Origin: Oricola indica
Lineage (GTDB): Bacteria; Pseudomonadota; Alphaproteobacteria; Rhizobiales; Rhizobiaceae
Length of the DNA: 64,000 nt
Reading direction: 5' to 3'
Assembly (NCBI RefSeq): GCF_019966595.1
Contig: NZ_JAINFJ010000004.1
Location: 310,001-374,000, forward strand
Below the pieces are notes generated by a model. It was given only the letters and a program-made list of their open reading frames with translations. It was not told the origin of the DNA and ran no database searches. Positions 1 through 64,000 of the stretch are shown piece by piece. Made by a program: the position numbers and the translations under genes. The first letter of the stretch is position 1. Each line of letters starts with the position of its first letter.

Positions 1-1
1 G

Positions 2-541
2 ATGGAAAAGCACAATGTGATGATATCGGGCGTGCTCTGGAAGGATGTCGTCACCGAGACCCACAAGGCGAAATATTCCGATGTCGAGCTGACCCACATG
101 CTGGCCGATGCCGGCGGCATGCAGCTCGTGCGCTGGCCCAAACAGTTCGACGTCATCGTCACCGACAATCTCTTCGGCGACATGCTGTCCGACGTTGCCG
201 CCATGCTGACGGGCTCGCTGGGCATGCTGCCTTCGGCGTCTCTCGGCGCGCCGGACCCTGTTTCCGGCAAGCGCAAGGCGCTCTACGAGCCGGTACACGG
301 TTCCGCGCCCGACATCGCCGGCCAGGGCATCGCCAACCCGATCGCCATGATCGCGTCTTTCGCGATGTGCCTGCGCTACTCCTTCGGCCTGATCAACGAG
401 GCCGACCGGCTGGAGAAGGCGATCTCCACCGTCCTCGACAAGGGTCTTCGCACCGGCGACATCATGTCCGACGGCTGCACGAAGGTGACCACAGGCGAAA
501 TGGGCGACGCCGTGCTCGAAGCCTATGCCGGCGCCGCCTGA
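2..541 (+). CDS. leuB: 3-isopropylmalate dehydrogenase, C-terminal part (cut by window edge)
   Basis: This is the last 179 residues of LeuB, which oxidatively decarboxylates 3-isopropylmalate with NAD+ in leucine synthesis in the cytoplasm. The conserved [11 protein letters not shown] segment, which carries metal- and substrate-binding Asp residues, and the [15 protein letters not shown] motif, which forms part of the NAD pocket, are both present. The C-terminus looks complete and the stop is at 539-541. Family members have about 360-370 residues, so roughly half the gene lies left of the window, and the Met at position 2 is internal. A GC-rich hairpin follows (617-651), and the next gene converges on it. 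Confidence 0.96.
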
Positions 542-616
542 CGCGATAAAGGGCCGTTGTGCGGGATTCGGAGATCGCCTTTCGTCACGCAACAGCGGCT
601 ATTGTGGCACATCGAG

Positions 617-651
617 CGGCGCGCCGAAGCCTGACAAGCCTCGGCGCGCCG
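617..651. terminator. GC-rich hairpin between convergent genes
   Basis: There is an inverted repeat with 11-bp perfect arms, CGGCGCGCCGA (617-627) and TCGGCGCGCCG (641-651), with a 13-nt loop. It sits between the stop of leuB and the stop of the convergent secreted-protein gene. There is no clear T-run on either side, so it may act as an mRNA-stabilising hairpin or a weak bidirectional terminator. Confidence 0.45.
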
Positions 652-661
652 TGCAAATGGC

Positions 662-1330
662 CTACTGCCAGGTCGTGAAGCCGATTGACAGGGTCTTGGG
701 CGATCCGCCGGAAAGCGCATTGATGCGGAACTGGGAAATCCGGCCTTCGTTCGTCTTGGCGCAGATATAGCTGCCGACCGGAAGGTCGCTCAACGACACG
801 CGATCCCGGGTCATCCGTGCGGAGGCGCAGCCCGCCGCACCGCGATTGGCGCGGTTGCCGACGCCGATCCGCGCGCCGTTCTGCGGAACGAGATAAAGCA
901 ACGCCCGAGTCTCCGCCTGGAACCAGAAATCCGCGCCGTTGCGCGTCACCGCGCCACGGTCCAGATCGAACAGGTAGGTCTGCGGGATATCAAGCCGCCC
1001 TGTCGCCGAGGTTCTTGGTCCGCCACCGCCGGACGCCTGGCAATCGAACCCGCCGCGCGCGGCCCGGCAGGTCTGGCCCCGCGGCGCCTCGCGCTGGATG
1101 CTGCCCGACGACCCATAAATGCACATCAAGGCGGGCTTCCCGCCGATGGCCTGCACCTTTGTTTCCGACAGCCGGTTGATCATGGGTGTGGTCCACCAGC
1201 CGGAAGGGAGATTGTCGGTGATCGTGCGCCGCGCCTGGTCGAGCGGGCAACGGATGAAGTCGGCGCTGGCTTCGGATGTCGCGCCCGCAATCACGGCCAG
1301 GACGGCCGCGGCCTTGATGAGGATGTGCAT
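662..1330 (-). CDS. secreted hypothetical protein, 222 aa
   Basis: I do not recognise a named family. The start at 1330 is chosen because AAGGAG (1339-1344) lies 8 nt upstream and the protein then opens with a good signal peptide (MHILIKAAAVLAVIAGATSEASA, cleavage likely after ASA), so it is exported to the periplasm. The mature part has several Cys residues (FIRCPLD, LMCIYG, QTCRAA, FDCQ, GCAS, YICAK), which suggests disulfides, and a Gly/Ser-rich linker near the middle. It is transcribed away from asd and shares a 226-bp divergent upstream region with it. No function is assigned. Confidence 0.75.
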   Translation of the reverse strand: MHILIKAAAVLAVIAGATSEASADFIRCPLDQARRTITDNLPSGWWTTPMINRLSETKVQAIGGKPALMCIYGSSGSIQREAPRGQTCRAARGGFDCQASGGGGPRTSATGRLDIPQTYLFDLDRGAVTRNGADFWFQAETRALLYLVPQNGARIGVGNRANRGAAGCASARMTRDRVSLSDLPVGSYICAKTNEGRISQFRINALSGGSPKTLSIGFTTWQ

Positions 1331-1556
1331 GGTCTTTTCTCCTTGCGTCGCCGGAAGCGGCGTTTGCGGTGAGACTAAACACGGCCGACTGAAGCCCGAT
1401 GTTGACTTTCGCACAGTCCTGCATCAAAACGCCGCCACCATGAGCACCGCAACGTCGAAAACCACGAAGACGACCTGACCGCTCCGCCCCTCACTCTCCC
1501 GGGGGCGGGACGAGTGGTGCTTGCCAAGCAAAGGGGAGAGAGGAGCAAGAAGGGCC

Positions 1557-2591
1557 ATGGGCTTTACAATCGCCATCGCAGGCGCAACCGGCAATGTCGG
1601 TCGCGAAATGCTCAACATACTGGAAGAACGCGGTTTCCCGGCAGACAAGGTCGTGCCGCTCGCCTCGCGCCGCTCCATCGGGCAGGAAGTCTCCTACGGC
1701 GACAAGACACTCAAGGTCCAGGCGCTGGAAAACTACGACTTCTCGGAAGCCGATATCTGCCTGATGTCGGCAGGCGGCAACGTGTCCAAGGAGTGGTCGC
1801 CGAAGATCGCCGCCAAGGGCTGCGTCGTCATCGACAACTCCTCGGCCTGGCGTTACGACTCCGACGTTCCGCTGATCGTTCCCGAGGTCAATGCCGATGC
1901 GGTCGAGGGCTTCCGGAAAAAGAATATCATCGCAAACCCGAACTGCTCCACGGCGCAGCTCGTCGTCGCCCTGAAGCCGCTGCACGACGCGGCGACCATC
2001 AAGCGCATCGTGGTATCGACCTATCAGTCGGTCTCGGGTGCCGGCAAGGAAGGCATGGACGAGCTCTTTACCCAGACGCGCGCGGTCTTCGTGTCCGATC
2101 CGCTGGAGAACAAGAAGTTCACCAAGCGCATCGCCTTCAACGTCATTCCCCATATCGACGTCTTCATGGAGGACGGCTACACGAAGGAGGAATGGAAGGT
2201 CCTGGCCGAAACCAAGAAGATGCTCGACCCGAAGATCAAGGTCACCTGCACCGCAGTGCGCGTGCCCGTCTTCATCGGCCATTCGGAAGCCGTCAACATC
2301 GAGTTCGAGAAGCCGATCACGGCCGACGAGGCACGCGAGATCCTGCGCGAGGCCCCGGGCTGCCTGGTCATCGACAAGCATGAGGACGGCGGTTACATCA
2401 CGCCGTATGAAAGCGCCGGCGAGGACGCCACCTATATCAGCCGCATCCGTGAGGACGCCACGGTCGAAAACGGCCTCAACATTTGGGTCGTCTCCGACAA
2501 CCTGCGCAAGGGCGCGGCATTGAACACGGTGCAGATCGCCGAGCTCCTGGTCAATCGTCACCTGATCGAGCCGAAAAAGAAGGCTGCCTGA
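1557..2591 (+). CDS. asd: aspartate-semialdehyde dehydrogenase
   Basis: Asd reduces aspartyl-4-phosphate to aspartate semialdehyde with NADPH, the branch point to lysine/diaminopimelate, threonine and methionine. The 344-residue protein has the N-terminal nucleotide-binding GATGNVG (residues 9-15), the active-site Cys in NPNCSTAQL (Cys130) and the catalytic His in FIGHSEAV (His242). The frame is open upstream to a TTG at 1521, but the ATG at 1557 has AGGAG (1541-1545) upstream and puts the Rossmann motif at the normal distance from the N-terminus. A terminator follows. Confidence 0.97.
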   Translation: MGFTIAIAGATGNVGREMLNILEERGFPADKVVPLASRRSIGQEVSYGDKTLKVQALENYDFSEADICLMSAGGNVSKEWSPKIAAKGCVVIDNSSAWRYDSDVPLIVPEVNADAVEGFRKKNIIANPNCSTAQLVVALKPLHDAATIKRIVVSTYQSVSGAGKEGMDELFTQTRAVFVSDPLENKKFTKRIAFNVIPHIDVFMEDGYTKEEWKVLAETKKMLDPKIKVTCTAVRVPVFIGHSEAVNIEFEKPITADEAREILREAPGCLVIDKHEDGGYITPYESAGEDATYISRIREDATVENGLNIWVVSDNLRKGAALNTVQIAELLVNRHLIEPKKKAA

Positions 2592-2611
2592 TTGGCGAGT
2601 GTTCGATACCG

Positions 2612-2640
2612 GGCGGGGAGGGGAACCTTCCCGCCTTTTT
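2612..2640 (+). terminator. rho-independent terminator after asd
   Basis: The stem GGCGGGGAGG (2612-2621) pairs with CCTTCCCGCC (2626-2635) with one G-T wobble and a GGAA loop. It is followed by TTTTT (2636-2640) and lies 20 bp after the asd stop. Confidence 0.85.
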
Positions 2641-2697
2641 CATGCGCCGCACTGCGGCAAATTGTGCATTCCGAGCGGACGCACTGGAATGCTTAGG

Positions 2698-2707
2698 TTG
2701 ATATCAA
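2698..2707. promoter_or_regulatory. palindrome TTGATATCAA, candidate MarR operator
   Basis: This perfect 10-bp palindrome ends 12 bp before the ATG of the MarR-family gene. MarR proteins bind short palindromes of this kind as dimers and often repress their own gene, so autoregulation is inferred. A second half-like AATATAAT tract follows directly and could be part of a -10 element. Confidence 0.5.
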
Positions 2708-2719
2708 TATAATTCGGCG

Positions 2720-3160
2720 ATGAAAAAAACATCTGCCTTTCCCTTCGAGTCCACGCTCGAGGTGCGCGACGCATGCCTGTGCCTGCATCTGCAACGCGCC
2801 GCGCGCAAGGTCGCGCGCATTTTTGACGACGCCTTTCGGCCGCTCGGCATTACCAACGGGCAGTTTTCGCTCCTGATTTCGCTCAACCGACCGGAACCGC
2901 CCGTCATGGGCGATGTCGCCGCACTGCTGGCGCTTGATCGAACAACGTTGACAGCCAATCTGAAACCGCTTGAACGGCGCGGCCTCGTGGTCGTTTCTCC
3001 CGATCCGAACGATCGTCGCAGCCGGCGTCTGGCGTTGACCGCCGAGGGCGAGGAACTGATGAACAGGGCCTATCCGATCTGGCGCGAAACCCATGCGCTG
3101 ATCGACAAAATGATCGCCGATCCCGACCGCCTGCGCACCGATCTGCTGGCCCTCTCCTGA
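2720..3160 (+). CDS. MarR-family transcriptional regulator
   Basis: The protein has 146 residues, typical for MarR. The winged-helix region runs from about residue 45 (ITNGQFSLL) through the recognition helix (LDRTTLTANLKPLERRGLV) to the wing (PNDRRSRRLALT). Two Cys close to the N-terminus (Cys19 and Cys21, ACLCLHLQRAARK) could be redox-sensitive, as in some MarR members; this is inference. The palindrome TTGATATCAA sits just upstream. The gene converges on the RND efflux operon through a shared terminator, so it may or may not control that operon; a TetR gene flanks the other end. Confidence 0.9.
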   Translation: MKKTSAFPFESTLEVRDACLCLHLQRAARKVARIFDDAFRPLGITNGQFSLLISLNRPEPPVMGDVAALLALDRTTLTANLKPLERRGLVVVSPDPNDRRSRRLALTAEGEELMNRAYPIWRETHALIDKMIADPDRLRTDLLALS

Positions 3161-3164
3161 ACAA

Positions 3165-3193
3165 AAAAGGCCGGCTACGAGAGCCGGCCTTTT
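3165..3193. terminator. bidirectional rho-independent terminator
   Basis: A perfect 12-bp stem, AAAAGGCCGGCT (3165-3176) and AGCCGGCCTTTT (3182-3193), surrounds a 5-nt loop. It has A/T runs at both ends and lies between the convergent MarR gene and the RND pump gene, so it serves both strands. Confidence 0.92.
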
Positions 3194-3215
3194 ATGTTCA
3201 TCTGTCGTCCGGGGC

Positions 3216-6200
3216 CTATTCGGCGGCTTTCGGAAACTCGTGGATGTTCTCATAGGGCTCGGACTGCTCTCCGGTCTCGGCCTCTTGGTTCTTCGGCTGT
3301 TCGGCAACTGCCTTCTTCTTGCGACGAAACAACTTGGCGAGCAGGCTGCGATCATCCGCAATCCAGGCATTGTCGCGCGTGAACACCATCAGGGCGGCCG
3401 GGGTCACCACGAGCGTCAGCATGGTGGAGAAGGCGAGGCCGAACACGATCGCGCTCGAGAGGGAGATCCACCATTGCGTCGATGGTGCGCCGATCGTCAC
3501 CTCATGGCTCAGAAGCGCCAGATTGACGCCGAAGGCGATCGGCAGCACGCCCAGAATGGCCGTGATCGCCGTCAGCATGACCGGACGCACGCGTTCGCGG
3601 CAGGTTTCCAGGACGGCTTCAAGCTTGTCCCAGCCTTCCGAACGCAGATGCACGTAGGTGTCGATCAGGACGATGTTGTTGTTCACGACCACACCGGCCA
3701 ACGCGATCGTGCCGACCGCTGTCATCACGATCACGAAAGGCTGTTGCATGATCAGAAGACCGAGCAGGACGCCGACCGTCGACATGACCACGGCTGTCAG
3801 CACCAGCCAGACATAAGTGAACCGGTTGAACTGGGCGAGCAGCAACGCGAAGATCAGGAAGATCGCGACCCCGAACGCCTTGCCGAGGAAGGCCGAAGCT
3901 TCCGCGCTTTCCTCGTTCGAGCCGCCAAGCTTCCAGCGCACGTTTTCCGGCAAGTCGAGCGTGGGCAGCGCGTCCGCCACCTGCTGCTGGAAAACCGAAT
4001 CCTGCGCGCCTTCGGTGAGGTTCGCGGACACGATGACCGTGCGCGTGCCGTCGATGCGCTTGAGAGTGCCAAGGCTCTTGGCCGGTTCGCGCGTCACGAA
4101 ATTCGAAAGAGGAACCGAACCCTGCGGGGTCTCGATCCGCAACTGCTCGAGTGTCGACAGGGTGCGCCGGTCTTCCGGCAGGCGCAGCCTTATATCGACC
4201 GCATCATCGGCGCCGGCCGGACGATAATCCGACAATTTGAGGCCGGTCGTCACGAGTTGCACGACAGTCCCGACGGAACCCGGCCCGATGCCGTATTTGG
4301 CGGCCTCGGTGCGATCCACCTTCAGCTCCCAGTCGATCGACGGCGGCGGCGCACCGTCCGAAAGGTCGATGACCTCGGGAATCGTACGCAGGTAATTCGC
4401 GACTGTCGCCGCAGCCTCGTCGAGCCCCTCCGGATTGCTCGCGGACAGTTCGACCTGGATCGGCTTGCCTTGCGGCGGACCCGCATCCGGAACCGAAACC
4501 TCGGCCTCGACGCCGGGAAGACCGGAAAGCGCGCCGCGCAGATCCGTCAGGATCTCGCTCGCTTCCTTGCGCTCGCGCCAGTCGACAAATTCGTACTGGA
4601 TCGTTCCGATGACATCCTCGTCCGGCGAACCACCCATTCCGCCACCACCGCTGGAAGCGCCGACGCGGGTATAGACGGTTTCAATTCCGGGCCAACCGAG
4701 CACACGCTCCTCGACCGTGGATACGGCCTCGTCCTGCTCGTCGAGCGACAGGTTTCCGCGCGCATGCACATAGACGAGCCCGTATTGCGGTTCGACGCTC
4801 GGGAAAAACTCGGTCCCGCTATTATATTTGCCATAGGCGAAGACGATTCCGACCATCAGGGCCGAAACGAAGCCAAGCGTCGGCAGCGGATGACGCACCG
4901 CTTTCTTGACGACCGCCATGTAGAGCCCGTCCGGCTTGCGCTCCTCGACCACGGCCTTGCCGAAGATCGAGCCGAGCGTCGGCGCGAAGAACAGGGCGTA
5001 GAGAATAGAGGCCGACAGGGTGAAGATCAGCGTCAGCGGCAGATAGCCCATGAACTCGCCGACAATGCCGGGCCAGAACAGAAGCGGAGAGAACGCGGCG
5101 ATACGCGTTGCGGTTGCCACCACGACCGGACCGAACATGCGCCGCGCGGCTTCCGCGAAGGCCGGGCCCGAAGGCATACCCTCGGTCATGCGCCGCTCGG
5201 CGTATTCCGTCACGATGATCGCATCGTCGACCAGCATGCCGACGGCCAGGATCAGGCTGAACAGCACGACGAGGTTGACGGTCAGCCCGGCCAGCGAAAG
5301 CGCAAGGATGCCCATCAGGAACGAAGTCGGGATCGCCAGACCGATCAGGATCGACGACCGGATGCCGAGGAAATAAAGGATCACGATGAAGACGAGGATG
5401 ACCGCCGTCAGAACCGAGTTCTGGAGGTCCTCGAGCAGCGTGCGGATATCGGTCGACTTGTCCTGGCTGTAGGTGACTTCCACACCGGTCGGCAAGTTGG
5501 CCTTGAACTCCTCGGCCGCCGCCTTCACGCCGTCCACGGTCTCGATCAGGTTTGCGCCGGTGCGCTTCGAAACCTCGATTGCGACAGCCCGCTTGCCGTT
5601 CAGCCGCGCCTTGCTTTTCTCGTCCTCGAAGGTGGACCGGATCGTCGCCAGGTCCCGGGCGCGCACGACGGCATTGCCGTTCGCCGCGATCGGCAGGTTG
5701 GCGACATCCTCGACCGTCTCGATCAACGCCGGCACCTTGACGGCATATTTGCCCTCGCTGCCTTCCAGCGTGCCGGCCGCAACGAGCTGGTTGTTGGCCC
5801 TCACGCCGCCGATCATCTGGTCAAGCTGGAGATTGTAGGAGGAGAGTTTCGCCGGATCGATGATGACCTCGACCATCTCGTCGCGCGAACCCTGCAAATT
5901 GGCCTCGAGCACGCCGGACACGTCCTCGATCTTTTCCTGCAATTCCTTGGCGGCACGCGTCAGGACTCGCTCCGGCGCATCGCCTGAAAGCGTCACGACC
6001 AGAACCGGGAATTCCGAGATGTTGACCTCGTTGACGGACGGCTCGTCGGTCCCGTCGGGAAATTCGCGCTTGGCGTCGTCCACTTTTGAGCGGACATCCT
6101 CCAGCGCCGTCGAAAGATCGGCGTCGGGTTCGAATTCAAGAACGACGTTGCCGCCGCCCTGGTAGGCGTTGGACGTCATCTTGTCGACGCCCTTGATATT

Positions 6201-6419
6201 CTGAACCTGGGTCTCGACGGGCCGCACAAGCATGCGTTCCGCATCTTCGGGCGAGATGCCCTGAAGATGCAGGCTCACGTAGATCACCGGAATCTGGACA
6301 TCCGGCTCGGCCTCTTTCGGCACGTTGATATAGGCCACGGCGCCCGCAATGATGATGAAGATCAGCGCCGTGATCGTCAGTCGCGCGTTGTTGACCGCGA
6401 CTCCGAGGAAATTCAGCAT
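3216..6419 (-). CDS. RND-family efflux pump, inner-membrane transporter
   Basis: This 1067-residue AcrB/MdtB-type resistance-nodulation-division transporter is the proton-driven part of a tripartite efflux system. The N-terminal transmembrane helix (about residues 12-33) is followed by a long periplasmic loop. A membrane block around residues 335-480 contains the proton-relay pair Asp398/Asp399 in GMLVDDAIIV. A second periplasmic loop and a second membrane block (from about residue 860, with VVVNNNIVLID) complete the usual two-fold repeat. A charged cytoplasmic tail ends it. Only 2 bp separate it from the upstream adaptor gene, so the two are co-translated. No outer-membrane TolC partner is present nearby. 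The substrate cannot be read from sequence. Confidence 0.95.
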   Translation of the reverse strand: MLNFLGVAVNNARLTITALIFIIIAGAVAYINVPKEAEPDVQIPVIYVSLHLQGISPEDAERMLVRPVETQVQNIKGVDKMTSNAYQGGGNVVLEFEPDADLSTALEDVRSKVDDAKREFPDGTDEPSVNEVNISEFPVLVVTLSGDAPERVLTRAAKELQEKIEDVSGVLEANLQGSRDEMVEVIIDPAKLSSYNLQLDQMIGGVRANNQLVAAGTLEGSEGKYAVKVPALIETVEDVANLPIAANGNAVVRARDLATIRSTFEDEKSKARLNGKRAVAIEVSKRTGANLIETVDGVKAAAEEFKANLPTGVEVTYSQDKSTDIRTLLEDLQNSVLTAVILVFIVILYFLGIRSSILIGLAIPTSFLMGILALSLAGLTVNLVVLFSLILAVGMLVDDAIIVTEYAERRMTEGMPSGPAFAEAARRMFGPVVVATATRIAAFSPLLFWPGIVGEFMGYLPLTLIFTLSASILYALFFAPTLGSIFGKAVVEERKPDGLYMAVVKKAVRHPLPTLGFVSALMVGIVFAYGKYNSGTEFFPSVEPQYGLVYVHARGNLSLDEQDEAVSTVEERVLGWPGIETVYTRVGASSGGGGMGGSPDEDVIGTIQYEFVDWRERKEASEILTDLRGALSGLPGVEAEVSVPDAGPPQGKPIQVELSASNPEGLDEAAATVANYLRTIPEVIDLSDGAPPPSIDWELKVDRTEAAKYGIGPGSVGTVVQLVTTGLKLSDYRPAGADDAVDIRLRLPEDRRTLSTLEQLRIETPQGSVPLSNFVTREPAKSLGTLKRIDGTRTVIVSANLTEGAQDSVFQQQVADALPTLDLPENVRWKLGGSNEESAEASAFLGKAFGVAIFLIFALLLAQFNRFTYVWLVLTAVVMSTVGVLLGLLIMQQPFVIVMTAVGTIALAGVVVNNNIVLIDTYVHLRSEGWDKLEAVLETCRERVRPVMLTAITAILGVLPIAFGVNLALLSHEVTIGAPSTQWWISLSSAIVFGLAFSTMLTLVVTPAALMVFTRDNAWIADDRSLLAKLFRRKKKAVAEQPKNQEAETGEQSEPYENIHEFPKAAE

Positions 6420-6421
6420 GT

Positions 6422-7555
6422 TCAGATCGCTCCCGCGGATGCTTCCTCGATAAGCCGCTGGATGGTCTCCCCATCGGCCTCGACCGGTTTCACCTTCACG
6501 CCGTCACCGACGAAATTCTGGCCGGCGACGATCACGCGGGCGCCTTCCGGAATGCCCCCGAGTATCAGCGCACCCGTGGAATCGTCGACGATGTCGATCG
6601 GGTGGAAGACGACGACATCATCTTCGTTGACCGTGCGCACGCCGATCTCGCCATCGTCGTTGAGTGCCACGACGGAACGCGGTACCGGCGTCGCCAGGAC
6701 CGGCTCGCCCCGCAGAACGACTTCCGCAGTCATGCCGGCCGGGATTGCGAGTTCCGGGTTGGATACCTCGACTTCGACCGTATAGGTGCGGGTCGCCGCC
6801 TGCGCGGATCGGCTTATGTAGCGGATCGTTCCCGTCACCGTGGATCCGTCGACCAGCCGCAGATCGGCCGGGTTGCCGACCTTGACCACGCCAAGGTCGC
6901 TTTCGTTGACTTCGCCGGTGCCGATAATCGGATCGAGCGCGATGAGAGTGGCAACCGGCGTCCCGGTCGATACAGACGCGCCTTCCTCGACATCGACGGA
7001 ATCGACCACCCCGTCATAGGCAGCCACGACTTCCAGTTTGTCGACTTCGGCCTGCGCCGCCTCGACCTGGCTCTCTGCGGCACGCAACGCGGACTGCGCG
7101 GCATCGCCCTGCAGTTTCGCCAGCGTGCCCTGTTCAACGAGCTTCATCTTGGCTTCGGCTTCCGCCTTCGCCTGTTCCAGCGCCTGTTCGGCTGAACGCA
7201 GCGCGGAAATACGGCCTTCCGGCGCGATACGGGCGATGACGTCGCCTTCCTTGACGATAGCGCCTTGCTTGACGGCCAGTTCACCGATGATACCGGCGGC
7301 GCGAGCCGTCAGCTTGGTCACCTTGTCCGCCTTGGTCACGCCGGAAATATTGACCGACCGTGCGTGCCGGATCTGCGGGATCACCGCGACACCAACAACC
7401 TGCAGCGGTTTGGATGGCTCGGAAGCGGCGGCCTGTTCGGCCGGCGTTTCGCTCGCACTTTCCTGGGCGCTTCCAACCGACGAGAATTCGCCGGTGGCGA
7501 TCCATGCGGCCGAACCAAGGAAAACAAGAATGGCTATGTAGCGGTTCGCTTTCAT
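6422..7555 (-). CDS. RND efflux periplasmic adaptor (HlyD/AcrA family)
   Basis: This 377-residue membrane-fusion protein links the RND pump to an outer-membrane channel. An N-terminal hydrophobic anchor or signal (residues 5-24) is followed by a lipoyl half-domain (QGAIVKEGDVIARI), an Ala/Glu/Lys-rich alpha-helical hairpin with coiled-coil character (about residues 115-175), the second lipoyl half (AAYDGVVDSVDVEEGASVSTG), and beta-barrel and membrane-proximal domains. It is the first gene of the operon, with the pump 2 bp downstream. The TetR gene is transcribed divergently from the other side of a 300-bp control region. Confidence 0.94.
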   Translation of the reverse strand: MKANRYIAILVFLGSAAWIATGEFSSVGSAQESASETPAEQAAASEPSKPLQVVGVAVIPQIRHARSVNISGVTKADKVTKLTARAAGIIGELAVKQGAIVKEGDVIARIAPEGRISALRSAEQALEQAKAEAEAKMKLVEQGTLAKLQGDAAQSALRAAESQVEAAQAEVDKLEVVAAYDGVVDSVDVEEGASVSTGTPVATLIALDPIIGTGEVNESDLGVVKVGNPADLRLVDGSTVTGTIRYISRSAQAATRTYTVEVEVSNPELAIPAGMTAEVVLRGEPVLATPVPRSVVALNDDGEIGVRTVNEDDVVVFHPIDIVDDSTGALILGGIPEGARVIVAGQNFVGDGVKVKPVEADGETIQRLIEEASAGAI

Positions 7556-7855
7556 ATTCGTCTCTTCGATACATCGGGAACGGGCCGGCGCCAGGAAACT
7601 GACTTCAAATGGCCGCGAGCACTACTTATTCAACACTTCCGATCCCATGACCGGTCGATTCTTAACATTTACGGGACCGATTGTTGTTGGATTACCACAT
7701 ATTGCACTGCACAAAACAATCCATCATCGACTACGCGAATTGAATCTCTCTGTTAAGAGGCAAGTTGCGAAATAGTATTCCCTCTTGGGAATCTCGTGAA
7801 CGCAGAACGATGTTCAGCGCATACGCCGTTTGACAAATTGACAAAATAACGAAAA
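7556..7855. promoter_or_regulatory. divergent control region between efflux operon and tetR
   Basis: This 300-bp stretch has no gene and is clearly more AT-rich than its surroundings (about 7620-7855). It must hold promoters for the leftward efflux operon and the rightward tetR gene. The only repeat I can define is at the tetR end: two tandem copies of TTGACAAA (7830-7837 and 7838-7845), followed by an inverted TGTCA (7857-7861) that overlaps the annotated tetR start. Confidence 0.6.
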
Positions 7856-7861
7856 ATGTCA
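7830..7861. promoter_or_regulatory. candidate TetR operator: tandem TTGACAAA plus inverted TGTCA
   Basis: TTGACAAA occurs twice head to tail (7830-7845), and the second copy forms an imperfect inverted repeat with TGTCA at 7857-7861 (TGACA, 13-nt spacer, TGTCA). The position directly at the tetR start is where an autorepressor would bind. One TTGACA could equally be the -35 element of the tetR promoter. Confidence 0.45.
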
Positions 7862-8500
7862 TACCGTCAAGTGATGATGCTCCACACCACCCCAGACAAA
7901 CGCGGAACGATCCTCGCCGCCGCCTTCGAGGTTTTCATAAGCTACGGCTTCCGGAAAACATCGATGGACGATATCGCGCGCGCCGCCGGCATGTCGCGTC
8001 CGGCGCTCTATCAGGTCTTCCGGAACAAGACGGAGATTTTCCGCGCCGCCAGCCAGAGCCTTCTCGTCAAGTTTGGCCACGAGACGCGTGCCGCTTTCGA
8101 TAGCGACAAGCCCTTCGCCGAGCGGCTTTTCAACTCCATCGACCAGAGCATTCTCTCGCTGCACCGCAAGATCGATGCGACCCCGCATGGCGCGGAACTC
8201 ATGGGCGTCAACGCGGAAGTCGCAGGCGACATCGAGGAGAAATGGTGCGACATGATGGTCGATGCGATTGCCGAGGGCGTCACCGAAGCCGAAAGCAAGG
8301 GCGAGATCGCGCTCGCGCCGCTCGGTGTGGATGCACACCGGGTCGCGACAATCGTCATGCAGGCCATGGAAGGCATGAAGGCGAAATACCTGCGTGGAGA
8401 ACCGATCGAGGACGATGTTCGCCACATGGTGAATTTCGTCGCTGGTGCCCTCGCCATTTCCATAAGAACCACCAGCGAGTGCAAATCAGGTCTTGGCTGA
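7856..8500 (+). CDS. TetR-family transcriptional regulator
   Basis: This 214-residue TetR-type repressor has an N-terminal DNA-binding domain (GTILAAAFEVFISYGFRKTS, then helix-turn-helix DDIARAAGMSRPALYQVFRNK, about residues 39-62) and an all-helical ligand domain. It is divergent from the HlyD/RND operon, so it probably represses that operon and itself and releases DNA on binding an efflux substrate. The start is uncertain: the ATG at 7856 lacks a clear ribosome binding site and lies inside a repeat; GTG/ATG/ATG codons at 7871, 7874 and 7877 are alternatives that would trim 5-7 residues. Confidence 0.93.
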   Translation: MSYRQVMMLHTTPDKRGTILAAAFEVFISYGFRKTSMDDIARAAGMSRPALYQVFRNKTEIFRAASQSLLVKFGHETRAAFDSDKPFAERLFNSIDQSILSLHRKIDATPHGAELMGVNAEVAGDIEEKWCDMMVDAIAEGVTEAESKGEIALAPLGVDAHRVATIVMQAMEGMKAKYLRGEPIEDDVRHMVNFVAGALAISIRTTSECKSGLG

Positions 8501-8576
8501 ACATCAGCATTGGAATGCGCGTTCGAGCCGAAGGCGAGAGGCAGCGCATTTTGGTTCGATTGCGACCTGAAATGCA

Positions 8577-9695
8577 CTAGCCGCGTTTCGTGCGCAGCCT
8601 GTTCATCGCTTCGCGCATGCGGTGACCCGTGGTCTTCTTCGACGCCTCCGGCAGGATATGCGGGCTGATCTCCTCCGAGAGGTCCAGCGTCGCGCGTTCT
8701 CCGACGGCATCGAAGCTCTGCTCGAGAAAATCGGCCGCCGCCGCACGACCCATCTCCTTGAGATAGAGCAGGAAATTCCACTCCGCATTGATCTTGGACG
8801 AAGCGGAAAGCTCCTCGACCACCGCGTCGGCGGCAATCCGGTGCATGCGGATGTCACGGTAATTCATGCCCTCCAGCCGACCGGCATTGATCAGCCGCCG
8901 AACGAATTCGATAGCCCTGAATTCGCGCAACAGACCCGCATTGAACGTGATCTCGTTCATGCGGTCCTGGATTTCCAGCGCCGTGCGCGGTGTCTTGCGC
9001 GTCTCGATCGGATTGATCTGGACAAGCAGGCAGTCATCTGTGCCGGAGTCATAGAAAAACGGAAACAGCGCCGGATTGCCGCCGAAGCCGCCGTCCCAAT
9101 AGGGCACCCCGTCGATTTCCACGGCCTGGAAGATCGTCGGAATGCAGGCCGACGCCATCACCACATCCGGCGTGATCTCGTTATGGTCGAAGACCCGGAC
9201 CTTTCCGGTCCACACATTGGTCGCGGAAACGAAGGTCTTGATGGCGGTGCATCTGCGCACGCGATCGAAATCCACCCGCCTTTCGACGACGTCGCGCAGC
9301 GGATTGAGATCGAGCGGGTTGAGATCGTAAGGCGAAAACACCCGCGAATAGAGGTCGAAGATGCGGTAGCTCGGCGAATTTTCCATGCTCCAATTGCCCC
9401 AGAGCATGTCGATCGGCGTACGTTGCACCGGCGAGAACCGGCCTTTCAGACTCACCGCGTACCAGAAATCGTGCAGCGCCTCGCGCGCACCGTCGCGCCC
9501 GTCCCGCTCATAACCGTCCACCAGCGCGACGGCATTCATCGCGCCGGCGCTAGTGCCGGAAATCCCGTCGAATGCGAGCCGCCCGTCTTCCAGCAGCGCA
9601 TCGAGCACGCCCCAGGTGAACGCGCCATGCGAGCCGCCGCCCTGCAGCGCGAGATTGACGAGTTTCGGTTTCTCAGCCTTGCCGTTCTTAGCCAT
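8577..9695 (-). CDS. patatin-like phospholipase family protein
   Basis: This 372-residue lipid acyl hydrolase uses the patatin Ser-Asp dyad. The Gly-rich oxyanion motif LQGGGSHGAFTWG is at about residues 17-29, the nucleophile is Ser49 in GTSAG, and the catalytic Asp is Asp201 in the D-G-G motif (DGGFGG). There is no signal peptide, so it is cytoplasmic. Its ATG lies 2 bp after the stop of the 3-hydroxybutyrate dehydrogenase gene, so the two are translationally coupled. This suggests, by inference, a role in releasing hydroxybutyrate from polymer or from acyl storage. The frame stays open upstream to 10274, but that part is antiframe sequence of the dehydrogenase. Confidence 0.9.
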   Translation of the reverse strand: MAKNGKAEKPKLVNLALQGGGSHGAFTWGVLDALLEDGRLAFDGISGTSAGAMNAVALVDGYERDGRDGAREALHDFWYAVSLKGRFSPVQRTPIDMLWGNWSMENSPSYRIFDLYSRVFSPYDLNPLDLNPLRDVVERRVDFDRVRRCTAIKTFVSATNVWTGKVRVFDHNEITPDVVMASACIPTIFQAVEIDGVPYWDGGFGGNPALFPFFYDSGTDDCLLVQINPIETRKTPRTALEIQDRMNEITFNAGLLREFRAIEFVRRLINAGRLEGMNYRDIRMHRIAADAVVEELSASSKINAEWNFLLYLKEMGRAAAADFLEQSFDAVGERATLDLSEEISPHILPEASKKTTGHRMREAMNRLRTKRG

Positions 9696-9697
9696 GG

Positions 9698-10474
9698 CTA
9701 GAGCGCGGTCCAGCCGCCATCGACGGAGATCGTTGTCCCGGTGATCTGCTCGGCATTCGGCGAACAGAGGAAGACCACCGTGCCGCCGATCTGTTCGACC
9801 GTGGCGAATTGTTTGGAGGGCTGGCGTTCCAGCAGCACTTCGCGCACCACCGTATCGCGGTCCATGCCGTATTTCTCCATCGTGTCGGGAATTTGCGCCT
9901 CGACCAGCGGTGTCAGCACGTAGCCGGGACAGATCGCATTGCAGGTGATCGGGTCTTCGGCCGTCTCCAGCGCCACCACCTTTGTCATGCCGACAACGCC
10001 GTGCTTGGCCGTGACATAGGCCGATTTGTAGGGCGAGGCCGTGAGGCCATGCGCCGAGGCGATGTTGACGATCCGGCCCCAACCGGCCTCGCGCATCATC
10101 GGCAAGGCGGCGGCCATCGTGTGGAAGGACGAGTTCATATTGATCGCAATGATCCGGTCCCAGGTCTCGACGGGAAAATCCTCGATCGCCGCGACATGCT
10201 GAATGCCGGCATTGTTGACCACGATATCCACGCAGCCGAACTCCGCCGCCGCCTTCGTGATCAAGGCGCGACATTCATCGGCCTTCGACATGTCCGCCTT
10301 GATATAGAGCGTCTTGTTGCCGTGCTTTTCGGCGATCTCGCGGGCCAGCGCATGGTCCTCGTCGCGATCGCTATAGGAGTTGATGACGACATTGTGCCCT
10401 TCGGCGGCGAGCGCGTGGGCGACGCCCAGCCCGATGCCCGAATTCGATCCCGTGATGACAGCCGTCTTCGTCAT
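9698..10474 (-). CDS. bdhA: 3-hydroxybutyrate dehydrogenase (short-chain dehydrogenase)
   Basis: This enzyme interconverts D-3-hydroxybutyrate and acetoacetate with NAD(H), the step after breakdown of polyhydroxybutyrate. The 258-residue SDR has the cofactor motif TGSNSGIG (8-15), NNAG (87-90) and the catalytic Ser140, Tyr153 and Lys157 (YVTAK). The segment NAICPGYVLTPLVEAQIPD and the C-terminal DGGWTAL match hydroxybutyrate dehydrogenases rather than generic SDRs. It is the first gene of a two-gene unit with the patatin-like protein and reads divergently from the ArsC-like gene. Confidence 0.9.
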   Translation of the reverse strand: MTKTAVITGSNSGIGLGVAHALAAEGHNVVINSYSDRDEDHALAREIAEKHGNKTLYIKADMSKADECRALITKAAAEFGCVDIVVNNAGIQHVAAIEDFPVETWDRIIAINMNSSFHTMAAALPMMREAGWGRIVNIASAHGLTASPYKSAYVTAKHGVVGMTKVVALETAEDPITCNAICPGYVLTPLVEAQIPDTMEKYGMDRDTVVREVLLERQPSKQFATVEQIGGTVVFLCSPNAEQITGTTISVDGGWTAL

Positions 10475-10645
10475 GATAAGTCTCCGCGAGGTTTCTGCTG
10501 CGGTGCAACATAGTGCGCCGCAATCGCGATGTCAGGCTTAGATTGCCTTGACCTTGCCAAATCGATCGAATCTTTTCGCGGATGACGGCGGGACCGGGAC
10601 GCGTTTCCAAATCCTGTCACGCATTGCCGATAATCAGGGGAATTG

Positions 10646-11008
10646 ATGAATCCGATGACCGTTCATATCTATGGCTATCCGGGCTGCACGACCGTGAAGA
10701 AAGCGCGCGAATGGGCCGAGGCCGAGGGACTGGATCCGCACTATGCGCATTTCTCGAAACTGCCGGACCTGAAAGCCAGCCTCGCCGAATGGATCGAAAA
10801 GGCCGGCATCGATTCCGTCTTCAACGACCGCGCACAGACGCTGAAGAAGATGCCGGAATCCGAACAGCAGGCGATCACGGCGAGCGACGACGCGAAGATC
10901 GCAGCCATGGCCGCTGATCCGCGCCTGATCAAGCGGCCGGTCGGCACGGATGGAAAGACGGTGCTCACCGGGTTTAAACAGCCGGAGTGGGAAGCCGCCT
11001 TCCGGTGA
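10646..11008 (+). CDS. ArsC/Spx-family thioredoxin-fold protein (YffB-like)
   Basis: The 120-residue thioredoxin-fold protein belongs to the arsenate reductase-like family. A single N-terminal Cys in YPGCTTVKKAREW takes the place of the CXXC pair, and the C-terminal RPVGTDGKTVLTGF is typical of YffB/Spx-like proteins. Real arsenate reduction is unproven for this subgroup. The ATG at 10646 is favoured because AGGGGA lies at 10636-10641; a TTG at 10643 and an ATG at 10655 are in frame. No arsenic genes are nearby; ispG follows 70 bp downstream. Confidence 0.88.
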   Translation: MNPMTVHIYGYPGCTTVKKAREWAEAEGLDPHYAHFSKLPDLKASLAEWIEKAGIDSVFNDRAQTLKKMPESEQQAITASDDAKIAAMAADPRLIKRPVGTDGKTVLTGFKQPEWEAAFR

Positions 11009-11078
11009 CATGCGGGCGCGATTGCGCCCGATCCGGCGACACGATATGGAAGCCGCCAATGGCAGGCACAGGTAACCG

Positions 11079-12332
11079 ATGAGCCAGTACCAGAGCGAAC
11101 CCCTTCTCCGCCACCGCACCGTGGGCGTCGATGTCGGCGGCGTGATCGTCGGCGGCGACGCGCCGGTCGTCGTCCAGTCCATGACCAACACAGACACGGC
11201 CGATATCGACGCGACAGTCGCGCAAGTAGCGGCATTGCATCGCGCCGGCTCGGAGATCGTGCGCATCACGGTGGATCGAGACGAGAGCGCCGCGGCCGTG
11301 CCGAAGATCCGCGAAAGGCTGGAGCGGCTTGGCGTCTTCGTGCCGCTGGTCGGCGATTTCCACTATATCGGCCACAAGCTTCTCGCCGATCACCCGGCCT
11401 GCGCCGAAGCCCTCGCCAAGTACCGGATCAATCCCGGCAATGTGGGTTTCCGCGAAAAACGCGACCGCCAGTTCACCGATATCGTCGAGATGGCCATCCG
11501 CCACGACAAGCCGGTACGCATTGGCGTCAATTGGGGCTCGCTCGACCAGGAACTGCTCACGCGCCTGATGGACGAGAACCACGCGAACGGCGCACCGCTG
11601 ACCGCCCGCGAGGTAACCCGCGAAGCCATCGTCCAATCGGCGCTGCTTTCAGCCGACCTCGCCGAGGATGTCGGCCTGCCGCGCTCGAAGATCATCCTGT
11701 CGGCCAAGGTCAGCCAGGTGCAGGACCTTATCGCCGTCTATATCGAAATGGCCCGCCGAAGCGACCATGCCCTGCATCTCGGCCTCACCGAGGCCGGCAT
11801 GGGCACGAAGGGCGTCGTGGCGTCCTCCGCGGCCATGGGCATCCTGCTGCAACAGGGAATCGGCGACACGATCCGCATCTCCCTGACGCCGGAACCCGGA
11901 GGCGACCGCACCCGCGAGGTCCAAGTCGCGCAGGAACTGCTTCAGACCATGGGCTTCCGCCAGTTTCTGCCCGTCGTCGCCGCATGTCCGGGCTGCGGCC
12001 GGACAACCTCGACCGTCTTTCAGGAGCTCGCCCAGACGATCGAGGGCGATTTGCGCGAAAACATGCCGGTCTGGCGCGACAAGTATCCCGGCGTCGAGAA
12101 TCTGAAGGTCGCGGTGATGGGCTGCATCGTCAACGGACCCGGCGAATCCAAACACGCCGATATCGGCATTTCCCTGCCTGGCACCGGCGAAACACCGGCC
12201 GCACCGGTCTTTATCGACGGCAAGAAAGCGGCGACCCTGCGCGGCCCCGACATAGCGCGCGATTTCCAGGCGATGGTCAGCGACTATATCGAACAGCGAT
12301 TCGGTGACGGAACGCAAAGGAAAGCCGGCTAA
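11079..12332 (+). CDS. ispG: 4-hydroxy-3-methylbut-2-en-1-yl diphosphate synthase
   Basis: IspG (GcpE) is the iron-sulfur enzyme that converts MEcPP to HMBPP in the non-mevalonate isoprenoid pathway. The 417-residue protein opens with a [15 protein letters not shown] segment (TIM barrel). It ends with the [4Fe-4S] domain, in which Cys303 and Cys306 (ACPGCGRT) and Cys349 ([10 protein letters not shown]) are the expected ligands. The stop overlaps the start of the following transglycosylase gene (TAATG). IspA, which uses the products of this pathway, is encoded about 1 kb downstream on the other strand. Confidence 0.97.
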
Positions 12333-13279
12333 TGAGAAGGCGGCGAGGGGCGGTGTCCGCCGCAAATCGCGCCCTTTCCGCTATCGCGGCGCTGCTCCTG
12401 TCCGCTCATCCTGGATTTGCCGAAGATGACGGCGTTCGCGTCGTCCTGCCGTTGCAACTCGACGGTGCGTCTCCGGATGCCGATTTCGAGCGCGTTGATC
12501 CCGACGAGGACAAGAAAACCTACGATATCGGCGCCTTGTGCGACATGATCGCGGCATCTGCGGACGAGCATGGATTGCCGCGCCCGTTTTTCGCCCGCCT
12601 CATCTGGAAGGAAAGCCGGTTCGACATCAATGCCGTCTCGCCGGTCGGTGCGCAGGGCATCGCGCAATTCATGCCGGCGACCGCCCTGCGGCGCAAACTG
12701 CGCAATCCATTCGATCCGGAACAGGCACTTCCGGCGTCGGCGGCCTATCTCGCCGATCTGCGCCGGGATTTCGGCAATCTCGGCCTTGCCGCCGCAGCCT
12801 ACAATTCCGGGGAGGAGCGCGTTTCGCGCTGGCTGGTGCGTGGCGGACGCCTGCCATACGAGACCGAGGACTATGTCCTGACCATTCTCGGCAAGTCCGC
12901 GGAAAATTTTCGCAACATGACCGAAGACGACATCCAGCAGCCGCTCGACGCCGAAAAGCCCTTCGCGGAGGCATGCCGCGCACTGCCGGTGAGACCGGCG
13001 ACGGCCACCCTCTATGCATCGACCGACATTCCGCCCTGGGGCGTGCAGGTCGCCGGCAATTTCAATCTCGGGATCGCGGTGAAGAAATGGGAACGCATCC
13101 GCGATCGCCACGCGCGGATCATAGGCGATGTCGAACCCGCGATTTTCGCCAAGCGCGGCGCGATCGGTCTCAAGGCGATGCATGTGGTCCAGATCGGAGC
13201 GTCCGACAGGCGCGAAGCGAGCGATCTGTGCAATCGGCTCCGAATCGCCGGCGCTTCATGCGTCGTTGTCCGGAACTGA
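12332..13279 (+). CDS. periplasmic lytic transglycosylase (SLT domain)
   Basis: The 315-residue protein has an N-terminal signal peptide (cleavage near HPGFA, residue 30). Its SLT domain contains the catalytic Glu94 in IWKESRFD, the GAQGIAQFMP motif (about 107-116) and AAYNSGEERV. It should cleave peptidoglycan glycan strands with formation of 1,6-anhydroMurNAc. The C-terminal 60 residues, ending VVQIGASDRREASDLCNRL and ASCVVVRN, resemble a SPOR-like module that could bind denuded septal glycan; this is inference. The ATG overlaps the ispG stop by one base, so it is translationally coupled to ispG. Confidence 0.9.
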   Translation: MRRRRGAVSAANRALSAIAALLLSAHPGFAEDDGVRVVLPLQLDGASPDADFERVDPDEDKKTYDIGALCDMIAASADEHGLPRPFFARLIWKESRFDINAVSPVGAQGIAQFMPATALRRKLRNPFDPEQALPASAAYLADLRRDFGNLGLAAAAYNSGEERVSRWLVRGGRLPYETEDYVLTILGKSAENFRNMTEDDIQQPLDAEKPFAEACRALPVRPATATLYASTDIPPWGVQVAGNFNLGIAVKKWERIRDRHARIIGDVEPAIFAKRGAIGLKAMHVVQIGASDRREASDLCNRLRIAGASCVVVRN

Positions 13280-13336
13280 CCCATTCCGTTTCCGAATCGA
13301 TCCCTGAATTTTAGAGTTTTCAGGATCGCTTCCAGG

Positions 13337-14245
13337 CTACGATTGACGATCGGCGACGAACCGCGCCGCCTCGGCAAGCACCGTTCCCTTCGCACCAAAC
13401 GGAGCAAGAAGCGCTTCCGCCGAACCGACCAGCCGGCCCAGTTCGCCCCGCGCCCAGTCTTCCCCGCGCAGGCTGACCAGCGTCGCCTTGCCCGCGTCGG
13501 CATCCTTTCCCGTCGCCTTGCCCATGGCTGTCGGCGTCTGAGTCACGTCAAGCAGGTCGTCGGCCAGTTGGAAAGCGAGACCGATGATCTCTCCGAAGGA
13601 CCGCATGCGGGCGACATCCTCATCGCCTGCGCCGGCGACCAGCGCCCCGGCCTCGCAGGCAAACCGGATCAGCGCGCCCGTCTTCATCGCCTGCAGCGTG
13701 ACGATACCGTCGGCGTCCGGTTTCTGCTCCGCCGCGGCCAAATCCAGCGCCTGTCCCCCGGCCATGCCGCCAAAGCCCGCGGCACGCGCCAGCCGGTTGG
13801 CCAGCTCGGCCCGGATATCGCCAGGCAATCCGTTGTCCCGACCGCTCACCAGATCAAAGGCGAAGGTCAGCAGGCTGTCACCGGCGAGAATCGCCGCCGC
13901 TTCGTCATAGGCGCGGTGAACCGTAGGCTGGCCCCGACGCATGTCATCATCATCCATGGCCGGCAGATCGTCATGGATCAGGGAATAGCAGTGCACGCAT
14001 TCCAGCGCGGCGGCGGCCGGTAACGCCTGACCCTCCGCTGCGCCGAACAGCCGTGCTGTCTCAAGGACGAGGAACGGCCGGAAGCGCTTCCCTCCATTCA
14101 GAACACCGTGACGAATCGCCGCCATGAGGCGTTCCGGACGCATCGTCTCGCCCGGCAACGCGACGGAACCGAGCACCTGCTCCAGATAGGTTTCGATTTC
14201 GGCGGCGCGAGCGGTGAGCGCTCGAGTGAAAGACGTGTCGGACAT
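13337..14245 (-). CDS. ispA: polyprenyl synthetase (farnesyl diphosphate synthase type)
   Basis: This 302-residue trans-isoprenyl diphosphate synthase condenses IPP with allylic diphosphates, giving farnesyl (or geranylgeranyl) diphosphate for undecaprenyl and quinone synthesis. The first Asp-rich motif DDLPAMDDDD starts at Asp92 and the second is DDLLD in LAFQLADDLLD; GGKRFRP (51-57) binds diphosphate. The start at 14245 (MSDTSF) gives the usual N-terminus; the open frame to 14479 is non-coding. Chain length of the product cannot be fixed from sequence alone. The gene is divergent from mtgA. Confidence 0.93.
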   Translation of the reverse strand: MSDTSFTRALTARAAEIETYLEQVLGSVALPGETMRPERLMAAIRHGVLNGGKRFRPFLVLETARLFGAAEGQALPAAAALECVHCYSLIHDDLPAMDDDDMRRGQPTVHRAYDEAAAILAGDSLLTFAFDLVSGRDNGLPGDIRAELANRLARAAGFGGMAGGQALDLAAAEQKPDADGIVTLQAMKTGALIRFACEAGALVAGAGDEDVARMRSFGEIIGLAFQLADDLLDVTQTPTAMGKATGKDADAGKATLVSLRGEDWARGELGRLVGSAEALLAPFGAKGTVLAEAARFVADRQS

Positions 14246-14378
14246 GGCTTTCCGATGGCCGCTCCGCGCGTTCCGGTCAAGTCCGCAACACGATCCATGT
14301 TGCGGGGTCCCGTCGAATTGCCTAGGAATCTGCGACGCCGCGCCCGGCAGATACGCAACGCCCAGGACCATCGACGAT

Positions 14379-15155
14379 TTGGCCCCGAAACGGAAAACCG
14401 CCGCCGCGGCCGGCAGGAAAAGCGGAAACGCATCCTCCGGGAAGAAAAAATCCCGCTGGTCCGCTGCGGCGTGGCGCAATCGCGGCGCCCGCGTGCTGCG
14501 CTACGGGCTGATCGGTCTTGCGGTTCTGCTGATCGCGCCGGTCGTGGTTGCCGCCCTTTATCGCATCGAGGCGGTCCGTCCGATATCGACCCTGATGCTG
14601 CGCGACACCGTGCTGCTCAGGCACTGGGAGCGCGACTGGGTCGAGTTCGACGCGATCGCTCCCGTCCTGGTCCAGTCCGTCATGATGTCCGAAGACGGTC
14701 AGTTTTGTACCCATAACGGCGTCGACTGGGGCGCCCTGAACGCGGTTATCATCGATGCGCTGGACGGTTCTCCGACGCGTGGAGCATCCACCATCACCAT
14801 GCAGACCGCCAAGAACCTGTTCCTTTGGTCCAGCCGCTCCTTTCTGCGAAAGGGCCTGGAAGTGCCGTTGGCGGTATGGATCGATCTCGTCCTGCCGAAA
14901 AAACGGATCATGGAGATTTACCTGAACATCGCCGAGTGGGGTGACGGCATTTACGGCATCGAGGCGGCAAGCTGGACCTATTTCGGTCGCCCGGCATCCG
15001 AATTGACCGCGCGACAGGCGGCGCTCCTGGCGGTGACCCTGCCGAACCCATATCAGCGCGACCCGCTATCCCCCGGACCGCGGCTCAGCCGGTTGGCGAA
15101 TGTCATACTCGGACGCGCGGCCTCATCCGGCGCTTATGTCCGCTGCCTCTACTGA
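14379..15155 (+). CDS. mtgA: monofunctional biosynthetic peptidoglycan transglycosylase
   Basis: MtgA polymerises lipid II into glycan strands at the outer face of the inner membrane. A basic N-terminal tail is followed by one transmembrane helix (YGLIGLAVLLIAPVVVAAL) and a GT51 domain with the catalytic Glu in MSEDGQFCTH, then RGASTITMQTAKNLFLW and KKRIMEIYLNIAEWGDGIYGIEAA. The start is unclear: no ATG gives a normal N-terminus. The TTG at 14379, with AGGA at 14364-14367, gives 258 residues. The in-frame ATG at 14244 would overlap the divergent ispA start codon and add residues that do not look coding. Confidence 0.88.
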   Translation: MAPKRKTAAAAGRKSGNASSGKKKSRWSAAAWRNRGARVLRYGLIGLAVLLIAPVVVAALYRIEAVRPISTLMLRDTVLLRHWERDWVEFDAIAPVLVQSVMMSEDGQFCTHNGVDWGALNAVIIDALDGSPTRGASTITMQTAKNLFLWSSRSFLRKGLEVPLAVWIDLVLPKKRIMEIYLNIAEWGDGIYGIEAASWTYFGRPASELTARQAALLAVTLPNPYQRDPLSPGPRLSRLANVILGRAASSGAYVRCLY

Positions 15156-15182
15156 GAGCGGCACAAAATTTGCCGGCGAGTC

Positions 15183-15211
15183 TGGTCAAGACGCATTTGA
15201 GCGTGTATAGG
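15183..15211 (+). promoter_or_regulatory. possible promoter of rpmF
   Basis: TATAGG (15206-15211) with TGGTCA (15183-15188) at a 17-bp spacing lies 88 bp before the rpmF start, in the gap after mtgA. The match to consensus is moderate. Confidence 0.35.
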
Positions 15212-15298
15212 CCCGCAATCTTTTTCAAGCACATGTCGGGCGATTGTCGACCGGAGCGGTCAGCACACCGGCTCGCCTGATGTAACTGGAGACGTAAA

Positions 15299-15481
15299 AT
15301 GGCTGTTCCGAAGCGAAAAGTGACCCGCTCGAAGCGCGGCATGCGCCGTTCGACTGACGCACTGAAAAACCCGTCCTATGTCGAGGACAAGAATTCCGGC
15401 GAACTGCGCCGTCCGCACCATATCGACCTGAAGACCGGCATGTATCGCGGTCGCCAGGTTCTCGAGCCGAAGGAAGGCTGA
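15299..15481 (+). CDS. rpmF: 50S ribosomal protein L32
   Basis: This 60-residue basic protein of the large ribosomal subunit starts [18 protein letters not shown], the L32 signature. Unlike many L32 proteins it has no zinc-binding Cys pairs, which is normal for the alphaproteobacterial form. GGAG at 15288-15291 is a good ribosome binding site. It is a single-gene unit with its own terminator. Confidence 0.98.
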
Positions 15482-15510
15482 GGCCTTTCTCGCCTTCGAA
15501 TGCGTATCAG

Positions 15511-15540
15511 GCCCGCATCCACGAGGATGCGGGCTTTTTC
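15511..15540 (+). terminator. rho-independent terminator after rpmF
   Basis: The perfect 10-bp stem GCCCGCATCC (15511-15520) / GGATGCGGGC (15525-15534) has an ACGA loop and is followed by TTTTTC. It lies between rpmF and the convergent transglycosylase gene. Confidence 0.92.
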
Positions 15541-15550
15541 TGTTTGAGTT

Positions 15551-16363
15551 TTACTTGTCGATTTCCGCGGCCATGATGGCGATGGCCTTCTGGTAGACCC
15601 CGGCGGCATTCCAGCCCTGGATCGCCCGGAAATTCGCCTGTCCCGGCTGATATCCGGCACCGCGCCGCCATCCATGCGCGCGCAGGAAATTCGCCGTCGA
15701 GGCGAGCGCGTCCCACTGCGATCCCGCCAGATCGACCCGTCCATTGCCGTCGCCATCGACGCCATAGCGAAGAACGCTGCCCGGCAGGAACTGCGTGTGC
15801 CCGACCTCGCCATGCATCGCGCCTCGGGTTTTTGAAGACAGGACCCCACGATCGACCAGCTGAAGCGCGGCATAAAGGTGTTCGGTGAAAAACGCCGAGC
15901 GGCGGCAATCATAGGCGAGCGTCGCGATGGCCGAGACGACATTGGCGTTGCCCATGAAACGGCCAAATCCGGTTTCCATGCCATGGATGGCAAGGAGCGG
16001 CCCGGCCGGAACGCCGTATTTGCGCTCGATCGCCGAGAAGAAGCTGGCGTTGGACGCCTTGCGCCGCCTGCCCTGCGAGATGATCGTGCTGGAACCACGC
16101 ACCTGCATGAACTTCTGCAGCGAATAGCGGAAACTCTTCTGATTGCGGTCGGCGTGGATGGTCTTTGTTGCGTAGCGGGTGCCAGCAAGCGCCTGCAGCC
16201 CCCTGTTTCGAATGCCGTTCGCCTTGGCTTCGGCCGCGAACTGGGCCTTCCAGCGCTCGAAGCCGCCGGCATTGTTGCCGCACTGGGCCGCGTGCCCGAC
16301 ACCGGTCAGCATCGCCGTCGCGACGACCACACCCAATGCCAGTCTCGCCAATCTCGATTTCAT
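15551..16363 (-). CDS. lytic murein transglycosylase, MltB/SltB family
   Basis: This 270-residue exported enzyme (signal peptide residues 1-26, MKSRLARLALGVVVATAML) belongs to the SLT_2 family. The catalytic Glu130 lies in HGMETGFGRFMGN, and VGHTQFLPGS and GVDGDGNGRVDL are family motifs. There is no peptidoglycan-binding domain, so it is the short form. The start at 16363 has CTGGAGA upstream. It cleaves the MurNAc-GlcNAc bond in the periplasm. It is downstream of yggS on the same strand with a 102-bp gap, and converges with rpmF. Confidence 0.92.
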   Translation of the reverse strand: MKSRLARLALGVVVATAMLTGVGHAAQCGNNAGGFERWKAQFAAEAKANGIRNRGLQALAGTRYATKTIHADRNQKSFRYSLQKFMQVRGSSTIISQGRRRKASNASFFSAIERKYGVPAGPLLAIHGMETGFGRFMGNANVVSAIATLAYDCRRSAFFTEHLYAALQLVDRGVLSSKTRGAMHGEVGHTQFLPGSVLRYGVDGDGNGRVDLAGSQWDALASTANFLRAHGWRRGAGYQPGQANFRAIQGWNAAGVYQKAIAIMAAEIDK

Positions 16364-16465
16364 GCCATGTTCTCCAGATGAAGCGTAAATTCGGTCACCC
16401 CGCGCGGAACATGCCCTATTCAAACTGAAAAGTCAGCGCTGATTTCGTACCAAAATCACGTCCAT

Positions 16466-17125
16466 TTAGCGCCCGCCAAAGATCGCAGTGCCGACCCGCA
16501 CGCTGGTCGCACCAAACCCGATAGCCGTTTCGAAATCGCCTGACATGCCCATCGACAACTTCTCGACATCGTTCTCGCCGGCGAGCTTTCGCAACAGCGC
16601 GAAATGCGGTCCCGGGTTTTCATCGAAGGGCGGAATGCACATCAGCCCCTCGACCGTCAGGCCAAGTTCATCGCGGCAAAGTTTGATGAATGCCGCGCAA
16701 TCATCCGGCGCGATCCCGGCTTTTTGCGGTTCCATGCCCGTATTGACCTCGACATAGAGCCGCATAGGTTTGCCCTGTTTTTCGATTTCCTTCGCGATGG
16801 CGCGCGCGATTTTCTCGCGGTCGACCGTCTGGATCACGTCGAAAAGGGCGACCGCTTCCTTCGTCTTGTTGGATTGCAGCGGCCCGATCAGATGCAACTC
16901 GACATCGGCATAGTCGGCTTTCAGACCCGGCCATTTGCCCTGCGCTTCCTGGACGCGGTTTTCGCCGAACACCCTCTGGCCCGCGTCCAGCACCGGCCGG
17001 ATCGCGTCGGCGTCAAAGGTCTTGGAAACGGCGATCAGCTCGACATCCTGGCTTTGGCGACCCGCCTCCCGCGCTGCCGAATCGACGCGGCTTCGCACGT
17101 CCTTCAAACCATCCACTGCCGACAT
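16466..17125 (-). CDS. yggS: YggS-type PLP-binding protein
   Basis: This 219-residue PLP homeostasis protein (YggS/PROSC family, alanine-racemase-like barrel without known catalytic activity) binds pyridoxal phosphate through Lys35 in LIAVSKTF. Other family motifs are FGENRVQE, HLIGPLQSNK, VEVNTG and LSMGMSGDFETAI, followed by VRVGTAIFG. The start at 17125 has GGAGG five bases upstream; the frame is open to 17344 but that part overlaps the divergent leuS control region. It is divergent from leuS. Confidence 0.94.
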   Translation of the reverse strand: MSAVDGLKDVRSRVDSAAREAGRQSQDVELIAVSKTFDADAIRPVLDAGQRVFGENRVQEAQGKWPGLKADYADVELHLIGPLQSNKTKEAVALFDVIQTVDREKIARAIAKEIEKQGKPMRLYVEVNTGMEPQKAGIAPDDCAAFIKLCRDELGLTVEGLMCIPPFDENPGPHFALLRKLAGENDVEKLSMGMSGDFETAIGFGATSVRVGTAIFGGR

Positions 17126-17258
17126 GCATGCCTCCGGCTTCGTTCTGGCCGATCCGGCCGGTTGTTGACGGCTTGCCCTTTTACCGGCAAGAGACCGTTG
17201 ATTTGTTTCGCGGCGCAAACCTGCACGCCGCCACGAAGAATTCAAGAGTTTCAACTCC

Positions 17259-19880
17259 ATGACGACCGAACGATACAATCCGCGCGAAGCCGAACCGAAA
17301 TGGCAAAAGGCCTGGGCGGACGCGAAGCTTTTCGAGACCGACAACGACGACCCGCGGCCGAAATACTACGTGCTGGAAATGTTCCCCTACCCGTCGGGCC
17401 GCATCCATATCGGCCACACGCGCAACTACACGATGGGGGACGTCGTCGCACGCCACCGCCGCGCGCTCGGCTACAACGTGCTGCATCCCATGGGCTGGGA
17501 CGCCTTCGGCATGCCGGCTGAAAACGCCGCGATGCAGAACAAGGTCCATCCCGGCGAATGGACCTACGCCAATATCGAGACGATGCGCGAGCAGCTCAAG
17601 CTGATGGGCCTGTCGATCGACTGGTCGCGCGAATTCGCCACCTGCGATGTCGATTACTATCATCGCCAGCAGATGCTGTTCGTCGATTTCCTCGACAAGG
17701 GCCTTGTCTACCGCAAACAGTCCAAGGTGAACTGGGACCCGGTGGACATGACCGTGCTCGCCAACGAACAGGTGATCGATGGCTGCGGCTGGCGCTCAGG
17801 CGCTCCGGTCGAGCAGCGCGAACTGACGCAATGGTTCTTCAAGATCACGGATTTTTCCCAGGATCTGCTTGATTCGCTCGACACGCTCGACGAATGGCCG
17901 GAGAAAGTGCGCGTCATGCAGCGCAACTGGATCGGCAGGTCCGAGGGTCTGCAGATCCGCTGGGAGCTGACCGGGGACACGGCCCCGCAAGGCGAGACCG
18001 AGCTCGAGGTCTACACGACCCGCCCCGACACCATCTTCGGCGCTTCGTTCATGGCGATCGCGGCCGATCATCCGCTGGCGAAAAAGGCCGCGGAAAACAA
18101 TCCGGACCTTGCGGCCTTCTGCGAGGAATGCCGGCGTGCTGGCACCTCGGTCGCAGAGCTCGAAACAGCCGAGAAGAAGGGCTTCGACACCGGTATCCGG
18201 GTTGTCCATCCCTTCGATGCCAGCTGGACGCTGCCGGTCTATGTCGCCAATTTCGTGCTGATGGATTACGGCACCGGCGCGATTTTCGGCTGTCCGTCTG
18301 GCGATCAGCGCGACCTCGATTTCGCCAACAAATACGGCCTGCCGGTCATCCCGGTTGTCATGCCGAAGGATGCTGATGCGGCGACCTTCCAGGTCACCGA
18401 GGAGGCTTATGTCGATGATGGCGTCATGATCAATTCGCGCTTTCTCGACGGCATGAGCCCGGAAGCCGCCTTCGAAGAAGTGGCGAAACGGCTCGAGGAA
18501 ACGGCAATCGGGAACGCCCCGCAGGCCGAGCGCAAGGTGCGTTTCCGCCTGCGCGACTGGGGTATTTCGCGGCAACGCTACTGGGGATGCCCGATCCCGG
18601 TCATTCACTGCGATGATTGCGGTGTCGTTCCAGTACCGAAAGCCGATCTTCCGGTTAAATTGCCCGACGATATCGACTTCGAGAAGCCTGGCAATCCGCT
18701 TGATCGCCATCCGACCTGGCGCGACGTGAACTGCCCCGCCTGCGGAAAAGCCGCGAAACGCGAAACCGATACGATGGATACGTTCGTCGATTCGTCCTGG
18801 TATTTCGCACGCTTTACCGCACCGAAAGCCGACAACCCGACCGATCCGGTCGCGGCCAATGACTGGTTGCCGGTCGACCAGTATATCGGCGGCATCGAAC
18901 ACGCGATCCTGCATCTGCTCTATTCGCGCTTCTTCACCCGCGCGATGCGCGAAACCGGCCATCTCGACCTCGCCGAACCATTCAAGGGCCTGTTTACCCA
19001 GGGCATGGTGGTGCACGAGACCTACCGCACTGGAACCAGCGCGAAGGGGCAATGGCATGCGCCATCCGAGATTCGCCTGGAGGACAATGGCGGAAAGCGC
19101 CGCGCCATCGTGATCGAAACCGGCGAGGAAGCCGCGATCGGTTCTTTGGAGAAGATGTCCAAATCGAAGAAGAACACGATCGGGCCGGAAGAAATCACCC
19201 AGAGTTACGGCGCTGACACCGCGCGCTGGTTCATGCTTTCCGATTCGCCACCCGACCGCGACGTGGAATGGAGCGATCGCGGCGCCGAGGGCGCGCACCG
19301 TTTCGTCCAGCGGATCTGGCGCGTCGTATCCGGCGCGGCACCGACAATCGCTCCGGGAAATCCCGACGAGGCCGGCGCAGAAGCGCTCGCCATGCGCAAG
19401 GCGGCCCACAAGGCGCTGAAGGCGATCGGCGAAGACCTGTCACGGCTCGGCTTCAACCGTGCCATCGCCCGCGTGCACGAACTGGTCAACGAAATCGCTC
19501 CGGCGGCAGAAAAAGCCGGAAAGGGAGCTCCGGCCGACAAGGCAGCCGCCCATGAGGCGCTTTCGATCCTGGTGCAGGTCATCGCACCGGTCATGCCGCA
19601 TCTTGCGGAGGAATGCTGGCGCGTTCTTGGCCACGAGACCATGGTCGCCGAAACCGCATGGCCTGAATTCGACCCGGACCTCGTCCGCGAGGATACGATC
19701 ACGCTCCCGGTCCAGATCAACGGAAAGCGCCGCGGCGAAATCTCCGTGGGCAAGGACGCCGACAAGGAGTCGATCGAAAAGTTGGCGCTGGAGGCGGATT
19801 TCGTCATTCATCACCTCGGCGGGGCCGCGCCGAAAAAAATCATTGTGGTTCCCAACCGCATCGTCAACATTGTCGCCTGA
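17259..19880 (+). CDS. leuS: leucyl-tRNA synthetase
   Basis: This 873-residue class I aminoacyl-tRNA synthetase charges tRNA-Leu. HIGH is at residues 50-53 and KMSKS at 632-636 ([10 protein letters not shown]). The CP1 editing domain ([16 protein letters not shown] and [17 protein letters not shown]) and a Cys-rich zinc-like segment ([14 protein letters not shown]) are present. The anticodon domain and the C-terminal Leu-specific domain (ending [15 protein letters not shown]) are complete. It begins a unit with lptE and holA. Confidence 0.98.
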
Positions 19881-19919
19881 TGCAGACGGGAGCCCGATTG
19901 CAATGAAAAGGCTTGTTCG

Positions 19920-20450
19920 ATGATAAGAATTGGCGCGAAGATCGCCGCCCTCGCCATCACGGGCTTTCTGGCCACGGCCTGCACGGTTCAGCCGCTCTAT
20001 GCGCCCTCGGGTCCGGCATCCACCGTTCAAAATGCAGCGCTTGCCTCGATATATGTTAAGCCGGCTGACGATCGGGTCGGTCAGCAGGTGCGGAACGCGC
20101 TGATCTTCCTCCTGAATGGCGGGTCGGGCCAGCCGGCCAATCCGGCATACGAACTCGACCTCAAGGTTTCGAGATCGAATCGCGGAACGCTCGTCATCCA
20201 GACGCCAACCGATGGCGAACCGACCGCGAGCACCGTCACCGTGACCACGAATTACACCCTGACCGACACGGTCGACGAGACGAAGATCTCCGCACGTCGT
20301 GCCAGTGCGTCAGCGTCCTATGATGTTTCGGGCCAGGAATTCGCCAATGCGCGCGCCGAGCGGGATGCCGAGAACCGGGCCGCCCGCGACGTCGCCGAAC
20401 GAATTCGCGCATTGCTCGCCGCCGACCTGGCGCGCGCAGGCAGGCAGTAG
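19920..20450 (+). CDS. lptE: LPS-assembly lipoprotein LptE
   Basis: LptE plugs the LptD barrel that inserts lipopolysaccharide into the outer membrane. The 176-residue protein has a lipoprotein signal with the lipobox-type end LATAC, making Cys21 the lipidated residue, then VQPLYAP, the usual start of alphaproteobacterial LptE. It is small and weakly conserved as expected. Its position between leuS and holA is the standard lptE locus in proteobacteria, which supports the call. The gap to holA is 2 bp. Confidence 0.88.
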   Translation: MIRIGAKIAALAITGFLATACTVQPLYAPSGPASTVQNAALASIYVKPADDRVGQQVRNALIFLLNGGSGQPANPAYELDLKVSRSNRGTLVIQTPTDGEPTASTVTVTTNYTLTDTVDETKISARRASASASYDVSGQEFANARAERDAENRAARDVAERIRALLAADLARAGRQ

Positions 20451-20452
20451 GC

Positions 20453-21490
20453 GTGAGCGAACTCAAGGCCGGTGAAGTCGACCGGTTCCTCGCGAAACCG
20501 GACACTTCGAGGCTCGTCTATCTCGTTTATGGGCCGGACCGTGGCCTGGTTTCCGAGCGGGCCGAAAGGCTGGCGCGTTCGACCGGTGTCGATCTTTCCG
20601 ACACCTTTTCCACCATCAAGCTGGACGCCAATGAACTGGCAAGCGATCCCGTTCGCCTGGTCGATGAAGCATATACGGTTGCGATGTTCGGCGGCGACCG
20701 GCTGATCTGGATCCGCAATGCGGGCAATCACAAGGACGTCTCGGCAAACATCGAGAAAATCCTCAAGGAACCGCCCGACGCCGTGAAACTCCTTGTCGAG
20801 GCAGGCGACCTGAAGAAGGGAACCGGCCTTCGGGCGATCGTCGAGAAATCGCCAAACGGGATCACACTCCCTTGTTATGCCGACAACGCGCAGACTCTCA
20901 ACGGACTGATCGACGCCACGTTCGGCGAAGCGGGTCAGCGCCTGTCGCTCGATGCGCGTCGCTATATCCAGGATCATATCGGGGGCGACCGGCGCGCGTC
21001 GCGGGGCGAACTCGAGAAACTTGCGCTCTATGCCCATGGCGAGGAGGAAATCACGCTCGACATGGCGCGCCAGAGTATCGGCGACGCGTCGGCGGTCTCC
21101 TTCGATGAAGTCGTAGATGCGGTCATAACCGGCAGGTTGGCGGATTTCGACGATTCAATGCAAGCCTTCATTTCCGGCGGATCGAATCCCCAGCCGCTGC
21201 TTGCCGCAGCGATCCGACAATTCCAGCAGCTCGATCTTCTGCGCGCCGAAATGGACAAATCGGGAAAGCCGGCGGGTGCCGTCATCGCCGCCGCACGGCC
21301 GCCGGTGTTTTTTACCCGCCGCAAGACGGTGGAACAGGCGCTGACACGCTGGACGGCACAAGGAATTCGCCACGCATTGAGACGGTTACAGGATTGCGTT
21401 CTGGAAAGCCGCATGAATTCGGCGTTGACGGTGCCGGTTGCGAGAACGGCTTTGCTCGCCATCACGATACAAAGCGCAAGAAGACGTTAG
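20453..21490 (+). CDS. holA: DNA polymerase III delta subunit
   Basis: HolA opens the beta clamp as part of the clamp loader. The 345-residue protein shows YLVYGPDRGLVSERAERLA at the N-terminus, a degenerate AAA fold without a Walker A Lys, and the C-terminal collar domain. The start is GTG at 20453, two bases after the lptE stop, so the two are translationally coupled. It converges with parB. Confidence 0.93.
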   Translation: MSELKAGEVDRFLAKPDTSRLVYLVYGPDRGLVSERAERLARSTGVDLSDTFSTIKLDANELASDPVRLVDEAYTVAMFGGDRLIWIRNAGNHKDVSANIEKILKEPPDAVKLLVEAGDLKKGTGLRAIVEKSPNGITLPCYADNAQTLNGLIDATFGEAGQRLSLDARRYIQDHIGGDRRASRGELEKLALYAHGEEEITLDMARQSIGDASAVSFDEVVDAVITGRLADFDDSMQAFISGGSNPQPLLAAAIRQFQQLDLLRAEMDKSGKPAGAVIAAARPPVFFTRRKTVEQALTRWTAQGIRHALRRLQDCVLESRMNSALTVPVARTALLAITIQSARRR

Positions 21491-21511
21491 CCGGCTTATA
21501 ATATCGGGAAT

Positions 21512-22396
21512 TCAGACGCCCTGAAGCCGATGGCAAAGCGAATCGAGCTGTTCCAAAGTCTTGTAGCGAACCTTCAGTTCCCCGCCCTGACCGCTATGGG
21601 CGATTTCGACACGTAAGCCGAGTTGATCGGTCAACAATTTCTCCAGGGCCAGCGTATCGGCGTCTTTCTGTTTGGCGGCAGCGCCGACGGACCGGCTGGT
21701 CTTTTGCGTACCGTCCGCGTCTTGCGCAAGTTGTTCTGCCTGTCGCACCGAAAGACCGCCTTCGACTATGCGACGCGCAAGGGATTCCGGATCGGACGCG
21801 GTGATCAATGCCCGCGCATGGCCGGCCGACAATGCACCGATACGAACCTGCTCGCGGACGGGATCCGGCAGCTTGAGAAGGCGCAGCGTGTTGGCGACAT
21901 GGCTTCGGCTCTTGCCGATGACATCACCAAGGTCGGCCTGGGTATAGGCATATTCGTCAAGAAGCCGCTGATATCCGCCCGCTTCCTCGATCGGATTGAG
22001 ATCGGCACGCTGGACGTTCTCGATGATCGCCAGTTCGAGCGCGATCTTGTCGTCCACGTCACGGATAATGACGGGGATATCGACAAGCCCGGCCCGCTGG
22101 GCAGCACGCCAGCGCCGCTCGCCCGCGATAATCTCGAACATGTCGGCATGGCCGGCCTGCGGACGCACGACGACAGGCTGGATAATGCCATGCTCGCGGA
22201 TCGAAGCCGCGAGATCGGCCAGGTCTTCCTCGGCGAATTCGCGGCGCGGATTGTTCGGATTGCGGACGACAAACTCGATCGGCAGCCGGCGATCGGCGGG
22301 TTGCGGCTGCTTCGCCTCTTCCGCGGGCTGGTCCATTTCACCGATCAGTGCCGCGAGGCCGCGTCCAAGTCTTTTGCGGGAAGCGTCGTCTGCCAT
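21512..22396 (-). CDS. parB: chromosome partitioning protein ParB
   Basis: ParB binds parS and spreads along DNA as a CTP-dependent clamp. The 294-residue protein opens with KRLGRGLAALIGE and has the CTP-binding Box II motif GERRWRAAQRAG. It also has the helix-turn-helix region (YTQADLGDVIGKSRSHVANTLRLL) and a C-terminal dimerisation domain ending VRYKTLEQLDSLCHRL. It follows parA by 32 bp. Two perfect parS sites lie 1.4 and 3.4 kb away. Confidence 0.97.
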   Translation of the reverse strand: MADDASRKRLGRGLAALIGEMDQPAEEAKQPQPADRRLPIEFVVRNPNNPRREFAEEDLADLAASIREHGIIQPVVVRPQAGHADMFEIIAGERRWRAAQRAGLVDIPVIIRDVDDKIALELAIIENVQRADLNPIEEAGGYQRLLDEYAYTQADLGDVIGKSRSHVANTLRLLKLPDPVREQVRIGALSAGHARALITASDPESLARRIVEGGLSVRQAEQLAQDADGTQKTSRSVGAAAKQKDADTLALEKLLTDQLGLRVEIAHSGQGGELKVRYKTLEQLDSLCHRLQGV

Positions 22397-22428
22397 GGTC
22401 GTACCGTTTGTTTCGTTATCGAATCGCT

Positions 22429-23217
22429 TCAGGCCGCCGTCAGCCGGCGTTCACGCCGGATCACTTCCGACGCCAGTTGCAGATAGGCCTGGCTGCCGGC
22501 GCAACCCAGATCGTAAAGGATCGCCGGTTTTCCATGCGATGGTGCCTCCGAGACCCGGACATTGCGCGGGATGACCGTCTCGTAGACCTTGTCTCCAAGA
22601 TGCGACCGCACATCCTCGACGACCTGCAAGGCAAGGTTGTTGCGCTTGTCGAACATGGTGAGCACGATACCCTGGATTTCGAGCTTCGGATTAATCGACC
22701 GTTTGACCTGGTCGACGGTCTTGAGAAGCTGGCTCAGGCCTTCGAGCGCGAAGAACTCCGTTTGCAGCGGCACGAGGATAGAATCGGCGGCCGCCATTGC
22801 ATTGAGCGTCAGGAGATTGAGCGACGGAGGGCAGTCCACCAGCACATAGTTGAACCGGGTCGAGACGCGATCGAGCGCGGACCGCAGCCTGAATACGCGA
22901 TCCTGCTTGCCCGAAATCTCCATCTCGACGCCCAGTAGGTCCATTGTCGATGGAACAATGGAGAGATTGGGCACAGCCGTTGGCACAGCCGCGTCAAGCG
23001 CGTCAGCCTCACCGAGAAGGACGTCATAGGAGGAAACTTCGCGATCTTCGCGGTCGATACCGAGCCCGGTGGACGCGTTGCCCTGCGGATCGAGATCGAC
23101 AATGAGAACGCGCTCGCCGATAGCGGCAAGCGCGGTCGCCAGATTGATCGCCGTGGTCGTCTTCCCCACGCCGCCCTTCTGATTCGCTATGGTTATCACG
23201 CGACAACGATCCGACAT
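22429..23217 (-). CDS. parA: chromosome partitioning ATPase ParA
   Basis: ParA is the deviant Walker A ATPase that moves ParB/parS complexes towards the pole. KGGVGKTTT is at residues 14-22, the Walker A' motif is in VDLDPQGNASTG, and the Walker B-like segment is VDCPPSLNLLT. The length of 262 residues is typical of chromosomal ParA. It lies in the operon mnmG-rsmG-parA-parB (26 bp after rsmG). Confidence 0.97.
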   Translation of the reverse strand: MSDRCRVITIANQKGGVGKTTTAINLATALAAIGERVLIVDLDPQGNASTGLGIDREDREVSSYDVLLGEADALDAAVPTAVPNLSIVPSTMDLLGVEMEISGKQDRVFRLRSALDRVSTRFNYVLVDCPPSLNLLTLNAMAAADSILVPLQTEFFALEGLSQLLKTVDQVKRSINPKLEIQGIVLTMFDKRNNLALQVVEDVRSHLGDKVYETVIPRNVRVSEAPSHGKPAILYDLGCAGSQAYLQLASEVIRRERRLTAA

Positions 23218-23243
23218 CGAAAGTCCCCGGTTGCAGGAAAGAT

Positions 23244-23882
23244 TCAGGCCGGTTTCGGTTGCAGATTCGAGATTTCGAGAATGACGGAATCCGCGTCGAT
23301 CCGGCTCTTATGTATTACCAGATCGAAAACGTGTTTGGCACGGCTTTCTTCGATCTCGCCGGCATATCCACGGCCTTTGTGAAACAGAGCGCGCGTACCG
23401 GACGAGAGCCAGGCCGAGGTCATATCGAGAAGCGCCGGCAGCGCAGCCAACGCCCGCGCCGTTACGATATCGGGCCTTTTCATCGCCGGGATTGCTGCCT
23501 CGATACGGGCAGGATGGATGATCGCCGACGGTGCACATTGTGCCTTGACCGCCTGTAGAAACGCCGTTTTCTTCCGGTTGCTTTCGATCAACTCAACCCG
23601 CGCATCCGGTTGATCCTGCAGAAGTATCGCGATCACCATGCCCGGAAATCCGCCGCCCGAACCGAGATCCGCCCAGTGTTGCGCCTCAGGCGCGAGATCG
23701 AAGAGTTGAGCGCTGTCTGCGATATGGCGCCGCCAGAAATCTTTCTGCGTGGACGGTGCGGTCAGATTGATCCTCGGCGACCACTTCTCATAAAGCGCCG
23801 CGTAATCACGCAAGCGCGCATGTGTTTCACGTGAAACACCGCCCAGGAAATCGGCATCGTCGAAGGCAGCGTTTCCGACCAT
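23244..23882 (-). CDS. rsmG: 16S rRNA (guanine-N7) methyltransferase RsmG
   Basis: RsmG (GidB) methylates G527 of 16S rRNA using S-adenosylmethionine. The 212-residue protein has the SAM-binding DLGSGGGFPGMV and the catalytic-site RALAALPALLD segment. The start is ATG 23882, 2 bp after the mnmG stop; a TTG at 23888 is also in frame. A perfect parS site is embedded in its first 20 codons (23823-23838), coding for GVSRET. Confidence 0.96.
   Translation of the reverse strand: MVGNAAFDDADFLGGVSRETHARLRDYAALYEKWSPRINLTAPSTQKDFWRRHIADSAQLFDLAPEAQHWADLGSGGGFPGMVIAILLQDQPDARVELIESNRKKTAFLQAVKAQCAPSAIIHPARIEAAIPAMKRPDIVTARALAALPALLDMTSAWLSSGTRALFHKGRGYAGEIEESRAKHVFDLVIHKSRIDADSVILEISNLQPKPA
23823..23838. 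other. parS centromere site 1 (perfect palindrome)
   Basis: TGTTTCACGTGAAACA is identical to the universal bacterial parS consensus. It lies within the 5' coding part of rsmG, 1.4 kb from parB and about 8.6 kb from the proposed oriC. ParB nucleates here. Confidence 0.96.
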
Positions 23883-23884
23883 GA

Positions 23885-25762
23885 TCAAGCGACGCGCGGC
23901 TTCGCAGCGCGCCGCTGCTGCTGAATATGGGCGATGACCAGCGCAATCGCCGCCGGCGTCATGCCTTCTATGCGCTGCGCCGCTGCCAGTGTCTCGGGCT
24001 TCCGGCTTTCCAGCTTCTGTCGCAGCTCATTCGAAAGCCCCGCGATAATAGAATAATCCATATCGGCTGGAATCGCCGTTTGCTCCTCCCGGCGCACAAC
24101 CGCGATATCCGCCTCCTGACGTCTCAAATAGACCGCATATTGCGCTTCAATTTCGAGACGCTCCCGAATCAAAGCAGGGAATTCCGAGAATTCTGGCCAA
24201 ATACGAGCAATATCGTCTGAAGAGACGGATGGATAGGACATCAGATCATACGCCGAACGACGGACGCCATCCTGATTGATTTCGAGTCCGAATCGAATAG
24301 CCTCCTGCGGCGTGACCGCATGGGCTTTTGCAAAATCACGAGCAGCATTCAGGTCTCCGCGAACCGCGTCGAAATGAGTCCTGCGGACACTCCCGGCCAA
24401 ACCAATCTCGATCGCCATCGGAGTCAGACGCATATCCGCATTATCGATACGCAAGGAAAGCCTGTACTCCGCTCGCGACGTAAACATGCGATAGGGTTCC
24501 GAAACCCCGCGAGAGACGAGGTCGTCAATCATCACGCCGATATAGGAGTCCGTTCGGCTGAAAACGACCGGATCTCCACCGGAAGCCTGACGCGCAGCAT
24601 TCAGCCCCGCGACGAGACCCTGCGCTCCCGCCTCTTCATATCCGGTTGTTCCGTTGATCTGCCCGGCCAGGAAAAAACCGGAGGTCCCACGCAGCTGCAG
24701 CGACACTTCAAGCGCCCGCGGATCGACATGATCATATTCGATCGCATAACCCGGCTGCAGTATCACCGCATCCTCAAGACCGGGGATGGTTCGAAGCAAT
24801 GCACTCTGCACCTCTTCCGGCAACGAGGTGGAGATCCCGTTTGGATAGACCGTATGATCGTCGAGCCCTTCCGGCTCCAGAAATATCTGGTGACCATCCC
24901 GTTCCCCGAACTTGACGATCTTGTCCTCTATCGACGGACAGTAGCGCGGACCGACGCCCTTGATATTCCCGGAATACATGGCGCTCCGGCCGAGATTGGC
25001 CTCGATGATCGCATGCGTTTCCGGTGTCGTGCGGGTAATCCCGCATTCAATCTGCGGATTCGTGATCCGCTCCGTCATCGTGGAAAATGGTACCGGATCC
25101 GAATCGGCTGCCTGCATGGCAAGCCTATCCCAATTAATCGTACGGCCATCCAGACGCGGTGGCGTCCCGGTCTTCAACCGGCCGAGAGGAACGCCGAGTT
25201 TCTCGAGCGTTACAGACAGGCCAACACTCGGCGCCTCGCCCATTCGGCCGGCCGGTATCGTCTTGTCACCGATATGGATCAGGCCGCGAAGGAATGTCCC
25301 GGTCGTGAGCACGACGGCGCGACACGAAATGGTTTTTCCATCCGCCAGAATCACGCCGCTGACCGTTCTGGATGAATCCAGTTCCAGATCGGCGACCTCA
25401 CCCTCAATGACCTCAAGGTTCTCTATGGCCAAAATTTCGCGCTGCATGGCTTCGCGGTAGAGCTTGCGATCCGCCTGGGTCCGCGGCCCGCGCACAGCGG
25501 GCCCTTTGCGGCGATTCAACATTCGGAACTGAATACCTGCCGCATCGGCGACACGGCCCATCAACCCGTCCAGCGCATCAATCTCCCGGACCAGGTGTCC
25601 TTTTCCAAGCCCTCCAATGGCTGGGTTGCAGGACATCGTTCCGATCGTCGCGAATGAGTGCGTCACCAACGCCGTTCGCGCGCCAACGGCTGCTGCCGCG
25701 CGAGCCGCTTCGCACCCGGCGTGGCCGCCACCGATGACAATGACATCGAATTCGCGTTTCAT
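23885..25762 (-). CDS. mnmG: tRNA uridine 5-carboxymethylaminomethyl modification enzyme MnmG
   Basis: MnmG (GidA) works with MnmE to add the cmnm5 group at tRNA wobble uridine, using FAD, NADH and glycine. The 625-residue protein has the FAD motif [12 protein letters not shown] (from residue 9), [22 protein letters not shown] and [12 protein letters not shown], followed by the C-terminal helical domain that binds MnmE. The start at 25762 (MKREFD) is the family N-terminus; the frame open to 25825 runs through parS site 2 and is not coding. mnmE lies immediately upstream. Confidence 0.97.
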
Positions 25763-25824
25763 GGTTCCACCTGTTTGAATGTCCGGGAGATGAAGCAGGA
25801 TCAGGCCCGCGTCAAGACCCGCCA

Positions 25825-25840
25825 TGTTTCACGTGAAACA
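25825..25840. other. parS centromere site 2 (perfect palindrome)
   Basis: TGTTTCACGTGAAACA is a second exact copy, in the 130-bp gap between mnmE and mnmG, about 2.0 kb from site 1 and 6.6 kb from the proposed oriC. Confidence 0.96.
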
Positions 25841-25879
25841 CTGACCGCTGATGAAACATTCCATTCAGGCCTTCTGATC

Positions 25880-25895
25880 CGTTACACGTGAATCA
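25880..25895. other. degenerate parS-like sequence
   Basis: CGTTACACGTGAATCA matches parS at 13 of 16 positions, including the CACGTG core, and lies 39 bp from perfect site 2, overlapping the mnmE stop codon. ParB binding here is uncertain. Confidence 0.4.
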
Positions 25896-27197
25896 TTTGC
25901 CGATACAGAACTCTGAAAAAATGACACCGAGAACGTCCTCGACGCCAAACTGTCCGGTTATCCGCCCCAGGCTATAGGCCGAAAGACGCAGTGACTCCGC
26001 ACGAAGTTCCAGCGGCATAGTACCATTCTCCGTCGCATTCCGAAGTCCCGACAGCGCTGACCGCACATTCTCGATGTGCCGCTGGCGGGTCGGGAGCGAG
26101 CTAACGTCATTCCCGACAGAATCTGCGAGATGGGAACCAAGCCGATTCAGGAGTTCATCGAGGCCATCATCTTGCCGCACCGAAATCGATAACGCATCCG
26201 AATCGAATCCTGCGTTCTTGATGTCGCCTTTCGACACGATGCGCCACACCGGAACATCCCCGAGATCTTCTATCGCTTCCCATGACCCATCAGGCGAAAG
26301 ATGGAGCACAAGATCCGCTTCACCAGCCTTTACAAGGGCTCTCCGAATGCCTTCTGTTTCGATTGCATCTCCCGCATCGCGAATCCCGGCCGTATCGGTA
26401 ATGACGACCAATTGTCCGCCGATCGAAAGCCGCGACTCGACCGCGTCCCGCGTCGTCCCGGGTATATCCGATACAATAGCGACATCGCTACCCGCTAACG
26501 CATTAAGAAGGCTCGACTTGCCAGCATTCGGCGCACCAATGATCACGATGCGGAATCCGTCTCGCACCGCCCGGGCTCGATCCGCACCCGCGAGATGGCG
26601 ACGCATTTCATCGGCCAGCGCCGACATATCCTGCCAGACACGATCCGAAACGGAACCAGGAACATCCTCTTCGTCCGTAAAGTCGATTTCAGCTTCGATC
26701 ATCGCCCGCGCATGGAGCAGGCGCTTCTGCCAGCCCTCATACACCCCCTTCAAAGCGCCAGAGGCCTGTGAAAGCGCCAGTATTCGCTGGGCTTCCGTCT
26801 GCGACGCAATGAGATCCGCGAGGCCTTCCGCCTCGGTCAGGTCGAACTTTCCATTGGCGAAAGCCCGCTTTGAAAACTCGCCCGCCTCAGCCAACCGAAA
26901 ACCATCAAAGCCCGACAACTCTTCCAGAAGTCGATCCACAACAGCCCGTCCGCCATGAAGATGGAATTCAGCGACATCTTCACCCGTGAAACTGCCGGGA
27001 CCCGGAAACCAGAGAACAAGTCCCCTGTCGATCTCCATATCATTGCGGCTGCGAATCGAACGAAGCGCCGCCTCTCGCGCCTCCGGAAATGATCCGGACA
27101 ACGCCTTCACCGCATCGCCAGCACCGGGACCGGATACCCGCACGACCGCGACACCGGACGGAAGACCGCCGCTCGACAATGCATATATGGTTTCCAT
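25893..27197 (-). CDS. mnmE: tRNA modification GTPase MnmE
   Basis: MnmE (TrmE) is the G protein partner of MnmG in wobble uridine modification. The 434-residue protein has an N-terminal formyl-THF-binding domain (METIYALSSGGLPSGVAVVRVSG) and an inserted G domain (GAPNAGKSSLLNALAG, DIPGTTRD, DTAGIRD). It ends CIGK, the C-terminal motif with the essential Cys. The start at 27197 is chosen over 27221 because it gives the family N-terminus. The adjacent thioredoxin-fold gene is divergent, with only 35 bp between starts. Confidence 0.97.
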   Translation of the reverse strand: METIYALSSGGLPSGVAVVRVSGPGAGDAVKALSGSFPEAREAALRSIRSRNDMEIDRGLVLWFPGPGSFTGEDVAEFHLHGGRAVVDRLLEELSGFDGFRLAEAGEFSKRAFANGKFDLTEAEGLADLIASQTEAQRILALSQASGALKGVYEGWQKRLLHARAMIEAEIDFTDEEDVPGSVSDRVWQDMSALADEMRRHLAGADRARAVRDGFRIVIIGAPNAGKSSLLNALAGSDVAIVSDIPGTTRDAVESRLSIGGQLVVITDTAGIRDAGDAIETEGIRRALVKAGEADLVLHLSPDGSWEAIEDLGDVPVWRIVSKGDIKNAGFDSDALSISVRQDDGLDELLNRLGSHLADSVGNDVSSLPTRQRHIENVRSALSGLRNATENGTMPLELRAESLRLSAYSLGRITGQFGVEDVLGVIFSEFCIGK

Positions 27198-27232
27198 ATC
27201 CTTAAAGGCCCGACGCGACAAAGGAAGCTGAA

Positions 27233-29239
27233 TTGACGGATGCCCTGCACAACAGGCTCGCGGACGCCGCCAGCCCGTATCTACTGCAACACAAGGACAA
27301 CCCTGTCCACTGGCAGCCCTGGGACGATGCCGCGCTCACAGCGGCAAAAAACCTCGACCGGCCGATCCTTCTATCCATCGGCTACGCCGCCTGTCACTGG
27401 TGCCACGTCATGGCGCATGAGAGCTTCGAAGATACCGACGTCGCGAAGCTGATGAACAGCCTCTATGTCAACATCAAGGTCGATCGCGAAGAGCGGCCGG
27501 ATATCGACCAGCTCTACATGGCCGCCCTGACCGCCATGGGAGAACAGGGCGGATGGCCGCTCACCATGGTGCTGACACCGGACGGAAAACCTTTCTGGGG
27601 CGGCACCTATTTCCCGAAACAAGACAGCTACGGACGGCCCGGCTTCGTAGACGTTCTTGTCCAGGTCGAAACTGCTTGGCGCCAACGCCGCGACGACATA
27701 GACGCAAATGCCGATCGCCTGCAGGCGCATTTGCAAAACCAGCTCGCCGGCGCGGCAACGCCTGCGACATTGACCCCGGAAACGATCCGCAGCTTCTCCA
27801 AACGTGTCGCGACGCTGTACGATCCTGATCACGGCGGCCTGAATGGCGCGCCGAAATTTCCGAACGCGCCATTTCTCGAAACCCTTTGGCGCGGGTGGTT
27901 GCGCGACGGCGACGAAGACGCTCGGGACCGGTTCATCGAGACGGTTACCGCCATCGCACTCGGCGGGATCTACGACCACCTCGGTGGCGGGCTCGCGCGC
28001 TATTCCGTCGACGGCCAATGGCTCGTGCCGCATTTCGAGAAGATGCTCTACGACAATACACATTTCATCCGCCACTGTATCTGGGCGCATTCGCAGACGC
28101 AGTCCGATTTGTTCCGGCTGCGAATCGAGGAAACCATTGGCTGGCTGCAACGGGAAATGACCATGCCCGGCGGCGGATTTGCCGCCAGCCTCGATGCCGA
28201 CTCCGAGGGCGAGGAGGGCAAGTACTATGTATGGTCTCTGCCCCAGATCGAGGAGATCCTCGCCGGCTCAACCGAGGCTTTTGCGTCGGATTACGACGTC
28301 ACGCGGCGCGGTAACTGGGAAGGAACCAATATCCTCAACCTCTCGACCCTCCGCGCCGATCCGGACGAAGCGGCGAAAGTAATCAATCGTCATTCGAAAA
28401 GCCGTGAAGCCCTGCTGGCCCACCGCGTCGGTCGCATTCCACCCGGGCAGGACGGGAAAATACTGGCGGACTGGAACGGTTACGCAATCCGGGCCATCGC
28501 CGAAGCGGCACGTTATTTCGGATCCGGATCCTGGACCGCACTAGCGACCGGGCATTTTAGAAAACTGATGGAAAGGATGTTGTCCGACACCCGGCTTTCC
28601 CATGTCTTTGATGGGGAGAAAGCGAGCGGGTTCGGTTTCGCGACCGACTATGCCGCCATGATCAGCGCAGCTCTCGCTTTGTATGAAACGACATCTGACA
28701 CGGAATTTCCGGAAAAGGCGCTGAAGCTGGCCGATTTGCTGAAGCAGAATCATTTCGATTTCGAATCGAGTCGTGGATTCTGGATGCAGGAGCAGAACCG
28801 CTCCGATACCCCCATGCTGACCTGGAACGATCTCGATGAAGCCAATCCATCGGCGACGGCACAAATTTTGGAAGCGCTTTCACGATTGGCGCTTGCCACA
28901 GACGACATCCAACTGACCGGTTTGACCGACAAATTGATGGCACAGGCCGCGGGACGCATCATGCAAAGCCGGTTCGGCCAGGCAGGCTTTCTCAACGCGG
29001 CGGACACTGTGCACGCCTCGCGCAAGCTGGTCGTCGTCGGAGACAGCGCCGAGACCGACCCTCTATGGTCCTGGACGACGCGCCACCCCGACCCGCGCCG
29101 ATTGGATGTGTTCCTTGCTGCAGTTACCGACAACCCGAAATTTCAGGACAAAGGCGCTTATCTCTGCGCTGAAATGAAATGTTCGCCGCCGGTCAAGACC
29201 GACGGCGAACTCGAAAGGCTTCTGAAAAGCGGGTTATGA
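27233..29239 (+). CDS. thioredoxin domain-containing protein, DUF255/YyaL (SSP411-like)
   Basis: The 668-residue protein has an N-terminal thioredoxin-like domain (residues 1-165) with the motif ACHWCHVMAHESFED, i.e. C-H-W-C, and EERPDIDQLYM and GGWPLTMVLTPDG, followed by an (alpha/alpha)6 glycosidase-like barrel. The biochemical role of this widespread family is not established. The start is TTG at 27233, with AAGGAAG at 27221-27227 and no usable ATG near it. It sits alone on the plus strand among minus-strand genes and converges on rho. Confidence 0.93.
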   Translation: MTDALHNRLADAASPYLLQHKDNPVHWQPWDDAALTAAKNLDRPILLSIGYAACHWCHVMAHESFEDTDVAKLMNSLYVNIKVDREERPDIDQLYMAALTAMGEQGGWPLTMVLTPDGKPFWGGTYFPKQDSYGRPGFVDVLVQVETAWRQRRDDIDANADRLQAHLQNQLAGAATPATLTPETIRSFSKRVATLYDPDHGGLNGAPKFPNAPFLETLWRGWLRDGDEDARDRFIETVTAIALGGIYDHLGGGLARYSVDGQWLVPHFEKMLYDNTHFIRHCIWAHSQTQSDLFRLRIEETIGWLQREMTMPGGGFAASLDADSEGEEGKYYVWSLPQIEEILAGSTEAFASDYDVTRRGNWEGTNILNLSTLRADPDEAAKVINRHSKSREALLAHRVGRIPPGQDGKILADWNGYAIRAIAEAARYFGSGSWTALATGHFRKLMERMLSDTRLSHVFDGEKASGFGFATDYAAMISAALALYETTSDTEFPEKALKLADLLKQNHFDFESSRGFWMQEQNRSDTPMLTWNDLDEANPSATAQILEALSRLALATDDIQLTGLTDKLMAQAAGRIMQSRFGQAGFLNAADTVHASRKLVVVGDSAETDPLWSWTTRHPDPRRLDVFLAAVTDNPKFQDKGAYLCAEMKCSPPVKTDGELERLLKSGL

Positions 29240-29259
29240 ATCCGGCTAACGAGCCGGAT
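29240..29259. terminator. hairpin between convergent thioredoxin-fold gene and rho
   Basis: The perfect 8-bp stem ATCCGGCT / AGCCGGAT with an AACG tetraloop lies in the 27-bp space between the two stops. There is no T-run, so it may protect 3' ends more than terminate. Confidence 0.5.
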
Positions 29260-29266
29260 AATCCAA

Positions 29267-30532
29267 TCAGGCGTTCATCGAATCGAAGAACTCTGCGTTG
29301 TTCTTGGTCTGCTTGAGCTTGTCGATGAGGAACTCGATCGCGTCCGTCGTGCCCATCGGCGCGAGGATGCGGCGCAGAACGAAGATCTTCTGCAGATCCT
29401 GACGCGGAATAAGCAGGTCTTCCTTGCGGGTACCCGACTTGAGCACGTCGATCGCCGGGAAGGTGCGCTTGTCGGCAACCTTGCGGTCGAGGACGATTTC
29501 CGAGTTACCCGTACCCTTGAACTCCTCGAAGATCACTTCGTCCATGCGGCTGCCGGTATCGATGAGCGCCGTCGCGATGATCGTTAGCGACCCGCCTTCC
29601 TCGATATTACGCGCCGCACCGAAGAAACGCTTCGGACGCTGCAGGGCGTTGGCGTCGACACCGCCGGTCAGCACCTTGCCCGAAGAGGGCACAACCGTGT
29701 TGTAGGCGCGACCGAGACGGGTGATCGAATCAAGCAGGATGACAACGTCGCGGCCATGCTCGACCAGGCGCTTGGCCTTTTCGATGACCATTTCCGCGAC
29801 CTGGACGTGACGTGATGCTGGCTCGTCGAAGGTGGAGGATACGACCTCTCCCTTCACCGAACGCTGCATGTCGGTCACTTCTTCCGGGCGCTCGTCGATC
29901 AGAAGCACGATCAGGTAGCATTCCGGATGGTTGGCCGTGATCGAATGGGCGATGTTCTGGAGCAGAACGGTCTTACCGGTTCGCGGCGGCGCCACGATCA
30001 GGCCACGCTGGCCCTTGCCGAGCGGCGCCACCAGATCGATGACGCGCGCCGAATTGTCCTTCGTCGGCGCACCATCGATTTCCATGTTGAACCGCTCGTC
30101 CGGATAGAGCGGCGTCAGATTGTCGAAATGGCTCTTGTGACGGATCTTTTCCGGGTCTTCGAAATTGATCGTGTTGACCTTGAGAAGCGCGAAATAGCGT
30201 TCGCCTTCCTTCGGACCCCGGATCGGACCCTGAACCGTATCGCCGGTCTTCAGCGAGAAGCGGCGGATCTGCGATGGCGAGATGTAGATATCGTCCGGGC
30301 CCGGCAAGTAGTTCGCGCTGGCCGAACGCAGGAAGCCGAAACCGTCCTGCAGGATTTCGACGACACCGTCGCCGATGATTTCGACATCGTCCGCAGCCAG
30401 TTTCTTCAGGATCGCAAACATCAATTCCTGTTTGCGCATCGTGCTGGCATTCTCGACCTCGAGGCTCTCGGCGAATTCGACGAGATCCGTGGCGGACTTG
30501 TTCTGGAGGTCCTGTAGTTTCATTTGTTGCAT
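29267..30532 (-). CDS. rho: transcription termination factor Rho
   Basis: Rho is the hexameric RNA helicase of factor-dependent termination. The 421-residue protein has an N-terminal helical part ([21 protein letters not shown]) and a cold-shock RNA-binding domain ([12 protein letters not shown]). The ATPase core contains Walker A ([11 protein letters not shown]), Walker B ([16 protein letters not shown]) and the Q and R loops. The ATG at 30532 (MQQMKLQ) or the one at 30523 may start it; neither has a strong ribosome binding site. hemJ lies 136 bp upstream on the same strand. Confidence 0.98.
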
Positions 30533-30668
30533 GAAAACGTGCTTTGTTCTTGGAAGAAAAATGGAAGAAGGGAAGTCGGCCCGTAGAAAGGGGAGGGGAA
30601 TCCCGGGGCGCGTTTACCTTCACATAAGCCGTAGCCAATTCGACTTCAAGTCACTTTTGACGAAGCAG

Positions 30669-31205
30669 TCAGGCGAAGGGTTTGACGATAACGAGCACGA
30701 CGATGGCGATCATCAGCAGCGTCGGGGCTTCGTTCATCATGCGCCAGTAGCGCGGTTTCCGATCGTTGCGATCCTCGGCGAAGAGCCGCACCGCACGCGA
30801 GAAGACGCCGTGCACGGCCGACAATGCGAGAACGCAGGCCAGTTTGGCATGGAACCACCCATCCATCAGAAAGCCACCGGACCAAGCCAGCCACAATCCC
30901 ACGGCCCAGGCGATGACCATCGCCGGATTCATGATCACCCGTAACAGCCGGCCTTCCATAACCTTGAAGGTTTCGCTCTGCTGCGAGCCCGGTTTTGTAT
31001 CCGCGTGATAGACGAAAAGCCGGGGCAAATAGAGCATGCCGGCCATCCAGGCGATGATCGCGATGACATGGAGTGCCTTGATCCAGAGATAGAGCCCGTC
31101 CGGATCCAGCCAGAAGATCAGTGCCGCGAGCAGGCCGAAAACAACCAGCGCGATGACCGCGCGTTTCGCCGCTTTGCGGCCGCTCTGCGCGGAAATCTCG
31201 CTCAT
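30669..31205 (-). CDS. hemJ: protoporphyrinogen IX oxidase HemJ
   Basis: This 178-residue membrane protein of the HemJ/UPF0093 family oxidises protoporphyrinogen IX, the penultimate step of haem synthesis, in most alphaproteobacteria. It has four hydrophobic helices. The conserved motifs [30 protein letters not shown] (key His and Arg), MNPAM, WFHAKL and [14 protein letters not shown] are all present. The ATG overlaps the hemE stop (ATGA), so hemE and hemJ are coupled. Confidence 0.95.
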
Positions 31206-32230
31206 GCGTTGCCCCGTACGCGATCGACCAGATAGCCAACATCATCCGGGTCCGCTTGCGGCGTCACCCCATGACCGAGATTGAAAATCAACGGTCCATT
31301 GCCAAGTGCATCGAGAATACGGTCCACACCCTCACGGATCGCGTCCCGGCCCGCCACAAGCCGCAGCGGATCAAGATTGCCCTGAATCGGACCTTCTTTC
31401 TGAAGCTCCGCCGCAAACGAGAAAGGCACGGTCCAGTCCAGACCCAGCGCATCAACACCGGTTTTTTCCCGATAGCCCCGATAAAGGCTTCCGGCGCCCT
31501 TCGGAAATCCGATGATCTTCGCGTCCGGCCTTACCGCACGCACCTTCCCGACAATCCGCTTCATCGGCTGGACGCAGAAAGCATCGAAACAATCCTCGTC
31601 GAGGACGCCGGCCCAGCTATCGAAAACCTGGACGGCATCCGCGCCATTCTCGAATTGCTGCAAAAGATAGTCCGCAGACATATCCGCAAGAAGGTCGAGC
31701 AATCGCATCATCGAAGCCCGGTCGCGATAACCGAAGAGACGCGCCGGCGCCTGGTCCGGTGTCCCGTGCCCCGCGATCATGTAGGTAGCGACGGTCCAGG
31801 GCGCACCACAGAACCCCAGAAGCGTCGTTTCCTCCGGCAATTCCTGCCGCAAGCGCTTCACCGTTTCATAAATCGGCGCCAGATGATCATGCATGCCCGA
31901 TGGATCGAGTTTCGCGATACCCTCCGCATCGATCGGATCCATCTGCGGTCCTTCGCCCTGCACGAAACGAACATTGCGTTTCAACGCATCGGGGAGAACC
32001 AGAATGTCCGAAAACAGGATCGATGCGTCAAAGGCATAACGCCGTATCGGCTGCAGGGTCACTTCCACGGCCAGATCCGGCGTGTAACAGAGATCCAGGA
32101 AGCCTTTCGCGGTCGCTCTCGTTTCCCTGTACTCCGGCAGATAACGACCGGCTTGTCGCATGATCCAAACAGGCGGAGGACTGAGCGTCTCTCCGTTCAG
32201 GACCTTCATGATCTTCCGCTCGACAGCCAT
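31202..32230 (-). CDS. hemE: uroporphyrinogen decarboxylase
   Basis: HemE decarboxylates uroporphyrinogen III to coproporphyrinogen III. The 342-residue protein has the signature [17 protein letters not shown] near its N-terminus and [13 protein letters not shown], and it ends with [17 protein letters not shown] 32230 is preferred; the frame is open to ATG 32263, which has no ribosome binding site and would add 11 residues. In Caulobacter and many other alphaproteobacteria the chromosomal origin lies directly upstream of hemE, as it appears to do here. Confidence 0.96.
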
Positions 32231-32263
32231 TATCCCCGTTTCCTCGCTTACTTTCTTTTCCAT

Positions 32264-32693
32264 AAAATATGTCAGCGAAGCTGATTGATGATTCTATGAG
32301 TCTGTGAATAGCAGGTATCGCCACTTATGCAGAAGTCGGGATCGACCGCCGCGACAATTCGGCCGCGGGAAACAAGGCCATATCTGCCTGTGAATCAATG
32401 TGGATAAATTTCCAATGTAAATTCAAATAGTTAGGTTGTATTGTCCGAAGCTGGCTGTGGATAGTTTCTGCAATTCGTGGCAAGGACGTATCATCCACAC
32501 AATTCCCCACAGTGGACAGAATGCCGTCTGACGGTTGTGAATTGTGCATGAGCATCACTTTCGTTTCGAGCGGGACGGTCCGGTCATGTCGGAGCGCGAA
32601 TTGTCCACAGTCTCTCCCGTGTGAGGTCGCGGCGGACCAACTTGCAAAAACCGGTTCAAGCGTCTAACCGCCTGCCCAACAGAAAGAGATGAG
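32264..32693. other. proposed chromosomal replication origin (oriC) in hemE-maf gap
   Basis: This stretch (32231-32693 in all) carries no plausible gene. It holds a cluster of DnaA-box-like 9-mers. One is a perfect TGTGGATAA (32399-32407). Three have one mismatch: TGTGGATAG 32456-32464, TCATCCACA 32491-32499 and TTGTCCACA 32601-32609. Three have two mismatches: 32303-32311, 32389-32397 and 32503-32511. An AT-rich segment (about 32400-32442) next to the perfect box is a candidate unwinding element. The position beside hemE, the two parS sites 6.6 and 8.6 kb away, and the flip of gene direction here support oriC. I found no paired TTAA-type CtrA site. Confidence 0.85.
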
Positions 32694-33287
32694 ATGTCCA
32701 TCGTTCTAGCGTCCACCAGCCCGTTTCGTGCCGCGATCCTGATGAATGCCGGCATCGGGTTCAGGGCGGAGGGGTCGAACATCGATGAGCGCGCGGTCGA
32801 GGCTCCGCTGCTGGAGGCCGATGCGACGCCCGAAGATGTCGCTGCCATTCTCGCGGAAGCCAAGGCACTGGATGTTTCCGAGCGCAATGCCGGCGCGCTT
32901 GTCCTCGGTGGCGATCAGACCCTGTCGCTGGAAGGTGAGCTGTTTCACAAACCGGCGGACATGGAAGAAGCACGTCGCAACCTCCTGCGCTTTTCCGGCA
33001 AGACCCATCAATTGTGGAGCGCGCTCGCGCTTGCGCGCGACGGTGAAACGATTTGGCGGCATGTATCGGTCGCACATATGACGATGCGCCCGTTCGCGCC
33101 GGACTTTATCGGACGCTACCTCGCATCCGTCGGCGACAGCGCCCTGTCCAGCGTCGGCTGCTACCAGTATGAGGGCGAGGGCATCCAGCTGTTCGAGCGG
33201 ATCGAGGGCGACTACTTCACGATCATCGGTCTGCCGCTTCTTCCGCTTCTCGCAAAACTGCGCGAGTTGGGGGAAATCGATGGCTAA
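32694..33287 (+). CDS. maf: Maf-family nucleotide pyrophosphatase
   Basis: Maf proteins hydrolyse non-canonical nucleoside triphosphates and can affect septation. The 197-residue protein has the N-terminal [42 protein letters not shown] and the conserved [14 protein letters not shown] end. It is the first rightward gene after the proposed oriC, and aroE overlaps its last codons. Confidence 0.93.
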
Positions 33288-34125
33288 CGCGCCTCGTGCC
33301 TTCGTGGCCGGGCATCCGGTCGGTCACTCGCGCTCGCCGCTGATTCACGGAAGCTGGCTGATGCGCTACGGGATCGACGGCGTCTATAGCGCCGTGGATG
33401 TCGCGCCGGAGGATTTCGCTGCGCTTCTCATCGACATCCGCGCAGGGCGATGGACCGGTGGAAATGTCACGATCCCTCACAAGGAGCGCGCTTTCGAATT
33501 TGTCGATCGGCGCGATGCCGCTGCCGAGGCCATCGGCGCGGTCAACACGCTGTGGATGGACGGTGAGGAGCTGGTCGGCGGCAATACCGACGCCTATGGC
33601 TTCGCGGCCAATCTCGATCAGAGCCTCGCCGGTTGGCGTGACGGCTCGTCGGCTTTGGTGCTGGGCGCCGGCGGCGCGAGCCGCGCGGTCCTGCATGCGT
33701 TGATCGAAGCGGGTTATAAGCGGATCGACGTCGTCAACCGGACTGTCCCGCGCGCAGAACAACTCGCCGCCCGGTTTGGAGAAGCTGTTTCGGCGCATGG
33801 CTGGGACGAAGCGGACAACCGGCTCGCTGAGGCCGATCTCATCGTCAACACGACTTCGCTGGGGATGGAGGGCCAGCCGCCGCTGCCGCTCGACATTACG
33901 CGGGCGCGGACTTTCGCCATGGCGACCGACATCGTCTATGTGCCGCTGCAAACGCCCTTCCTCGAAATGGCGGCGCGCACGGGTCTGCGCACCGCAGATG
34001 GACTCGGCATGCTGCTTCACCAGGCGGCGCCCGGTTTCGAACACTGGTTCGGAACCTGGCCGGATGTGGATGACGCGCTGCGCGATCTCGTGATAGCGGA
34101 TCTCGACAAGGCTGCTCAGGGATGA
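33280..34125 (+). CDS. aroE: shikimate dehydrogenase
   Basis: AroE reduces 3-dehydroshikimate to shikimate with NADPH in aromatic amino-acid synthesis. The 281-residue protein has the substrate-binding [14 protein letters not shown], the catalytic Lys in [21 protein letters not shown] and the cofactor-binding [16 protein letters not shown] 33280 overlaps the last 8 bases of maf and was chosen because it is the only start that gives a normal N-terminus. The stop overlaps coaE (ATGA). Confidence 0.96.
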
Positions 34126-34736
34126 TCGTCGTCGGATTGACCGGTTCGATTGGCATGGGAAAATCGACCACGGCAAAAATGTTCGCCGACGAAGGCGTGC
34201 CCGTCCATGACGCGGATGCAACCGTTCATGCGCTCTATTCAGGCAAGGCCGCGCCTCTGATCGAGAAAGCGTTTCCCGGAACGGTGAAGGACGGCGTCGT
34301 CGATCGGTCGGAGCTCGGCAAGCACGTCGTCGGCAATCCGGATGCGATGGCAAGGCTCGAAGCCATCGTCCATCCATTGGTCCGCGAAGCGGAAATCGAA
34401 TTCCTCGACAAGGCGCGCGCCGAAAACCGGCCCTTCGTTATCCTGGACATTCCGCTGTTGTTCGAAACCGGTGGCGACAGCCGTGTCGACCGGATCGTCA
34501 CGGTTACCGCGCCGGCTCAGGTGCAGCGCGAACGCGTGATGAGCCGGCCTGGCATGACGGAAGAACGGTTCGAGGCCCTGCTCGCGCGCCAGACACCCGA
34601 TGCGGAAAAGAGACGCCGCGCCGACTTCATCATCGACACGTCGCTTGGCATGGACTGTGCCCGCGCCAAAGTGCGCGACCTTGTCTCCGTACTGTCCGCC
34701 GACGGCCACGAAAAACGGCGCACCGAAGCCGACTAA
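34122..34736 (+). CDS. coaE: dephospho-CoA kinase
   Basis: CoaE phosphorylates dephospho-CoA in the last step of CoA synthesis. The 204-residue protein has the P-loop GSIGMGKST (8-16), the HDADATVH region, and the [10 protein letters not shown] lid and binding segment. It is translationally coupled to aroE. coaA, the first enzyme of the same pathway, lies 14 kb away in this window. Confidence 0.96.
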
Positions 34737-34813
34737 GCGTTGGATGACGGCTTCGCCCCATTGAGGGCTTCCGTGACGACGCCCATGATATGGCATCGAG
34801 CAGGGATGACGAC

Positions 34814-35521
34814 ATGCGGGAAATCATATTCGATACCGAGACCACCGGCCTCGACGCAAAAAACGACCGGATCATCGAGATCGGCGCGGTGGAACTGGAA
34901 AACCGGTTTCTGACCGGACGGACGTTCCATGTCTTCGTGAACCCGGACGGGCGGGAGGTCCATCCGGAGGCGCTGGCCGTTCACGGGATTTCCAACGAAC
35001 AGCTCGCCGACAAGCCGAAATTCGCCGAAGTCCTTCAAGGTTGGCTCGACTTCACCGAGGGCGCGACCCTGATCGCGCACAATGCGAGCTTCGATGTGGG
35101 CTTTTTCAACGCGGAGTATGCCAGGCTCGGTTTTGGCCCGGTCGACCCGGACCGCGTCGTCGACAGCTTGCACCTCGCCCGTCGCAAACATCCGATGGGC
35201 CCCAATTCGCTCGATGCGCTCTGCAAGCGATATCGCATCGACAACTCGATGCGCGAGAAGCATGGCGCCCTGCTCGACAGCGAATTGCTGGCGGAAGTCT
35301 ATATCGAACTGGTCGGCGGCAAGCAGGCCAAGCTTGGCCTGGAAGTCGAGGAATCGGCCGATCAAACGGCGCAGGAAACCGATGGCGGTTCCGCAGGCGG
35401 GGTGAAACTGCGCCCGAGGCCGGAACCGCTTCCGTCACGCCTGAGTGAACAGGAAGTCGCTGCCCATGCCGAGATGGTGGCCCGGCTCGGCGAAAGCGCG
35501 ATCTGGAACGTCGGAAAATGA
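34814..35521 (+). CDS. dnaQ: DNA polymerase III epsilon subunit (3'-5' proofreading exonuclease)
   Basis: This DEDDh exonuclease proofreads for the replicative polymerase. The 235-residue protein has ExoI (Asp7 and Glu9 in FDTETTG), ExoII (HNASFDVGFFN) and ExoIII with His and Asp (EKHGALLDSELLA), plus a C-terminal tail that binds the alpha subunit. ATG 34814 with AGGGA at 34802-34806 is preferred over 34790. The proximity to oriC is the normal alphaproteobacterial arrangement. Confidence 0.96.
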   Translation: MREIIFDTETTGLDAKNDRIIEIGAVELENRFLTGRTFHVFVNPDGREVHPEALAVHGISNEQLADKPKFAEVLQGWLDFTEGATLIAHNASFDVGFFNAEYARLGFGPVDPDRVVDSLHLARRKHPMGPNSLDALCKRYRIDNSMREKHGALLDSELLAEVYIELVGGKQAKLGLEVEESADQTAQETDGGSAGGVKLRPRPEPLPSRLSEQEVAAHAEMVARLGESAIWNVGK

Positions 35522-35522
35522 A

Positions 35523-35543
35523 AAGGGCGGCAAAGCCGCCCTT
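35523..35543. terminator. hairpin terminator between dnaQ and secB
   Basis: A 9-bp perfect stem, AAGGGCGGC / GCCGCCCTT, with an AAA loop starts just after the dnaQ stop. It is short of a T-run on the plus strand, but has AAAA on the left that gives TTTT for the minus-strand secB transcript. Confidence 0.75.
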
Positions 35544-35571
35544 CTGACAAATCCGATTGAGCCGAAGCCGA

Positions 35572-36084
35572 TCAGGCCTGGGCTTTCTGCTTGCTCTGTT
35601 CTTCGGCCATGCGGCGCTGGAACATCTGAGCGAAATCGACCGGATCGATCATCAGCGGCGGGAAGCCGCCATTGCGGGTGCACTCGGCGATGATCTGGCG
35701 CGCGAAGGGGAAGAGAAGCCGCGGGCATTCGACGAACAGCACCGGAAGGACGTGCTCCTGCGGGAAATTGGCCACGCGGAAAACGCCGCCATAAACCAGT
35801 TCGACGTTGAACAGGACGTTATCCCCGTCCTCGGCCTTGGCGGTCAGGGTCAGGCTGACATCGTAATCGGTGTCGGCGAGCGGATTGGCCTGCACGTTGA
35901 CATTGATATTGATCGCCGGCGACTTCTCGCGTGGACGCAGTGACAGCGGCGCGCCGGGGCTTTCGAAAGACAGGTCCTTGACATACTGGGTCAGCACGGA
36001 GAGCTGAGGAGCCGCGCCGTTTCCATTGCTGGTTGCTGCACCCGCGGGCTGGTTTTCACCGCCGTTCTTGCCGTCTTCTGCCAT
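35572..36084 (-). CDS. secB: protein-export chaperone SecB
   Basis: SecB keeps preproteins unfolded and hands them to SecA. The 170-residue protein has the family core [38 protein letters not shown] and [32 protein letters not shown], with a Gly/Asn-rich N-terminal tail and a Gln/Lys C-terminal tail typical of alphaproteobacteria. It is a single-gene unit converging on dnaQ. Confidence 0.97.
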
Positions 36085-36193
36085 GTGGAAAGCCTCTTGT
36101 CTGAATAATGAGAGCGCGGTTTTACTCGCGCGGATTGGAGTCGCGGCTGGCTAGCACGGCCCTTGCAGGCTGGCAAGGACAGGGTGTCCGCGC

Positions 36194-36673
36194 CTATCGG
36201 TCCTTCGACCATGGACTGTCGTCACTGCCTTCGCCGGAATACTCGTCTTCCGAAAGGTCGATCGTATTGGCGTCATAGCCGGGGCGCGTCTCGTAACGGG
36301 TTCCGCCAGCCGATACGACATGAACGCGAGAGCGCGCGAAACGCCACACGGCGTCGCGCACCGGCGGAACGAACAGGAGAAAACCGAGCGTGTCGGTAAC
36401 GAATCCCGGCGTGAGTAGCAGAATGCCCGCGACGAGGATCGTGACGCCATGGACGAGATCGCGGCCGGGCATCCGTCCCTGGTCGAGTTCGGTGCGCATC
36501 CGCGTCATCAGGCCGAAGCCCTGAACCCGCAACAGGATGGAGCCGATGATCGCGGTCAGTACGACCATGCCGAGTGTCGGGAACACGCCGATTTGCGAGC
36601 CGACGGCAATGAACACGCCGATTTCGAGCAGCGGGATGATCAGCAGTGCGAACGGAATCAGGGAAAAGGGCAT
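36194..36673 (-). CDS. fxsA: FxsA-family membrane protein
   Basis: This 159-residue inner-membrane protein resembles FxsA, known in E. coli for relieving F-factor exclusion of phage T7. Hydrophobic helices lie at about residues 3-25, 27-48 and 75-105, with LLEIGVFIAVGSQIG, GLMTRMRTELDQGRMP and LLLTPGFVTDTLGFLLFVPPVR, followed by an acidic cytoplasmic tail. ATG 36673 (MPFSLIPF) with AAGG upstream is chosen over the longer 36748 frame. It is divergent from the Tim44 gene. Confidence 0.92.
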   Translation of the reverse strand: MPFSLIPFALLIIPLLEIGVFIAVGSQIGVFPTLGMVVLTAIIGSILLRVQGFGLMTRMRTELDQGRMPGRDLVHGVTILVAGILLLTPGFVTDTLGFLLFVPPVRDAVWRFARSRVHVVSAGGTRYETRPGYDANTIDLSEDEYSGEGSDDSPWSKDR

Positions 36674-36792
36674 CAAACCGCCTTCTTCGTTAAGCTTTGT
36701 AGTCTCAATGTAGTTATTCGCGACGCGATTTGAATGCTCGCCATTCATGGTTATATGGGGAGCAGTGGATTTCTCTTAATGCGGGACATTTG

Positions 36793-37503
36793 ATGGAAGG
36801 CTCCAACCTCGTCACATTGATATTCGTCGTAGCGGCGGTTTTCGTGTTCCTGCAGCTGCGCAATGTGCTCGGCAAACGCACCGGACACGAGCGCCGGCCT
36901 TTCGATCCCTATTCGAGCAAGCGCGAAGCGCCGACCGAGCAGGATGCGGAAGCAGACGGGGAGTCGGACAATGTCATCACTCTTCCCGGACGCGGCGAAA
37001 TGCGCGCCGATCCGTATCGCGACATCGATCGTGTCGCCAAGCCGGGAACGGATCTCAATACAGGCATGCGCGCCATCAAGGACCGTTCGGCTGATTTCGA
37101 GCCGGCCAGCTTCCTGTCCGGGGCCAAGATGGCCTACGAGATGATCGTCATGTCGTTCGCCGACGCCGATCGCAAGACACTGAAAAATCTCCTGTCGAAC
37201 GAAGTCTATGATGGATTCGCCGCCGCCCTCGATGAGCGCGAGGCCAAGGGGGAAACCGTACAGTCGAGCTTTATCGGCATCGACAATGCGGACATCATCG
37301 CGGCGGAGATGCGCGACGACGACGCGCTGGTCACCATTCGCGTGGTTAGCCAGCTCATCTCGGCGACCCGTGACAAGGACGGCAACGTGATCGACGGCGA
37401 TCCGGACGCGGTCGTGGAGGTCAAGGACGTGTGGACCTTCGCGCGAGATACCCGCGACCGCGATCCGAACTGGCGGCTGGTCGCCACCGAATCCGAAGAC
37501 TGA
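36793..37503 (+). CDS. Tim44/TimA-family membrane-anchored protein
   Basis: The 236-residue protein has a single N-terminal transmembrane helix (NLVTLIFVVAAVFVFLQL), a disordered acidic linker rich in Glu/Asp, and a C-terminal Tim44-like domain (about residues 95-236, FLSGAKMAYEMIVMSFADADRKTLKNLLS). The fold is that of the lipid-binding domain of mitochondrial Tim44; the bacterial role is little known. ATG 36793 is chosen so that the helix is at the N-terminus. mltA, smr and the XRE gene follow in one unit. Confidence 0.9.
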   Translation: MEGSNLVTLIFVVAAVFVFLQLRNVLGKRTGHERRPFDPYSSKREAPTEQDAEADGESDNVITLPGRGEMRADPYRDIDRVAKPGTDLNTGMRAIKDRSADFEPASFLSGAKMAYEMIVMSFADADRKTLKNLLSNEVYDGFAAALDEREAKGETVQSSFIGIDNADIIAAEMRDDDALVTIRVVSQLISATRDKDGNVIDGDPDAVVEVKDVWTFARDTRDRDPNWRLVATESED

Positions 37504-37515
37504 CATCACCGCGTC

Positions 37516-38613
37516 GTGTGGACACTTCGCCCCATTTCCTTTTCCGGCGTGCCGGGATGGGGCGAGGACGATGTTTCGCAGGCATTTGCGGCGTTTGCCC
37601 GCCATGCCGGCCGACCCGCGGACGAGACGTACCGGCGAGGATCGATCGGCGTGGCACCGGAAAGCCTTCACGCGCTTTGCGAAGCCGCCGGCGAAAAATC
37701 CGCCAGGGAAAATCCTCGCGGTTTCTTCGAGGACAATTTCGACTGCTACGCACTTGCCGACGATGATGGCGGGCGCGGCTTCGTAACCGCGTTCTACGAA
37801 CCTGAAATCGATGCCTCCAGCGACCGGACGGAGCGGTTTGCAACGCCGTTTTACCGGCGGCCGTCCGATCTTGTTGCGGTAACGCCGGAAAACCGGCCCT
37901 CCGACTGGGATCCCGATATTCGTTTTGCCCGTCTCATGCCTGACGGGACACTCGAAGCCTATCCGGACCGAAAGCGGATCGAGGAAGGCTTTCTGGACCA
38001 TCAGGGCCTGGAAATTGCCTGGGTCGAGGATCCCGCCGACGCTTTCTTTGCGCACATACAGGGTGCGGCACGGTTGAAATTCGCCGACGGTTCCGTCATG
38101 CGCATCACCTATGACGGCAAGACCGGCCACGCCTTTACCTCAATCGGCAAACGACTCGTCGAGCGCGGCGAGATCGCGCCGGATGCGGTTTCAATGGCGG
38201 CGATCCGTTCCTGGCTCGCCGCGCATCCGGATCGGGCGCGCGCGCTGATGCAGGAGAACCGCTCCTTTATCTTTTTCCGCGAGGCCCGGGTCGCAGACGC
38301 CGATGCCGGTCCGGTTGCCGCCGCCAAGGTCCCGCTGACGGCCGGCCGGTCGCTTGCCGTAGACCGCCTGATTCACACATTCTCTACGCCGGTTTTCGTT
38401 TCGGCGGATGCGGTCAATGGCGAAGCCTGGGCCAAGTTGATGATCGCGCAGGACACCGGCAGCGCAATCGTCGGTCCGGCGCGTGGCGATCTCTTCATGG
38501 GCTCCGGGGAGGAAGCGGGTCATCGCGCGAGCGCGGTTCGGTCGCCTGCCGACTTTTTCCTGCTGGTTCCGAAATCCGCTGCGATCGAGCCCGGCAGGGT
38601 GGTCGCGCCATGA
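37516..38613 (+). CDS. mltA: membrane-bound lytic transglycosylase A family protein (MltA, 3D domain)
   Basis: The 365-residue protein has the MltA barrel (GFVTAFYEPEIDAS, DHQGLEIAWVEDPADAFFAHIQGAARLKFADG) and a C-terminal 3D domain carrying the catalytic Asp (AWAKLMIAQDTGSAIVGPARGDLFMGSGEEAG). It should cleave peptidoglycan. Oddly, the apparent start (GTG 37516, 12 bp after the Tim44 stop) gives no signal peptide, and there is no clear ribosome binding site, so the start may be wrong or the N-terminal hydrophobic stretch may suffice. The smr start overlaps the stop (ATGA). Confidence 0.88.
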   Translation: MWTLRPISFSGVPGWGEDDVSQAFAAFARHAGRPADETYRRGSIGVAPESLHALCEAAGEKSARENPRGFFEDNFDCYALADDDGGRGFVTAFYEPEIDASSDRTERFATPFYRRPSDLVAVTPENRPSDWDPDIRFARLMPDGTLEAYPDRKRIEEGFLDHQGLEIAWVEDPADAFFAHIQGAARLKFADGSVMRITYDGKTGHAFTSIGKRLVERGEIAPDAVSMAAIRSWLAAHPDRARALMQENRSFIFFREARVADADAGPVAAAKVPLTAGRSLAVDRLIHTFSTPVFVSADAVNGEAWAKLMIAQDTGSAIVGPARGDLFMGSGEEAGHRASAVRSPADFFLLVPKSAAIEPGRVVAP

Positions 38614-39221
38614 AGGACGGCAAGACGCGACGCAAACTGAGCGACGAGGAGACCATACTCTGGCACCGCGTGGAGCGGACGGTGACGCCGCTGCGGGACC
38701 GGGCTGTTGTTCGTCCCGAATTCAATCAGGACGAAATGGCACGGGAATTCCGCGAGGCGCTGTCCGGCGGGGACCAATCGCCGAAGCCTGAAAAGAGACG
38801 CGCCGCCGATATTCGATCGCCGATCCAGCATGATCACCGGCCGCCGGCGCCGAGATCGCGAAAACCCGAACCGCTGATCGATCGACCAACCACCCGCAAA
38901 ATCGCCAAGGGCCGTATTTCCATCGATTCCCGTGTCGACCTTCATGCCATGACACAAGACCAGGCACATGACCGGCTCTATGCCTTTCTCGCCAGCGCCA
39001 GGTCGCGGGGCGACCGCCACGTTCTCGTCGTTACCGGCAAGGGTCGGTCTCCGGGCAGTGAGGGAGTTTTGAAACGAATGGTGCCTGTCTGGCTCAATGG
39101 CCCGCGTTTTTCGGAACTGGTGAGTGGATACTCCTCCGCCAGTCGGCATCATGGTGGCGAAGGGGCGATCTATGTCCGGCTTCGGCGGCTGTCGCGGCCG
39201 GACGGGAGTATGCGCCGATGA
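38610..39221 (+). CDS. Smr-domain protein
   Basis: The 203-residue protein has a long charged, Pro/Arg-rich N-terminal part (about residues 1-105) and a C-terminal Smr domain (RVDLHAMTQDQAHDRLYAFL, HVLVVTGKGRSPG, Y-S-S-A-S-RHHGGEGAIYVRLRR). Smr domains are nicking endonuclease-like folds also found in MutS2, where they can cut RNA or DNA. The D-L-H triplet and the TGKG loop are intact. It is translationally coupled to mltA and to the XRE gene. Confidence 0.92.
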   Translation: MKDGKTRRKLSDEETILWHRVERTVTPLRDRAVVRPEFNQDEMAREFREALSGGDQSPKPEKRRAADIRSPIQHDHRPPAPRSRKPEPLIDRPTTRKIAKGRISIDSRVDLHAMTQDQAHDRLYAFLASARSRGDRHVLVVTGKGRSPGSEGVLKRMVPVWLNGPRFSELVSGYSSASRHHGGEGAIYVRLRRLSRPDGSMRR

Positions 39222-39595
39222 CGCCGTTCGGGGAACGCCTGCGCCAGCTTCGTGCCGAAAAAGGCATCAGTCAGAAGGAGATGGCCGAGAAGGTCGGCGT
39301 ATCGGCGGCCTATCTGTCGGCGCTCGAGCACGGCCATCGCGGCGTCCCCTCGTGGGTGTTGCTCCAGCGGATCATCGCCTGTCTCAATATCATCTGGGAC
39401 GAAGCGGACGAATTGCAGCGGCTTGCGCTGCAGTCGCACCCGAAGGTCACGATCGATACGTCAGGACTCAATCCGATGGCGACCGAACTCGCCAATCTTC
39501 TGAAACAGTCGATCGGAGATTTGCGTCCGGAAGACCTCGACCACCTGATGCATCGCATCAAGGTGTTGCTCAATCGCCCGGACCGGATGTCCTGA
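39218..39595 (+). CDS. XRE-family helix-turn-helix regulator
   Basis: The 125-residue protein has an N-terminal Cro/C1-type helix-turn-helix (residues 4-45: LRQLRAEKGISQKEMAEKVG then VSAAYLSALEHGHRGVPS) and a C-terminal helical part of unknown role. It overlaps smr by ATGA and ends the Tim44-mltA-smr-XRE unit. The target is unknown; family members without a ligand domain often regulate nearby genes. Confidence 0.92.
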   Translation: MTPFGERLRQLRAEKGISQKEMAEKVGVSAAYLSALEHGHRGVPSWVLLQRIIACLNIIWDEADELQRLALQSHPKVTIDTSGLNPMATELANLLKQSIGDLRPEDLDHLMHRIKVLLNRPDRMS

Positions 39596-39604
39596 ACGCC
39601 GGTA

Positions 39605-40567
39605 TCAGTTGTCCAGCAGCGCCCGCAATTCGTCTTCGCGGTCGTTGATCATCCAGCCATAGTAGTTTTCTTCCGGATAGACCGTCTTGCCCGAGCGCTT
39701 GTTGCGCCGCGCAAGCTCGCGTGCCCGGCCGGCGGCGTCGCCGGTATTGTAAAGCGTCGCGGTGAGGCCCGGATTGGCGGAGATGTCGAAATCCGCGATC
39801 TCGCGATAATCGTCGATCGCGCTCGCCAGCGTGGCGGCGATGTAGGGCACGGTCTCTTTCGGGTCCATGATCGCCTTGTAGACGTCCTTGCCGTCGGTGT
39901 GTGAAAGCTTGCGCGCGCCTGTCACCGCATTGACGCGGTCGGTCATCATCAGGGCGGTCAGGGGGTTGAGCTGGCCGAGACCGAATGTCTGTCCGGCATA
40001 GAACGGCTGGAAGAAGACGGCGCTGAACCGGTCGTTCGGAAACGCCTTGCCGTCGACCTTCTTGCCCCGGAACTTGGCGTTCCAGACATCCTCGCGGCAG
40101 GTCCAGATCGCTTTGCTGCCGGACAGCTCATTGCATTTGTCGAATTGCGGCCTGGCGATGAAATCGTCGATATCCTCGCCGTCATACTGGAAGTCGATCG
40201 AACCCTTCAGGTAGGAAATCGCCTTGATGTAGTAGGTCTGGGCGCGGTCATAGGCGTCCACATTGTAGGTGTGCTCGCCGACGATGGCTCCGATCATGTG
40301 AATTGGATCGATGCCGAAGTCTTCGGCGGAGTCCTTGATCCGCGCTATCAGCCGGCGGTCGCGACGCAGCAGGCCGAGGACCTTCTCGTATTTCCTGTCG
40401 AAGGTGGTCTTGAGCGCCTTGGTCCGGTTTTTCGACGCTCCGGGGATCGACGGCTGTTCCGAATTGCGATTGCCGGGCTCGACCTTCGTTACGGCACCGG
40501 CCGGTGTCGCGGCCAGCGTCAGGGCCACGAACATACCTGCCGTTAATGATCGGAATGACGACATCAT
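39605..40567 (-). CDS. DUF1402-family periplasmic protein, lytic-transglycosylase-like
   Basis: The 320-residue protein has a signal peptide (MMSSFRSLTAGMFVALTLAATPAGA). After a basic stretch come three motifs in the order seen in SLT-type lytic transglycosylases: a Glu in AIVGEHTYNVD (like the catalytic E-S/H), GLGQLNPLTALMM (like GLMQ-P-T-A), and ATLYNTGDAAGRA (like AYN-G). It ends NDREDELRALLDN. I assign DUF1402 from general resemblance and infer a glycan-strand-cleaving fold. The start at 40567 is one of two adjacent ATGs. It converges with the XRE gene and follows hslU. Confidence 0.8.
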   Translation of the reverse strand: MMSSFRSLTAGMFVALTLAATPAGAVTKVEPGNRNSEQPSIPGASKNRTKALKTTFDRKYEKVLGLLRRDRRLIARIKDSAEDFGIDPIHMIGAIVGEHTYNVDAYDRAQTYYIKAISYLKGSIDFQYDGEDIDDFIARPQFDKCNELSGSKAIWTCREDVWNAKFRGKKVDGKAFPNDRFSAVFFQPFYAGQTFGLGQLNPLTALMMTDRVNAVTGARKLSHTDGKDVYKAIMDPKETVPYIAATLASAIDDYREIADFDISANPGLTATLYNTGDAAGRARELARRNKRSGKTVYPEENYYGWMINDREDELRALLDN

Positions 40568-40664
40568 TTGGTTTTCCGCCAGCGCGCCCCTCATTTGCTA
40601 GTATGAAATGCGCCGGCAGGAGTCGAGAGCCTGCCGCAACGAAAATCCGCCTATGGCCGTTCGG

Positions 40665-41978
40665 TCACAGTATGTAGCGCGACAGATCCGCATTGCGCGC
40701 CAGGTCACCGATCTGCTTGCGGACATAGTCGCCGTCGATGGTGAATTCCTCGCCCGACTTGTCCGGCGCCTCGTAGGAAATCTCGTCGAGCACGCGCTCC
40801 ATGACCGTCTGGAGCCGGCGCGCGCCGATATTCTCGATCGTCGAATTCAGGTCGACGGCAATGTCCGCCAGCGCATCGATCGCATCGTCCGTGAAGGTGA
40901 TGGTGACGTCCTCGGTCTTCATCAGAGCGACATACTGCTTGATGAGGCTGGCCTCGGTTTCTGTCAGGATACGGCGGAAGTCGTCGCGCTCCAGCGCCCT
41001 CAATTCGACGCGGATCGGAAGACGGCCCTGCAGTTCCGGAAGCAGGTCCGAGGGCTTCGAGACGTGGAAGGCGCCCGACGCGATGAACAGGATGTGGTCG
41101 GTTTTCACCGGACCGTATTTCGTGGCGACGGTCGTGCCCTCGACAAGCGGCAGCAAGTCGCGCTGGACGCCTTCGCGGCTAACGCCTGCGCCATACCGGC
41201 CTTCCGACGCGGCGATCTTGTCGATCTCATCGAGAAAGACGATGCCGTCATTCTCCGCCGAGCGCAGCGCTTCCTGGGTAATCTGCTCCTGGTCGAGCAG
41301 TTTGTCGGATTCGTCGGCTACCAGCATGTCGTGCGACTCGCGCACGGTCGTTTTGATCGTTTTCGTCTTCGCGCCGCCGAACGCCTTGCCCAGCATGTCG
41401 TTGAGATTGATCATGCTGATATTGCCGCCGGGCATGCCCGGGATTTCGAAGCCCGGCATTCCGCCCGAAGCCGTGTCGGCGACCTCGACCTCGATTTCCT
41501 TGTCGTCGAGCAGCCCGTCGCGCAGTTTCTTGCGGAAGCTTTCCTTGGTCGCCGGGCTCGCGGTCGGTCCGACGAGCGCGTCGAGCACGCGCTGTTCGGC
41601 ATTGACATGCGCCTTGGCCTTGACCTCCTCGCGCTTTCTCTCGCGCACCAGCGTGATGCCGGCCTCGACGAGATCGCGGATGATCTGCTCGACGTCGCGG
41701 CCAACATAGCCGACTTCCGTGAACTTGGTCGCCTCGACCTTGACGAAGGGTGCGCCCGCCAGCTTCGCGAGGCGGCGCGAGATCTCGGTCTTGCCCACAC
41801 CGGTCGGCCCGATCATCAGGATGTTCTTCGGCATGACCTCGTCGCGCAGCGTGCCTTCGAGACGCTGCCGCCGCCAGCGGTTGCGCAGCGCGATCGCGAC
41901 CGCGCGCTTGGCGTCCTGCTGGCCGATGATGAAGCGGTCGAGTTCGGAAACGGTTTCCCGCGGAGAGAATTCAGACAT
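40665..41978 (-). CDS. hslU: HslUV protease ATPase subunit HslU
   Basis: HslU (ClpY) is the AAA+ unfoldase that feeds substrates to the HslV peptidase. The 437-residue protein has Walker [10 protein letters not shown], the pore motif GYVGRD, an inserted I domain (about residues 110-230), Walker [10 protein letters not shown], and sensor/Arg finger region [26 protein letters not shown]. The last residues, DLSRYIL, activate HslV. The ATG at 41978 is the family start. The gene is separated from hslV by a GNAT and a DUF2157 gene on the same strand. Confidence 0.97.
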
Positions 41979-41984
41979 GGGCAC

Positions 41985-43136
41985 TCACGATTTGATGGGA
42001 GGCAGTTTCGAAAGCAGCGATGTGGGTAGCGTCGACCCGACAATCAAGCGCCGGATGCGCTGCCAGCCCGCGCCGAAGAGGATGATCAGCGCGCCGATCA
42101 CCAGCAAAATCAGGGCGAATGGCGGGATTCCCGTCGTGTTCGCAGCGCTGTTCACGAGATAGTAAATTCCGAGCGATCCGAAATAGGCAAGCGTTGGGAT
42201 CAGCAGCGACCGCCGGTCGATGGCGAGCGCCACATAGACGAATGCCGCGATCAGCACGCCGAGCATGATCGATGCCGATGCCCCCGGCTCGATCTCGCCG
42301 AAGACGACATCCTGGCCCGTCGCCAGGATGAAGAGGGGATGGACGAGAAGCGGCGCCGAGATGACATGCAGCCAGAAGGCGCAGTCAGACCATATCGTGA
42401 AGCGTTCGCGGTCGTGCAGATCGAGCGCCAGCCCGACCCCGAACACGAGGAACCCGCAGATGAGCGGGACATAGAGCGCTCTCGCCAGAACGTCGGGGAT
42501 CTGCTCCATGGTCGGAAGCAGCATTTGGCCATCGACCACGCCGTCGTAGAAATAAAGCGTCGTCAGGAAAAAGGCCGCGCCGGTGAAGGACAACGCCAGG
42601 ACCGCAGCCATGATCGGCACCCGGAAACGGGCGAAATAGATGATCGCAGCAATCGCGGTGCCGCCGAACAGGATGGCCGCGACCAACTCGGCCTGCGGAC
42701 GCAGGCCGGCCAGTTGCAACGGGTTTTCGACACCTGCCAGACCAAAACGGGTCTCCAGATAGTTGCCGAGTAGAAAAAGTATCGCGGCGATAAAGCCGAG
42801 CCCCAGAACCGTGCTCGACAGACGCATCCTCCGCTGGCGGGTGACGAATTCGGCGACCAGCCACGCGAAAACGCCGAGAATGGCCGCGATCACCGGGGTG
42901 GAAAACTGCGAGACCGATTGCAGCGCGAACAACCCGCCGGCGAACAGCAGCAGGATGCCGATCGTCACGAAGAGATCGTTTCCGCCTCCGACAAGCCGCA
43001 TCGGCTCGTCATTGGTTATCGTATCGTCACTGCCCCGATCGATCGGTTCGGTCGCCAGCGCAACGAGCCTGTCGCGCTGGTCCGCGGTAATGATGCCGTG
43101 CTCCACGGCGTGTGACAGCGTGTTCTGGGAAATCAT
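41985..43136 (-). CDS. DUF2157-like multi-spanning membrane protein
   Basis: The 383-residue protein has about ten hydrophobic helices from residue 55 onward and a soluble N-terminal segment (GIITADQRDRLVALATE). This layout resembles DUF2157 membrane proteins, for which no function is established. It overlaps the upstream GNAT gene by ATGA and ends 6 bp before hslU, so it belongs to the hslV-GNAT-hslU transcript. It interrupts the more usual direct GNAT-hslU neighbourhood. Confidence 0.85.
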   Translation of the reverse strand: MISQNTLSHAVEHGIITADQRDRLVALATEPIDRGSDDTITNDEPMRLVGGGNDLFVTIGILLLFAGGLFALQSVSQFSTPVIAAILGVFAWLVAEFVTRQRRMRLSSTVLGLGFIAAILFLLGNYLETRFGLAGVENPLQLAGLRPQAELVAAILFGGTAIAAIIYFARFRVPIMAAVLALSFTGAAFFLTTLYFYDGVVDGQMLLPTMEQIPDVLARALYVPLICGFLVFGVGLALDLHDRERFTIWSDCAFWLHVISAPLLVHPLFILATGQDVVFGEIEPGASASIMLGVLIAAFVYVALAIDRRSLLIPTLAYFGSLGIYYLVNSAANTTGIPPFALILLVIGALIILFGAGWQRIRRLIVGSTLPTSLLSKLPPIKS

Positions 43137-43678
43137 CCCTCTATCTCCGCGAAGCGTTCCGTGGTGATTGTCATCAGCACTGTTACACCTGATCCGTGTG
43201 GAAAGCGGCCATACTCGCGAAACCCGACTTTCTCATAGGCGCGGATCGCGCGCGAATTGGCTTCATCAGGATCGATCACGACGGTTTCGTGCCCTTCGGC
43301 GAAAAGCCGGGCGAGGAAGGCGCGCAACACTGCGGTGCCGATGCCCCTGCCGAGAAGCTCCGGCCGGCCGAGTGACAAATCCACGCCGACCGCCGTTCTC
43401 GGCAACTCGAGCAGCCACGGCGCTTCGGCGCCATGACCGCTGTCGACCTCGTTGCCGACGGACCAATACTGGATATAGCCTGCCGGTTCGCCCTCATGGA
43501 AAAAGATGAAGGGCCGCGTCTTGTCGCGCCCTTCCACCTTGTCGCGTATTCCGGCCATTTCCTTGTCCGGATCGCCCCACCATTCGTTCATGGGCGGGTT
43601 TTCCAGCCAACGCTGCAGCATCGGATAGTCGGCGGGCGTCATCGCCGCGAATGCGATCAATGGCGTGTCAGTCGGCAT
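43133..43678 (-). CDS. GNAT-family N-acetyltransferase (AAC(6')-like)
   Basis: The 181-residue protein has the GNAT acetyl-CoA motif [23 protein letters not shown] (consensus Q/R-x-x-G-x-G/A) and [20 protein letters not shown]. The N-terminal [20 protein letters not shown] and the WWGDPDKE segment resemble AAC(6') and siderophore-type acetyltransferases. The substrate is unknown, and resistance should not be inferred. Start ATG 43678 lies inside the last codons of hslV (11-bp overlap). It is conserved with hslVU in rhizobia, as far as I recall. Confidence 0.9.
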
Positions 43679-44231
43679 CCAGGCTTTCAACGATCACGTT
43701 GCCGTTCGTGTAAACGCAGATCTCTCCGGCAATCTGCATGGCGCGTCGGGCGATGGCTTCGGCATCCATGTCCGTGTCGATCAGCGCGCGGGCCGCGGCA
43801 AGCGCGTAATTGCCACCGGAGCCAATCGCCATCACGCCTTCCTCGGGTTCCAGCACGTCGCCGTTTCCGGTGACACAAAGCGATACCGACTTGTCGGCGA
43901 CCAGCATCATTGCCTCGAGATTGCGCAGATATTTATCGGTTCGCCAGTCCTTGGCGAGCTCGACCGCGGCGCGCATCAGCTGGCCGGGATACTGCTCCAG
44001 CTTTTTCTCCAGCCGGTCGAGCAGGGTGAAAGCGTCGGCGGTCGCGCCTGCGAAACCGGTGATCACTTCGCCGTCCTTGCCGATGCGGCGGACCTTGCGG
44101 GCATTGCCCTTCATCACCGTCTGACCAAGGCTGACCTGCCCGTCGCCGGCGATGATCACCTTGTCGCCCTTGCGCACGGTGACGATGGTCGTGGCATGCA
44201 TCGTGCCGTAGGGATTCTCGTCCTTGCTCAT
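43668..44231 (-). CDS. hslV: HslUV protease peptidase subunit HslV
   Basis: HslV (ClpQ) is the proteasome-like peptidase of the HslUV complex. The 187-residue protein has the nucleophile Thr at the start of TTIVTVRKG (Thr14) and the [21 protein letters not shown] segment, with [14 protein letters not shown] further on. A 13-residue leader precedes Thr14, so proteolytic exposure of Thr is needed. The true start is ATG 44231; the frame is open to 45173 through the antisense of hisB and is not coding. It is divergent from hisB. Confidence 0.96.
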
Positions 44232-44354
44232 GGTTCGTCCTTTGCAGGGCGTTTCCGGGCGAAGCGAAATCCGGCTCGCCGTTCGGAAACGCGATAATAA
44301 ACTGGCATGGGCGCGACGGCCCTGTTTCGTCCCCGCTATGTAAGCGGGCCGTCG

Positions 44355-44391
44355 GCAAATGCAAACGCGCTGGCGATACGCTGGCATTTGC
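44355..44391. promoter_or_regulatory. inverted repeat in hslV-hisB control region
   Basis: GCAAATGC (44355-44362) and GCATTTGC (44384-44391) form 8-bp perfect arms with a 21-nt loop, 50 bp before the hisB start in the 210-bp divergent region. It may be an operator or a leader hairpin; nothing identifies the factor. Confidence 0.3.
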
Positions 44392-44441
44392 TCCGAACCC
44401 TTGTTATGAGGCGCAGTCGCCGAGAAAAAGGGGCATTCGCC

Positions 44442-45041
44442 ATGACCGCGCGCACGGCTGAAATCAGCCGCAAGACAAACGAGACCGCCATTTCCGTTGC
44501 AGTCGATCTGGACGGAACTGGCAAGCATGAGATGAAGACCGGCATCGGTTTTTTCGACCACATGCTGGACCAGCTCGCGCGCCATTCGCTGATCGACATG
44601 ACGGTCAATGCCGAGGGCGATCTGCACATCGACGACCACCACACCGTTGAGGATACCGGCATCGCGCTCGGACAGGCTCTGGCGAAGGCGCTTGGCGACC
44701 GGCGCGGCGTGACGCGCTATGCAAGCCTCGATCTTGCCATGGACGAAGCACTGACGCGCGCCGCCATCGACGTGTCGGGTCGGCCCTTCCTGGTGTTCAG
44801 GGTCGACTTTCCGACCCAGAAGATCGGCACGTTCGACACCGAACTGGTGCGCGAATTCTTCCAGGCATTCGCCCAGAATGCGGGGATCACATTGCATGTC
44901 GAGAATTTCTACGGCGCCAACAGCCACCACATCGCCGAGACCTGCTTCAAGGCCGTGGCGCGGGTGCTGCGCGCGGCCGTCGAGATCGATCCGCGCCAGG
45001 CGGATGCGATCCCGTCCACCAAGGGCACGTTGAACGGATAG
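44442..45041 (+). CDS. hisB: imidazoleglycerol-phosphate dehydratase
   Basis: HisB dehydrates imidazole glycerol phosphate in histidine synthesis. The 199-residue monofunctional form has [15 protein letters not shown], the metal-binding [14 protein letters not shown] and its C-terminal counterpart [18 protein letters not shown]. It is the first gene of the his operon in this window. The ATG at 44442 is chosen on homology, and the upstream open frame to 44307 is promoter DNA. Confidence 0.97.
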
Positions 45042-45050
45042 GCCGATATC

Positions 45051-45527
45051 ATGGCGAGCTATGTTGTCATGCAGCGTCGCTCCGGGGCACCGTCGCGCCC
45101 GGACACGACTTTCGTGCGTGATGAATTCTCTTTTCCCGCGCTGATCGTTCCGCTTGTCTGGCTGGTCTGGCACCGCCTCTGGTTCGCTGCCCTGATGTTG
45201 CTGCTCGTCTCCGCCGGGATCGGCATGGCGGGCGAATATATCGCGCCCGGCGCGGCCATGTTTTTTGCCGGTCTGGTCGTCAGCGTCTATGTCGCGCTGG
45301 AAGGGCCGGCATGGCGGCTCGCGCGTTTCCGGCGGCTCGGCTATAGCGAGGTCGGCGCAGTGATCGCGTCGAATCTCGACGACGCGGAAATTCGCTGGTT
45401 TGCCGGTCGCGGCGCACCGAAATCGGTCGACCGCCCCCGGCCGGCGGTCATGAGATCCGGCGTGCTTCCGCCGCCATTGCCGCCACAGTCCGACATGCTG
45501 TTCGGCTACGACGATACGGGACGATGA
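45051..45527 (+). CDS. DUF2628-domain membrane protein
   Basis: The 158-residue protein has an N-terminal soluble part ([24 protein letters not shown]) and two or three hydrophobic helices (residues 30-83), then [21 protein letters not shown] and a Pro-rich tail. The pattern fits DUF2628. Its function is unknown. Its place between hisB and hisH recurs in rhizobial genomes as I remember them. It is coupled to hisH by ATGA. Confidence 0.85.
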
Positions 45528-46183
45528 GCGCCATGCGTGTTGCGATAATCGATTATGGCTCGGGCAATCTTCGCTCGGCGGTGAAATCCTTCGAACGCTC
45601 GGCGCGCGAGGCGGGCGTTTCCGCCGAGATCGAGCTGACCTCGGACGCTGCCCGTGTCGCCTCCGCGGACCGGATCGTCCTGCCGGGCGTCGGCGCCTAT
45701 GCCGATTGCCGCGCCGGCCTGGATGCGGTGCCCGGCATGGTGGATGCGCTGAACGAGGCGGTCCTCGAAAAAGCCCGCCCTTTCTTCGGCATCTGCGTCG
45801 GCATGCAGCTCATGTCGTCGCGTGGGCTGGAAAAGACAGTCACGCAGGGGTTGGGATGGATAGCCGGCGATGTTGTCGAGATGACGCCGTCCGATCCGGA
45901 CCTGAAGATTCCGCAGATCGGCTGGAACACGCTGGAGCTGGTGCGCCCGCATCCGCTGTTCGACGGCATCAGGACCGGAGAAGATGGCCTGCATGCCTAT
46001 TTCGTCCATTCCTATCACCTCGCCGCCGAGAACGAGGCGGAGGTGGTCGCCCGCACCGACTATGGCGGGCCTGTCACTGCCGCCGTCGCGCGCGACAACA
46101 TGTTCGGCACCCAGTTCCACCCCGAAAAGAGCCAGACGCTGGGTCTCGCCCTGATCGGCAACTTCCTGAAATGGACACCGTGA
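45524..46183 (+). CDS. hisH: imidazole glycerol phosphate synthase, glutamine amidotransferase subunit
   Basis: HisH releases ammonia from glutamine for HisF. The 219-residue class I amidotransferase has the nucleophile Cys in [11 protein letters not shown], the oxyanion region IDYGSGNL and the His-Glu pair in FHPEKSQ. The ATG at 45524 overlaps the upstream stop; 45533 (MRVAII) is also possible. The stop (TGA) is followed at once by the ATG of a small ORF. Confidence 0.97.
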
Positions 46184-46510
46184 ATGGTCGGCATATTGGA
46201 CAGTATTTCAAAGGCCATCCGCGAAGAAACTGGCGAAATAGATCCCGCCGCAATTGAAAACGCGAAGGAGCTGTTTGAGGTTGCGGATTTGCCGTTGGCA
46301 GAGCCTGTTGAGATTGGGCGCGGATATTGGCCCACGCTCCAAGTCGATTGGGACCCGGGATTTCAAATCGAAATATTTGCGGATTCCTATGAGTTTTACG
46401 ATCTGAGGGATGGTGGGTTTGATGTTAAAGAGTTCAAGCACAAACCCGGCGAAACCATTCCCGCTGAACTTGTCGCATTGATGGAAAAATTCTTGCCGAA
46501 ACGCCGATGA
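46184..46510 (+). CDS. small acidic orphan protein inside the his operon, 108 aa
   Basis: I do not recognise a family. The ORF starts at the base after the hisH stop and its stop overlaps the hisA start (ATGA), so it is fully integrated into the operon. By hand count its GC is about 49 percent (161 of 327), well below the roughly 60-65 percent of the flanking his genes, and codons such as ATA, GTT, TTT and TTG are frequent. The protein is soluble and acidic, with a hydrophobic or aromatic core ([35 protein letters not shown]) and a closing helix ([13 protein letters not shown]). These features suggest a recently acquired gene. It could be a small immunity or binding protein, but that is speculation. 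Confidence 0.8.
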
Positions 46511-47253
46511 CCAAGATCCTCTTTCCCGCCATCGACCTGAAGGACGGCCAGTGCGTGCGCCTCGTCAAGGGCGACATGGGCCAGGCGACCGTCTACAACC
46601 CGGACCCCGCCGCGCAGGCGAAAGCCTTCGAGGACCAGGGCTTCGAGTGGCTGCACGTCGTCGATCTGAACGGCGCTTTCGAGGGCCAGTCGGTCAATGG
46701 CGCGGCGGTCGAGGCAATCTTGGCTGCAACGACCAATCCTGTGCAGCTCGGCGGTGGCATTCGCACGCTCGAGCACATCGAGAACTGGCTGGAAAAGGGC
46801 TTGGCCCGCGTCATTCTCGGCACAATCGCCGTGCGCGATCCGGATCTCGTCATAGAGGCTTGCAGGCAGTTTCCCGGCAAGATCGCGGTCGGCATCGACG
46901 CCAAGGGCGGCAAGGTTGCCGTCGAAGGCTGGGCCGAAGCCTCCGAACTCGGCGTCATCGAGCTGGCGAAGAAATTCGAGGGCGCCGGCGTCGCCGCGAT
47001 CATCTACACCGATATCGACCGTGACGGCATCCTGACGGGCATCAACTGGGAATCGACCATCGATCTGGCCGATGCCGTCTCGATCCCCGTCATTGCGTCT
47101 GGCGGATTGGCGTCGATTGCGGATGTCGTCCGCATGACGATGCCGGATGCGGTCAAGCTGGAAGGCGCGATATCCGGCCGCGCGCTCTATGACGGTCGGA
47201 TCGACCCGGAACAAGCTTTGGCGGTTCTGCGCGGCGAAGGGAGGGGAAAATGA
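46507..47253 (+). CDS. hisA: ProFAR isomerase HisA
   Basis: HisA isomerises ProFAR to PRFAR. The 248-residue TIM barrel has Asp8 in [14 protein letters not shown], the phosphate loop GGGIRT and the second Asp in YTDIDRDG, with the ASGGLAS motif. Its ATG overlaps the stop of the orphan ORF and its stop overlaps hisF (ATGA). Confidence 0.97.
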
Positions 47254-48029
47254 CCCTGAAAGCCCGCGTCATCCCCTGCCTCGACGTCGCCGGTGGCCGA
47301 GTGGTCAAGGGCGTGAATTTCGTCGATCTGGTCGATGCCGGTGATCCGGTCGAGGCGGCAAAGGCTTATGACGCCGCCGGTGCCGATGAACTCTGCTTCC
47401 TCGACATTACGGCCTCTTCCGATGATCGCGAGACGATCTATGACGTCGTCGCCCGCACCGCCGAACAGTGCTTCATGCCGCTGACTGTTGGTGGCGGGGT
47501 GCGCGCGGTCGAGGATGTACGCAAGCTGCTGCTTGCCGGCGCTGACAAGGTCTCCATCAACACGGCTGCCGTGAAACGGCCGGAACTGGTCGCCGAAGCC
47601 GCCGACAAGTTCGGCAACCAGTGCATCGTCGTCGCCATCGACGCCAAGGCGGTCGATGAGGGGGACGCCGAGCCGCGCTGGGAAATCTTCACCCATGGCG
47701 GCCGCGTCCCGACCGGTATCGATGCGGTGGAGTTCGCGCGCAAGGTGACAGAGCTCGGCGCAGGTGAGATCCTGCTGACCTCGATGGACCGCGACGGCAC
47801 CAAGATCGGCTACAACATTCCGCTGACGCGGGCCGTTGCCGATGCGGTGCGCGTACCTGTGATCGCGTCTGGCGGCGTCGGTACGCTCGATCACCTGGTC
47901 GAGGGAATCCGCGACGGTCACGCCACTGCCGTGCTTGCCGCCTCGATCTTCCATTTCGGAACCTATACGATCGGTGAGGCCAAGGATCATATGGCCGAAG
48001 CCGGCATCGCCGTGCGCCGCGACGCCTGA
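47250..48029 (+). CDS. hisF: imidazole glycerol phosphate synthase cyclase subunit
   Basis: HisF makes imidazole glycerol phosphate and AICAR from PRFAR and the ammonia supplied by HisH. The 259-residue barrel has [17 protein letters not shown] with catalytic Asp11, [11 protein letters not shown], and [10 protein letters not shown] with the second Asp. It is coupled to hisA, and hisE follows 13 bp downstream. Confidence 0.98.
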
Positions 48030-48042
48030 ACGGAAAGAAACA

Positions 48043-48366
48043 ATGACCGATTTCACGCTTGCCGACCTCGAGACAATCGTCGCCGCGCGCGCAGCCTCCG
48101 GAGACGAAAGCTCCTGGACGGCGAAACTCGTCGGCAAGGGTATCGAGAAAGCGTCCAAGAAGCTGGGCGAGGAAGCGGTCGAGACCGTGATCGCGGCGAT
48201 CGGTCAGGATCGCGGACAGCTTGTGGGAGAAACGGCCGACCTGCTATACCATCTCCTTGTCGTCCTCCACATTCGCGGCGTTGCGCTGGACGAGGTTCTG
48301 GCAGAACTTGAAAGCCGCACGGGCCGGACCGGGATCGAGGAAAAGGCGTCCCGTCCCGGGGAGTAA
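48043..48366 (+). CDS. hisE: phosphoribosyl-ATP diphosphatase
   Basis: HisE hydrolyses PR-ATP to PR-AMP in step two of histidine synthesis. The 107-residue MazG-like all-helical protein has [24 protein letters not shown] and [13 protein letters not shown] with the metal-binding Glu/Asp residues. ATG 48043 is chosen over the frame opening at 47935, which overlaps hisF. HisG, HisD, HisC and HisI are not in this window. Confidence 0.97.
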
Positions 48367-48380
48367 TCACAGGCAACTTC

Positions 48381-49385
48381 ATGGACCAATCCGTCAAGCG
48401 CAGCGGGCACACGGTGCATACCGATCCACTCGACCAGTTGTCGGGCAGCGAGTTGTCGCCCTATCGGCGCTTTTCGGCGGCCAGATGGTCCGAATTCAGG
48501 GCCGATACGCCCCTGACCCTGACATCGGACGAGGTCATGCGGCTGCGCTCGCTGAACGACCCGGTCGACCTCGAGGAGGTCCGGCGCATTTACCTGTCGA
48601 TGTCGCGCCTGCTCTATTCCCATGTCGAGGCGTCGCAGAGCCTGTTCGAGCAGCGCAAGACCTTTCTCAATGTCGACGAGGCGATCAAGACGCCCTTCAT
48701 CATCGGCATCGCCGGATCGGTCGCCGTCGGCAAGTCGACCACGGCGCGTATCCTGAAGGAACTGCTGGCGCGATGGTCGTCCAACCCGAAGGTCGACCTC
48801 GTGACGACGGACGGGTTTCTCCTGCCCAATGCCGTTTTGCGCGAACAGGGCCTGATGGAACGAAAGGGTTTTCCGGAGAGCTACGACGTCCCCGCCGTCC
48901 TGCGGTTCCTGTCGGCCATCAAGGCGGGCGAGCATTCTGTGCGCGCGCCGCTTTATTCGCATCTCGTCTATGACGTGCTGCCGGACGAATACATAACCAT
49001 CGACCGGCCGGATATCCTGATCTTCGAAGGGATCAACGTTCTGCAGGTTCGCGACCTGCCGGAGGACGGCAAGATGGTGCCCTTCGTGTCGGACTATTTC
49101 GATTTCTCGATCTATATCGACGCCGACGAGGAGCAGATCCACGACTGGTACGTGACCCGCTTCATGCGGTTGCGCGAGACGGCGTTCCGCGATCCGAAGA
49201 GTTTCTTTCACCGCTACTCGGAACTGTCGAAGGATTCCGCGCTCGGTATCGCGGAGGGATTGTGGACCAATATCAACCTGAAAAACCTCAGGGAAAACAT
49301 CCAGCCGACGCGCCCGCGCGCCGATCTGATCCTCAAGAAGGGGTCCGACCACCTCGTTGAGGAAGTCCTGCTCAGGAAGCTCTGA
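48381..49385 (+). CDS. coaA: pantothenate kinase (type I)
   Basis: CoaA phosphorylates pantothenate, the committed step to CoA. The 334-residue type I enzyme has [15 protein letters not shown], the P-loop GSVAVGKST and the TTDGFLLPN segment with the catalytic Asp. It also has [26 protein letters not shown] and the RADLILKKG end. Placement after hisE (14-bp gap) is common in rhizobia. Confidence 0.97.
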
Positions 49386-49391
49386 TCGCGA

Positions 49392-50009
49392 TTACGCGGG
49401 CTTCGTCACCCGGCGCAGCGTCAGGTTGATGCGTCCGCCGTTCTTCAGGAGCGCCGAGGTCGCCGGATAGATCCGGTCGACGCCGTGATAGCAGAGCCGT
49501 CCCGGTCCGCCGAGCAGGATGACGTCGCCGCTGTCCAGCTTGAGAGAGACGGTCCGACCGGATCGCGTGGTCTCGCCGATCCGGAACAGGCAGGTATCGC
49601 CGAGCGAGACCGAGAGAACCGGCGCGTCGAAATCCTCCTCGTCGCGGTCCTGATGCAGACCCATCTTCGCCGTATCCTCGTAGAAATTGACGAGGCATGC
49701 CTCCGGCGGATGCGGATAGCCGCTATAGTCTTCCCAGAGTTTCATCAGGGACGCCGGAAAATCCGGCCAGGGTGCGCCGGAAACCGGGTGCGTCGCCTGA
49801 TAGCGATAGCCGCGCTCCTTGTCGGTGACCCAGCCGAGCGACCCGCAATTGGTCATGCGAACGCTCATTTCCTTGCCGGTGCGCGGCATGCGCGGCGTAA
49901 ACAGCGGCGCCTTCGTGACGACCGCCCGAATGTCCTCGACCAGTCCGCGCTGCTCATCCAGCGACAGACAGCCGGGTATGTGGCGGACGCCCTTTGGAAG
50001 TACCAGCAT
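49392..50009 (-). CDS. alkB: alpha-ketoglutarate-dependent dioxygenase AlkB
   Basis: AlkB repairs alkylated bases (1-methyladenine, 3-methylcytosine) by oxidative demethylation with Fe(II) and 2-oxoglutarate. The 205-residue protein has the iron ligands His and Asp in MGLHQDRDEEDF and His in CYHGVDRI, and the 2-oxoglutarate Arg in RINLTLRRV. The N-terminal substrate-lid segment SVRMTNCGSLGWVTD is typical. No ada gene is nearby. It converges with coaA with only 6 bp between stops. Confidence 0.95.
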   Translation of the reverse strand: MLVLPKGVRHIPGCLSLDEQRGLVEDIRAVVTKAPLFTPRMPRTGKEMSVRMTNCGSLGWVTDKERGYRYQATHPVSGAPWPDFPASLMKLWEDYSGYPHPPEACLVNFYEDTAKMGLHQDRDEEDFDAPVLSVSLGDTCLFRIGETTRSGRTVSLKLDSGDVILLGGPGRLCYHGVDRIYPATSALLKNGGRINLTLRRVTKPA

Positions 50010-50069
50010 GGTCAGGATATGGGTTTCCGGCGGCGAAACGCCATGCGCCGCCGCCGGATTTTTCGAGTA

Positions 50070-50513
50070 TCAGTCGGCGTCCGGGATGCGCAGGACCTGC
50101 CCGGGATAGATCTTGTCGGGATGGGTCAGCATCGGCGTGTTCGCCTCGAAGATGAGATTGTACTTCGATCCGTTTCCATAGGCCTTCTCGGCAATCGCCC
50201 AGAGCGTGTCGCCCTTTTCCACCGTGTGGAATTTGGGGTCTCCGGCCGGCGCGTCGGCGACCTTGAGCTCGCTGGCCTCGACCTTGGAAATCCCGAGGGT
50301 GTTGCCGACCGCGACGACCGCCTTCTCGAAAATCGACTGGTCTTCGACGGCTCCCTTGATGATCGCGGTATCGCCCTTCACCTCGATTTCCACGCCTTCC
50401 GTGCCGAGGGCGTGCGAATCGAGTTCTTTCTTCAGTTCTTTCGCATTTTCCTCTTCATCGTCGCCGAAGCCGAGTTTTTTGCCTGCCGATTTCACGAAAT
50501 CGAAAAATCCCAT
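50070..50513 (-). CDS. BON and LysM domain protein (Kbp/YgaU-like)
   Basis: The 147-residue protein has an N-terminal amphipathic segment (MGFFDFVKSAGKKLGFG), a BON domain (about residues 35-88, VEIEVKGDTAIIKGAVEDQ) and a C-terminal LysM domain (residues 95-145, HTVEKGDTLWAIAEKAYGNGSKYNLIFEAN). E. coli Kbp has the same layout and binds potassium; this role is inferred here. There is no signal peptide, as in Kbp. Confidence 0.92.
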   Translation of the reverse strand: MGFFDFVKSAGKKLGFGDDEEENAKELKKELDSHALGTEGVEIEVKGDTAIIKGAVEDQSIFEKAVVAVGNTLGISKVEASELKVADAPAGDPKFHTVEKGDTLWAIAEKAYGNGSKYNLIFEANTPMLTHPDKIYPGQVLRIPDAD

Positions 50514-50591
50514 CGCAACATCCTTCCCGATAAACTTTACAACGCCGCGCCTCGCGACCGGATCGACCTTAATGCGCGCAATTGCGGCGGG

Positions 50592-51029
50592 CTAGTCCTC
50601 GGTATCGACGCTGCCGCGCATTTTCTTGATCTGCGCCCGGCCGGCCTTGGCCTTCAGCCGACGTTCGACCGAGCCGCGCGTCGGCCTCGTCTTCTTGCGC
50701 GGAGGGGGCGGCGGCTCGAGCGCCTTGAGGACGAGGCCCTTCAGGCGTTCCCGCGCGTCCTCCCGGTTGCGCTCCTGCGCCCGGTGCCGGCTCGCATGGA
50801 TGAGGATCGACCCGTCCTTTGCGGCGCGTTTGCCGGCGATCTGGACGAGTCGCTTCAATTGCTGATCGTTGAACACACCGGCGGAGCCGGGAAAGAAGCG
50901 CAGCTGCACGGCGCTCGACGTCTTGTTGACGTTCTGCCCGCCGGGCCCGGAGGCGAGCACGAAATCCTCCGTCATCGACCAGCCGGGCAGGATCATCCCG
51001 TGACGGATCGGCAGGTCATCGACGCTCAT
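50592..51029 (-). CDS. arfB: ribosome-rescue peptidyl-tRNA hydrolase ArfB (YaeJ)
   Basis: ArfB rescues ribosomes stalled at mRNA ends by hydrolysing peptidyl-tRNA. The 145-residue protein has the GGQ motif in ASGPGGQNVNKTSSAVQLRF and lacks the codon-recognition domain of RF1/2. Its basic C-terminal tail (KKTRPTRGSVERRLKAKAGRAQIKKMRG) is the part that enters the empty mRNA channel. The gene follows pckA at a distance of 136 bp and is separated from it by a terminator. Confidence 0.95.
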   Translation of the reverse strand: MSVDDLPIRHGMILPGWSMTEDFVLASGPGGQNVNKTSSAVQLRFFPGSAGVFNDQQLKRLVQIAGKRAAKDGSILIHASRHRAQERNREDARERLKGLVLKALEPPPPPRKKTRPTRGSVERRLKAKAGRAQIKKMRGSVDTED

Positions 51030-51110
51030 TGTTTTCGCTCGGGTTCGAATGCCTCATCATGGCACGAGACGTTAAGCGTTGCGCCGGCTCGAAAAAAGCC
51101 GTGGCAAAAG

Positions 51111-51142
51111 AAAAACGGCGCCTGCCGCGAAGCAGACGCCGT
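51111..51142 (-). terminator. rho-independent terminator after pckA
   Basis: An 11-bp stem with one mismatch, ACGGCGCCTGC (51115-51125) / GCAGACGCCGT (51132-51142), has a CGCGAA loop. On the minus strand it is followed by TTTTT (51111-51115), 24 bp past the pckA stop. Confidence 0.85.
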
Positions 51143-51165
51143 GGACTCACCCTTGCGGGCTGCTG

Positions 51166-52776
<1,611 letters not shown>

Positions 52777-53153
52777 TGTCCTCACCAGTCGGGTCTCTTT
52801 TTGGTTGCTCCTGTCGCCGCCAGCAGCCGCGAAAATTTTAAATCTGTTTAAGTCTGCGTTTAAACAGGGTTAGAGCGTGAAACAGAAATAACCATGGATT
52901 TCAAATGATTAATCGATTTAATCTTTAAAAAAATAATTTAATCGGTTCAAGTTGTGCGTAAAAGACGTAGTTGGGAGCCTTGTCGTACGGCAATTTGTCG
53001 GAGCGCACCGGTTTCATCGTCCGCCCATGGAAAGGGGCGCTCCATGACACCAGTTGCGTTCTGTGCCACATTTTGCGCCAAGTTTCGGCGTCAACCGCTC
53101 ACCTTCTGGAGGCGAGCAAGGGACAAGGCGTTATGGCTGGGGAGAATTTCAGC
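52777..53153. promoter_or_regulatory. divergent pckA-chvI control region
   Basis: The 377-bp gene-free stretch is AT-rich between 52831 and 52960. It contains an inverted repeat (52844-52867) on the pckA side and three copies of an (A)TT(T)AATC element (52908-52914, 52916-52923, 52936-52943) in the middle. The half nearer to chvI (about 52970-53153) has normal GC and an open frame that I regard as chvI leader, not protein. Confidence 0.7.
52844..52867. promoter_or_regulatory. operator candidate upstream of pckA
   Basis: The inverted repeat CTGTTTAA-N8-TTAAACAG has perfect 8-bp arms and lies 68 bp before the pckA start codon. Its size and symmetry suit a dimeric repressor. In Sinorhizobium pckA is controlled by the LacI-family protein PckR; whether this is such a site is inference. 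Confidence 0.5.
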
Positions 53154-53858
53154 ATGCAGACAGTTGCGCTGGTCGATGACGACCGGAACATCCTGACTTC
53201 GGTATCGATCGCCCTCGAGGCGGAAGGATATCGGGTCGAGACCTTTACCGATGGCGCCTCCGCGCTCGAGGGATTGGTCACGCGTCCACCCAATCTCGCG
53301 ATCCTCGATATCAAGATGCCGCGGATGGACGGCATGGAGCTCCTGCGCCGGCTGCGTCAGAAGACCGACCTGCCGGTAATCTTCCTGACCTCCAAGGACG
53401 ATGAGATCGACGAGTTGTTCGGCCTGAAGATGGGCGCCGACGATTTCATCACCAAGCCGTTTTCCCAGCGCCTGCTGGTCGAACGCGTCCGGGCCGTGCT
53501 GCGCCGGACCGCCGCCCGCGAAATCGCGGTCAAGGGCGATGCCGCCAGCCAGGCCCAGTCGATCGTGCGCGGCAACCTCGTTCTGGACCAGGAACGCCAC
53601 ACCTGCACCTGGAAGGACCAGCCCGTCACGCTGACGGTGACGGAATTCCTGATCCTGCACGCGCTGGCGCAGCGCCCCGGCGTCGTGAAAAGCCGTGATT
53701 CCCTGATGGATGCGGCCTATGATGACCAGGTTTATGTGGATGACCGGACGATCGACAGCCACATCAAGCGCCTGCGCAAGAAGTTCAAGGTCGTCGACGA
53801 CAGTTTCGACATGATCGAAACGCTTTATGGCGTCGGTTACCGGTTCCGGGAAAGCTGA
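53154..53858 (+). CDS. chvI: two-component response regulator ChvI
   Basis: ChvI is the OmpR/PhoB-type regulator paired with ChvG, controlling acid response, envelope and exopolysaccharide genes in rhizobia and Brucella (BvrR). The 234-residue protein has a receiver with Asp8-Asp10 and phospho-acceptor Asp52 ([10 protein letters not shown]), the switch Lys in LTSKDDE, and a winged-helix output domain ([20 protein letters not shown] to [12 protein letters not shown]). ATG 53154 with GGAGA upstream gives the family N-terminus [13 protein letters not shown] 53133 is in frame too. Confidence 0.97.
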
Positions 53859-53892
53859 ACCGACGCCGATCCAAGGCTGAAGACGAGGCGCA

Positions 53893-55701
53893 ATGACGCT
53901 GGAAGCCGATCACATCGCTTACAGGACCGGGACCGAAAAACCCGAAACGCGCCGCGGCCGTGAAAAGGCCGCGCCGCGCGCTCCGGGCGCGTCGCGGGGC
54001 GGCTTCCTTCGGCCGCTGCGCAGACTGTTCGGCGGATACATCTTCTCCTCGCTGACGCATCGTATCCTCTTCCTGAACCTCGCCGCGCTGGGCGTGTTGA
54101 TGTCGGGCATCCTCTACATCAACCAGTTCCGAGACGGGCTGATCGATGCGCGCGTCGAAAGCCTGATGATCCAGGGCGAGATCATTGCCGGGGCGATCGC
54201 GGCCTCGGCCAATGTCGAGACCAATGCGATCCTGATCGATCCCGACAAGCTGCTCGAACTGCAGGCCGGCGAGTCGATCGTTCCGAATGCCGACCGGTTC
54301 GACAATCTGGATTTCCCGATTAATCCGGAGCGCGTCGCCCCGGTCCTTCAACGATTGATTTCGCCGACCCGCACACGTGCGCGCATCTATGACCGCGAGG
54401 CGATCCTGCTGCTCGACTCGCGCCGGCTCTACGCTGGCGGACAGGTTCTGCGCTACGATCTTCCGGAGATCGATGACAACGATCAGGGCCTGATGGACCG
54501 GATCGACCGGCTGATCTCGCGCATCTTCCGCCGCCGCGACCTGAGCGTCTACACAGAGCAGCCGGGCGGCAGCGGGACGGCCTATTCGGAGGTCATGGCG
54601 GCACTCGCCGGCGGGCGCTCGCAGATCGTTCGCATCAGCCCGCAGGGTGAGCTTATCGTCTCGGTCGCTGTGCCGATCCAGCGTTTTCGCGCGGTTCTCG
54701 GCGTGTTGCAGCTATCGACGCAGGGCGGTGATATCGACAAGATCGTCAAGGCCGAACGTTTCGCGATGATGCGCGTGTTCGGGGTCGCCGTCATCGTCAA
54801 CATCATCCTGTCGATCGCCCTGGCAGGCACCATCGCCAATCCGCTGCGCCGCCTTGCCGCCGCCGCGGTGCGGGTGCGGCGCTCGATCAAACTGCGCGAG
54901 GAAATTCCCGACTTCTCGTCCCGGCAGGACGAGATCGGCAATCTGTCGGTCGCGCTGCGCGACATGACGAATTCGCTCTATGCGCGTATCGACGCCATCG
55001 AGAGTTTCGCCGCCGATGTTAGTCACGAACTGAAGAATCCGCTGACATCGCTTCGCAGCGCCGTTGAGACCTTGCCGCTTGCGAAGAACGATGACATGCG
55101 CAAGCGCCTGACCGATGTGATCGAGCACGATGTCCGCCGCCTCGACCGGTTGATCTCTGATATCTCGGATGCGTCGCGCCTCGATGCCGAACTGGTTCGC
55201 GAAGACGCCTCGACGGTCGATCTGTCCCGGTTGCTTTCCGAATTGGTCGGCATCCTCGATCAGAGCGTCGCCGCGGGAAATGCGAAGCTCAAGCTGCATG
55301 TCGGCAAGCTGCCGGCCGGCGCGAAAGGCTTCCATGTCAACGGTCACGAACTGCGAATTGGCCAGGTCATCACGAATCTCGTTCAGAATGCGTTTTCCTT
55401 CATTCCGAAAAAGAACGGCCGCGTGGATGTCCATCTGTCCATGACGCCGACCCACGTCGTCGTTGCGGTGGAGGATAACGGTCCGGGCATTCGGGCCGAA
55501 AACATCGAGAACATCTTCCAGCGCTTTTACACGGACCGGCCGGGGCCCGATCAATTTGGTAAAAACTCAGGTCTCGGCCTGTCGATCTCGCGCCAGATCG
55601 TCGAAGCGCATGGCGGCAAGCTGACGGCGGAGAATATTCCCGGAGGCCCCGACGGTCAGCCGGCCGGTGCACGCTTCATCATGCGGTTGCCGCGCGAATG
55701 A
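53893..55701 (+). CDS. chvG: sensor histidine kinase ChvG (ExoS/BvrS type)
   Basis: The 602-residue kinase has two transmembrane helices (about 57-77 and 293-315) around a periplasmic sensing domain, then a HAMP region (NPLRRLAAAAVRVRRSIKLREE). The dimerisation domain carries the phospho-accepting His378 in DVSHELKNPLTS, and the ATPase domain has NLVQNAFSFIP, EDNGPGI and GLGLSISRQI. It signals to ChvI, whose gene lies 34 bp upstream. The hprK start overlaps the stop (ATGA). Confidence 0.97.
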   Translation: MTLEADHIAYRTGTEKPETRRGREKAAPRAPGASRGGFLRPLRRLFGGYIFSSLTHRILFLNLAALGVLMSGILYINQFRDGLIDARVESLMIQGEIIAGAIAASANVETNAILIDPDKLLELQAGESIVPNADRFDNLDFPINPERVAPVLQRLISPTRTRARIYDREAILLLDSRRLYAGGQVLRYDLPEIDDNDQGLMDRIDRLISRIFRRRDLSVYTEQPGGSGTAYSEVMAALAGGRSQIVRISPQGELIVSVAVPIQRFRAVLGVLQLSTQGGDIDKIVKAERFAMMRVFGVAVIVNIILSIALAGTIANPLRRLAAAAVRVRRSIKLREEIPDFSSRQDEIGNLSVALRDMTNSLYARIDAIESFAADVSHELKNPLTSLRSAVETLPLAKNDDMRKRLTDVIEHDVRRLDRLISDISDASRLDAELVREDASTVDLSRLLSELVGILDQSVAAGNAKLKLHVGKLPAGAKGFHVNGHELRIGQVITNLVQNAFSFIPKKNGRVDVHLSMTPTHVVVAVEDNGPGIRAENIENIFQRFYTDRPGPDQFGKNSGLGLSISRQIVEAHGGKLTAENIPGGPDGQPAGARFIMRLPRE

Positions 55702-56189
55702 CGAATGCGGGAACCGGCGATATTGGCCAATCGCTGGAACATGCCACAGTCGTCGAGATCGACGGACGCGGCGTGCTGATTCGTGGCGCTTCCGGATCGG
55801 GCAAGACAGCGCTCGCCATCGAGCTTCTCTTCCGGTGCCGCCTCTGCGGCATATCATCCGCCCTGATCGCCGACGATTATGCGTTTTTGAGATCCGATGC
55901 TGAACCAGCGGGTCTGGTCGCGGCGGCTCCGGAGAAGACTGCCGGCCAGATCGAGTTCAGGGGCTTCGGCATAGTGAATGTCGCGCCCGACCGGCATCGT
56001 CCGCAAACGCGCCTTGCCTTGTCCGCTCTGCTGTGTCCGCAGGAAGAAACGGAGCGGGTCGCCGACCCGGACCGGGTCTTTTCCTCCAACGGCATCGATC
56101 TTCCGGAACTGGCACTTCCCATGCGCCAGCACGCCGTGTCGGCCTGCGCCATCCTCGGATGGCTCGGTTTGTCGGATCGTATCCTCTGA
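55698..56189 (+). CDS. hprK: short-form HPr kinase/phosphorylase
   Basis: HprK phosphorylates HPr on Ser and links carbon status to catabolite control. This 163-residue protein is only the kinase core; the N-terminal domain of the roughly 310-residue Firmicutes enzyme is absent, as is usual in alphaproteobacteria. Walker A is RGASGSGKT, the catalytic Asp is in LIADDYAFL, and the signature-like GQIEFRGFGIVNV is present. It is coupled to chvG, and manX and ptsH follow. This gene order is conserved in rhizobia. Confidence 0.92.
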   Translation: MTNAGTGDIGQSLEHATVVEIDGRGVLIRGASGSGKTALAIELLFRCRLCGISSALIADDYAFLRSDAEPAGLVAAAPEKTAGQIEFRGFGIVNVAPDRHRPQTRLALSALLCPQEETERVADPDRVFSSNGIDLPELALPMRQHAVSACAILGWLGLSDRIL

Positions 56190-56345
56190 TCGCACATCTC
56201 GAACAAAGCGAAAGCGATTGCCGGGAATTGACCGGAAACACCTTGTCATGCGGGAAAATTGCTGATCATGATGCGGGCGCCCGGAGGGGAGGTGGCCGTC
56301 GTCGAACGGCCGGACACCGTTGGGCAGGACGGGAGAAACAACGTA

Positions 56346-56747
56346 ATGATTGGCGTCGTGCTCGTAACGCACGGAAACCTCGCGGAAGAATTCAAGAATG
56401 CGGTCGAGCATGTCGTGGGCGCCCAGGTGCAGTTCGCCACGGTCTGCATAGGCGCTGATGATGACATGGAGCAGCGCCGCCGGGACATTCTCGCGCGCGT
56501 GGCCGATGTCGATGGCGGAGAGGGCGTTATCATTGTCACCGACATGTTCGGCGGCACGCCGTCCAACCTCTCGATTTCCGTCATGGAAACCGGCCGCATC
56601 GAGATCCTTGCCGGCATGAACCTGCCGATGCTGATTAAGCTGGCGCGTGCGCGCGAGGACCAGCCCATGAGCGAAGCGCTTTCCCAAGCCTGCGAGGCAG
56701 GTCGCAAATACATCAATGTCGCAAGCCAGATCCTTGCAGGGAAATGA
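56346..56747 (+). CDS. manX: PTS EIIA component, mannose family
   Basis: This 133-residue EIIA-Man domain accepts phosphate from HPr on His9 (VVLVTHGNLAEEF). TDMFGGTPSNLSIS is the other family motif. No EIIB/EIIC sugar permease genes are near, so it most likely acts in regulation rather than sugar uptake. ATG 56346 with GGGAGA at 56331-56336 is chosen over the frame opening at 56259. Confidence 0.94.
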   Translation: MIGVVLVTHGNLAEEFKNAVEHVVGAQVQFATVCIGADDDMEQRRRDILARVADVDGGEGVIIVTDMFGGTPSNLSISVMETGRIEILAGMNLPMLIKLARAREDQPMSEALSQACEAGRKYINVASQILAGK

Positions 56748-56763
56748 CGCGTTGGGCGGTGTG

Positions 56764-57039
56764 ATGAAGACTGCGACGCGCAGCCTGAAAATCACCAACA
56801 AACGGGGCCTTCACGCCCGTGCATCGTCGAAATTCGTCAAGCTGGTCGAACAGTTCGACGCCGTCATCACCGTCGCCCGTGACGGGCTTTCGGTTCATGG
56901 AACGTCGATCATGGGGTTGATGCTGCTCGCCGCCGGTCCCGGGTGTCATATCGAGGTGACCGCGGAGGGGCCCGATGCCGACGCCGCGCTGGACGCGGTC
57001 GCCGCCCTTCTGGACGACAAGTTCGGCGAGGGCGAGTAA
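56764..57039 (+). CDS. ptsH: phosphocarrier protein HPr
   Basis: The 91-residue HPr has the EI-phosphorylated His17 in KRGLHARASSKFV and the HprK target Ser48 in HGTSIMGLMLLAA. Both residues are intact, so both phosphorylation routes are possible. It follows manX by 16 bp in the chvG-hprK-manX-ptsH unit. Enzyme I (ptsP) is not in this window. Confidence 0.96.
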   Translation: MKTATRSLKITNKRGLHARASSKFVKLVEQFDAVITVARDGLSVHGTSIMGLMLLAAGPGCHIEVTAEGPDADAALDAVAALLDDKFGEGE

Positions 57040-57054
57040 CAATCGCGGATCAGC

Positions 57055-57074
57055 ATATAAGGATTTCCTTATAT
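57055..57074. promoter_or_regulatory. 20-bp palindrome upstream of ahcY, candidate SahR operator
   Basis: ATATAAGGA-TT-TCCTTATAT has perfect 9-bp arms and lies 61 bp before the ahcY start and 15 bp after the ptsH stop. SahR, an ArsR-family repressor that responds to S-adenosylhomocysteine, controls ahcY and other methyl-cycle genes in Proteobacteria from AT-rich palindromes; the assignment is inference. TATTAT (57072-57077) overlapping its right arm could be the -10 element. Confidence 0.6.
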
Positions 57075-57135
57075 TATGATTGTCAGTTCGGTCGCGCTCT
57101 GCTAGTCAGCGCGCCAAACCGAACGGAGTAATCCC

Positions 57136-58536
57136 ATGTCCAATTCGAACGACTATGTGGTCGCGGATCTTTCGCTTGCCGATTTCGGCCGCAAGGAACT
57201 CGACATTGCTGAAACAGAAATGCCGGGCCTGATGGCCTGCCGCGAGGAATTCGGCGAAGCGCGTCCGCTTGCCGGTGCGCGCATCTCCGGATCGCTTCAC
57301 ATGACGATCCAGACCGGCGTGCTGATCGAGACGCTGAAGGCGCTCGGCGCCGACGTCCGCTGGGCGTCCTGCAACATCTTCTCCACCCAGGATCACGCTG
57401 CCGCAGCGATCGCCGCGACCGGCACGCCTGTCTTCGCCGTCAAGGGCGAGACGCTGGAGGAATATTGGTCCTACACGGACAGCATCTTCCAGTGGGCCGA
57501 TGGCGGCTTGTCGAACATGATCCTCGATGATGGCGGCGACGCCACCATGTACATCCTGATCGGCGCCCGCGCCGAGGAGGGCGAGGATGTCCTGTCGAAC
57601 CCCGGTTCGGAAGAAGAAGAGGTCCTGTTCGCGCAGATCAAGAAGCGCATGGCGGCCTCTCCCGGCTGGTTCGTCAAGCAGCGCCACGCCATCCTGGGCG
57701 TCACCGAGGAAACGACGACCGGCGTGAACCGCCTGTACCAGTTGCAGAAGAAGGGCCTGCTGCCCTTCCCGGCGATCAACGTCAATGACAGCGTCACGAA
57801 GTCGAAATTCGACAACAAGTATGGCTGCAAGGAATCGCTGGTCGACGGCATACGCCGTGCCACCGACGTGATGATGGCCGGTAAGGTCGCCGTGGTCTGC
57901 GGCTATGGCGATGTCGGCAAGGGTTCGGCGCAGTCGCTGCGTGGCGCCGGCGCGCGCGTCAAAGTCACCGAGATCGACCCGATCTGCGCTCTGCAGGCGG
58001 CGATGGACGGCTATGAGGTCGTCGAACTCGAGGATGTCGTCTCCTCGGCGGACATCTTCATCACCACCACCGGCAACAAGGATGTCATCCGTCTCGAGCA
58101 TATGCGCGCGATGAAGGACATGGCGATCGTCGGCAATATCGGCCACTTCGACAACGAGATCCAGGTCGCGGCGCTGAAGAACCTGAAATGGACCAACATC
58201 AAGCCGCAGGTCGACATGGTGGAGTTTCCGGGCGGCAACCGCATGATCCTGCTGTCCGAAGGCCGCTTGCTGAACCTCGGCAACGCCACCGGGCATCCGA
58301 GCTTCGTCATGAGCGCGTCCTTCACCAACCAGGTGCTGGCCCAGATCGAGCTCTTCACCAAGGGCGATGACTACGGCCACGAGGTCTATGTCCTGCCCAA
58401 GCATCTCGACGAAAAGGTGGCCCGGCTTCATCTCGACAAGCTCGGCGCACGGCTCAGCGAGCTGTCGGACGAGCAGGCCGCCTATATCGGCGTTACGCCG
58501 TCGGGGCCCTACAAGCCGGAACACTACAGGTATTGA
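57136..58536 (+). CDS. ahcY: adenosylhomocysteinase
   Basis: AhcY hydrolyses S-adenosylhomocysteine to adenosine and homocysteine, clearing the product of methylation reactions. The 466-residue tetrameric enzyme has [17 protein letters not shown], the substrate-site [16 protein letters not shown], the NAD-binding [15 protein letters not shown] and the C-terminal KPEHYRY. CGGAG (57124-57128) is the ribosome binding site. It has its own promoter region with a palindrome, and a terminator follows. Confidence 0.98.
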
Positions 58537-58566
58537 TAAGCAATACCTGAGCATACCAGATATTGT

Positions 58567-58602
58567 GGCCGGAGAACGCATTCTGTTCTTCGGCCTTTTT
58601 TT
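58567..58602 (+). terminator. rho-independent terminator after ahcY
   Basis: The 11-bp stem GGCCGGAGAAC (58567-58577) / GTTCTTCGGCC (58585-58595), with one G-T wobble and a 7-nt loop, is followed by seven T residues (58596-58602). Confidence 0.93.
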
Positions 58603-58749
58603 ACGACCTTGACGCTTCACGCCGATTCGTCGTGCGGGTATTTTGGGGTGATTCGCGAATGCGCGCGGGCGGCGCAGAAATCGCGAAGTGTCCGCGCGGA
58701 CTTCACATGAAAGTGGCCGTTTCGCGTGCCTGCGGCGAGGGGACGAAGA

Positions 58750-61254
58750 ATGCCGGAATCGCAAAGTGCAAGAAGACCGGGCGGAAGCGTCTTTCGCTCC
58801 GGACGCCTTGCGCTGCTTGGCGCATCGACGGCGCTTTTCGCTGTACCGGCCCCTGCTTCCGCGCAGGATCAGATCTCCTTTCTCGACGCGGTCCTGTCCT
58901 ATCATCTCGGCACCCCGGAAGTCGTCCAGTTCGCGCTTTTCACCGGAGCGATGACCGCCGCGCTCGCCTCCGCGCTGTGGTTGATCCGCGAGCGCGGCCG
59001 CACTGCGCGCCAGAACACGACTTTGCGCGCCAGGGTCTCCGCACTCAACGCCCAGGTCGCCAAGCTCGAAGCGCTGGCGACCACCGAAGGCCAGCGCGCC
59101 ATCATCTGGGAAGACCGCGAACAGAAACCCGTCATCATCGGCACGCTTGACCCCGCCAGCGGCGCGCCCGCCGAGCGGAGTGCTTTCCTCGCTTTCGGAC
59201 GGTGGCTGGAACCGCGTTCGGCGGCGCGCATCGATCATCTTGTCGCCGAGCTGCGTGACGAGGCGAGGCCTTTCAACGATACGGTCGAGACCCGGCATGG
59301 CGTTCCAATCGAGGTGACCGGCCGGACCAATGGATCGAGCGCAGTCGTCCGTTTCGAGAGCCTGACCGGCGAACGCGCGGAGCATGCCCGTCTTGCGCTC
59401 GAACACAATCGCGTCGTCGATACGCTGGAAACCCTTCAGGCGCTTCTCGATTCACTGGACGCGCCGTTCTGGCTGCGCAACGCCGATGGCGCGCTGGCCT
59501 GGGTCAACCGGGCCTTTGCGGAAGCGACCGGTCACGCCAACTCGGCGGACACGATCGCGGCCAATGTGGAGCTGTTCGGCAATCAGGCGCTGAAGACGAT
59601 TTCAACGGGACTAGAGGCCGATGGCGAATACAGGGCTTCCGTCTCGACCGTCGTCGGCGGAGACCGGTTGGTTTACGACGTCGCCGATGCGAAGGGGCCT
59701 TACGGCTCGGCCGGGCTCGCTGTCGACAAGACCGACTACGACGCCATGCGAAGCGAGCTCAACAGGACCATTCGCAGCCACGAGGAGACGCTCGACCGGT
59801 TGACCACCGCCGTTGCGATGTTCGACGAGAATGCGCGTCTGCGCTTCCACAACCAGGCATTCCAGAAAATGTGGGACCTAGACCAGGGGTTCCTCGATTC
59901 CAAGCCCGACAACGCGATGTTCCTGGATCGGCTACGCGCCGACGGCCGGCTCGAGGAAAAGCCGGAGTGGCGGCGCTGGAAGGAAGGTATCCTTGCCGCT
60001 TATCGCGCCGTCGAGCCGCAGGAAGACGTTTGGTACCTGCCCGACGGCCAGACGATCCGCGTCGTCGCCAATCCGCATCCCAAGGGCGGCCTGACCTGGG
60101 TGTTCGAGAATCTGACCGAACAGATCGATCTGGAAAGCCGCTACAAGACGCTCATGCGCGTGCAGGGTGAAACGCTGGATCACTTGGCAGAAGGCGTGGC
60201 CGTGTTCGGGCAAGATGGTAAGCTTAGGCTTTCCAATCCTGCATTCGCCAGGTTCTGGGGCATCGAAGATCTGCTCGAAAAGGAATCGGTCCATATCCGC
60301 GAGATCGCCGAATCCTGCCGGCAGCGATTGGGTGATGCAGAACCATGGCGGCAGTTTGCCGGGATGGTCACCGGCTTCAGCGACGACCGGGCCGACGAAA
60401 CGGGTCGCTGGGCCGTCGGTGACACGATCCTGTCCTGGATGGTCGTGCCGCTGCCCAACGGTCAGACGATGATTACCTTTGTGGACGTCACCGCGACGGA
60501 GGAGGTCGAAAGGGCGCTTCGCGAACGCAATGAAGCGCTGGTTTCCACGGCGCTCCTTCGCACACGCTTCATCCGCCACGTCTCCTATGAACTGCGCACG
60601 CCGCTGACCAATATTTCAGGCTTCACGACGCTGTTGCAAAATCCGTCGACCGGCCCGCTCAACGAGAAACAGCAGGACTATCTGGGCTATATCGCCTCGT
60701 CCTCCGAGGCGCTGAAGCTCATCGTTGACGACATACTCGACCTGGCCACGATCGATGCCGGGATCATGGAACTCGATTTCGCCGAGGTGGAGATCGAGCC
60801 CATGATGCGCGAGGTCGCTGCCGGGCTCGCGTCGCGCTTCGGAGAGCACAACCTCGACCTCGTGGTTCGCGTCGCGCCTGACACGGGTGCCATTTTCGCC
60901 GATGCCGACCGGCTTCGCCAGATCATGTTCAACGTGCTCGCCAACGCGGCGGATTTCGCGCCGGAAGGCTCGACCGTCACCTTCACCTGCGAGCGTTTGC
61001 AGGACGGCGTCGTGTTCAAGGTCCGCGATCGCGGACCGGGCATTCCGGCCGAGGCGCTCAAGGAGATCTTCGATCCGTTCGAAACCGGCAAGCCGGGGCG
61101 CAAGCGCGGTGCGGGTCTTGGTCTTTCGCTGGTCAAGAGCTTCGTATCGCTGCATCAGGGGGAGGTCTCCATCAATTCCTCGCCGGAGCGCGGCACGGAA
61201 GTGATCTTGCAGTTCCCCCAGGTCCCGCCCGGCGCGCGCGTCGCGGCCGAATAG
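58750..61254 (+). CDS. divL: DivL-type tyrosine kinase-like cell-cycle protein
   Basis: The 834-residue protein looks like a histidine kinase, but the H-box reads RHVSYELRTPLTN with Tyr613 where the phospho-His should be, which is the hallmark of DivL. In Caulobacter, DivL reads DivK and controls the CckA-CtrA relay that regulates replication and division. The N-terminus has a signal-like segment and a hydrophobic helix (about residues 60-80), followed by a coiled coil, three PAS-like regions (about 215-330, 345-455 and 470-590), and dimerisation and ATPase domains (NVLANAADFAPEG, VRDRGPGIP, GLGLSLVKSF). ATG 58750 with GAGGGG upstream is chosen over GTG 58726. Confidence 0.93.
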   Translation: MPESQSARRPGGSVFRSGRLALLGASTALFAVPAPASAQDQISFLDAVLSYHLGTPEVVQFALFTGAMTAALASALWLIRERGRTARQNTTLRARVSALNAQVAKLEALATTEGQRAIIWEDREQKPVIIGTLDPASGAPAERSAFLAFGRWLEPRSAARIDHLVAELRDEARPFNDTVETRHGVPIEVTGRTNGSSAVVRFESLTGERAEHARLALEHNRVVDTLETLQALLDSLDAPFWLRNADGALAWVNRAFAEATGHANSADTIAANVELFGNQALKTISTGLEADGEYRASVSTVVGGDRLVYDVADAKGPYGSAGLAVDKTDYDAMRSELNRTIRSHEETLDRLTTAVAMFDENARLRFHNQAFQKMWDLDQGFLDSKPDNAMFLDRLRADGRLEEKPEWRRWKEGILAAYRAVEPQEDVWYLPDGQTIRVVANPHPKGGLTWVFENLTEQIDLESRYKTLMRVQGETLDHLAEGVAVFGQDGKLRLSNPAFARFWGIEDLLEKESVHIREIAESCRQRLGDAEPWRQFAGMVTGFSDDRADETGRWAVGDTILSWMVVPLPNGQTMITFVDVTATEEVERALRERNEALVSTALLRTRFIRHVSYELRTPLTNISGFTTLLQNPSTGPLNEKQQDYLGYIASSSEALKLIVDDILDLATIDAGIMELDFAEVEIEPMMREVAAGLASRFGEHNLDLVVRVAPDTGAIFADADRLRQIMFNVLANAADFAPEGSTVTFTCERLQDGVVFKVRDRGPGIPAEALKEIFDPFETGKPGRKRGAGLGLSLVKSFVSLHQGEVSINSSPERGTEVILQFPQVPPGARVAAE

Positions 61255-61290
61255 AAGCCCGGCATCGAGCGTGGCATCGGAAACAGCCCC

Positions 61291-62805
61291 GTGAAACAGT
61301 CCTTTTCGTCCGAAGCAGCCCTGACGCGTTTCGCGCAGGATGTCGCCATGGCCCTCAAGCCGGGCGACTGTTTGCTTCTCCGTGGCGATCTCGGCGCCGG
61401 CAAGTCCACCTTCGCGCGCGCTGCCATCCGGACGCTCGCGGGCGATCCGGCAGGCAAGCTCGAAGTGCCAAGTCCGACATTCACGCTGGTTCAGACCTAC
61501 GATCTCCGTCTGCCCGTCTCGCATTTCGATCTCTATCGCCTCGGTGATCCCGACGAACTCGACGAACTCGGTCTGACGGATGCGCTGGCCGAAGGCATTG
61601 CGCTTGTCGAATGGCCGGAACGCGCCGAATCCCGCCTGCCCGCAAACAGCATCCTGTTCGAAATCGAGGAAACCGGCGAAAGCGCGGATGGCCGCGAAGT
61701 GACGATCGCCGGTCCGGCAGAATTCATGGCGCGGCTGGAGCGCAGCCTTGCCATGCGCGCATTTCTTCAAGCGCATGGGCGCGGCGACTGGTTTCGCCGT
61801 TTTCTCCTCGGTGATGCGTCAACGCGCGCTTATGAAACTGTGGAGCGTGGAAGCGATCTCCTGATCCTGATGAACGCGCCGCGCCGCCCGGACGGACCCC
61901 CGGTACGCGACGGCAAGCCCTATTCGCAGATCGCGCATCTCGCCGAGGACATCCTGCCCTTTGTCGCGATAGGCCGACACCTTGCCGAGGCGGGGTTTCG
62001 GGCGCCGCAAATCCATGCCTTCGACCTGGATCAGGGTTTCGTCCTTCTGGAGCACCTTGGGTCTGACGGCGTGCTGGACGAGAACCGCACGCCTCTACCG
62101 GACCGCTACGCGGCGGCAGTCGATTGTCTCGCCGCGATGCATGCGCGGGATTGGCCGCATCGACTTGAAGTCGATGGAAGGGCGTATGCCATCGCGGATT
62201 TCGATCGTGACGCCTTTCTGATCGAGACAGAGCTTCTGACGGACTGGTTTCTGCCCCGCATATCCGGAAGGAAATCGTCTGCCGACGCGGTGTCGGTGTT
62301 CCGCGACCTCTGGATGGAACTGTTCGCCATCGTGGATGCGGGCGAGAAGACCCTGCTCATGCGCGATTTCCACTCGCCCAACATCATCTGGGATGGCTCG
62401 GCCGAGGGTGTGGCGCGGATCGGGCTGATCGATTTCCAGGACGCGATGATCGGTTCGACCGCCTATGACGTCGCGTCTGTCATCCAGGATGCACGCGTCG
62501 ATATCCCGTCCTCCCTGCAGAACACGCTGCTCGACCGGTATTGCGCGGCGCGAACCGCGCAGGGCGGTTTCGACGAGGCGGCGTTCCGCCTCGCCTTCGC
62601 GATCCTCGCCGCCCAGCGCGCGACCAAGATCCTCGGCATCTTCGTGCGTCTCGACGAGCGGGACGGCAAGCCCGCTTATCTCGGCCACATTCCGCGCCTG
62701 CAGGCCTATCTGCGCGAAAGCCTCGCCCACCCCGCTCTTGCCGGGCTCGCGGCCTGGTACGACAAGTACGGCATCCTCGACGCCGGGATCGGACCGCGGC
62801 AATGA
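61291..62805 (+). CDS. tsaE: TsaE (tRNA t6A ATPase) fused to AmgK-like sugar phosphotransferase
   Basis: This 504-residue fusion joins two proteins that are separate in most bacteria. Residues 1-150 are TsaE, the ATPase of the t6A tRNA-modification complex, with P-loop GDLGAGKST (32-40), PSPTFTLVQTYD and FDLYRLGDPDELDELG. From about residue 155 on there is an APH-fold kinase with the catalytic MRDFHSPNIIWD and metal-binding LIDFQDAMIGST. These match AmgK, which phosphorylates MurNAc and GlcNAc at the anomeric position. The start is GTG 61291. murU, the next step in that recycling path, overlaps its stop (ATGA). Such fusions are known in rhizobia. Confidence 0.93.
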   Translation: MKQSFSSEAALTRFAQDVAMALKPGDCLLLRGDLGAGKSTFARAAIRTLAGDPAGKLEVPSPTFTLVQTYDLRLPVSHFDLYRLGDPDELDELGLTDALAEGIALVEWPERAESRLPANSILFEIEETGESADGREVTIAGPAEFMARLERSLAMRAFLQAHGRGDWFRRFLLGDASTRAYETVERGSDLLILMNAPRRPDGPPVRDGKPYSQIAHLAEDILPFVAIGRHLAEAGFRAPQIHAFDLDQGFVLLEHLGSDGVLDENRTPLPDRYAAAVDCLAAMHARDWPHRLEVDGRAYAIADFDRDAFLIETELLTDWFLPRISGRKSSADAVSVFRDLWMELFAIVDAGEKTLLMRDFHSPNIIWDGSAEGVARIGLIDFQDAMIGSTAYDVASVIQDARVDIPSSLQNTLLDRYCAARTAQGGFDEAAFRLAFAILAAQRATKILGIFVRLDERDGKPAYLGHIPRLQAYLRESLAHPALAGLAAWYDKYGILDAGIGPRQ

Positions 62806-63542
62806 GCATGCGCATCAAGACAGCGATGATTCTGGCGGCAGGCTTCGGCAAGCGGCTGCGTCCGATCACGGAGACGATCCCGAAACCTCTCGTTCCCGTT
62901 GGCGGGCGCACCATGCTCGACCGCAGTCTCGATCTCGCTGAAGCGGCGGGTGTGAACAATGCCGTGGTCAATGTTCACTACCTCGCGGATCAAATCGTCA
63001 GGCGTTGCCGCGCCCGTGCCCATCCGCCTGTGACGATCAGTGACGAGACGGACCGGATCCTCGAAACCGGCGGCGGGGTCGTCAAGGCGCTGCCGCTTCT
63101 GGGAAACGATCCCTTCCTGCTGCTCAATGCCGATACGTTCTGGATCGAATGGGGAGCGCCCAACCTTGCTGCCATGATGGCGGGTTTCGATCCGGCGCGG
63201 ATGGATATCCTCCTGATGCTTTGCCGGCTGAAAGACACGACCGGTCATGCGGGTGGCGCGGATTTCGAGATGGATGAAGATGGCCGCCTGACGCGGCTTG
63301 CCGACAAGACTGATCCGGCTGGTCTGCTCTATGCCGGCGCGACGATTTACAATCCCGCGATCTTTGACGGCGCGACCGCCGAACCGCATTCGCTCAACCT
63401 CTATTACGATCGCGCAATCGCCAAAGGCCGTCTGTTTGGCCACGTGATGGCCGATGGTCACTGGTTTACGGTGGGCACGCCCGAGGCTCTTCCGGCGGCG
63501 GAACGCAAACTGGAACAATTGCAGGCACAGCGCGCCGATTGA
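62802..63542 (+). CDS. murU: N-acetylmuramate alpha-1-phosphate uridylyltransferase MurU
   Basis: MurU joins MurNAc-1-phosphate to UMP to give UDP-MurNAc, bypassing fosfomycin-sensitive MurA in peptidoglycan recycling (known from Pseudomonas putida). The 246-residue nucleotidyltransferase has LAAGFGKRLRPITETIPKP at its N-terminus, VPVGGRTMLDR, NADTFW (metal Asp) and GHWFTVGTPEAL. The coupling to the AmgK domain supports this over a glucose-1-phosphate enzyme. The start overlaps the upstream stop by ATGA. Confidence 0.9.
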   Translation: MSMRIKTAMILAAGFGKRLRPITETIPKPLVPVGGRTMLDRSLDLAEAAGVNNAVVNVHYLADQIVRRCRARAHPPVTISDETDRILETGGGVVKALPLLGNDPFLLLNADTFWIEWGAPNLAAMMAGFDPARMDILLMLCRLKDTTGHAGGADFEMDEDGRLTRLADKTDPAGLLYAGATIYNPAIFDGATAEPHSLNLYYDRAIAKGRLFGHVMADGHWFTVGTPEALPAAERKLEQLQAQRAD

Positions 63543-63602
63543 CCGGTCCTGCCCGGCCATGGAAACTGTGACCGGATTCGCTTCCTGATCGAAAGAACTG
63601 TC

Positions 63603-64000
63603 TTGGCCGGATATGTCCATCCCCGCGTCTATTCCGTTGCGCCCGGCATTGCCTTCCTGCCGGCGGTGACACGCGCGCTCTGTGACGGGGATCTGGTGCC
63701 GGGCTTCAGCCATGGTGGCGATCCGTTGCGATTGTCCACCGTATCGATCTATGTGCCGACGCGCCGCGCCGCCCGCGAGATGCGCTCGGCCTTTCTCGAC
63801 CATCTCGGCGGCGAGACGATCCTGCTGCCGCATATCCGCCCGCTCGGCGAATTCGAAGAGGATGTCGATTTCTTCGAAAGTGGCGAGACGGGCTTTATCG
63901 ACATACCGCCCGCCATCGACAGTACCGAGCGGCTTCTGTTGCTCGGCACGTTGGTTCGGCAATGGACGAAGCATTTGAAGGTCGATGTCGAGAGGCTTTA
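63603..64000 (+). CDS. addB: double-strand break repair protein AddB, N-terminal part (cut by window edge)
   Basis: The frame from TTG 63603 stays open to the end of the window (132 codons). The sequence (HPRVYSVAPGIAFLPAVTRALCDGDLVPG, IYVPTRRAAREMRSAFLDHLGG, LPHIRPLGEFEEDVDFFE) matches the N-terminus of the alphaproteobacterial AddB nuclease/helicase, which with AddA processes DNA ends for RecA. In rhizobia tsaE-murU-addB-addA are neighbours. No ATG is usable in this frame; the TTG start is inferred from homology and has only a weak GAAAGA before it. Confidence 0.85.
   Translation, partial: MAGYVHPRVYSVAPGIAFLPAVTRALCDGDLVPGFSHGGDPLRLSTVSIYVPTRRAAREMRSAFLDHLGGETILLPHIRPLGEFEEDVDFFESGETGFIDIPPAIDSTERLLLLGTLVRQWTKHLKVDVERL

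Follow-up and report, generated by a model that had tools for sequence, protein, structure and literature searches.

The window analyzed here, a stretch of 64,000 bases, corresponds to bases 310001-374000 of contig C37 (422,528 bases) in the draft genome (5.09 Mb, 42 contigs) of a Rhizobium-family alphaproteobacterium. It carries hemE and a maf-like gene, both verified by Pfam and divergently oriented around the intergenic region in which an initial annotation had placed the chromosome origin, beside hemE.

31205..32230, minus strand: hemE, uroporphyrinogen decarboxylase (Pfam PF01208, URO-D, 364.6 bits)
32231..32693, no strand: hemE-maf intergenic region, almost certainly the chromosome replication origin (skew minimum, box cluster, synteny)
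32694..33287, plus strand: maf-like gene (Pfam PF02545, 150.6 bits)

The start of hemE is probably at 32230 and not at 32263, since homologues begin there, so that the intergenic region would span 463 bases (32231-32693).

Evidence for a chromosome origin between hemE and maf

Synteny was assessed with 80 named loci, the best 80 of at least 593 from a HemE scan, and with more loci obtained through a Maf search in 60 relatives. In 107 of 110 loci we observe hemE and maf divergently oriented with less than 3 kb between them, and in 24 of 29 additional ones the two occur together; the remainder, without hemE or maf in the stretch examined, were set aside (L064, L089 and L105; L214, L221, L229, L237 and L238). 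The near set used below comprises 113 loci, 79 of them named and 34 from same-family genomes, same-family status being established for the 34. A gene separates hemE from maf in 93 of these 113 loci (PF03618, COG1806, in L001, the one tested), and in the genus of the window the gap measures 463 to 500 bases, without the PF03618 gene. PF03618 (COG1806/ppsR), whose gene flanks the Caulobacter origin, gave zero matches in the whole genome that contains the window.

The cumulative skew (G minus C), proposed as a check in the initial annotation, has its contig-wide minimum at window position 32261, with the whole 422,528-base contig covered. The curve descends with small reversals to -5409 at this position, rises to -5028 about 46 kb further on and stands at -5149 at the contig end. 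For G004, a relative from the same genus assembled as one contig (3,998,539 bases), skew was sampled at 50-kb intervals in 80 segments of 10 kb each. The curve is lowest in the segment with hemE-maf and highest at 1.305 Mb, 2.0 Mb or half a chromosome away; skew is positive in 37 of the 40 segments to one side and negative in 33 of the 40 to the other. The G004 minimum is shallow (-0.022 at hemE-maf versus -0.016 at 3.105 Mb), and the nearly flat course of the curve from about 2.65 to 3.3 Mb counts against the origin call.

The intergenic region holds the following DnaA boxes.

32303..32311, minus strand: weak DnaA box CTATTCACA, two mismatches, directly adjoining the GANTC of the element described below
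32325..32333, plus strand: DnaA-box-like 9-mer, two mismatches
32389..32397, minus strand: DnaA-box-like 9-mer TGATTCACA, two mismatches, in tandem with the perfect box and largely kept in the genus alignment
32399..32407, minus strand: perfect DnaA box TTATCCACA
32456..32464, minus strand: DnaA box CTATCCACA, one mismatch
32491..32499, plus strand: DnaA box TCATCCACA, one mismatch
32503..32511, plus strand: DnaA-box-like 9-mer TTCCCCACA, two mismatches
32543..32551, minus strand: DnaA-box-like 9-mer TCATGCACA, two mismatches
32601..32609, plus strand: DnaA box TTGTCCACA, one mismatch

The one perfect box and the three boxes with one mismatch agree with the earlier count, and the boxes with two mismatches number five rather than three in the 307 bases 32303-32609 (32303, 32325, 32389, 32503 and 32543). 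Single boxes are not rare, with 7 boxes of at most one mismatch seen in the window versus 4.55 expected. A cluster of at least three such boxes per 310 or 463 bases is found only here on the 422,528-base contig (maximum elsewhere, two), and the weighted box score of the origin interval is 16, with 6 for the next best 430-base window. On the other 41 contigs, where the perfect box was the sole query, it occurs at 11 places, no two of them close together.

The skew minimum, the box cluster on its single contig and the synteny, along with the parS pair listed below and a dnaA gene located elsewhere, bear out the earlier placing, and we conclude that the hemE-maf intergenic region is, with very little doubt, the DnaA-dependent replication origin of the chromosome. 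We regard it as very improbable that the locus is no origin and the boxes have gathered by chance between two divergent genes, as the commonness of single near-match boxes and the shallow G004 minimum might suggest, given that the skew minimum, the synteny and the contig-unique cluster all agree. As an origin the region is ordinary, and the call is routine annotation. The dnaA gene is on another contig (C2), as a 548-aa frame with a DnaA C-terminal domain. A second match to this domain lies in a 178-aa open frame (G000:C33:440627-440830), possibly a short DnaA-like protein.

The AT-rich DNA that the initial annotation had paired with the perfect box is real, and 32403-32442 falls within the least stable 0.024% of the 40-base windows of the contig.

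32403..32442, no strand: least stable 40 bases of the origin, a rival candidate unwinding region

Its equivalent is the least stable stretch in all six species of the genus, with a near-tie with the hemE side in L085. When the polarity from box to unwinding site is taken as in B. subtilis and E. coli, the stretch lies on the wrong side of the perfect box for DnaA-directed unwinding and on the right side of box 32456. The second least stable stretch of the origin is 32247-32286, and in 90 of the 107 other near-set loci the stability minimum begins no more than 60 bases from hemE.

With respect to partitioning, the initial annotation had put two parS sites and parAB within 9 kb of the origin.

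21512..22396, minus strand: parB (Pfam PF02195, PF17762, PF23552)
22429..23217, minus strand: parA-type ATPase (Pfam PF13614)
23823..23838, no strand: parS, perfect 16-mer
25825..25840, no strand: parS, perfect 16-mer

The two parS sites are indeed 6.4 to 8.4 kb away, and no other 16-mer on the contig comes within two mismatches of the motif; parAB is slightly farther off, at 9 to 11 kb. In related bacteria, ParB/parS moves the new origin copy.

The earlier observation that a CtrA-type TTAA pair is missing also stands, as TTAA-N7-TTAA with at most one mismatch does not occur in the hemE-maf interval. Caulobacter-style blocking by CtrA in G1 is unlikely at this origin, since no CtrA site is present. 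The absence of a CtrA site from the Sinorhizobium meliloti origin is already published in the section cited from PMC4433202, and missing CtrA control is thus known for the group. Cori of Caulobacter crescentus (features from the portion of PMC1914354 cited here) is similar in its place beside hemE, its DnaA box cluster and its AT-rich DNA, whereas the present origin has no CtrA sites and has maf, not COG1806 (DUF299), as its other neighbor. The hemE-linked origin of the S. meliloti/Brucella type shares the hemE side, the box cluster and the hemE-side element, and in S. meliloti also the absence of a CtrA site; here, in contrast, the interval has 463 bases and the PF03618 (COG1806) gene is absent.

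A conserved element on the hemE side

The initial annotation, right about the origin, overlooked an element of about 36 bases on the hemE side, located about 55 bases upstream of hemE.

32286..32321, plus strand: conserved hemE-side origin element, proposed start of unwinding (profile match, near-set conservation)
32290..32294, no strand: GANTC site (GATTC) in the element, intact in 39 of 90 distinct elements
32298..32302, no strand: GANTC site (GAGTC) in the element, intact in 88 of 90 distinct elements, middle base G or C
32392..32396, no strand: GANTC site (GAATC)

We observe the element in 112 of the 113 near-set loci (at most 6 mismatches in 20; the exception is L218), with its start 35 to 100 bases from hemE in 109 of the 112, and the best of the control sequences (one shuffle each of 131 loci) had seven mismatches. 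The 90 distinct element sequences were collected from 114 loci (six mismatches at most), all but two of them in the near set. In the six-species alignment of the genus, the block 32286-32319 is kept nearly letter for letter, above most DnaA boxes. A 39-position profile, built from 30 element sequences so that some genome matches arise partly by construction, finds the element in 36 of 37 family genomes with one strong copy each (E 2.6e-9 to 0.02), with second matches in six family genomes, all at E >0.2. Among 24 order-level genomes outside the family, four have weak matches alone (E 0.05-1). In the genome of the window the match (G000:C37:342286-342321) has an E value of 1e-7, and the sole other match has one of 0.43.

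Several genomes depart from the common arrangement. A perfect DnaA box adjoins the element in the relative G010. In G027 and G031, hemE and the element stay together, with maf 482 and 88 kb away, and up to 700 bases from hemE G027 has no box of one mismatch or fewer, which misfits an origin reading of the element. The reduced 1.1-Mb genome G011, of the same family (L218/L316), has kept hemE 525 bases from maf, yet the element is missing there, as are boxes of one mismatch or fewer up to 700 bases from hemE, and its origin may have moved. A record titled Bacillus subtilis strain SK6B4 (L077) shows a Rhizobium-type hemE-origin-maf locus with the element and a HemE 67% identical; this record is probably mislabelled or contaminated.

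The element itself did not come up among the papers listed from the open PMC literature. An IHF site was rejected as its identity, as the consensus fits some Brucella-like sequences alone (by eye). A GcrA/CcrM promoter was likewise set aside as its main reading, as no genome has a second strong copy, and was retained as an alternative for hemE only.

Triplets and box pairs across the class

The comparison beyond the near set covers 86 loci, of which 68 are class level and 18 order level, the former being drawn from 109 non-own class-level genomes with hemE (L263 was omitted for its short flank). In many of these outside loci the hemE side consists of AT-rich DNA followed by T[AGT]G triplets and then by TGTGGATAA-like and GGGGATTA-like boxes. 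Runs of at least three T[AGT]G triplets occur on this strand in 34 of the 86 loci and on the other strand in none, with 2.9 in shuffles; in the near set such runs are not above chance (2 of 113 versus 1.1 in shuffles). A G at every third base for at least six steps is found in 24 of the 86 outside loci versus 1 in shuffles. In 26 of 33 cases the run is succeeded, within 30 bases, by a TGTGGATAA box of three mismatches or fewer (15.8 expected; 5 in the opposite orientation). Counted over runs anywhere in the first 220 bases, the base preceding G in the 45 loci with G runs of at least five is T 85 times, G 81, A 69 and C 33. The triplet strand resembles the complement of the C. difficile trio sequence quoted in the part of PMC7561715 cited, and the A-rich strand was dropped as the trio strand in view of more loci and of this same sequence.

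Training on 64 loci from outside the near set yielded a 20-base box-pair profile. Of 112 near-set loci scanned on the plus strand, 74 have their top match precisely on the element, among them the six species of the genus; 20 column-shuffled profiles, also on the plus strand, gave 0 or 1 loci each. With both strands scanned, the best match is at the element in 58 of 112. The best plus-strand match within the window's origin is at 32301-32320, where box 32303 aligns with the first box of the class-wide pair. At the element there is a box pair resembling that of the triplet-bearing loci, with a place on the minus strand of the window, at about 32491-32510, scoring slightly higher (11.6 versus 10.5). 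Located towards maf within the origin, this minus-strand place resembles the class-wide box pair in mirror image.

The layout resembles the basal unwinding system (BUS), a DnaA box with DnaA-trios known from Bacillus subtilis, Helicobacter pylori and others, in its box pair adjoining AT-rich DNA and in the one-strand triplets of other alphaproteobacteria, with the polarity of B. subtilis. A box with at most two mismatches beside AT-rich DNA, as in BUS, is provided in the window by box 32303 and the stretch 32247-32286, likewise with that polarity. Differences are that outside the near set the triplet middle base is often T or G, and that the near set and the window carry a fixed, GANTC-bearing sequence instead of a repeat. 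The strict trio rule given in the passages of PMC8287927 cited here (at least three NAN trios no more than 16 bases away from a box) finds no site on either strand of the window and finds 12 of 60 class-level box pairs. According to the same passages, the search demands a middle adenine and trios without a middle adenine may exist. Strand separation in B. subtilis falls when the trio middle is G or T, C being tolerated (PMC10721633, in the part cited), which speaks against a functional T or G there and against the common module proposed next.

These patterns could be accounted for by an unwinding module common to alphaproteobacteria on the hemE side, made up of AT-rich DNA with GANTC, TNG triplets whose middle base is relaxed and a tandem box pair, in which the triplets would have been swapped in the Rhizobium family for a fixed, single-copy GANTC sequence read by DnaA or a partner. 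We put this forward tentatively, as a proposal somewhat more apt to fail than to hold. If this is so, the Rhizobium-family element would exemplify the deviant kind of trio considered possible by the authors on BUS.

Candidate sites of unwinding

In the mechanism that we would propose from the sequence, DnaA gathers on the box cluster 32389-32609, and the DnaA oligomer, from the weak box 32303, would reach the element at 32286-32321 and open the AT-rich DNA beside hemE. The element would then correspond, in diverged form, to the DnaA-trio track of BUS, its repeats replaced by the fixed GANTC-carrying sequence, and ParB/parS, 6 to 11 kb away, would subsequently move the new origin copy. That unwinding begins at the hemE-side element is a proposition for which we see roughly equal chances either way. 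Both the lack of strict trios in the window and the position of the least stable DNA of the genus (32403-32442) speak against it, as do the chance-level T[AGT]G runs of the near set, the higher-scoring minus-strand place of the window and the missing boxes in G027. The element would offer a precise, 36-base target for a possible opening site of rhizobial origins.

The element lies beside hemE wherever checked, and a hemE promoter could account for it for this reason. It could be a promoter or leader of hemE, perhaps read by methylation-dependent GcrA, with unwinding taking place at 32403-32442 instead, a possibility that we take seriously and yet hold to be rather doubtful. The short distance upstream of hemE and the persistence of the element beside hemE in the two genomes with a distant maf (G027 and G031) are consistent with a promoter, as are the GcrA and the CcrM-type RAMA-domain protein encoded in the genome, the near-invariant GANTC (88 of 90, G or C in the middle) and the report, in the part of PMC8959179 cited, that hemE transcription matters for replication in Caulobacter. 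The AT-rich stretch, least stable in each of the six species of the genus (a near-tie in one) and on the correct side of box 32456, would serve as the unwinding site in that case. A general GcrA promoter type is, however, at odds with the single strong copy per genome, no genome having a second one, and by eye there is no clear -10 hexamer. Moreover, the class-wide tandem box-pair profile, trained elsewhere, lands on the element, and the least stable DNA of most other near-set loci (90 of 107) is next to hemE.

Methylation of the GANTC in the element might also time initiation, in the manner of Dam and SeqA in E. coli, in whose oriC the 13-mers contain GATC. The two origins would be alike in having methylation sites within a putative unwinding region, and unlike in that the site here is GANTC, not GATC, and in that published ccrM work lends a SeqA-like role no support. 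GANTC precedes the class-wide box pair in 33 of 62 loci versus 10.2 in shuffles, and the 60 bases after the pair are unremarkable (16 of 62 versus 11.2 expected). For Caulobacter, the sections of PMC2217572 cited here model, and cite earlier work for, a need for a fully methylated origin in re-initiation, and those of PMC3973325 note GANTC sites in the origin and, from earlier work, extra chromosomes on CcrM excess. Yet the same sections of PMC3973325 report a normal DNA-content profile without CcrM and find CcrM not required for initiation control, and in the part of PMC11514494 cited Agrobacterium ori1 is not significantly changed by CcrM depletion or excess; we therefore consider timing by methylation unlikely. 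The conserved GANTC is all the more a puzzle, because the published CcrM work, as far as these excerpts go, has CcrM dispensable for initiation control in Caulobacter and without significant effect on ori1 in Agrobacterium.

With regard to the proposed opening at the hemE-side element, the class-wide triplets make a ready test set for the trios without a middle adenine mentioned in the cited passages of PMC8287927. The tables of that BUS paper may already contain alphaproteobacterial predictions.
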